This document shows, piece after piece, positions 1-27,771 of a stretch of DNA of 27,771 bases. Numbering within the stretch: the first letter of the stretch is position 1; each line of letters begins with the position of its first letter. This DNA is from a virus. A model generated the notes under the pieces. That model did no database searches. It was not told where the DNA came from and was given only the letters and a program-made list of their open reading frames with translations. Where the stretch lies: IMG/VR virus record IMGVR_UViG_3300035180_000436, positions 1 through 27,771 of that record. One strand, given 5' to 3'. The position numbers were made by a program, and so were the translations under genes.

Positions 1-300
1 GACTCCACTTTTATTTCAAACTCAATTGCTCTTTGTGGAGCTGATGGTGATGTTGATAAGTGGGGTATTAGTGATCCTGTTTGGGTTTATGATAACGAAC
101 CACGTAATCGAGAAATCCTATCAAGAATTTCCCGTGTTATCGAAATGGGACAAAAAGTTATTATCTGGCCTTCAACAATAAAAGAAAAGGACATTAATGA
201 TATGGTTTTATCTGGACTTGATGTTCAGTCTGTGATAGAATCAAACACTTACTCTGGTTTAGAAGCAAAACTTAAATTTACTACCTGGAAGAAAATATGA
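1..300 (+). CDS. DNA primase C-terminus (T4 gp61-like), 5'-truncated
   Basis: Open reading frame entering from the left edge in frame 1, giving 99 residues before TGA at 298-300. The visible part reads like the second half of a TOPRIM-type catalytic domain: a strand ending in VWVYDNEPRN, then KVIIWPSTIKEKDINDM, with acidic residues typical of metal binding. In T4-like cyanophages the primase gp61 gene commonly sits just upstream of nrdA, which supports the call; gp61 makes RNA primers for lagging-strand synthesis with helicase gp41. The stop codon overlaps the nrdA start (ATGA), so the two are probably translationally coupled. The N-terminus lies outside the window. The family assignment rests on a short fragment plus gene order, so another TOPRIM protein cannot be excluded. 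Confidence 0.65.
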   Translation, partial: DSTFISNSIALCGADGDVDKWGISDPVWVYDNEPRNREILSRISRVIEMGQKVIIWPSTIKEKDINDMVLSGLDVQSVIESNTYSGLEAKLKFTTWKKI

Positions 301-3092
301 GCAACGGAACAAAAGTAGTCAAGAGAAATGGTCTAATTGAATCTCTTGACCTAGATAAGATGCACTTGATGGTTGAAGAGGCATGTAAGGGTCTTGCAGG
401 TGTCTCTGCGAGTCAAGTTGAAATGACCTCTGGTATTCAATTCTATAGTGGAATATCCACTCAAGAAATACAAGAAATCCTTATTCGTAGTGCAAGTGAT
501 CTTATTGATCTAGACCATCCCAATTATCAATTTGTTGCTGCTCGTCTTCTATTATTTTCTGTTCGTAAGCAACTTTATGGGAAGATGAAAGAACTTCCTA
601 ATCTTGAGCAACACATTTATCAGTGTGTTAATCATGAAGTATATGATAGGGATATTTTTATCAAATATTCAAAAGAAGAAATTGAACGTGCTGATTCTTA
701 TATTGATCATGACCGAGACTATCTGTTCACTTATGCAGGTTTACGTCAAGTAGTTGATAAGTATTTGGTTCAGGATCGTAGTGGTGGTGGAGTATATGAA
801 ACACCACAATTCATGTATATGATGATTGCTCTGACTATCTTTGCAGAGTATTCAAAAGAAATCAGAATGTCATACGTCAAGAGGTATTATGACGCAATCT
901 CCAAACACAAAATCAACATTCCTACACCAATCATGGCAGGTGTTAGAACCCCACTTCGTCAATTTGCATCTTGTGTTCTTGTTGATGTTGACGACACCCT
1001 TGACAGCATCTTCAGTAGTGATATGGCAATTGGTAGGTATGTTTCTCAAAGAGCAGGAATTGGTATCAACGCAGGTCGCATCAGGGGCATCAATTCTAAA
1101 ATCAGAGGTGGAGAAGTTCAGCACACTGGCGTTGTTCCTTTCCTTAAAAAGTTTGAATCAACTGTACGATGCTGCACCCAAAATGGAATCCGTGGTGGAT
1201 CAGCTACAGTCCATTTTCCAATCTGGCACCAAGAAATAGAAGACATTCTGGTTCTGAAAAACAATAAAGGAACTGAGGATAATCGTGTTCGCAAACTTGA
1301 TTACTCAATTCAACTCAGCAAAATCTTTTATGAAAGGTTTATTCAAGATGGTGAGATTACTTTGTTCTCTCCGCATGATGTTCCTGGACTTTATGATGCT
1401 TTTGGAACTGATACTTTTGACCAATTGTATTTACGTTATGAGGAAGATAAGTATACTCCCAAAAAAACTATTAAAGCACAGGACCTTATTCTAACTCTTC
1501 TCAAAGAACGTGCTGAAACGGGTCGCATCTATATTATGAATATTGACCATTGTAACTCTCATAGTTCTTATAAGGACCAGATTACAATGTCAAACCTTTG
1601 TGTTGCTGGTGATACTAAGATTAAAGTTAGAATTACAACTAATATAGAAACCAAAGGAAATACTCGTCACACTACTAGACTTCCTCCACTTGATATTGAA
1701 ATTCAACAATTACAAGAACTCATTAAAGAAGGTCTTTCTTTGAATCTTGTGGAAGTTCTTTCTTATAATATTGATGAATCTCCGTCAAAGGCAGTTGATT
1801 TTAATAAAATTACTGCATTTGCTCAAACATCACCAAAAGCAAAAGTAATGAAAATTACTGATGAAGAAAGTGGTAAGAGTATTGTAGTTACACCAGAGCA
1901 CAAAGTATTCACAAAAAAACGTGGATATGTAATGGCAAAAGACCTAACCGAAACTGACGAATTGGTACTATCATCTAATAAAAAAACTTCTACTCTTATA
2001 ATGGAATACCTAGAAGAAGAAATCCCAGTTTATGATATTACTGTAGAAGGAACTCATAATTTCTTTGCAAATGATATTTTAGTTCATAATTGTCAAGAAA
2101 TTACAGAACCCACGACACCAATTCAACATATTGATGATGATGGTCCTCAAGAGATTGCGACTTGTATTCTATCAGCAATCAACGTTGGTAAGGTTAAATC
2201 TGATGAAGAACTTGAGGAACTTTGCAATCTTTCCATTCGTTCTTTAGAAGAACTTATTGACTATCAAAACTATCCTGTGAAGGCAGCAGAGAACTTTACC
2301 AAACGTCGTAGATCTCTTGGAATCGGTTATATTGGTCTTGCCCACTACCTTGCTAAACTAGGGTTCAACTACGACTCACAGGGGGCATGGGACGCCGTTC
2401 ACGGTCTTTCTGAGTCCTTCCAGTATTACCTTCTAAAAGTATCAAATCAGATTGCGAAAGAGAAGGGTCACTGTGAATACTTTGGTCGTACTAAGTATGC
2501 TGATGGTATTCTTCCTATTGATACATATAAAAAGGATGTCGATCAAGTTTCATCTGTAGGTCTTCAACATGATTGGGAAAGTCTTAGAGCATCTATCCTT
2601 GAACACGGTCTCAGGCACTCAACACTGTCCGCACAGATGCCTTCGGAGAGCAGTTCCGTTGTGTCAAATGCAACCAATGGAATTGAACCACCTCGTGGAT
2701 ACTTGTCCATTAAGAAGTCAAAGAAAGGTCCACTTAAGCAAATTGTACCCCAGTATCAATCACTTAAGAACAATTATACGCTTCTTTGGGATATGCCTAG
2801 CAATCGGGGTTATATTAATGTTGTTGCTGTTATGCAAAAGTTCTTTGATCAAGCAATTTCTGGAAACTGGTCGTATAACCCAGAAAATTATGCCGATAAT
2901 GAAGTTCCTGTTAGCGTAATGGCCCAAGATATGCTTACTTGTTTTAAGTTGGGGCATAAAACAGCATACTATCAAAACACTTATGATGTTAAGACTGATG
3001 AGGTAGTTGAAGAACAAAAACCCGAACTTCAATCTCTCCTAAATGATATTATGAGTTCTGATGAAGAATCGTGTGAAAGTTGCACTATTTAA
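297..3092 (+). CDS. nrdA: Ribonucleotide reductase class I large subunit with intein
   Basis: Reduces ribonucleoside diphosphates to deoxyribonucleotides together with NrdB. The 931-residue product is 767 residues after removal of the intein, close to the E. coli NrdA length (761). An ATP-cone-like allosteric region covers about residues 1-95 (KVVKRNGLIESLDL near the start). Catalytic features by alignment in memory to E. coli: C226 (C225), N433 (N437), C599 (thiyl-radical C439), E601 (E441), C623 (C462), and the redox tail C926-E-S-C929. The extein sequence MSNL-CQEI is split by an intein between L434 and C599. The ATG overlaps the primase stop; nrdB follows after 68 bp. Phages carry nrdA to supply dNTPs for replication. 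The reading frame is intact, so activity depends on splicing. Confidence 0.96.
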   Translation: MSNGTKVVKRNGLIESLDLDKMHLMVEEACKGLAGVSASQVEMTSGIQFYSGISTQEIQEILIRSASDLIDLDHPNYQFVAARLLLFSVRKQLYGKMKELPNLEQHIYQCVNHEVYDRDIFIKYSKEEIERADSYIDHDRDYLFTYAGLRQVVDKYLVQDRSGGGVYETPQFMYMMIALTIFAEYSKEIRMSYVKRYYDAISKHKINIPTPIMAGVRTPLRQFASCVLVDVDDTLDSIFSSDMAIGRYVSQRAGIGINAGRIRGINSKIRGGEVQHTGVVPFLKKFESTVRCCTQNGIRGGSATVHFPIWHQEIEDILVLKNNKGTEDNRVRKLDYSIQLSKIFYERFIQDGEITLFSPHDVPGLYDAFGTDTFDQLYLRYEEDKYTPKKTIKAQDLILTLLKERAETGRIYIMNIDHCNSHSSYKDQITMSNLCVAGDTKIKVRITTNIETKGNTRHTTRLPPLDIEIQQLQELIKEGLSLNLVEVLSYNIDESPSKAVDFNKITAFAQTSPKAKVMKITDEESGKSIVVTPEHKVFTKKRGYVMAKDLTETDELVLSSNKKTSTLIMEYLEEEIPVYDITVEGTHNFFANDILVHNCQEITEPTTPIQHIDDDGPQEIATCILSAINVGKVKSDEELEELCNLSIRSLEELIDYQNYPVKAAENFTKRRRSLGIGYIGLAHYLAKLGFNYDSQGAWDAVHGLSESFQYYLLKVSNQIAKEKGHCEYFGRTKYADGILPIDTYKKDVDQVSSVGLQHDWESLRASILEHGLRHSTLSAQMPSESSSVVSNATNGIEPPRGYLSIKKSKKGPLKQIVPQYQSLKNNYTLLWDMPSNRGYINVVAVMQKFFDQAISGNWSYNPENYADNEVPVSVMAQDMLTCFKLGHKTAYYQNTYDVKTDEVVEEQKPELQSLLNDIMSSDEESCESCTI
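1599..2090 (+). mobile_element. Mini-intein inside NrdA
   Basis: Residues 435-598 of the NrdA precursor (164 aa). Splicing motifs are visible: first residue Cys in CVAGDTKIKV (block A), the TPEHKVF motif with the block-B Thr and His, then VYDITVEGTHNFF (block F) and NDILVHN before the +1 Cys (block G with penultimate His and terminal Asn). This is a class 1 intein. There is no room for a homing endonuclease: the N- and C-terminal splicing parts are joined by a short linker around LSSNKKTST. The +1 extein nucleophile is C599, which is also the enzyme's radical cysteine, so unspliced protein should be inactive. From memory it resembles the environmental split NrdA-2 intein from ocean metagenomes, but here it is contiguous. 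Confidence 0.93.
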
Positions 3093-3160
3093 GTTTCATA
3101 ACAATTAAAAACCTTAAATATGTTAGGGTGAATTGAGTTTAAAGTAATCAAAGAGAAAGT

Positions 3161-4336
3161 ATGCAGTACAATTTTATGTCACCCGAAGAACAAAAAATTA
3201 AAGGAATGACCGTTTTTAATACGGAAGAAGTAAATACTAAAAAGCAACCAATGTTTTTTGGTGCCCCTCTTGGTGTCCAAAGATATGACTCATATAAGTA
3301 TCCTGTTTTTGATAAACTAACTCAACAGCAATTAAGTTATTTTTGGAGACCTGAAGAAATCTCACTTCAAAAAGATCGTGGAGACTATCAAACTCTCCGT
3401 TCAGAACAGAAGCATATTTTTACTTCTAATTTGAAGTATCAGATTATGCTCGATTCTATTCAGGGTCGTGGTCCTGGTATGGCATTTTTACCATATTGTT
3501 CTCTTCCTGAACTGGAAGCGTGTATGACTGTGTGGGAATTTATGGAGATGATCCATAGTCGTTCGTATACTTATATTATCAAAAATATCTATTCGGATCC
3601 TTGCGAAATCTTTGATACTATTATTCATGATGATCGTATTCTAGAACGTGCAGCAAGCATTACTGAGTCTTATGATGACTTTATTCAATCAGCACAAAGT
3701 TATGGTACTTCTGAATCATGGAAGCACAGACTTGAAGGAGTCACTTACGCAAAGGAGAATCTCAACGATGTTAAAAGAAAACTCTACAGAGCAGTCGCAA
3801 ACGTTAATATTCTTGAAGGTATTCGCTTCTACGTTAGTTTTGCTTGCAGTTTCGCCTTTGGCGAACTTAAGCTTATGGAAGGATCAGCTAAGATCATCTC
3901 TCTTATCGCAAGAGACGAATCACAACATTTAGCACTTACTCAAAACATTCTAAACAAATGGAAGGAAGGTGATGATCCTGAAATGCAACAAATCGCAAAA
4001 GAAGAAGAAGAGTGGGTTTATAAGATGTTTGATCGTGCAGTAAATGAAGAAAAGAAGTGGGCAGATTATTTGTTTAAAGATGGGTCTATGATTGGTCTTA
4101 ATGATAAACTTCTTCAGAGATATGTTGAGTGGATTGCAAATCGTCGTATGAAAGCAATTGGGCTCAAACCAGTTTATGATATTCCTGCGAACAATAATCC
4201 ACTTCCTTGGACTCAACATTGGTTGAATTCAAAAGGTCTTCAGGTGGCACCTCAGGAAGTGGAAGTTGAAGCCTATTTGATTGGTGGCATTAAACAGGAT
4301 GTTAAAACTGATACATTTAGTGGATTTAAACTTTAA
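3161..4336 (+). CDS. nrdB: Ribonucleotide reductase class I small subunit
   Basis: The 391-residue radical-generating subunit; it holds the di-iron centre and tyrosyl radical that drive NrdA. The helix motif EFMEMIHSRSYTYI gives metal ligands E129 and H132 and the likely radical tyrosine Y136 (E. coli E115/H118/Y122). The second ligand helix is RDESQHLALT with E253 and H256. Length and order (nrdA then nrdB) fit class Ia enzymes of T4-like phages. The ATG at 3161 has only a weak purine-rich AGAGA upstream; M6 and M16 are alternatives. The spacer from nrdA (3093-3160) holds a weak CCTTAA/TTAGGG stem and no clear terminator, so read-through from nrdA is expected. Confidence 0.96.
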   Translation: MQYNFMSPEEQKIKGMTVFNTEEVNTKKQPMFFGAPLGVQRYDSYKYPVFDKLTQQQLSYFWRPEEISLQKDRGDYQTLRSEQKHIFTSNLKYQIMLDSIQGRGPGMAFLPYCSLPELEACMTVWEFMEMIHSRSYTYIIKNIYSDPCEIFDTIIHDDRILERAASITESYDDFIQSAQSYGTSESWKHRLEGVTYAKENLNDVKRKLYRAVANVNILEGIRFYVSFACSFAFGELKLMEGSAKIISLIARDESQHLALTQNILNKWKEGDDPEMQQIAKEEEEWVYKMFDRAVNEEKKWADYLFKDGSMIGLNDKLLQRYVEWIANRRMKAIGLKPVYDIPANNNPLPWTQHWLNSKGLQVAPQEVEVEAYLIGGIKQDVKTDTFSGFKL

Positions 4337-4369
4337 TAATAAAAATATTCAGTAGAAATAAATCCTACT

Positions 4370-4377
4370 CATAAATA
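4370..4377 (+). promoter_or_regulatory. Late promoter motif CATAAATA
   Basis: CATAAATA matches the NATAAATA form of the T4-type late promoter described for cyanomyoviruses. It lies 20 bp before the ATG of the GIY-YIG gene in the nrdB spacer, next to a small AGTAG/CTACT inverted repeat at about 4351-4369. Call by motif and position only. Confidence 0.45.
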
Positions 4378-4397
4378 CCTTCACAAAGAGTATTTAA

Positions 4398-4835
4398 ATG
4401 AGTTGTAGTTATACTAATCCTTGGTATTATGATGAGAATCCTTTCGAGTCTGATAATATTGAGGATTATTTTGGATTTGTTTATCTTATTTTTAATAAAA
4501 TCAATCACAGAAAATACGTAGGTAGAAAATACTTCTGGCAGTTCAGAACTCCAAGAGGTAAAAAAAGAAAAGTAAAATCAGAATCAGATTGGAAAAACTA
4601 TTATGGGTCTTGTCCGGAACTTAAAGAAGACATTGATAAATTGGGCAGAGAAAATTTTAGTCGAACTATCTTATCATTACATAAAACAAAGGGCAAAACA
4701 AACTATGAAGAGACTCGACAACTCTTCATTAACAACGTCCTCACAGAATCACTTGACAACGGAGATCCCTTGTTCTACAATTCCAACGTATTGTCCCGAT
4801 ATTTCAGAAAAGATTACTATGAATACAACAACTGA
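4398..4835 (+). CDS. Small GIY-YIG-type nuclease
   Basis: A 145-residue protein with a divergent GIY-YIG core: GFVYLIFNKINHRKYVGRKY (about residues 26-45) supplies the two tyrosine-containing strands, followed by basic RGKKRKVKSESDWKNYYGS and a conserved E in GRENFSR. Similar stand-alone proteins are common in T4-like cyanophages and are annotated as putative endonucleases. The domain is a nuclease fold used by homing enzymes (Seg/Mob type) and by repair nucleases; no separate DNA-binding region such as NUMOD is evident. It lies directly downstream of nrdB, a neighbourhood often colonised by homing nucleases in T4-like phages. Its 3' end overlaps the next gene by 17 bp. The fold is fairly secure; its biological role (homing or DNA processing) is inferred. 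Confidence 0.7.
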   Translation: MSCSYTNPWYYDENPFESDNIEDYFGFVYLIFNKINHRKYVGRKYFWQFRTPRGKKRKVKSESDWKNYYGSCPELKEDIDKLGRENFSRTILSLHKTKGKTNYEETRQLFINNVLTESLDNGDPLFYNSNVLSRYFRKDYYEYNN

Positions 4836-4992
4836 AGATATTGTTGCTCACGTAAGGGACTGGTCTCTGGAAAGAGTAGCAGATAAAAGTATTTCTAGAG
4901 AGGATGCTCGTGCTGTTCTTGCAGAATTTTATGAATGGATTGAACCAGAAAATGATGAACTAGAAATTGTTTCTCTTGACTCACAGGATTGA
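4819..4992 (+). CDS. Small conserved phage protein, 57 aa
   Basis: Starts at ATG 4819 (MNTTTEDIVAHVRDW) inside the end of the nuclease gene and ends at TGA 4990-4992. The product is acidic and probably all-helical, with a very acidic tail (WIEPENDELEIV). I do not recognise a domain. A longer reading of the same frame back to 4603 lies wholly inside the nuclease gene and is unlikely. No strong ribosome-binding site is seen, so translation may be coupled to the upstream gene. The stop codon overlaps the -35 box of a strong promoter. Confidence 0.6.
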   Translation: MNTTTEDIVAHVRDWSLERVADKSISREDARAVLAEFYEWIEPENDELEIVSLDSQD

Positions 4993-5017
4993 CAAAACCT
5001 AAATAATCTTATATAAT
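4989..5017 (+). promoter_or_regulatory. Consensus sigma70 promoter
   Basis: TTGACA (4989-4994), exactly 17 bp, TATAAT (5012-5017): a perfect match to the bacterial housekeeping consensus, as used for early transcription by host RNA polymerase in T4-like phages. Predicted start near 5024, immediately before an AACCCAC/GTGGGTT hairpin. It would drive the lysozyme gene or a short leader RNA. Confidence 0.85.
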
Positions 5018-5024
5018 GCAAAGG

Positions 5025-5049
5025 AACCCACTCAAAAGGTGGGTTTTGT
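5025..5049 (+). terminator. Hairpin at the start of the early transcript
   Basis: Stem AACCCAC (5025-5031) / GTGGGTT (5039-5045) with a 7-nt loop, followed by TTTTGT. It could be a weak intrinsic terminator for the nrdA-nrdB-nuclease unit. Because the promoter at 4989-5017 starts at about 5024, the same hairpin would also cap the 5' end of that RNA and may protect it. Confidence 0.5.
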
Positions 5050-5100
5050 CGTAATGAGTCTGTGACGTGACACTTAGAGCCGTGGAAGATGCCCTTCGAG

Positions 5101-5119
5101 AGAGGTGGTATACCCCTCT
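5101..5119 (+). repeat. Near-perfect palindrome in lysozyme leader
   Basis: AGAGGTGGTATACCCCTCT: arms AGAGG and CCTCT around the 8-bp palindrome GGTATACC, with one bulged T. It sits in the 5' leader 31 bp before the lysozyme ATG, downstream of the strong promoter. It could be an operator, or an mRNA hairpin affecting start access. Confidence 0.5.
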
Positions 5120-5150
5120 TCTATACGGATGCCGAATTCTATTAAAATTA

Positions 5151-5795
5151 ATGCAACAATTTTTTACTGTAGCCTTTCCCCTTTTGGCGATGGTTACAAC
5201 CAGCACGGCAACACTGCCCCACGTGTTTCCTCCTCCACCTGTGAGTGGTCCGCCACCATTCTCTATTATTCAAGAGGAACCTACACCAAAGACAGCGACC
5301 AGAGAGGTTGCTCCAGTTAAACCAAAAGAAAAAAGACTAATTTGTAAAGGATGTAATACTAATGAAACGAAGACTGTAGAATTCTTACAGAAACGTGGAA
5401 TTACTGACAAAAATGCCATAGCAACCATTATGGGCAATATTCGACAAGAGTCTACCTTCACTCCTAATGTATGTGAGGGTGGTGCTAGAGTGTCTTATAG
5501 TGCTTGTACAAGTGGTGGTTATGGATTGATTCAATTTACCGATGCTCCAAGATATAATGGACTTGGTAAGTTTGCTGCCCGTATTGGTGGCGATCCTTCT
5601 ACTCTTGAGACTCAATTGCAATATATGTTATATGAAGGTGATTGGAAGATGATTGAGAACCAAATGAAGACCCCTGGCAAATCTATTAATGATTATATGA
5701 GACTTGCTAGAAAGTGGGTGCGTTGGGGACATCACGGTGCCCGAACTGATTATGCTTATAACTATGCAAATCGTTTAGTTCTTACTGAGGTCTAA
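5151..5795 (+). CDS. Secreted phage-tail-type lysozyme
   Basis: A 214-residue peptidoglycan hydrolase candidate. Residues 1-25 (MQQFFTVAFPLLAMVTTSTA) look like a signal peptide or hydrophobic anchor; 27-55 are proline-rich (FPPPPVSGPPPFS); about 80-210 match the Phage_lysozyme2/tail lysozyme domain with TVEFLQKRGITDKNAIATIM, the probable catalytic E100 in NIRQES, GGYGLIQF (Y124) and STLETQLQYM. I chose ATG 5151 because it places the hydrophobic segment at the N-terminus; the frame is open back to GTG 5067, which would bury that segment. No good ribosome-binding site precedes either start. A strong early promoter and a palindrome lie upstream, and a terminator follows 25 bp after the stop. It may act in lysis or as a virion hydrolase. 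Confidence 0.82.
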   Translation: MQQFFTVAFPLLAMVTTSTATLPHVFPPPPVSGPPPFSIIQEEPTPKTATREVAPVKPKEKRLICKGCNTNETKTVEFLQKRGITDKNAIATIMGNIRQESTFTPNVCEGGARVSYSACTSGGYGLIQFTDAPRYNGLGKFAARIGGDPSTLETQLQYMLYEGDWKMIENQMKTPGKSINDYMRLARKWVRWGHHGARTDYAYNYANRLVLTEV

Positions 5796-5810
5796 AAATA
5801 TATACAATTT

Positions 5811-5818
5811 AATAAATA
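5811..5818 (+). promoter_or_regulatory. Late promoter motif AATAAATA
   Basis: AATAAATA fits NATAAATA and lies 32 bp before the ATG at 5850. Transcription from it would start inside the terminator hairpin at 5820-5849, so promoter and terminator overlap. Weak call because the local sequence is very AT-rich. Confidence 0.3.
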
Positions 5819-5819
5819 T

Positions 5820-5849
5820 AGAGGAGTTCTTTAGACCTCCTCTTTTTTT
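5820..5849 (+). terminator. Intrinsic terminator after lysozyme
   Basis: Stem AGAGGAG (5820-5826) / CTCCTCT (5837-5843) with a 10-nt loop and a run of T to 5849. It ends directly against the ATG of the next gene at 5850, so that gene has no room for a normal leader between terminator and start. Confidence 0.8.
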
Positions 5850-6254
5850 ATGTTTAATTTTAATTTTTGTAAAAAGAAACCAGATAAGAAGCAGATAATC
5901 CTTGTAAGCATCGTATTGAGTGCTGTTGTAGCAACCCTCTCTCAGTGCTCAGGAGCACCTCAGGAGCACCTCTGGGACCTTCTAGATGAGGTACAGAGGA
6001 GGTTGTTCCCACAGACCATCATTAACGACGTACTGCTCCAGGATCCTGGTGTGGTGGATAGGAGAGTAAAAAGAGATGTTGATAAAGCCATTCGTGATTA
6101 TGAACGCTTGACAGGAGACACTGGAGAAGTTAAAATACCTTTGCCTAGGTTGATAGAGAGGCCTCTAGATACTTCTAAGTGTTATACCGAAGAATGTAAA
6201 TCACTCGGTGGAGAAATGCGTTTATGTTCCCCATGGGTTGATGACTGTAAGTAA
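5850..6254 (+). CDS. Membrane-anchored hypothetical protein
   Basis: A 134-residue protein. A basic N-terminus (CKKKPDKK) is followed by a hydrophobic segment at about residues 16-32 (IILVSIVLSAVVATLSQ) ending in C33. This could be an uncleaved anchor or an atypical lipoprotein signal (LSQC has Gln where small residues are usual). The rest is a helical, charged region (LWDLLDEVQRRLFP, VVDRRVKRDVDKAIRDYERL) and a cysteine-containing tail. I recognise it only as resembling conserved cyanophage proteins of unknown function. Its place next to a lysozyme allows a spanin-like or lysis accessory role, but nothing in the sequence proves that. The start has no ribosome-binding site because a terminator abuts it. 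Confidence 0.65.
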   Translation: MFNFNFCKKKPDKKQIILVSIVLSAVVATLSQCSGAPQEHLWDLLDEVQRRLFPQTIINDVLLQDPGVVDRRVKRDVDKAIRDYERLTGDTGEVKIPLPRLIERPLDTSKCYTEECKSLGGEMRLCSPWVDDCK

Positions 6255-6297
6255 AAAGTGTTATATATAAACACATCTTATTTTATTGGAGATTATT

Positions 6298-6486
6298 ATG
6301 TCTGTATCACAAGAACTACTGAATGCTGTTGAAGCGTGGAAAGTAGAAGACGAAAAGTTCACTGCTGGTAATAATGCTGCTGGTACTCGTGCTCGTAAGG
6401 CACTACAAGAGGTCGGTAAACTGGTTAAGACCCGTAGAGGAGAAATTACCGAAGAGAAGAACGCCCGTAAGGAAGCAAAGGCTTGA
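6298..6486 (+). CDS. Histone H1-like (Hc1-type) small protein
   Basis: A 62-residue protein: MSVSQELLNAVEAWKVEDEK, then GNNAAGTRARKALQEVGKLV and a Lys/Arg-rich end. The GNxAAGTRxRKAxQ pattern is typical of the short histone H1-like/Hc1 family of bacteria and is recurrent in cyanophages. Such proteins are basic, helical and thought to bind DNA; in a phage it may help condense or coat DNA. GGAG at 6288-6291 is a good ribosome-binding site 6 nt before ATG 6298 and rules out the in-frame TTG at 6286. The stop codon overlaps the -35 box of the tRNA-island promoter. A near-palindrome GTGTT/AACAC at about 6258-6274 lies in the leader. DNA binding is inferred from family resemblance. Confidence 0.75.
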   Translation: MSVSQELLNAVEAWKVEDEKFTAGNNAAGTRARKALQEVGKLVKTRRGEITEEKNARKEAKA

Positions 6487-6511
6487 CTTTAGTGCCCTGA
6501 TGCCTTATAGT
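6483..6511 (+). promoter_or_regulatory. Sigma70 promoter for tRNA island
   Basis: TTGACT (6483-6488), 17 bp, TATAGT (6506-6511), overlapping the stop of the H1-like gene. Predicted start near 6518, about 80 bp before tRNA-Lys. The leader 6518-6600 holds no recognisable gene, only G/C-rich blocks such as CCTCTC/GGGAGG that could pair. Confidence 0.75.
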
Positions 6512-6600
6512 AGTTTGACGGGTGGAGGAGGTCCAAACTTCTTATAAATCCCACACCTCCCATGCCTCTCAACGATGCACAAACAGGGAGGTTCCTTTAT

Positions 6601-6673
6601 GGGTCAATAACTCAGATGGTAGAGTATCGGGCTTTTAACCTGCAAGTCGTGAGTTCGAGTCTCACTTGACCCA
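6601..6673 (+). tRNA. tRNA-Lys(TTT)
   Basis: Acceptor GGGTCAA/TTGACCC, D arm ACTC/GAGT, anticodon loop CTTTTAA giving TTT, T arm GTGAG-TTCGAGT-CTCAC, discriminator A6673. 73 nt; no encoded CCA, so the end must be added. It decodes AAA/AAG, frequent in this AT-rich genome. Confidence 0.95.
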
Positions 6674-6674
6674 C

Positions 6675-6707
6675 TTGACAATCAAACTCATAACTGATAT
6701 GATTGTC
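6675..6707 (+). promoter_or_regulatory. Promoter-hairpin module, copy 1
   Basis: TTGACA (6675-6680), 17 bp, TATGAT (6698-6703) fits a sigma70 promoter starting near 6710, two bases before tRNA-Arg. The same bases form an inverted repeat GACAATCA (6677-6684) / TGATTGTC (6700-6707). The second copy at 6787-6819 is nearly identical outside the loop. Confidence 0.7.
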
Positions 6708-6711
6708 TTAT

Positions 6712-6785
6712 GTCTTGGTAGCTCAGCTGGATAGAGCAATTCACTTCTAATGAATTGGTCGGGGGTTCGAATCCCTCCCAAGACG
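6712..6785 (+). tRNA. tRNA-Arg(TCT)
   Basis: Acceptor GTCTTGG/CCAAGAC, D arm GCTC/GAGC, anticodon stem ATTCA/TGAAT with loop CTTCTAA giving TCT, T loop TTCGAAT, discriminator G6785. 74 nt, no encoded CCA. It decodes AGA/AGG; AGA is common in these phage genes. Confidence 0.95.
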
Positions 6786-6786
6786 C

Positions 6787-6819
6787 TTGACAATCAAACT
6801 TAAATAGTTTATGATTGTC
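6787..6819 (+). promoter_or_regulatory. Promoter-hairpin module, copy 2
   Basis: TTGACA (6787-6792), 17 bp, TATGAT (6810-6815); predicted start about 6822, four bases before tRNA-Gly. Inverted repeat GACAATCA (6789-6796) / TGATTGTC (6812-6819), extended inside by AACT/AGTT. Same layout as the copy before tRNA-Arg. Confidence 0.7.
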
Positions 6820-6825
6820 TCATAT

Positions 6826-6896
6826 GCGGGTATGGTGTAGTGGCAACACAAGAGTTTTCCAAACTTTTATCCTCGGTTCAAATCCGTGTATCCGCT
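6826..6896 (+). tRNA. tRNA-Gly(TCC)
   Basis: Acceptor GCGGGTA/TATCCGC (one G-T pair), D arm GTGT/ACAC, anticodon loop TTTCCAA giving TCC, T loop TTCAAAT with one T-T mismatch in the T stem, discriminator T6896. 71 nt, no CCA. It decodes GGA/GGG. A GAACC-ATAA-GGTTC hairpin (6898-6911) follows. Confidence 0.92.
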
Positions 6897-6897
6897 T

Positions 6898-6911
6898 GAA
6901 CCATAAGGTTC
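6898..6911 (+). other. Inter-tRNA hairpin
   Basis: GAACC (6898-6902), loop ATAA, GGTTC (6907-6911), then TTATT. It separates tRNA-Gly and tRNA-Asn and is probably an RNA-processing or weak termination structure. Unlike the two modules upstream it has no promoter. Confidence 0.5.
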
Positions 6912-6915
6912 TTAT

Positions 6916-6987
6916 TCCAGAGTAGCTCAGTGGCAGAGCTGGGAGCTGTTAACTCCTCGGTCGCAGGTTCAAATCCTGCCTCTGGAG
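6916..6987 (+). tRNA. tRNA-Asn(GTT)
   Basis: Acceptor TCCAGAG/CTCTGGA, D arm GCTC/GAGC, anticodon stem GGGAG/CTCCT with loop CTGTTAA giving GTT, T arm GCAGG-TTCAAAT-CCTGC, discriminator G6987. 72 nt, no CCA. It decodes AAC/AAT. Confidence 0.95.
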
Positions 6988-6989
6988 TT

Positions 6990-6997
6990 TATAAATA
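6990..6997 (+). promoter_or_regulatory. Late promoter TATAAATA
   Basis: Exact T4 late consensus TATAAATA, 22 bp before the ATG of the zinc-ribbon-like gene and directly after tRNA-Asn. It suggests late expression of that gene although the surrounding tRNAs have early-type promoters. Confidence 0.6.
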
Positions 6998-7019
6998 CCC
7001 AAAGAAATATGAAAATATT

Positions 7020-7280
7020 ATGGAAAACTTACGAATTAGATGTAAATCTTGTAATAGAGAATTAGAGGGTCACTCATCAAAAACAGTTTCTTGTGGTTGT
7101 TCTAATATGGCAACTATAGTAAATAATAATAAAATCACCGCACTTGATTTGTCTAATGTGGTGATGTTAAACTCTCCACATAAAGAACAAAAATCAAATG
7201 TTCTTTCTTCACAAGATGTTATGTGGCAAGAAGAAAGACGACAACGTAAGGTTCGTCGTTTGGATTTTGAGGTTCGTTAA
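7020..7280 (+). CDS. Zinc-ribbon-like small protein, 86 aa
   Basis: Starts at ATG 7020 (MENLRIRCKSCNRELEG). Two cysteine pairs, CKSC and CGC in SKTVSCGCSNM, form a compact zinc-ribbon/knuckle-like N-terminus, followed by ITALDLSNVVML and a basic C-terminal region with QEERRQRKVRRLDFEVR. Related proteins are common in T4-like cyanophages; I know no assigned function. The frame is open back through tRNA-Asn to 6930, but that extension is the tRNA itself. An exact late-promoter motif lies 22 bp before the chosen ATG. Metal and nucleic-acid binding are guesses from the Cys pattern and charge. Confidence 0.7.
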   Translation: MENLRIRCKSCNRELEGHSSKTVSCGCSNMATIVNNNKITALDLSNVVMLNSPHKEQKSNVLSSQDVMWQEERRQRKVRRLDFEVR

Positions 7281-7291
7281 GAACTTTTATT

Positions 7292-7376
7292 GGAAAGGTG
7301 ACCGAGTGGTTTATGGTGTTTGTCTTGAAAACAAAAGATGTGAAAGCATCCGGAGGTTCGAATCCTCTCCTTTCCG
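7292..7376 (+). tRNA. tRNA-Ser(TGA)
   Basis: Class II tRNA of 85 nt. Acceptor GGAAAGG/CCTTTCC, anticodon loop CTTGAAA giving TGA, long variable arm GATG-TGAAAG-CATC, T arm GGAGG-TTCGAAT-CCTCT, discriminator G7376. It decodes UCA and related Ser codons. Confidence 0.94.
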
Positions 7377-7421
7377 TTACATAAGATACTAAAACACTTT
7401 TAATATGATAATATCAACACA

Positions 7422-7467
7422 TAATACTCATAGTTAGTATTATACTTATACTAAATTATTAGTATAA
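7422..7467 (+). repeat. Tandem related hairpins
   Basis: Two perfect 7-bp stems 3 bp apart: TAATACT (7422-7428) / AGTATTA (7436-7442) and TTATACT (7446-7452) / AGTATAA (7461-7467). The arms are near copies of each other, so they can also cross-pair. They lie in the AT-rich 104-bp gap between tRNA-Ser and the next small gene. Possible RNA-processing or operator site. Confidence 0.55.
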
Positions 7468-7480
7468 ACGCACAAAACAA

Positions 7481-7633
7481 ATGGATCAACGCACCTACGA
7501 TAATTGGGTAAAGATCAAACAGACTTTTGAGGAGTCTGGTAATACTAATAATATGTTTTACATAAGATCATGTGAAATTGTAAAAACAAAAAGAGACCCT
7601 CTCGCAAAATATCTTGGTGATGCAAATGAGTGA
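7481..7633 (+). CDS. Small conserved phage protein, 50 aa
   Basis: ATG 7481 to TGA 7631-7633 encodes 50 residues: MDQRTYDNWVKIKQTFEESG, then a segment ending DPLAKYLGDANE. A basic helical first half is followed by a short acidic end. I recall similar peptides in other cyanophages, always hypothetical. The 14 bp upstream hold no ribosome-binding site; the tandem hairpins end 13 bp before the ATG and may matter for its expression. A strong promoter for tRNA-Pro begins 11 bp after the stop. No function can be assigned. Confidence 0.65.
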   Translation: MDQRTYDNWVKIKQTFEESGNTNNMFYIRSCEIVKTKRDPLAKYLGDANE

Positions 7634-7644
7634 TTAAATAGTGG

Positions 7645-7673
7645 TTGACAAAGTTGGTTGATGCTGCTATCAT
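7645..7673 (+). promoter_or_regulatory. Sigma70 promoter for tRNA-Pro
   Basis: TTGACA (7645-7650), 17 bp, TATCAT (7668-7673). Predicted start about 7680, 12 bp before tRNA-Pro at 7692. Fourth near-consensus promoter in 2.7 kb. Confidence 0.7.
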
Positions 7674-7691
7674 ATTAATGAACCAATTCTC

Positions 7692-7767
7692 CCGAATGTC
7701 GCCTAACTTGGTCATGGCACCGCTTTTGGGAAGCGGAATAATCTCAGTTCAAATCTGAGCATTCGGA
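7692..7767 (+). tRNA. tRNA-Pro(TGG)
   Basis: Acceptor CCGAATG/CATTCGG, anticodon stem CCGCT/AGCGG with loop TTTGGGA giving TGG, T arm CTCAG-TTCAAAT-CTGAG, discriminator A7767. 76 nt, no encoded CCA. It decodes CCA. Confidence 0.94.
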
Positions 7768-7793
7768 CTTACAAAAACTTACATTATTAAAAA

Positions 7794-8018
7794 ATGGATC
7801 AAGAACTCAACAAACTAGAATCATTTACCGTCGAAGAGTTTCAAGCAGATTTTGATGCTCTTTTGGATAGAGTTGAGAATGGAGAATCTTTTGTTATTAA
7901 AAGCGAACATGGCAATGCAGTTATGATTCCTTATAATGAAGTTGTGCAAATACTTGAAGAATCTGGTGTGAGTGAGGATATAATACGCATTCACACCGAT
8001 CACGAAGAAGGTTCGTGA
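7794..8018 (+). CDS. Phd/YefM-like antitoxin, no partner toxin
   Basis: A 74-residue protein with the antitoxin N-terminal fold: FTVEEFQADFDALLDRVENG, then SFVIKSEHGNAVMIPYNEVV, matching the Phd/YefM pattern (helix, turn at xxxGE, strand with V/I, P-Y). In bacteria such proteins repress their own promoter and neutralise a Doc/RelE-type toxin. No toxin gene follows; tRNA genes lie on both sides. In a phage it may act as a stand-alone transcription regulator or as an anti-toxin against host systems. The acidic tail (HTDHEEGS) is short compared with toxin-binding tails. The start ATG 7794 lies 26 bp after tRNA-Pro with no clear ribosome-binding site, so it is probably co-transcribed with that tRNA. 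Confidence 0.75.
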   Translation: MDQELNKLESFTVEEFQADFDALLDRVENGESFVIKSEHGNAVMIPYNEVVQILEESGVSEDIIRIHTDHEEGS

Positions 8019-8024
8019 TTTTAT

Positions 8025-8112
8025 GCGAGTGAGACTTGGTAGTCAGAGGGCACTTATAACGCCTTTGCCCCAGATCAGGGCCTTTGACCTGGTTCGAATC
8101 CAGGCACTCGTA
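8025..8112 (+). tRNA. Aberrant class-II-like tRNA, apparent anticodon TAT
   Basis: An 88-nt tRNA-like fold. Acceptor GCGAGTG/CACTCGT (first pair G-T) and a perfect T arm CCTGG-TTCGAAT-CCAGG are convincing. The D arm is short (GAC-TTGGTA-GTC). The anticodon loop CTTATAA (8053-8059) gives TAT (Ile, AUA), but its stem GGGCA/CGCCT has an A-C mismatch next to the loop. A long variable arm GCCC-CAGATCA-GGGC (8067-8081) is present, which is expected of Leu/Ser/Tyr and not Ile tRNAs. A 7-bp direct repeat GCCTTTG (8061, 8080) flanks that arm; removing one repeat unit leaves a 69-nt tRNA. It may be functional, or a decaying tRNA. Identity uncertain. Confidence 0.6.
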
Positions 8113-8116
8113 CCTT

Positions 8117-8189
8117 GCCCTTTTACCCATCTGGTGATAGGAGCGTCCTCATAAGACGACATAGGCGTGTTCGATCCACGCAAGGGGCA
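8117..8189 (+). tRNA. tRNA with CAT anticodon (Met or Ile2)
   Basis: Acceptor GCCCTTT/AAGGGGC, anticodon stem GCGTC/GACGA with loop CTCATAA giving CAT, T arm GCGTG-TTCGATC-CACGC, discriminator A8189; 73 nt. The D stem is weak (two or three pairs). CAT can be elongator Met, or Ile if C34 is modified to lysidine; it lacks the three-G-C stem of initiators. Separated from the preceding tRNA by only 4 nt. Confidence 0.82.
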
Positions 8190-8191
8190 TC

Positions 8192-8213
8192 AGGACACTT
8201 CCCAAACTGTCCT
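8192..8213 (+). terminator. Hairpin ending the tRNA island
   Basis: AGGACA (8192-8197) / TGTCCT (8208-8213) with loop CTTCCCAAAC, right after the CAT tRNA. It has no T-run, so it is more likely an RNA-processing or stability structure than an efficient terminator. Confidence 0.45.
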
Positions 8214-8215
8214 AC

Positions 8216-8244
8216 TTGACTTTCACAAGTCAAACCTCTATAAT
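8216..8244 (+). promoter_or_regulatory. Sigma70 promoter with operator-like repeat
   Basis: TTGACT (8216-8221), 17 bp, TATAAT (8239-8244); start near 8251. The -35 box is half of a perfect inverted repeat TTGACTT (8216-8222) / AAGTCAA (8227-8233), and AAGTCAA recurs at 8261-8267 against the ATG at 8268. This is a plausible repressor site controlling the two small genes downstream. Confidence 0.78.
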
Positions 8245-8267
8245 AAACAGGTAAACAAACAAGTCAA

Positions 8268-8480
8268 ATGACTCTCACTGCTAAATTCAAAAAAGATCTT
8301 CAAACACTTCGTGCTGCTGCGAACGGTGATTTTTATCTCGATGTAAAGAATCCGAAACTTTACAAAAAGGTTCGTCGATATTATGAAACTGAAGGTGTAG
8401 TGTTCTCTGGTGATCCTCTGGATGATTATGAAATGCTTATGGAATATGTTCTTGTTGATTTGGAAACTGTAGAAGTATGA
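8268..8480 (+). CDS. Small hypothetical protein, 70 aa
   Basis: A 70-residue product starting MTLTAKFKKDLQTLRAAANG, with a basic middle (NPKLYKKVRRYYE) and an acidic end (DDYEMLMEYVLVDLETVEV). It looks like a compact alpha/beta protein; I recognise no domain, though similar short proteins recur in T4-like cyanophages. It is the first gene behind a near-perfect sigma70 promoter, so early expression is expected. The leader is about 17 nt, without a ribosome-binding site but with the AAGTCAA repeat touching the start. Its stop overlaps the next start (ATGA). Confidence 0.65.
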   Translation: MTLTAKFKKDLQTLRAAANGDFYLDVKNPKLYKKVRRYYETEGVVFSGDPLDDYEMLMEYVLVDLETVEV

Positions 8481-8740
8481 TGATACAGTCTAAAGTTATT
8501 CTTGAGAAAGAAGAATATAGGTTTGTAGAAAAAGGTATTATTGAACTCAACGGCAAACCTGATTATCGTCTTCAGAAAAAAGACTATTATACAAAACGAT
8601 GGAATGACATCTATCTTTTTGATAATCAGATGCAGTGTTTGACTGCTATGGAAGATCACCAATATGCCCGTTGGTTGGATCCTGATAGAGTTCCTTGTTA
8701 TGTGAAAGATTATGATGATGAAGACACGGAGAGTCTCTAA
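8477..8740 (+). CDS. Small hypothetical protein, 87 aa
   Basis: Begins MMIQSKVILEKEEYRFVEKG; ATG 8477 overlaps the previous stop and ATG 8480 is an equally possible start. Strand-rich: alternating IIELNGKPDYRLQKKDYY and WNDIYLFDNQMQCL suggest a small beta protein, and the end is acidic (VKDYDDEDTESL). No domain recognised. Co-transcribed and probably translationally coupled with the 70-residue gene. Its last codons (ACACGGAGAGTCTCTAA) belong to a 26-bp sequence repeated just after the gene, so a local duplication has touched its 3' end. Confidence 0.62.
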   Translation: MMIQSKVILEKEEYRFVEKGIIELNGKPDYRLQKKDYYTKRWNDIYLFDNQMQCLTAMEDHQYARWLDPDRVPCYVKDYDDEDTESL

Positions 8741-8796
8741 AAGTACTGGTCGGTGATGAACCCCTTTAGTCACGGAGAGACTCTAAAAGTACTGGT
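8725..8796 (+). repeat. Duplicated 26-bp sequence
   Basis: Copies at 8725-8750 and 8771-8796 start CACGGAGAG and end CTCTAAAAGTACTGGT, differing at one base (T or A). The period is 46 bp and the following bases are partly similar (ATGAACCCCTTTAGT, ATGACCCCTCAATAG). The first copy covers the 3' end of the 87-residue gene, so the second looks like a duplicated gene end. Confidence 0.75.
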
Positions 8797-8919
8797 GGAT
8801 CCAAAATGACCCCTCAATAGGTTTCCAATTTCCTTCAAAAATTGGTGGTGCGGATGGAGGATACTCCCGCCTGGTTTCTTGTTTCCAGTCAAAGAATAAG
8901 TGGCGAGCCTAAAAGACCC
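8797..8919. other. Gap without recognisable gene
   Basis: Between the duplicated gene end and the terminator I see no ORF with a credible start and no RNA gene. Small inverted elements occur (AATTTCCTTCAAAAATT). It may be a remnant left by the duplication, or a leader for the terminator. Confidence 0.4.
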
Positions 8920-8949
8920 AAAGGAGAGTTGCATAAACTCTCCTTTTTT
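8920..8949 (+). terminator. Strong intrinsic terminator
   Basis: AAAGGAGAGTT (8920-8930), loop GCATA, AACTCTCCTTT (8936-8946) and further T. An 11-bp stem. It closes the tRNA/small-gene region and insulates the glycan operon. The A-tract on the 5' side would allow function in both directions. Confidence 0.9.
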
Positions 8950-8957
8950 AGTATAAT
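8929..8957 (+). promoter_or_regulatory. Candidate promoter of glycan operon
   Basis: TATAAT (8952-8957) lies 17 bp after TTGCAT (8929-8934), which sits in the terminator loop. Start near 8964, 20 bp before the first glycan gene. The -10 is perfect and the -35 weak. It is the only promoter candidate I see for the 14-kb gene run. Confidence 0.45.
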
Positions 8958-8983
8958 ATATAAGAAGAGATTTAAAGCATTTT

Positions 8984-10030
8984 ATGAGTGAATATACAAA
9001 AACAGCACTGGTTCTGGGTGCTGGTGGGTTCATTGGAAGTCACATGGTTAAAAGACTACGATCAGAAGGTTACTGGGTTCGTGGTGTAGATCTTAAGTAT
9101 CCAGAGTTTTCTATCTCTGAGGCAGATGAATTCATTCGGGGAGATCTGCGTGATGTTAGATTTGTTGCTTCTTGCCTTCAGTTTAAGGGTTATCTGGGAA
9201 ATTTTTATCAATTAGTACCTGATAGTCATATTACATCGTTTGATGAGATCTATCAGTTTGCTGCTGATATGGGTGGAGCAGAATTTGTTTTTAGTGGTGA
9301 GAATGATGCAGACATTATGCACAATTCCGCAACTATTAATCTGAATGTGCTTGAGATGCAAAAAGAACGTAATAGAATGAGTGGTGTAAACAACACTAAG
9401 ATTTTTTATTCTAGTTCTGCTTGCATGTATCCAGAGCACAACCAATTAGATCCAAATAACCCAAACTGTAGTGAAGAATCGGCATACCCAGCAGCACCAG
9501 ATTCAGAATATGGATGGGAAAAACTCTTTTCTGAACGATTGTTTTTCGCATATCATCGTAACTACGGGATTGATATTCGGGTTGCTCGCTATCATAATAT
9601 CTTTGGACCTGAAGGAACCTGGGAAGGTGGAAGAGAAAAATCCCCCGCAGCAATCTGTAGAAAGGTTGCATATCTCCCAGAAACAGGTGGTGCGATAGAA
9701 GTATGGGGTGATGGTCTTCAGACTCGTTCATTCCTTTATATTGATGAGTGTATTGAAGCAACTCGTAGAATGATGGAATCTGATTTCATCGGACCAGTAA
9801 ATATTGGTTCAGAAGAAATGGTGACTATCAATCAACTTGTAGAGACTGCTGCAAAGGTTTCTGGTAAAGTAGTTCAGAAAGTATATAAATTAGATGCACC
9901 TCTCGGTGTTCGTGGTCGTAACTCAAACAACGATTTGATCCGTGAGAAACTTGGGTGGGACTATTCGCAGACACTTGAAGAAGGTATTCGTAAGACTTAT
10001 GATTGGATTAAGGAGCAAATTAATGGTTGA
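8984..10030 (+). CDS. GDP-mannose 3,5-epimerase-like SDR
   Basis: A 348-residue extended short-chain dehydrogenase/reductase. NAD site GAGGFIGSH (residues 13-21). The sequence follows the plant GDP-mannose 3,5-epimerase closely: FAADMGGAEF, SSSACMYPE with catalytic-type C147, YGWEK (Y176, K180), RYHNIFGPEGTWEGGREK with K219, and WGDGLQTRSFLYIDEC. GME converts GDP-D-mannose to GDP-L-galactose (and L-gulose) by double epimerisation; C145, K178 and K217 are the plant counterparts. Length also fits (about 377 in plants with an N-terminal extension). First gene of the glycan operon; the next gene starts inside its end. The substrate could be another GDP-sugar such as a GDP-heptose, given the neighbours. 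Confidence 0.88.
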   Translation: MSEYTKTALVLGAGGFIGSHMVKRLRSEGYWVRGVDLKYPEFSISEADEFIRGDLRDVRFVASCLQFKGYLGNFYQLVPDSHITSFDEIYQFAADMGGAEFVFSGENDADIMHNSATINLNVLEMQKERNRMSGVNNTKIFYSSSACMYPEHNQLDPNNPNCSEESAYPAAPDSEYGWEKLFSERLFFAYHRNYGIDIRVARYHNIFGPEGTWEGGREKSPAAICRKVAYLPETGGAIEVWGDGLQTRSFLYIDECIEATRRMMESDFIGPVNIGSEEMVTINQLVETAAKVSGKVVQKVYKLDAPLGVRGRNSNNDLIREKLGWDYSQTLEEGIRKTYDWIKEQING

Positions 10031-10676
10031 AAATTTTTCTTGGTGTGAAAATAAAAGAGATAATTGGAGAGAATATGTTCTTTCTCTGGATGATGATAAT
10101 GTGAGTGAAATTTTGGGTGCAATTCCATCTGCATGGAATGTTCCACCTAAAAGTCATAATGAATTTATATCTTGGTTGATTCAAAAAATTAATCCTCAAG
10201 TTACGGTTGAACTTGGGGTTGATTGGGGGTACTCATCTTTTTTATTAGCACTTCATAGTAAAGGTGTTGTATATGGAATCGATTGTTTTGACCAATCTAA
10301 ACATGAATTGAGATCAGATGAAGATTATCAATTTGTGTTAGATGTTAAGGATAAATTAAAATTAAATAATCTTGAAATTATTAAAGGTTATTTTGATGAA
10401 GTTGCAAAAGAATGGAATAAAGAAATAGATCTTTTACATATTGATGGACTTCATGATTATGCAAACTGTAAAAATGATTGTGATACTTGGTCACCGTTCT
10501 TGAAAGAAAATGGTGCAATTATCTTTCATGATACTATTTCAAATCCTGATGGTGCTGGATTATTCTTTTCTCAACTTGAAGTTCCTAAAGTTAATTTTAC
10601 AAATTCTGCTGGCCTCGGTGTTGCTTCAAATGATGCAGAATTAATTGAAGAAATTAAGAAAACATTTAAATTATGA
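10023..10676 (+). CDS. Class I SAM-dependent methyltransferase
   Basis: A 217-residue protein. Start ATG 10023 (MVENFSWCENKRDNW) overlaps the epimerase stop by 8 bp; the open frame extends to 9942 inside that gene. The SAM-binding motif I is VELGVDWGYSS (residues 62-72), motif II acidic VYGIDCFDQ, and the motif IIDLLHIDGLHDYANCKNDC is typical of the Methyltransf_24 type often seen in sugar or peptide O-methylation clusters. Located among nucleotide-sugar genes, it probably methylates a sugar hydroxyl of the phage-specified glycan. The ATGA overlap with the HAD gene downstream implies translational coupling. Confidence 0.8.
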   Translation: MVENFSWCENKRDNWREYVLSLDDDNVSEILGAIPSAWNVPPKSHNEFISWLIQKINPQVTVELGVDWGYSSFLLALHSKGVVYGIDCFDQSKHELRSDEDYQFVLDVKDKLKLNNLEIIKGYFDEVAKEWNKEIDLLHIDGLHDYANCKNDCDTWSPFLKENGAIIFHDTISNPDGAGLFFSQLEVPKVNFTNSAGLGVASNDAELIEEIKKTFKL

Positions 10677-11209
10677 TCAAACTCATAATCCTTGATGTGG
10701 ATGGTGTTCTCACTGATGGCACCAAATATTATGATCATGATGGGAAAGTAGTTCTTAAACTTTTCTGTGATAAGGATTGGACTGCAATTAAAAGATTTCG
10801 TGCTATTGGAATTCCAGTTGTTTTTATAACTGGTGATCCTTATAATGAGATCATTCTTAAGAATAGAAATCTTCCTGTTGTAGTGAATCGTGGCGAAGGA
10901 TTTCATAAAGATAAAGTAAATTATCTTACAGAAGTTCTTGACGATTACAATTGTCTTGCAGAAGAAGTTCTTTATCTTGGAGATGATCTTTTTGATGTTA
11001 ATATTATGAAATCAGTAGGACATCCTTACTGTCTTCTGGATTCTCCAATAATTGTAAAACAGAATGCAAATACACTTTACTGTAAAGCAGGTGAAAATGT
11101 CATTATGCAATTATTTGATAAATTGGAAATTGATGGACTAATTCCTATTGTTCCTTATGATGAAGTAATGACTAAAATTTATGAACTTGACCTGAAGGAA
11201 AAGTTTTGA
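10673..11209 (+). CDS. HAD phosphatase, KdsC-like
   Basis: A 178-residue haloacid-dehalogenase phosphatase without a cap domain. Motif I DVDGVLTDG (D8 nucleophile, D10 acid/base), motif II T53 in FITGD, a Lys in the KDKVNYL region, and motif IV YLGDDLFDVNIM (D104, D105, D108). The DVDGVLTDG form and the length are those of KdsC (KDO-8-phosphate phosphatase) and related NeuA-type phosphatase domains. In this operon it is followed by a PfkB kinase and a nucleotidyltransferase-isomerase fusion, so a sugar-bisphosphate or sugar-phosphate substrate fits better than KDO, since no KDO synthase is present. Confidence 0.85.
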   Translation: MIKLIILDVDGVLTDGTKYYDHDGKVVLKLFCDKDWTAIKRFRAIGIPVVFITGDPYNEIILKNRNLPVVVNRGEGFHKDKVNYLTEVLDDYNCLAEEVLYLGDDLFDVNIMKSVGHPYCLLDSPIIVKQNANTLYCKAGENVIMQLFDKLEIDGLIPIVPYDEVMTKIYELDLKEKF

Positions 11210-11880
11210 TGAAAGACATTTCGCTTTATGGGCATCTGACTATTGATACGATTCTTGACGGTAATTCTGAAAAGAAAAGTTTAGGATCAATGGCAAATGT
11301 TTGGAGATCTTTACTTGAGATTGATTCAACATTAAATATTGGACTTTCTCCAATTGATGTTGGTCAAGCACTTGTTTATATTGATAAACCAGCAGCGCAA
11401 AGATATTCAAAGACAAACTTGAATCTTGTGCAACACAAAGTAAAAATCTTCGAATCAAAAGTTCACCATCTCATTTATCTCAATGAAATGTCTATTCATG
11501 ATTTTATTCCTGCTCTGGATGGTACTATCACTGCAGATATATGTCCTGGAAAATCATTGAATAAAGATTTACTTAAGCATGTTGATTATCTCTTCATTTC
11601 TGATGAAGATATTGATGGGGATTTATCTGATTATGTGAACGCAACAAAAGGATATGTAGTACTTCATAGTTCGTCAGGAAGTGTTGTATCAAATGGAGAG
11701 AATGAGTTTTTCTATAAACTACCAGAAGAATTTATACTAAAGGGAGTGAACGTTCTTGGTGCTGGCGATACATTCGCTTCTTGCTTCTTATATAAATTAC
11801 TAAGGAATGTGGGAGACATCCATAACTGGATTGAATTTGCTCATTTAAAAACGACTGAAATTATTAGGAATTCAATATGA
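11209..11880 (+). CDS. PfkB-family sugar kinase, short form
   Basis: A 223-residue ribokinase-like protein, shorter than the usual 300. It shows LYGHLTIDTIL at the start, a degenerate substrate loop KKSLGSMANVWRSLL, and the signature NVLGAGDTFASCFLY with the catalytic base D187 and anion hole GAGD (184-187). HldE/RfaE-type heptose kinases belong to this family. ATG 11209 overlaps the HAD stop; TTG 11206 is possible but worse. The lid region is reduced, so dimerisation or substrate choice may be unusual. The neighbours suggest phosphorylation of a sugar phosphate before nucleotidyl transfer. Substrate unknown. Confidence 0.78.
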   Translation: MKDISLYGHLTIDTILDGNSEKKSLGSMANVWRSLLEIDSTLNIGLSPIDVGQALVYIDKPAAQRYSKTNLNLVQHKVKIFESKVHHLIYLNEMSIHDFIPALDGTITADICPGKSLNKDLLKHVDYLFISDEDIDGDLSDYVNATKGYVVLHSSSGSVVSNGENEFFYKLPEEFILKGVNVLGAGDTFASCFLYKLLRNVGDIHNWIEFAHLKTTEIIRNSI

Positions 11881-13031
11881 AACCAAATGTTCTTGTTCCG
11901 ATGGCGGGACTTGGTAGTAGATTCATTAAAGAAGGGTTTAAAGTACCAAAACAGTTAATCAATATTAAAGACAAACATTTAATTGATATTTCACTTGACT
12001 GTTTAAACTATGAAGATTGCAATCTAATCTTTGTGGTTAGAGATGAAACTGTCTATAATTTTCATATTGATGAACTCCTAAAGAAAAAGTTTGGTGATGA
12101 CATCAAGATTGTGATTCTTGATAAACTTACTGATGGATCTGTGAGCAGTTGTCTGTATGCAGAAGAATATATTGATAATGATGCACCTCTTGTAATTCAT
12201 ACTCTAGATATTGAATTCCGTCCAGTATTTGATCCACATACCATGAATGATTTGGATGCAGATGGACTCCTTTTAACATTCAAATCAAACTCTGCAAATT
12301 ATAGTTATGCTGATGTTGATCAAGATAGGTATGTAAAAAGAACTGCTGAGAAGAAAGCAATTAGTTCTAATGCTTGTGTTGGAATCTATGGATTCAAAAA
12401 AGGTTCTGACTTTTGCAAGTATGCAAAGGAAATGATTGCTAAAGATATTCGAACAAAGAATGAATTTTATATCGCACCTTTGTATAATCTTTTTATTGAC
12501 GATGGTAAAAAAATTGTTACCTCAGACGTAGATAAGATGCATGTATTTGGAACTCCTGATGAGTTTCATTTTTATAAAGAAAATGTTATTCGTAAGGTTG
12601 GTGATAAACCAATTGCTATTTGCTCAGATCATTCTGGATTTGAAGCAAAAGAAGAGTTTAAACATATTCTTGAAAAGCATAATCTTGAGTATATTGACTT
12701 TGGAACTATTCTGAATAAAGATTGTGATTATAGTGATTACATTGCACAAGCAGTTAAAGCAATTGCTGAACGTGATTGTGATTATGGATTTGGTTTCTGT
12801 AGAACTGGTCAAGGTGTGAATATTTGTGCAAACAAATATAAAGGTATTCGTTCAGCACTTATCTATGATGACTTCTCTATGGAAATGGCCATTCGTCATA
12901 ATTGTGCAAACTTCTTTGCAATTCCTGCGAAGGACTACACCATTGAGAAATTGGATAAGTATCTAGAAATCTGTTCAACACATAGTTTTGATGGTGGTCG
13001 TCATCAGGTTCGTATTCAGGAGTTGCAATGA
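11877..13031 (+). CDS. Nucleotidyltransferase-RpiB isomerase fusion
   Basis: A 384-residue two-domain protein. Residues 1-235 are a sugar-phosphate nucleotidyltransferase: PMAGLGSRFIKEGFKVPKQL (8-27, glycine loop and PK), and a TLDIEF motif in the place of the metal-binding D-x-D/E strand. Residues 244-384 are an RpiB/LacAB-type isomerase: ICSDHSGFEAKEEF, FCRTGQGVNICANKYKGIR with C308 at the position of the RpiB catalytic cysteine, and RHNCANFFAIPA. RpiB interconverts ribulose-5-P and ribose-5-P, and relatives act on other aldose/ketose phosphates. Joining isomerase and NDP-sugar synthase in one chain suggests two steps of one pathway. ATGA overlaps join it to kinase and cupin genes. Substrates and nucleotide are unknown. 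Confidence 0.85.
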   Translation: MKPNVLVPMAGLGSRFIKEGFKVPKQLINIKDKHLIDISLDCLNYEDCNLIFVVRDETVYNFHIDELLKKKFGDDIKIVILDKLTDGSVSSCLYAEEYIDNDAPLVIHTLDIEFRPVFDPHTMNDLDADGLLLTFKSNSANYSYADVDQDRYVKRTAEKKAISSNACVGIYGFKKGSDFCKYAKEMIAKDIRTKNEFYIAPLYNLFIDDGKKIVTSDVDKMHVFGTPDEFHFYKENVIRKVGDKPIAICSDHSGFEAKEEFKHILEKHNLEYIDFGTILNKDCDYSDYIAQAVKAIAERDCDYGFGFCRTGQGVNICANKYKGIRSALIYDDFSMEMAIRHNCANFFAIPAKDYTIEKLDKYLEICSTHSFDGGRHQVRIQELQ

Positions 13032-13348
13032 AACAAGCAAATATTAACGACTTTAAAGCGGGATGGTTTGTGGGTGATTTTAATCCATCAATCTTCAAGA
13101 ATCCTTTCTTTGAAGTTGCACATCATTCTCATACAGAAGGTCAACAAACTTTTCCTCATTACCATGCAATCACTAATGAACTTAATTACATTGTAAAGGG
13201 TGAACTAATAGTATCTAAAAAGCATTTGAAAACGGGTGATATGTGGATCTATGAACCAAATGAAGTTTCTGATGTTGAGTTCTTGAGTGATGTCGATCTT
13301 ATAGTAGTGAGATGGCCATCTATTCCTTCGGATAAGTATATCGCATGA
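13028..13348 (+). CDS. Cupin-domain protein
   Basis: A 106-residue single-domain cupin. The first motif is seen as HHSHTEGQQTFPHYHAITNE with possible metal ligands in the H-x-H cluster, and the second as GDMWIYEPNEVSDVEFL. Small cupins in sugar clusters serve as isomerases/epimerases (for example FdtA-like) or as sugar-binding regulators. The second motif lacks the usual terminal histidine (EPNEVSDV instead of PNxxH), so metal binding may rely on the first cluster. Overlaps its neighbours on both sides by ATGA-type junctions. The exact reaction cannot be told from sequence. Confidence 0.75.
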   Translation: MKQANINDFKAGWFVGDFNPSIFKNPFFEVAHHSHTEGQQTFPHYHAITNELNYIVKGELIVSKKHLKTGDMWIYEPNEVSDVEFLSDVDLIVVRWPSIPSDKYIA

Positions 13349-13812
13349 AACTGATAGCACATAGAGGTAATATTGTAGGACCTAATCCTCTAGAGGAGAA
13401 TAAACTAGAATACATTGAAGCAGCAATTGCAGGTGGATATGATGTTGAGATTGATGTAAGATGCGAAGATCATCAGTTTTATTTGGGACATGATGAACCA
13501 CAATATTATGTTCCTATGACTTGGTTAGTTAAAAGAAAAGATAAACTTTGGATTCATTGTAAAGATTTTAAATCTTTGAATATTTTTTCTAATAGTCCAA
13601 TAGATTTTAACTTTTTTTGGCATGAAAACGATAAGTATACTTTGACTAGTAAAGGTTATATTTGGACTTATCCCGGACAATCTTATTGTTCAAATTCTGT
13701 TATTGTAATGCCAGAAGTATTCGACTTGCAAAATACTCAAAATAATGATAAAATAGCATATAATAAAAAGTCCTTTGCTATTTGTAGTGACTATGTTGGT
13801 AAAATGATATGA
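13345..13812 (+). CDS. GDPD-like phosphodiesterase domain
   Basis: A 155-residue protein resembling the N-terminal half of glycerophosphodiester phosphodiesterases (PI-PLC-like TIM barrel): AHRGN at residues 5-9 (His-Arg-Gly), ENKLEYIEAAIAGGYDVEID with the acidic pair, and YLGHDEP with the second His. Typical GDPDs are near 240 residues, so the barrel may be incomplete or minimal. Such short GDPD-like proteins occur in capsule and LPS clusters beside nucleotidyltransferase genes, with undefined roles. Overlaps both neighbours by 4 bp. Catalysis is plausible because the HRG and E-x-D residues are kept. Confidence 0.68.
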   Translation: MKLIAHRGNIVGPNPLEENKLEYIEAAIAGGYDVEIDVRCEDHQFYLGHDEPQYYVPMTWLVKRKDKLWIHCKDFKSLNIFSNSPIDFNFFWHENDKYTLTSKGYIWTYPGQSYCSNSVIVMPEVFDLQNTQNNDKIAYNKKSFAICSDYVGKMI

Positions 13813-14549
13813 AAATAGCATTATGTTTATCTGGACAACCTAGAGTTGTTGATGTTGGTTTTCATAAATTAAATCAAACAATTCTTCAACATAACGATGT
13901 TGATGTATTCATTCATACTTGGTTTGATCCAGAAAATCTAAGCACCAATTCAGTTATACCCGGAAGAGAAGCACATAGGTTAGATCCTCAAGCAATTGAT
14001 AAACTGGTTCATTATTTCCAACCAAAAAGAATAATGGTTGAGAAACCTAAGAAGTGGATTAGGCGATATCAATTTCCTGATAAGGTATTCACTCATTCAC
14101 ATACATGGGCACTTGAAGTTCCTTCGGGACTAGAAGTAGCAAAAGATTACATTTGCGATACTACGAATAGTATGTTCTATAGTATCATGATTGCTAACCT
14201 TTTGAAAGAGCAGTATTCGGTAGAAACTGGTACTGAATATAATTTAGTAATTAGAAACAGAATTGACTACTCACCTCATGTAGTGTTAAAATTGGATGAG
14301 GTATCTGTAAATGATGATACATTAATATATCAAGATCTGTACCAACCTGATGGTATGATTAGTGATTGGTTTGGTATGGGTTCAACAAATACAATGAATG
14401 TATTCTGTGGTGTCTATAATCAAATAGGACAACTCATTAGACAATCAAATGAGATTGATGGATATTGGTGTAATGAACTCCTTCTGAAACATCATATTGC
14501 AAACAATAAAATTAAAACAAATCCTGTAGACTATCAAGTTCATTATTAA
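13809..14549 (+). CDS. Glycosyltransferase-like protein
   Basis: A 246-residue protein beginning [18 protein letters not shown], with DVFIHTWFD and [13 protein letters not shown], then a tail with [11 protein letters not shown] and [13 protein letters not shown]. The ALCLSGQPR start, the V-x-R-x-R-x-D strand and the DWFxMG segment are a recurring pattern in phage, giant-virus and bacterial polysaccharide clusters, usually annotated as hypothetical or glycosyltransferase-like GT-A proteins. The I-R-N-R-I-D strand may provide the DxD-like metal site. Position between GDPD and gmd supports a glycan role. I cannot name a family with certainty. Confidence 0.6.
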
Positions 14550-14550
14550 T

Positions 14551-15576
14551 ATGAAAAAAGCACTTATTACTGGCATTACTGGTCAAGATGGATCTTATCT
14601 TGCAGATCTTCTTCTAAGCAAAGGATATGAAGTACATGGTATTATTCGAAGAAATTCAACTTCAGATTGCACGGATAGAATTAATTACCTTTTAGGTAAT
14701 CCTAATATCACTTTGCATTATGGGGATTTAACAGATTTTTCTAACATCACCTCTATCATTCAAGAAACACGTCCCGATGAAATTTATAATCTTGCGGCAC
14801 AAAGTCATGTAAAAGTGTCCTTCTCAAATGCACTCTACACTGCTGACGTGGATGCTCTAGGTGTATGTCGCATTCTTGAAGCAATTAGAATTCTTGGATT
14901 GATTAATACGACTAAGTTTTATCAAGCAAGTACATCAGAAATGTATGGACTTGTTCAAGCAATTCCTCAGAGAGAAGATACTAAATTTCATCCACGTTCT
15001 CCGTATGGAGTAGCAAAACTTTATGCTCATTGGATCACTAAGAATTATCGTGAAGCATATGGTTTGTTTGGATGTAGTGGTATCCTCTTTAATCATGAAA
15101 GTCCTCGTCGCGGTGAAACCTTTGTAACACGAAAGATTACCAAAACTCTTGCTGAAATTAAAAATGGCAAACGCACTGCTTCACTTGAATTAGGTAACAT
15201 GGATGCAAAACGTGATTGGGGACATGCAAAAGATTATGTGGAAGCAATGTGGTTAATGCTTCAGAATGAACAACCAGATGATTATGTTGTTGCTATGGGT
15301 GAGCAGCACTCTGTTCGCGAGTTTATAGACATTGCATGTAAGCATTTTGGATTTGATATTGAATGGTCTGGTAAAGGTGTAAAAGAAGTCGCAACTATCA
15401 AAGGAACTGGTGAAATTTTAGTGAAGGTTAATCCTGAGTTTTATCGTCCTGCAGAAGTTGATTCTCTTGTTGGAGATTCTACATATACCAAAGAAAAGAT
15501 TGGATGGAAACCTAAGTATTCTTTTGCTGATCTTGTTAAAGAAATGTGTGATAGTGATCTGGAGGCAACGAAGTGA
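14551..15576 (+). CDS. gmd: GDP-mannose 4,6-dehydratase
   Basis: A 341-residue extended SDR that makes GDP-4-dehydro-6-deoxy-D-mannose, the precursor of GDP-fucose, GDP-rhamnose and related sugars. NADP site [11 protein letters not shown] (residues 8-18), IIRRNST, catalytic STSEMYG and [10 protein letters not shown] (Y152, K156), [34 protein letters not shown] and [17 protein letters not shown], all classic Gmd segments. The length is right. It provides the donor precursor for the GT11-type fucosyltransferase two genes on. Only 1 bp separates it from the previous stop, and its own stop overlaps the next GTG. Confidence 0.96.
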
Positions 15577-16505
15577 AAAATAAGATTGTATTTTGGGTAG
15601 AGAATAAACCAAACCAAACCTTTTCTTACATTTATGCTGGAATGAAGAAAGCATTTGAAAGATTAGGATGCGAAGTTCATTGGTTTAGTGATCAATCTTT
15701 TCCTTCACAATCTGAGTTTGACTATTCAAATTGCATTTTCTTTGTGGATAATCAAGGTCCTCTTGATCATAATGTACCTATTGTTAATACTGGAATTTAT
15801 TTCGCATATGATAAATTTACCAATGTTAACAAGTACCTTGATAAAGTTAGATGCTTGGTAAATTATCGAGTCGCAGAGTTTAAGAAACCTATTCCAGATG
15901 ATGATCGTTATGTTGAGATCGAAAAGGGTGTAACTTTTGATACTCAAGCACCAGAACCTTATAATGTTGTTTACTTTAGTTGGGCAACAAATTTAATGCC
16001 CGAAGAAATTGATTTAGATTGGGTAAACAAAGAACGCAATAATGAATATAATTTCGTAGGAACTATTCATGCTCCTAGACCAAATGCAGAACCACTTCAT
16101 CAACAATTTATTGAGATTGTAAAAAACAAAGGTATTTCATTTAACCATTATGATCCAAATGTAAATCCTGCAACAGATGAAGATCATGTAGGTATTCTGC
16201 AGAAATCAATGTTTGTTCCTGACTTTAGACCACAAGAACAAAAAGGTAATTGGTATCTTCCATGTAGAGTTCTAAAAGCAATTAGCTATGGATGTCTTGC
16301 AGTTTCTGATGCACCATATCTAAAGAATTTTATTGATGATAGCATTCTTACTTCAGAGAATGCTCAGGAAATTTTTGATCTTGGTGTGGAAAATCAAAAC
16401 AATAAAGAACTCATCCTTCATCAAATGGAAATTATAAAGAGAGATCATACATATCTGAATCGTTGTAGAGGTATTCTTAAAATTGTAGAAAAGGTTAGAG
16501 ATTAA
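15573..16505 (+). CDS. Putative GT-B glycosyltransferase
   Basis: A 310-residue protein starting at GTG 15573, overlapping the gmd stop; GGAGG at 15561-15565 is a strong ribosome-binding site and fixes this start. An N-terminal Rossmann-like half ([20 protein letters not shown]) and a C-terminal half with [30 protein letters not shown] and [19 protein letters not shown], reminiscent of the nucleotide-sugar site of GT-B enzymes, where a Gly-rich turn follows the R/K. No CAZy family can be assigned with confidence; an inverting transferase using a GDP-sugar from Gmd is one possibility given the operon position. Confidence 0.62.
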
Positions 16506-17326
16506 TGATAGGTTTTAATTATCTTGGTAAAATGGGTCAACTGGGAAATCAAATGTTTCAGTATGCATCTCTTTGTGGAATTGCAAAGAATCGTGGATAT
16601 AATTTTTGTATCCCATACCATAATGAAGTAGTTTCTGATGGACTAGGTAATAAATTGAGGATTGAATTATTCGATCCTTTTGTAATGTCAAATGTTACTC
16701 AACTCAATATTCAAACCATTGACCAGGATCGTCCAACTATTGACGAAGAAGGATTTGGTTTTAATGAAAATATTTTTAATGAGTGTCCTGATTGGGTAAA
16801 TCTTCAAGGATATTTTCAAACTGAAAAATATTTCAAAAATATTGAAGATGAAATTCGTCAGGACTTCACTTTTAAAAATGAAATCTCCCTTCTTTGTAAG
16901 CATAGAATGAGTGAAGTTGATAGACCTATTGCACTTCATATTCGTCGGGGTGACTTTCTAATTAACTCTGCAAACCATAATAATCTTGGTCTTGATTATT
17001 ATGCATCTGCTTTAGAAAAATTTGATGGTGATAGAACTGTAATTATCTTTTCTGATGATCCTGAATGGTGTAAGGAGCAGAGTTTGTTTGAAGAAGATCG
17101 CTTCTTAGTTTCAGAGGGAAATGATAGTTATACTGATCTTTGTTTAATGAGTTTATGTACTGATTTTATCATTGCCAACTCTACTTTCTCTTGGTGGGGT
17201 GCATGGTTATCCAAAAGTATCAATAAAATAGTTTGTTCCCCTGATCCAAAAAAATGGTTTGGTCCAAATAATGGACATTTGGACACGTCTGATATAATTC
17301 CGGAAGGATGGGTTATCATTAAATGA
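16505..17326 (+). CDS. GT11-type alpha-1,2-fucosyltransferase
   Basis: A 273-residue GT-B enzyme. Its N-terminus has GQLGNQMFQYA (11-21), the donor motif HIRRGDF starts at H145, and NSTFSWWGAWL starts at N225: the hallmark motifs of the GT11 alpha-1,2-fucosyl- and L-galactosyltransferase family that uses GDP-linked L-sugars. Both potential donors are hinted at upstream: GDP-fucose through Gmd plus a reductase, and GDP-L-galactose through the 3,5-epimerase. GDP-L-galactose can be used in place of GDP-L-fucose by some fucosyltransferases. Abuts the upstream gene (1-bp overlap) and overlaps the next. Confidence 0.92.
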   Translation: MIGFNYLGKMGQLGNQMFQYASLCGIAKNRGYNFCIPYHNEVVSDGLGNKLRIELFDPFVMSNVTQLNIQTIDQDRPTIDEEGFGFNENIFNECPDWVNLQGYFQTEKYFKNIEDEIRQDFTFKNEISLLCKHRMSEVDRPIALHIRRGDFLINSANHNNLGLDYYASALEKFDGDRTVIIFSDDPEWCKEQSLFEEDRFLVSEGNDSYTDLCLMSLCTDFIIANSTFSWWGAWLSKSINKIVCSPDPKKWFGPNNGHLDTSDIIPEGWVIIK

Positions 17327-18108
17327 TCTATATCACGGGTGCTAACGGATTAATCGGATCAAGATTTTTAAAAATATATAATGGAGAAGTTACCACAATC
17401 TCCTATCGAGATGAAGTTTCAGATGTTTTTCAATCTCATGAGAACTCTTGTTTGATTCATCTTGCATGGTCTTCTACAACTAGAAATACCTATGATGAAT
17501 TTGAAAAAGTTATCAAAAATGATGTAATCAATAGTAAAACTTTATTTGATTATTATGTAAAGAAAAATCCAAATGGAAAAATCATATTCATTTCTTCAGC
17601 AGGAGATTTGCATCTTGGTTATGAGAGAACTGTTTGTGAAGAACATGAACCATCACCACATTCCTTATATGGAGAGTGTAAACTTCATGTGGAGAATATA
17701 TTAAAAGAACTTTCATGTAAAACAGTAGTACTTAGAATTTCTAATATTTGGGGTGCGGATGTTAATAGTAATAGAGTTAATGGTTTAGTTGATAAGCTTA
17801 CAAATTCTTTGAATACTGATCAAGTAATTGAAATCTTTGCTAATCTTAAAACCAAAATTGATTTAGTTCATATTGATGATTTTGTGAATCTTCTTATCAA
17901 GGTCATTAATGCTGATACAAAAAAACAGAATGAATTGTTTCTAGTTGGAAGACAAAGTATTTGTATTTGTGATATAATAGATATACTGTCGAAACGTGGA
18001 TCTTTAAATCTTAGAATTAATCAAAAAGCAGAAAAGACATATTTGCATATTGAAACTTCCAAGGTTAGAAAAACTTTTGATTGGCAACCAAATCATATTT
18101 TAAAATGA
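17323..18108 (+). CDS. NAD-dependent sugar epimerase/reductase (SDR)
   Basis: A 261-residue extended SDR with NAD motif GANGLIGS (residues 6-13), ISSAGDLHLG with active-site Ser, SLYGECKLH with Y116 and K120, and NIWGADVNSNRVNG. It resembles UDP-glucose 4-epimerase or RmlD-type reductases but is shorter than GDP-fucose synthase (about 310). In this cluster it could reduce the 4-keto intermediate from Gmd (to rhamnose or fucose series) or epimerise another sugar. The choice is inference; the fold and cofactor site are clear. It overlaps the GT11 gene by 4 bp and the GT6 gene by 4 bp. Confidence 0.82.
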   Translation: MIYITGANGLIGSRFLKIYNGEVTTISYRDEVSDVFQSHENSCLIHLAWSSTTRNTYDEFEKVIKNDVINSKTLFDYYVKKNPNGKIIFISSAGDLHLGYERTVCEEHEPSPHSLYGECKLHVENILKELSCKTVVLRISNIWGADVNSNRVNGLVDKLTNSLNTDQVIEIFANLKTKIDLVHIDDFVNLLIKVINADTKKQNELFLVGRQSICICDIIDILSKRGSLNLRINQKAEKTYLHIETSKVRKTFDWQPNHILK

Positions 18109-18836
18109 AAATCGCAGTCACTTTTTGGGGAACACAAAACTATATTGAGTTCCTTCCACAATGGTACGAAAGGTTAGAAAAATATTTTATTCCTGAAATA
18201 GAGAAAAGGTATTTTATTTTTACTGATGGTGATCTTGAAGGATCTCCTGATAATGTTATAAAGATGGAAATTCCTCACTATGGATTTCCTACAACTTATA
18301 ATAAAACATTTGAAGAGATGATGAAACTTGAAGATAAAGTTTCTGATTGTGATTGGTTGATATCTGTTGATGCAGATCTTTATGCATGGGAAGAAATTAA
18401 ATATCCTGATTTTTTTGATGACACTAAAAAATATATTGGTGTTCATCATCCCTGTCATAAAGTCGGGTTACAACCACACAATCAACTTCCAGGATCATAT
18501 GATGTAAATCCATTGTCAAATGCTTACATTGATGATAGTATTATGGACATGTCCGTGTATTATCAGGGATGTTTATGGGGAGGAAAAGTTCCTTATATTT
18601 TTGATATGATTCGTAAAATAGATGAATGGACAAAAGAAGATATTGCTAAAAACATTCAAGCAAGATTCTATGAAGAAAGTTATATGAACAAGTGGTTTCT
18701 AACTCATCGTGACGATACACAAACACTTGCTCCTGATTATGCTTTTCCGGAAATGTTTGAACAATATTGCAATTTCTCCAAGAAAATGGTTCATCTTGCA
18801 AAAGACAATAAAGCATTAGATAACAATCAATGGTAA
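18105..18836 (+). CDS. GT6-type (ABO-like) glycosyltransferase
   Basis: A 243-residue retaining GT-A transferase similar to the alpha-1,3-Gal/GalNAc transferase family that includes the human ABO enzymes. It starts MKIAVTFWGTQNYIEFL at ATG 18105 (overlapping the SDR stop); metal motif D89-A-D91 in SVDADLYA; conserved VGVHHPCH-like strand (YIGVHHPCH), YYQGCLWGG, and RFYEESYMNKWFL with the catalytic-type E in the ARFYEES segment, then LAPDYAFPE. Bacterial GT6 enzymes usually have NxN and do not need metal; this one keeps a DxD-like DAD, as I recall for the GT6 of cyanophage P-SSM2. GT6 often acts next to a fucosylated acceptor, and a GT11 gene sits two genes upstream. Confidence 0.85.
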   Translation: MKIAVTFWGTQNYIEFLPQWYERLEKYFIPEIEKRYFIFTDGDLEGSPDNVIKMEIPHYGFPTTYNKTFEEMMKLEDKVSDCDWLISVDADLYAWEEIKYPDFFDDTKKYIGVHHPCHKVGLQPHNQLPGSYDVNPLSNAYIDDSIMDMSVYYQGCLWGGKVPYIFDMIRKIDEWTKEDIAKNIQARFYEESYMNKWFLTHRDDTQTLAPDYAFPEMFEQYCNFSKKMVHLAKDNKALDNNQW

Positions 18837-18840
18837 TTTT

Positions 18841-19605
18841 ATGAGAGTAAATGTTTACTATCACATCTGGTCTCCTGCAGATACTGATCTGTGGAAGATT
18901 ATGGTTGATGAACAAATTAAAAGATTATATCGTTCTGGACTTACTGAAATAGCAACTGTAAAGTGTGCTATTAATGGAGCACAAGCATCTAGAATTAAAG
19001 AGTTTGTTTCCATCTATGATTGGATTAATATTGTAGATTGTAGAGATAGTGATGAAGAGTATGAAGGATTTACTCTTAAACATCTCTATGAAGATTGTGT
19101 GAATGAACGTGCTCATAAAGTAATGTACTTTCACACAAAAGGTATCAGTCATTTCTGTGGTGTGAGGGATGTATATTCTGATCGTCGAGTACGAGCAATA
19201 AATAGTTGGAGACACCTCATGGAATGGGGTTGTATTGATAAATGGAAAGAAAACCTTGAGAGGTTAGATAACTATCAGGTTACAGGAGTTAATTACTGTT
19301 TAGATCCATGGCCACATATGAGTGGTAATTTTTGGTGGGCAAGAGCAGATTATATTTCAACTCTTCAACATCCAACTAAAAAAGCATTCGTTCGTGAGAA
19401 CGAGGACTTTGGACCTATTGAAAGAATGAATTTTGAGAAGTGGGTAGGTATGAAAGATCCATCTGTATTCAGTTTTTATAATCCTCCATTTAGTTACGAC
19501 TTTAAGGATATGGTGCCAGATGTGCAACCTACTCCTCCAGGAGAACCACATTGGTTCTGGTTATATCGTGACGACATTCACCCACACTATCTTAAAGAAT
19601 CATGA
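18841..19605 (+). CDS. Putative glycosyltransferase (FWWA-type)
   Basis: A 254-residue protein: MRVNVYYHIWSPADTDLWKI, KVMYFHTKGISHF, HMSGNFWWARADYISTL and a Trp/Pro-rich end. The H-S-G-N-F-W-W-A segment and the HTKG strand recur in viral and bacterial surface-polysaccharide proteins annotated as glycosyltransferases, but no CAZy number comes to mind. GNFWWARADYI resembles a donor/acceptor-site loop of GT-A enzymes that place a Trp pair against the sugar. Starts 4 bp after the GT6 stop and overlaps the next gene by 4 bp. Role inferred from context. Confidence 0.6.
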   Translation: MRVNVYYHIWSPADTDLWKIMVDEQIKRLYRSGLTEIATVKCAINGAQASRIKEFVSIYDWINIVDCRDSDEEYEGFTLKHLYEDCVNERAHKVMYFHTKGISHFCGVRDVYSDRRVRAINSWRHLMEWGCIDKWKENLERLDNYQVTGVNYCLDPWPHMSGNFWWARADYISTLQHPTKKAFVRENEDFGPIERMNFEKWVGMKDPSVFSFYNPPFSYDFKDMVPDVQPTPPGEPHWFWLYRDDIHPHYLKES

Positions 19606-20330
19606 CCGCAAAATTTGGATGTTTTCATACAGTATATGAAAACAAAAAAGCAACTGAGTTTGTATTACAAGAATTTAGAAAATATCATCCCGAGGCACCA
19701 TACACTATTTGTTGTGATGGTGGAGTAGATTATTCTGATCTATGTGAGAAATATAATGTTAACTACGTCCATTCTTATATGAGAATAGGCCGTAGAAATT
19801 CTGGGCATCCATCAGGAGTCTATGGATTTACTAAAGATGAAAGTTTGCATTGGATTCATATGTTTAGAGAAGCTGCTAGACATGTGAGAGAAAATGGTGG
19901 AACTCATATGATTATGATGGAGGATGATGTTCTTACTCAGGGTGAAGTAAAGATTAACCCTATTTGGGAATGCGCTGGATTCGAAGTTCCTGGAAATATA
20001 ATTGCACCAGCACTTTTGGATTTCATTCGTAATAAGTATGGTGCAGATCCAAATGTAGATTGGTATGGAGCAGGTGGGGGTAGCATTTATAATATTGAAA
20101 CCTTCTTAAACAATTATCATAGAATCTATGATTTCATTGATTTTGACTTTGAGAATATTCTCACAAATATGGATTATCGATTTGGTTGGTTAGATCTTTA
20201 TATGCAAATTGCATATTTTGCAATTGGTAAACACTATTCAATCAATACCAATCTCACTGAAGTATGGAAGACGCCAAACTTCCGTGAAAGTGATTTTACT
20301 CTTGTTCATGCTTATAAGGAATTGTACTAA
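19602..20330 (+). CDS. Putative GT-A glycosyltransferase
   Basis: A 242-residue protein with MTAKFGCFHTVYENKKATEF, then YTICCDGGVDYSDL, and the metal motif candidate MIMMEDDVLTQGE (E-D-D). GAGGGSIYNIETFL and FGWLDLYMQIAYFA follow. It has the layout of GT-A enzymes: nucleotide strand, DxD-like EDD and acceptor helix. It shares MEDD with the GT25 protein downstream but is not an obvious relative. The family is not recognised. Its stop TAA shares its last A with the next start. Confidence 0.6.
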   Translation: MTAKFGCFHTVYENKKATEFVLQEFRKYHPEAPYTICCDGGVDYSDLCEKYNVNYVHSYMRIGRRNSGHPSGVYGFTKDESLHWIHMFREAARHVRENGGTHMIMMEDDVLTQGEVKINPIWECAGFEVPGNIIAPALLDFIRNKYGADPNVDWYGAGGGSIYNIETFLNNYHRIYDFIDFDFENILTNMDYRFGWLDLYMQIAYFAIGKHYSINTNLTEVWKTPNFRESDFTLVHAYKELY

Positions 20331-21301
20331 TGAAAATTGGATTTATTGGACCTGGTATTATGCCCATTCCTCCTGATGGATGGGGTGCTGTTGAGTCTTT
20401 AATTTGGGAGATTGCTTGTGAACTTGGTGAGAAGGGTCATGAAGGAATGATTATTAATGTTCCTGACCTAAATGAAATTGTAAAGACAGTTAAGGAAAAT
20501 GACTTTGACTTTATCCACCTTTTCTATGATGTCTTTCATCCAGTAATGGATGCAATCAATCAAGTGTCTCCAAGATCTGTAACTGCGATTAGTAGCGCAT
20601 ATCCTTATGTTGATCAGTTTGAATTTCATCAAAGGGATGGATATACTAATACTTACAATTGGTTGATAAATCAGAAAGATCATTATAACTTCTGCCTCTC
20701 TGATAAAGATCTTGAAACTTATAGGAATGGTGGTGGAGATACTTCCAAACTTCTTCGTTTAGGTCTTGGTGCTCAACACAAGAACTTTAGGTTTAATTCT
20801 GAATGTGAGAAACCAGATAAAACTTTATACATGGCAAAGATTGAAGTGAGGAAGCGTCAATGGATTTATCAATCGATTGATAGTATTGAGTTTGTTGGAC
20901 GTTATTCTCCAACCACCACGTTTGATCGACTTCATAAGAGTTATATTGGTGAATGGACAACTGAAGAAAAGCATGAGAATGTAACCAAGTATGCAAACTT
21001 GATGTTGCTTTCTGATGGTGAAAATGGAACACCACTGGTAATCAAAGAAGCACTTGTTTCTGGTATTGGTATTGTATGTTCAAAGTATGCTGCATATGAT
21101 CTTGACACGTCTCTTCCTTTCATTACCACCATCCCTGACGATAAATTGAATGATCTTGAGTATGTAAAAAATGTTATCAAAGAAAATAGAGAAGTTTCTA
21201 TTGGTATGCGTGAAGAAATTCGTGATTATGGTGTAAAGAATTTCTCATGGGAAAATATTGTCAATCAATATGAAAAGGACATTGTTAAAATTCTAAAATG
21301 A
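20330..21301 (+). CDS. GT4-type glycosyltransferase, paralog 1
   Basis: A 323-residue GT-B protein: GPGIMPIPPDGWGAVESLIW at the N-terminus, FDFIHLFYDVF, and a C-terminal half with LYMAKIEVRKRQ, YIGEWTTEEK and the donor-site segment LLSDGENGTPLVIKEALVSG, the E-x7-E pattern of GT4 retaining transferases. It is clearly related to the next gene (same GWGAVESLIW and SDGExxxPLVxxEA blocks), so the pair arose by duplication. Start ATG 20330 overlaps the previous stop by one base. Confidence 0.82.
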   Translation: MKIGFIGPGIMPIPPDGWGAVESLIWEIACELGEKGHEGMIINVPDLNEIVKTVKENDFDFIHLFYDVFHPVMDAINQVSPRSVTAISSAYPYVDQFEFHQRDGYTNTYNWLINQKDHYNFCLSDKDLETYRNGGGDTSKLLRLGLGAQHKNFRFNSECEKPDKTLYMAKIEVRKRQWIYQSIDSIEFVGRYSPTTTFDRLHKSYIGEWTTEEKHENVTKYANLMLLSDGENGTPLVIKEALVSGIGIVCSKYAAYDLDTSLPFITTIPDDKLNDLEYVKNVIKENREVSIGMREEIRDYGVKNFSWENIVNQYEKDIVKILK

Positions 21302-22248
21302 GAATATCGATCATTGGACCAGCACTACCAATTCCCCCAAAAGGTTGGGGTGCTGTTGAATCACTAATTTGGGACATGAAATTATCCTTGAATAAACTTG
21401 GGCATGAAGTTCAGATTGTAAATGTTGGTGATCCTTATCAGATTATCAATATGATTAATCAGTTTCGTCCAGATTTTGTTCATATTAATTATGACGATTG
21501 GATTGGATTATATTCTTATATCCAATATCCTTGTGCAGTTACAACACACTTTGCATATATTGAACGTCCAGAATTAATGGGTGGATATAAGCAAAGAGTG
21601 TTTGATCAGTTTACTAATATTAAACCAAATGTTTTTGGTTTATCTGATGGTATCAATAATGTTTACAATACACTTGCGGATATTTCAAAAGATAAACTTT
21701 ATTTAAATCCAAATGGTGTGATGATGGAAAATTTTAGATTCTCTGAGAATCCTGAGTTTCCTGGTAGATCAATCTATCTTGCAAAAGTAGATCCTAGAAA
21801 ACGTCAGTTTTTATTTCAACAAATTGATTCTTTGTATTATGCAGGAAATATTGCTGAGCAAAGATTTGATCAATCTAAAAATTATTTGGGTGAATGGGAG
21901 AAAGAAGTACTCTATCAAAATTTAACTGACTATGGAAATTTAGTTCTCCTTTCTGACGGAGAAGCACATCCTTTAGTTTGTATGGAAGCATTTGCTGCTG
22001 GGGTTGGTGTAGTTGTAAGTGAATGGGCAACTGCTAATCTTGATCTCGATAAAGAATTTATTTCTGTAGTTCCTGAAGATAAAATTGAAGATATCTCATT
22101 TGTAGAAGAAATAATTGTAAAGAATAGAGAGTATTCTATTGAACACCGACAAGAAATTTTGGACTATGCAAAAGAGTTTGAATGGTGTACAATACTTAAA
22201 AGGCATTACCTACCAAATATAGAAAAGATTGTCAATGAATATCATTAG
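21298..22248 (+). CDS. GT4-type glycosyltransferase, paralog 2
   Basis: A 316-residue protein, tandem paralog of the preceding gene: GPALPIPPKGWGAVESLIW, FVHINYDDWIGL, YLNPNGVMMENFRF, SIYLAKVDPRKRQFLFQQID and LLSDGEAHPLVCMEAFAAG. GT-B fold, retaining GT4 signature. Divergence between the two suggests different acceptor sugars in one glycan. The start overlaps the previous stop by 4 bp; the next gene begins 14 bp before its end. Confidence 0.85.
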   Translation: MRISIIGPALPIPPKGWGAVESLIWDMKLSLNKLGHEVQIVNVGDPYQIINMINQFRPDFVHINYDDWIGLYSYIQYPCAVTTHFAYIERPELMGGYKQRVFDQFTNIKPNVFGLSDGINNVYNTLADISKDKLYLNPNGVMMENFRFSENPEFPGRSIYLAKVDPRKRQFLFQQIDSLYYAGNIAEQRFDQSKNYLGEWEKEVLYQNLTDYGNLVLLSDGEAHPLVCMEAFAAGVGVVVSEWATANLDLDKEFISVVPEDKIEDISFVEEIIVKNREYSIEHRQEILDYAKEFEWCTILKRHYLPNIEKIVNEYH

Positions 22249-23038
22249 AGACCGAAATAAATCAGCATATAAACTTAAAAACTTTGGACCAGTATATTAT
22301 CTTAATCTAGATGGGCAACCTGAAAGAAAAGAATATATGGAGGAACAATTTAAGTATTGGGAGATAGAAAACTATACTCGTATCTCTGCTTATGATGGTC
22401 GTGAAGATGATTTGAGTGATATTATTAAAGGCAAATATCCTGATGCAATGTCTTCAGGTGAGATTGGATGTACTACTTCTCATTTGAAGGCAATTAGACA
22501 TTGGATGGAAACTTCTGATAGTCCTTATGCAATTATTATGGAGGATGATTGTGATCTGGGTGTTGCTAAATACTGGAACTTTGCCTGGCAAGATTTTATT
22601 GCAAGGGTTCCTTATGCATGGGATGTAATTCAACTTGCAATTATTTGTACGGGTGATATTGTAGTTCCTATTCACAATCGATTTGTGAATGATTTTTCTA
22701 CTGCGTGTTATGTAATTACTCGTCATCATGCTCAAAAATTGATTAATAATCACATTCGTGGTGATAAGTACAAACTTGATAATGGAGTTAAACCAAGAGC
22801 AGTTGCTGATGATTTAATTTATAACTCTGGATGTACTTATGCTACTCCGTTGCTCTTATATAAGATTCAGTTGGGTTCAAGTATACATCCGGAGCACGTA
22901 GATATTTTTCATAAGAATAGTTATACTGCAATATTAAACTTTTGGGAAACTCAAGGAAGTCAGTTCACAATAGAAAATATTACAGATTATAATCCTTATT
23001 TGGGTAGGATAACCGAACCGTCTCAAAAAAGTGCTTGA
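22235..23038 (+). CDS. GT25-type (LPS) glycosyltransferase
   Basis: A 267-residue protein with VYYLNLDGQPERKEYMEEQF near the N-terminus, EIGCTTSHLKAIRHW from residue 76, and MEDDCDL from residue 102: the three hallmarks of GT25 (LPS beta-galactosyl/glucosyltransferase, collagen-type) enzymes. Then AVADDLIYNSG. ATG 22235 is preferred over TTG 22229; it overlaps the preceding gene by 14 bp. It is the last gene of the 18-gene run; the -35 of the porin promoter overlaps its stop. Confidence 0.9.
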   Translation: MNIIRDRNKSAYKLKNFGPVYYLNLDGQPERKEYMEEQFKYWEIENYTRISAYDGREDDLSDIIKGKYPDAMSSGEIGCTTSHLKAIRHWMETSDSPYAIIMEDDCDLGVAKYWNFAWQDFIARVPYAWDVIQLAIICTGDIVVPIHNRFVNDFSTACYVITRHHAQKLINNHIRGDKYKLDNGVKPRAVADDLIYNSGCTYATPLLLYKIQLGSSIHPEHVDIFHKNSYTAILNFWETQGSQFTIENITDYNPYLGRITEPSQKSA

Positions 23039-23068
23039 CAAATACCAAGTACTACTCTATGATAAATA
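23035..23068 (+). promoter_or_regulatory. Dual early/late promoter of porin
   Basis: TTGACA (23035-23040), 17 bp, TATGAT (23058-23063) is a sigma70 promoter; GATAAATA (23061-23068) fits the late NATAAATA motif and overlaps the -10. Starts would be near 23070-23075, about 55 bp before the porin ATG. Possible expression both early and late. Confidence 0.72.
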
Positions 23069-23126
23069 CGTTCTTGAAGTCCTTGTAGGATTTCTTAACA
23101 CTTGTCGTTTAATTTAAAACACATTT

Positions 23127-24596
23127 ATGAATTTTCTTAAAAAACTAATGCTCGTCCCTGTTGCTCTGGGACTTATTGCTCCTGCGGTGAATGCTGCAGA
23201 ACTCAATACTGAGGATGTCAATAAGTATGCCTCTGCTCAACAGGTCACAAGTATTACTCAATTCTCTGATGTCCGTCCTACGGATTGGGCATATCAGGCA
23301 CTGGAAAATCTAGTCCAACGTTATGGTTGTGTTGCTGGATATCCTAACGGCACCTTCGTTGGTGGTCAGGCAATGACCCGATATGAAGCAGCAGCACTGC
23401 TGAATGCTTGCCTGGATCGTGTGACTGAAACTACAGATGAACTTCAGCGTCTTCTTGCTGAATTCAAGACAGAACTTTCTGTTCTTACTGCTCGTGTAGA
23501 TGGTCTTGATGCAAAGGTTGGACAACTTGAGGCAACTCAATTCTCAACCACAACCAAACTCAAAGGTGAAGCAACCTTCGTTCTTGGTGGAGTTCCTGGT
23601 CTAGAAACAAATGATGGTGGAAACGTTGGCAACACCACATTTAACTATGATCTCCGTCTGAACTTTGATACTTCATTCACGGGTAAGGATTTGCTTCGTA
23701 CTCGTCTTCGTTCTGGTAACTTCAGTAGTGATCCTTTTGGTTCTAGTTCTTCTTTGTTCAAACTTGATAAAGCAGAATCTACAGATAACTCTGTAAATAT
23801 TGACCGTCTTTACTATCAGTTCCCCGTAAGTAAGAGTGTAACTCTTACTGCTGGTCCTCTGGTTCGTAACACTGAGATGGCTTGGGTTCCTTCTGCTTAT
23901 AAGTCGGAAATCCTTGACTTCTTTGCCGTTGCTGGTGCTCCTGGTGTCTATAACAAGGCAACTGGTGCTGGTGTCGGTGCTCAGTATGTCGGTAAAAACG
24001 GAATCGTTGCTGGTCTAAACTATGTTGCCCAAAACGGTGATGATAGTGAAACTGGTGTATTTGATTCTGATGGTGCCCTGAACTTCCTTGCTCAGGTCGG
24101 TTATCGTGCTCCTCAGTGGGGAGTTGCGGTTGGTTATCGTTATGGTTCTGAAGGCACCCGTCCTCGCACTTACAACGGTCTCCTGGGTGCCTCTGGTGCT
24201 CTTGTAGATGGTCAAGAGTCTAACAGTGTTGCTGTGAATGCTTACTGGCAACCTGCTCAATCTGGTTGGGTTCCTTCCGTCAGTGCTGGTTATAGTTATA
24301 ATGGTGTGAGTGGTGCTACTGGTGCTACCGATGCTACGGACTCTGATTCGTGGTTCGTTGGTCTTCAGTGGAATGATGCTTTTGTTGCTGGTAATGCCGC
24401 TGGTATTGCCGTCGGACAAGCACCTTCTGCAGAAACTGCTGGTGTAAGTGATGCTACGATGCTTGAGTTCTTCTATAAGTTCCAAGTCACCGATAACATC
24501 AGCATTACTCCTGCACTATTTTATGTTGATAGGAATCAACGTTATCAGGATAGCAGCAAGTGGGGTGGTGTAATCCAAACCAAGTTCACCTTCTGA
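23127..24596 (+). CDS. Cyanobacterial-type outer-membrane porin (Som/OprB)
   Basis: A 489-residue protein with the complete design of cyanobacterial Som porins. Signal peptide about 1-23 (MNFLKKLMLVPVALGLIAPA, cut near NAA); SLH-like domain about 46-98 (FSDVRPTDWAYQALENLV, VAGYPNGTFVGGQAMTRYEA); coiled coil about 100-137 (ELSVLTARVDGLDAKVGQLE) spanning the periplasm; then a long beta-barrel of alternating residues ending in TKFTF with a terminal Phe as in outer-membrane proteins. In cyanobacteria these porins bind peptidoglycan via SLH and let small solutes pass, including inorganic ions. Being next to pstS suggests phosphate entry; alternatives are iron or sugar passage. A terminator follows at 24621. 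It is surprisingly complete for a phage gene, so it is likely acquired from the host. Confidence 0.88.
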   Translation: MNFLKKLMLVPVALGLIAPAVNAAELNTEDVNKYASAQQVTSITQFSDVRPTDWAYQALENLVQRYGCVAGYPNGTFVGGQAMTRYEAAALLNACLDRVTETTDELQRLLAEFKTELSVLTARVDGLDAKVGQLEATQFSTTTKLKGEATFVLGGVPGLETNDGGNVGNTTFNYDLRLNFDTSFTGKDLLRTRLRSGNFSSDPFGSSSSLFKLDKAESTDNSVNIDRLYYQFPVSKSVTLTAGPLVRNTEMAWVPSAYKSEILDFFAVAGAPGVYNKATGAGVGAQYVGKNGIVAGLNYVAQNGDDSETGVFDSDGALNFLAQVGYRAPQWGVAVGYRYGSEGTRPRTYNGLLGASGALVDGQESNSVAVNAYWQPAQSGWVPSVSAGYSYNGVSGATGATDATDSDSWFVGLQWNDAFVAGNAAGIAVGQAPSAETAGVSDATMLEFFYKFQVTDNISITPALFYVDRNQRYQDSSKWGGVIQTKFTF

Positions 24597-24620
24597 TAAA
24601 CAACTCATAATATGAGTAGA

Positions 24621-24647
24621 AGCACCCATTCTTTGGGTGCTTTTTTT
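24621..24647 (+). terminator. Intrinsic terminator after porin
   Basis: AGCACCCA (24621-24628) / TGGGTGCT (24634-24641) with loop TTCTT and a T-run to 24647. It separates porin and pstS transcription. Confidence 0.9.
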
Positions 24648-24649
24648 GT

Positions 24650-24689
24650 CTTAACCAAATCTTAGTGGACTTTAGTTCTTTCTTACATT
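24650..24689 (+). promoter_or_regulatory. Pho-box-like direct repeats upstream of pstS
   Basis: CTTA at 24650 (CTTAACCA), CTTA at 24661 (CTTAGTGG), TTTA at 24671 (TTTAGTTC) and CTTA at 24682 (CTTACATT): four units with an 11-, 10- and 11-bp step. Cyanobacterial Pho boxes are direct 8-bp repeats (PyTTAAPyPy type) 3 bp apart. The first unit fits best; the others are degenerate. PhoB control by the host of cyanophage pstS has been reported. Confidence 0.6.
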
Positions 24690-24717
24690 ACAATTACTCT
24701 GTAGTTATTCACTTTTT

Positions 24718-25692
24718 ATGAAACTCAAAAATCTTATTGCTGTTGGTCTGGTTGCTGCTCCTGTTGCTGCAATTGCTGGACCAACCCTGAATGGAGCAGG
24801 TGCTACCTTCCCTGCACCCATTTATCAACGCTGGTTCCAAGATTATGCTACTGCAACTGGTAATCGTGTGAATTACCAAAGTGTCGGGAGTGGGGCTGGT
24901 GTCCGTCAGTATGTCGCAGGAACTGTCGATTTCGGTGCAACTGATGAACCTATCTCGTCAAAAGAGGCAAGTAAAGTAAAGCGTGGTGTCGTCCAAATTC
25001 CTATGGTAGGTGGAACGATTGCCGTTGCCTATAACAAACCTGGATGTACTCTGAAACTCACTCAGAAGCAGGTTGCAGACATTTTCCTAGGAACTATTAA
25101 GGATTGGAAGCAACTTGGTTGTGCTGCTGGTCCAGTTCGTGTTGCACACCGTTCTGATGGTTCTGGAACCACCTTTGCATTTACTAACTCACTTTCTGCA
25201 TTCTCTCCTGAATGGAAGAGTAAAGTTGGTGAAGGTAAGTCTGTTAAGTGGCCTGTTGGTATTGGTGGTAAAGGTAACGAAGGTGTTTCTGGTACTGTTA
25301 AGACCACACCTGGTTCTATTGGTTATGTAAATACTGGATTTGTAAAAGCAAATAAACTTCAGGCAGCAGCAGTTCAAAATAAGGCAGGGCAATTTGTTCT
25401 TCCTACCGCTAAATCTGGTGCTATTGCTTTGAATAGTATTACTCTTGATGGTAACCTTGCTGGAGAAAATCCCAATCCTTCTGCCTCTGGCGCTTATCCT
25501 ATTTCCACTCTGACTTGGGTTCTTGCCTATAAGACTGGAAATGGTGCTAGGAAAGCAAGTGATATTCAACAGGCACTCAATTATGCTCTGAGTTCTAAGG
25601 CACAATTGCTTGCTGATGACTTGGGTTATGTTCCTCTTGCTGGTAGTATTCTTAACAAATCAAGGATTGCTGTAAAGCGGATTGGTCAGTAA
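24718..25692 (+). CDS. pstS: Phosphate-binding protein PstS
   Basis: A 324-residue periplasmic substrate-binding protein of the phosphate ABC transporter. Signal peptide about 1-21 (MKLKNLIAVGLVAAPVAAIA); phosphate-site motifs GAGATFPAPIYQRWF, SVGSGAGVRQY, DFGATDEPIS and HRSDGSGTTFAFTN, as in the cyanobacterial and E. coli proteins. It feeds phosphate to host PstCAB. Cyanophages often carry pstS, raising uptake under phosphorus stress in infected cells. Pho-box-like repeats lie upstream and a phage porin gene just before it. It has no obvious ribosome-binding site and no terminator before the hli promoter. Mature length is typical. Confidence 0.97.
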   Translation: MKLKNLIAVGLVAAPVAAIAGPTLNGAGATFPAPIYQRWFQDYATATGNRVNYQSVGSGAGVRQYVAGTVDFGATDEPISSKEASKVKRGVVQIPMVGGTIAVAYNKPGCTLKLTQKQVADIFLGTIKDWKQLGCAAGPVRVAHRSDGSGTTFAFTNSLSAFSPEWKSKVGEGKSVKWPVGIGGKGNEGVSGTVKTTPGSIGYVNTGFVKANKLQAAAVQNKAGQFVLPTAKSGAIALNSITLDGNLAGENPNPSASGAYPISTLTWVLAYKTGNGARKASDIQQALNYALSSKAQLLADDLGYVPLAGSILNKSRIAVKRIGQ

Positions 25693-25720
25693 AACCTAAC
25701 AAATTAAGTCAGTGGAGACC

Positions 25721-25749
25721 TTGACTTTTCTTTTGATTTCCTATATACT
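25721..25749 (+). promoter_or_regulatory. Sigma70 promoter of hli genes
   Basis: TTGACT (25721-25726), 17 bp, TATACT (25744-25749); start near 25756, about 19 bp before the first hli ATG. Early-type, matching the expected early synthesis of photoprotective proteins. Confidence 0.75.
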
Positions 25750-25774
25750 CTTAATAGTTCTTAATACAACTACG

Positions 25775-25984
25775 ATGACCGTTACGACTAATGAGCACGG
25801 GCAACAAAACCTGTTCGCAAAGGAACCTGAAATGTATGTGTCTCCAACTGATGCAGAGCGTTATGCACTTGAGACTTATGCTGAAAGGGCAGAAAAAGCA
25901 AATTCAAGATTTGCTATGTTAGGATTTGTTGCTGCAGTTGTCTCTTATGCATTCACAGGACACCTCTTCTTTGGTGTAATCTGA
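25775..25984 (+). CDS. hli: High-light-inducible protein, first copy
   Basis: A 69-residue one-helix chlorophyll a/b-binding-like protein. Start ATG 25775 (MTVTTNEHGQQNLFAKEPEM); the frame extends to 25712, but that part contains the promoter. The helix motif is EKANSRFAMLGFVAAVVSYA: ExxNxRxAM, with S in place of the usual G. Hli proteins bind chlorophyll and carotenoid in thylakoids and protect photosystem II during stress; phage copies help to keep photosynthesis running. The stop overlaps the ATG of a 28-residue membrane peptide. Confidence 0.92.
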   Translation: MTVTTNEHGQQNLFAKEPEMYVSPTDAERYALETYAERAEKANSRFAMLGFVAAVVSYAFTGHLFFGVI

Positions 25985-26070
25985 TGACTGAACTTATTTT
26001 TACTGTAACGAGTATTGCCTTTCTTGTGCTTCTTGCACACTCTATCAATCAACTTTCAGACACTTACTAA
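25984..26070 (+). CDS. Tiny membrane peptide, 28 aa
   Basis: ATG 25984 to TAA 26068-26070. A single hydrophobic helix, ELIFTVTSIAFLVLLAHSIN, with short polar ends. It sits between the two hli genes, with start-stop overlap and GGAG for the next gene immediately after. This resembles small photosystem or cytochrome subunits in size (PsbT/PetN/PsbN class) but has no recognised family motif. The overlap architecture makes it likely to be translated. Role unknown; it may assist Hli proteins or photosystem assembly. Confidence 0.55.
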   Translation: MTELIFTVTSIAFLVLLAHSINQLSDTY

Positions 26071-26081
26071 GGAGAAACAAA

Positions 26082-26201
26082 ATGAAATTTGGATTTACCC
26101 CCGAAGCAGAAATTTTAAACGGCAGAATTGCGATGTGTGCATTTGTAATTGCCGTGGGCACTTACTTGACGACTGGACAGATTCTTCCCGGAGTGTTTTG
26201 A
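26082..26201 (+). CDS. hli: High-light-inducible protein, minimal second copy
   Basis: A 39-residue protein with the exact Hli signature EILNGRIAM (ExxNGRxAM) in FTPEAEILNGRIAMCAFVI, followed by AVGTYLTTGQILPGVF. One transmembrane helix. GGAG (26071-26074) lies 7 nt before ATG 26082, a good ribosome-binding site. It is about half the length of typical Hli proteins, keeping only the helix and short flanks. Forms one transcription unit with the first hli copy. It should insert in the thylakoid and bind pigment, probably as a dimer or with a partner protein. Confidence 0.9.
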   Translation: MKFGFTPEAEILNGRIAMCAFVIAVGTYLTTGQILPGVF

Positions 26202-26284
26202 CTTCTGATATTATTGCAATATTCTGTGGATTATTCATCTCAGCAATACTATTAAATGTATTGAAACTCTCAAATAAAAAATAA
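26198..26284 (+). CDS. Possible tiny membrane peptide, 28 aa, TTG start
   Basis: If TTG 26198 starts it (overlapping the hli stop as TTGA, with GGAG at 26190-26193 four nt before), the product is a 28-residue hydrophobic peptide, SDIIAIFCGLFISAILLNVL, with a basic end (KLSNKK). It resembles in size and layout the peptide between the hli genes. The non-ATG start and short length make it uncertain. It ends 8 bp before the hairpin of the terminator. Confidence 0.4.
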   Translation: MTSDIIAIFCGLFISAILLNVLKLSNKK

Positions 26285-26291
26285 TAATATT

Positions 26292-26327
26292 AATCCTACT
26301 CTCTAAATATGGAGAGTAGGATTTTTT
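26292..26327 (+). terminator. Strong intrinsic terminator of hli operon
   Basis: ATCCTACTCTC (26293-26303) / GAGAGTAGGAT (26312-26322), an 11-bp stem with an 8-nt loop, and a T-run to 26327. The next gene's ATG follows at 26330, as at 5850, where a terminator likewise abuts a start. Confidence 0.92.
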
Positions 26328-26329
26328 AT

Positions 26330-26491
26330 ATGCCCAGAGGACAATTGACCAGGGATGAAATGGAGTATCAGGTACTGAAGTTGAAGCAAAAACTTCAGAA
26401 CGAACATATTGGTTACACTTCAGACCCAAAAGCACTTGCAGATGAATACCTGAATATGGTACTTGATAAGATTAATGAGTATTCCCGATAA
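26330..26491 (+). CDS. Small conserved phage protein, 53 aa
   Basis: MPRGQLTRDEMEYQVLKLKQ starts at ATG 26330, just after the terminator; an ATG at 26309 lies in the hairpin and is less likely. The protein is charged and helical (LKLKQKLQNEH, ADEYLNMVLDKINEY) and could form a short coiled coil. I recall near-identical proteins in other T4-like cyanophages, all uncharacterised. There is no ribosome-binding site between hairpin and start. The stop overlaps a late-promoter motif. Confidence 0.7.
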   Translation: MPRGQLTRDEMEYQVLKLKQKLQNEHIGYTSDPKALADEYLNMVLDKINEYSR

Positions 26492-26497
26492 TAAATA
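26490..26497 (+). promoter_or_regulatory. Late promoter motif AATAAATA
   Basis: AATAAATA fits NATAAATA and lies 21 bp before the ATG of the C39-type peptidase gene. It overlaps the stop of the 53-residue gene. Late timing would suit lytic or virion proteins downstream. Confidence 0.5.
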
Positions 26498-26518
26498 AAT
26501 TACCACATAAGAGAGTAA

Positions 26519-27229
26519 ATGATGAGAATAGATCTTCACAACTTTTTTCAATTTTACGACCCAAAGAACCCAAAACACGTTGCTGCAGTAGAGCAATTTG
26601 AGGTAGATTTGGTAAGTAAATCTCCAGATCTGATGGAGGATACTACTAATTGGGTAAAGATTTTTAGAACAAAAGTAGAAGCACCAAAACCTTTAAATAA
26701 TCTACTTAATGTTCCTTACTACCCACAAACCGATAATTATGCTCAACCAGATAGGACTTGTAATTCCTCTGCTTGTGCTATGTGTCTTGAGTTTCTTAAA
26801 CCAGGAACTTTAGTTGGAGCAAAGGGTGATGATGCATATCTTAAAAAAGTTATTGCAGTTGGCGACACAACTGACCACTCAGTTCAGACCAAAGTTCTTG
26901 CTTCTTATGGAATTAAGTCTGAGTTTAGGTATAATCTTGGGTTTGCTGACCTTGATCGTGAGTTGTCTGCTGGGAGACCCGTTGTTATTGGCATACTCCA
27001 TCGTGGTACTTTATCTGCTCCTACTGGTGGACACATGTTGTGTGTAATAGGTAAGACACCATCGGGAGATTATGTTGTGAATGACCCATACGGATCTTTG
27101 AATGATGGTTATTCTGGTCCAGTCACGAATGGTAAAGGTGCTGTATATAAGAGAAGTGATCTTTCTCGTCGTTGGTGTCCTAATGACAATGATGGTTGGG
27201 GTCGTATTTTTGAACCGGTAAAAAAGTAG
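26519..27229 (+). CDS. C39-type cysteine peptidase
   Basis: A 236-residue protein starting MMRIDLHNFFQFYD (ATG 26519 or 26522). The peptidase C39_2-like domain covers about residues 63-232: YYPQTDNY, CNSSACAMCLEF with catalytic C81, GGHMLCVIG with H172 and VVNDPYG with D189, forming a Cys-His-Asp triad. In phages such domains may cut peptidoglycan cross-links or leader peptides; together with the GH19-like domain in the next frame a cell-wall role is likely. The last three codons GTA AAA AAG before the stop TAG contain a slippery heptamer, so a fraction may be made as a longer fusion. An AATAAATA late motif lies upstream. Confidence 0.82.
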   Translation: MMRIDLHNFFQFYDPKNPKHVAAVEQFEVDLVSKSPDLMEDTTNWVKIFRTKVEAPKPLNNLLNVPYYPQTDNYAQPDRTCNSSACAMCLEFLKPGTLVGAKGDDAYLKKVIAVGDTTDHSVQTKVLASYGIKSEFRYNLGFADLDRELSAGRPVVIGILHRGTLSAPTGGHMLCVIGKTPSGDYVVNDPYGSLNDGYSGPVTNGKGAVYKRSDLSRRWCPNDNDGWGRIFEPVKK

Positions 27230-27256
27230 AAGAGGCATCATTCCAAACTGGTGCCT
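27220..27256 (+). promoter_or_regulatory. Putative -1 programmed frameshift signal
   Basis: Slippery heptamer A AAA AAG (27220-27226) in the peptidase frame, directly before TAG; 6-nt spacer; then a stem AGGCA (27233-27237) and CCA (27243-27245) pairing with TGG (27249-27251) and TGCCT (27252-27256), with a 5-nt bulge. A -1 slip leads to GTA GAA GAG and joins the GH19-like frame. Same heptamer as E. coli dnaX. Confidence 0.6.
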
Positions 27257-27771
27257 TAATTACAAAAAAACAACTTGCTCATATTTGGAATTGTAATGAA
27301 AGTTTAATTAAAGACCAGGAACTTATAGAACTGTATAAATGTTTGGAAACTTTTGATATTATAACTCAACCAAGATTGAGACACTTTATTTCACAGTGTT
27401 CTCATGAGAGTAATGGTGGTCGTTGGATGAAAGAGATTGCTTCTGGAAATGATTATGAAGGAAGAACGGATCTGGGAAATACTCAAAATGGTGATGGTCC
27501 TAGGTATAAAGGTGCTGGATTTATTCAGGTAACTGGAAGATACAATTATCAACAATTTGCAAACTACATTAAAGACCCTAAGGTAATGAATGGTGTTGAT
27601 TATGTCTCTCAAACCTACCCATTCACTGTTTCTGGATATTGGTGGATGGTGAATAAGATGAATGAGTTGTGTGATAAAGGAGCAACTTGTCGTCAGGTAT
27701 CTGCAAGAGTAAATGGTAGAGACCCTGCAAATGGACTTGCCGACCGTGAGAAGTATTATAAGAGATGTATT
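27226..27771 (+). CDS. GH19-type lytic domain in -1 frame, 3'-truncated
   Basis: An open frame running off the right edge, 182 residues after the shift site. It contains ALITKKQLAHIW, RLRHFISQCSHESNGGRW with the candidate catalytic Glu (E in SHES), RYKGAGFIQVTGRYNY, GYWWMVNKMNELCDKG and VSARVNGRDPANGLADREKY, the layout of GH19 chitinase/endolysin domains that cut glycan strands of peptidoglycan or chitin. The frame is open from 27214, but no ATG, GTG or TTG occurs before about 27340, well inside the domain, so separate initiation would give an incomplete domain. Most likely it is produced by -1 frameshifting from the C39 gene. The alternative is an indel in the A-tract. Confidence 0.8.

Follow-up and report, generated by a model that had tools for sequence, protein, structure and literature searches.

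The window, by which we mean the whole stretch of DNA analysed, is an IMG/VR record in its entirety, 27,771 bases long. Towards its end lies a gene for a C39-type peptidase whose last codons are GTA AAA AAG TAG, exactly as an earlier, sequence-only reading of this DNA had described, and a second lytic domain follows in the −1 frame (Table 1). The −1 frame is open from position 27214 to the contig end. Its first ATG, GTG or TTG is a TTG at 27343, which bears out the claim that the second domain lacks an early start. A −1 slip would produce the trans-frame sequence ...VKK-VEEASFQTG... and a fusion of 236 + 182 residues, and the proposed size of at least 418 residues is thus confirmed. The second domain had also been called GH19-like, and this assignment agrees with matches to PHROG endolysins and to Pfam Glyco_hydro_19 (PF00182; E 4e-4, a match below the model cut-off).

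Table 1. Features of the lysin junction and a related tRNA gene in the window
Feature	Position	Strand	Remark
C39-type peptidase ORF, 236 aa, PF13529	26519..27229	+	0-frame (short) product
Slippery heptamer A AAA AAG	27220..27226	+	In 0-frame phase for a −1 slip
0-frame stop codon TAG	27227..27229	+	Immediately 3′ of the heptamer
Downstream hairpin, 9 bp	27232..27257	+	5 nt past the heptamer; counterparts in 59/59 relatives
−1 frame: linker VEEASFQTG and GH19 lytic domain	27226..27771	+	Contig end cuts the domain
Phage tRNA-Lys (UUU)	6601..6674	+	Possible accessory, inferred

A stem-loop does follow the heptamer, as had been predicted, but it is continuous rather than bulged, and the spacer is 5 nt rather than 6 nt. 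Positions 27232–27240 pair with 27249–27257 to form an unbroken stem of 9 bp, two of them G-U, closed by an 8-nt loop, with a folding energy of −12.5 kcal/mol (z −3.35 against dinucleotide shuffles).

Elsewhere in the window there is a ribonucleotide reductase alpha ORF with an intein-like insert (297–3092; CVAGDT...VHNC), a cyanobacterial-type porin (23127–24596; 62% to a Cyanobium MAG) and a PstS-like phosphate-binding protein (24718–25692). The host-like porin and PstS-like genes indicate a Cyanobium/Synechococcus host. Cyanobium usitatum, whose porin is 56% identical to the window's, is likely a relative of the host.

Relatives of the junction

Approximately 300 loci were gathered using three queries: the C39 half, the S-PM2 lysozyme and the ACG-2014f fusion. 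To enter the junction set, a sequence had to have its second domain in a −1 frame that runs open through the C39 stop, and no start codon could overlap this stop. It comprises 66 distinct junctions, of which 59 have A AAA AAG (the type-I junctions), two T TTT TTT (S-CAM7), two G GGA AAG and one C CCA AAG. Because the 59 were selected on A AAA AAG itself, the informative count is 64 slippery junctions among 66. The sequence-only reading had looked to relatives for A AAA AAG, spacer and stem with both frames open, and on this point the outcome is strongly positive, sequenced isolates included. The remaining two of the 66, L148 and L150, are ordinary separate genes, each with its own ATG and a Shine-Dalgarno (SD) sequence.

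The isolates illustrate how the arrangement has been annotated. In S-PM2 (NC_006820; deletion mutant LN828717) the junction reads GCA AAA AAG TAA and is followed by an 11-bp stem and a GH24 domain in the −1 frame; the annotation of the lysin, however, begins at an internal start lying 270 nt further on (L088, 2466–2684). The lysin annotations of the S-CAM7 isolates (L092, L178), which carry T TTT TTT, are likewise truncated. The annotated lysins of both phages are without the catalytic N-terminal part, and the genes as annotated would therefore fail on expression. PHROG 10457 (95 positions) might consist of annotation stumps of this kind.

The second enzyme is usually a GH24 phage lysozyme (PF00959), with GH19 found in the window and in L004, a 159-kb contig. 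L004 has the same A6 tract, TAG, spacer and stem, and is 83% identical to the window in GH19 and 65% in C39. GH19 is a domain swap replacing GH24. Two further sequences (L005/L006), with a GH19 domain 81% identical, have A7 and one continuous ORF, and keep the stem, while GH19 relatives at 60–64% identity (L262–L271) are separate genes. The idea of a conserved GH19 family was dropped, as the A6 form is limited to the window and L004; the basis of the GH19 version is two A6 contigs.

The −1 frame is under purifying selection. Its dN/dS is 0.14 for the window versus L004, with a median of 0.175 across 172 pairs, and the low values (0.14–0.18) extend to its first 60 codons. The GH24 catalytic motif is present in 57/57 sequences, and in the type-I relatives the C39 catalytic residues are found in 59/59 (Cys), 58/59 (His) and 57/59 (Asp).

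Two observations concern lysin modules more generally. An N-terminal 'NFFKYYD' module is common to C39, GH19 and GH24 lysins (L095, which is S-B68, and L160), and may be a shared wall-binding or targeting part. In L133/L124, a short HNFFKFYD module with a zinc-ribbon-like tail (CPHCGKS) ends in G GGA AAG TAA, and GH24 lies in the −1 frame past a GC-rich hairpin; these two are ambiguous because an ATG is located at the domain start.

Heptamer and hairpin

In the type-I junctions, A AAA AAG adjoins the stop in 54 of 59 cases and lies one codon earlier in 5. The codon preceding AAA AAG is GTA, GCA, ACA or GAA (Val, Ala, Thr or Glu) and ends in A in all 59, unlike codons near the heptamer, whose third positions are variable. 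Given the genes' own codon usage, A AAA AAG would be expected for a gene end of V/A/E/T-Lys-Lys with a frequency of about 8% per gene. The observation exceeds chance: not one of the 448 other genes of 150 aa or longer in these loci has an A6R heptamer at its stop (the sole raw match, in L004, is the same gene) or shows the combination of features. The −1 frame opens merely 10–13 nt ahead of the stop in 51/59, right over the heptamer. In the window and in 64 relatives, the overlap of the frames contains an X XXY YYZ heptamer that is correctly phased. The top three −1 motifs by measured efficiency in E. coli are A AAA AAG, G GGA AAG and C CCA AAG (PMC4066793).

Stimulators of −1 frameshifting are usually located 5–8 nt downstream of the slip site (PMC4066793). 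The stem of the window begins at 5 nt, and an uninterrupted helix of 7–17 bp begins 3–8 nt past the heptamer in 59/59 junctions. The 55-nt downstream stretch has a mean z of −3.6 (51 junctions), compared with −0.4 and −0.8 in relatives with overlapping starts, from which the hairpin is mostly absent, although a few exceptions keep the stem (e.g., L019, L024). The stem arms are clade-specific (TCAACACCACA, GCCAACTAA, CTCTACT, GAGGCACCA and others), and pairing of arms from their own clade gives −17.0 kcal/mol versus −9.2 kcal/mol with arms swapped between clades. In the main clade (17 sequences), 98.7% of cells pair and three pairs are changed on both sides, i.e., are compensatory.

Interpretation and alternatives

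We consider, with a probability of about 0.93, that the junction is a −1 programmed ribosomal frameshift site giving peptidase alone and a peptidase-glycosidase fusion. A ribosome translating the C39 gene would meet A AAA AAG while the hairpin sits at the mRNA entrance. A fraction of ribosomes would move back by one base as tRNA-Lys(UUU) re-pairs on AAA AAA and would then read into the second lytic domain, and the others would terminate at TAG. The outcome would be a peptidase of 236 residues together with a fusion of 418 residues or more. Slipperiness has been tied to a sole tRNA-Lys reading AAG (PMC5009743), and C. usitatum has a single tRNA-Lys, with anticodon UUU, among its 41 tRNAs (full tRNA list, one genome). 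The tRNA-Lys (UUU) of the phage, which would decode the AAA as well as the AAG codon of the slip site, is a possible accessory. From the sequence pattern we infer the slippage itself, its efficiency and the purpose of both products, including a fixed product ratio as the point of the arrangement.

There are other ways in which the second enzyme might be made. It could be initiated independently, through termination-reinitiation at the stop or from a non-AUG start such as AUU. In favour of this are the relatives with an ATG, GTG or TTG overlapping the stop, which presumably use coupling; in addition, one clade (16/59) has an AGGAG-like element after the stop and ahead of the domain, so that AUU initiation there is conceivable. 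In 48/59 junctions, however, including the window and S-PM2, ATG, GTG and TTG are absent between the opening of the −1 frame and the domain. Under independent initiation the heptamer and hairpin would also be functionless; where a start does overlap, they are either missing or much reduced. We regard this explanation as very unlikely.

Alternatively, RNA polymerase could slip on the A tract to give mixed A6 and A7 mRNAs. Genes that use transcriptional slippage usually have a homopolymer of about 8–9 or more, and a run of six A residues is short. Slippage of this kind is impossible on G GGA AAG and C CCA AAG, and the final G of the heptamer is retained in 59/59 junctions. Moreover, the conserved hairpin is downstream and is still untranscribed as RNA polymerase crosses the tract. 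The non-homopolymer heptamers and the downstream hairpin thus favour the ribosome over RNA polymerase. On the other side, A6 and A7 alleles interconvert on the tree, where A7 appears in three distinct parts, and slippage of RNA polymerase is the mechanism of Thermus dnaX (PMC5009743); we nevertheless give this possibility only a few chances in a hundred.

It might also be supposed that an indel in the A tract arose in sequencing or assembly and that the true gene is one continuous A7 ORF, which is the state of L005/L006. This is highly improbable for the window, where the independent contig L004 has A6 in the GH19 version, and for the family it is already refuted. Fifty-nine distinct junctions drawn from many metagenomes have A6, as does S-PM2, which was sequenced twice, and heptamers other than homopolymers occupy the same position. 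The presence of the feature in the isolates S-PM2 and S-CAM7 shows that it is not a sequencing or assembly error. Least probable of all is decay of the second ORF to an unexpressed remnant: although the S-PM2 and S-CAM7 annotations leave a stump, this is already contradicted by the substitution pattern along the −1 frame, its first 60 codons included, and the GH24 catalytic motif is present in 57/57.

On the C39 tree, state switches are frequent. There are 30 sequences with an overlapping ATG, GTG or TTG and 12 plain fusions, and A7 fusions occur at three separate places (L005/L006, L197–L201). Some of the outcomes that the sequence-only reading had named as counting against frameshifting are therefore found (A7 in L005/L006, plain fusions and overlapping ATG/GTG starts), with the family pattern elsewhere intact. 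These are alternative states dispersed across the family tree. The slip site of S-CAM7 looks re-evolved, because S-CAM7 is placed among fused relatives. The plain fusions, the A7 fusions and the overlapping-start pairs lack the signal, which implies that not every phage needs both products.

Nine fused sequences (ACG-2014f group; L102/L202) keep A AAA AAG and have a −1 stop one codon on, and in ACG-2014f a hairpin lies 5–6 nt downstream of the heptamer. In the in-frame C39-GH24 fusions L087, L179–L182, L301–L304 (ACG-2014f group), L102 and L202, A AAA AAG is followed by TCT GA or CCT GA. A −1 slip in the nine sequences would yield a short protein, with a polarity opposite to that of the window. 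Two polarity classes are consequently distinguished: (i) short by default and long by shift (the 59 type-I junctions, S-PM2 and the window); and (ii) long by default and short by shift (the nine fused sequences, including ACG-2014f; separately L102/L202). It is possible, though we hold this only tentatively and think it somewhat less probable than its converse, that selection in the family acts to keep two lysin products at a set ratio as a means of tuning lysis, with the signal switching polarity. The natural variants (slip site, fused, overlapping start and swapped polarity) allow the need for a product ratio to be tested.

Comparison with known systems

The heptamer at the window junction is, as had been pointed out, the one used by E. 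coli dnaX. The two systems are also alike in the close downstream hairpin and in the single tRNA-Lys(UUU), which was found in the one host relative checked, and in the nine fused sequences the shift would lead to a short protein, as it does in dnaX. In the window and the 59 type-I relatives, by contrast, the shift would lead to a long protein, and the gene is a phage lysis gene. A further difference is the upstream SD-like stimulator, which is present in dnaX and IS911 but is not universal among −1 sites: a dnaX-like SD upstream of the heptamer is found in 6/59 junctions versus 13% of control windows, and is not enriched.

The lambda G/GT tail chaperones and OrfAB of the IS3 family resemble the cyanophage junction in that a −1 shift adds a C-terminal extension to a short 0-frame product; however, the cyanophage junction joins two wall-degrading enzymes and involves neither a tail gene nor a transposase. 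Two related products per lysin gene are also made by the endolysins CTP1L, Ms6 LysA and LysIME-EF1 (PMC4777826, PMC3111421, PMC7098653). Those depend on in-frame internal starts with SD sequences, whereas the second domain of the window is in the other frame and startless, and no in-frame internal start with an SD serves it. Gordonia phages have a split lysin A in which the same two activities, C39 and glycosyl hydrolase, are adjacent, but these are two annotated genes with an ordinary start overlapping the preceding stop; they were accordingly rejected as examples of the same arrangement.

The PRFect paper lists lysins among known frameshift genes, citing a Lactococcus phage lysin with overlapping ORFs (PMC10885494). 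That case (1994) concerns a different host and a different lysin, and may count as a precedent for lysin frameshifting. No earlier report of a cyanophage lysin frameshift was found in the open-licence literature. Given the cited precedent, and because the literature covered consists of open-licence papers, we keep our claim to a known mechanism in an unexpected gene.

The signal is apparently strongly conserved yet overlooked in many viruses of cyanobacteria, and ribosomal frameshifting appears to be how a widespread cyanophage group, to which the model phage S-PM2 belongs, produces its main lytic enzyme. If true, a dosage-controlled two-enzyme lysin produced by frameshifting would be a new principle in the control of phage lysis. 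Compared with the systems above, what is known is −1 programmed frameshifting, and what is unexpected is the gene in which it would occur.
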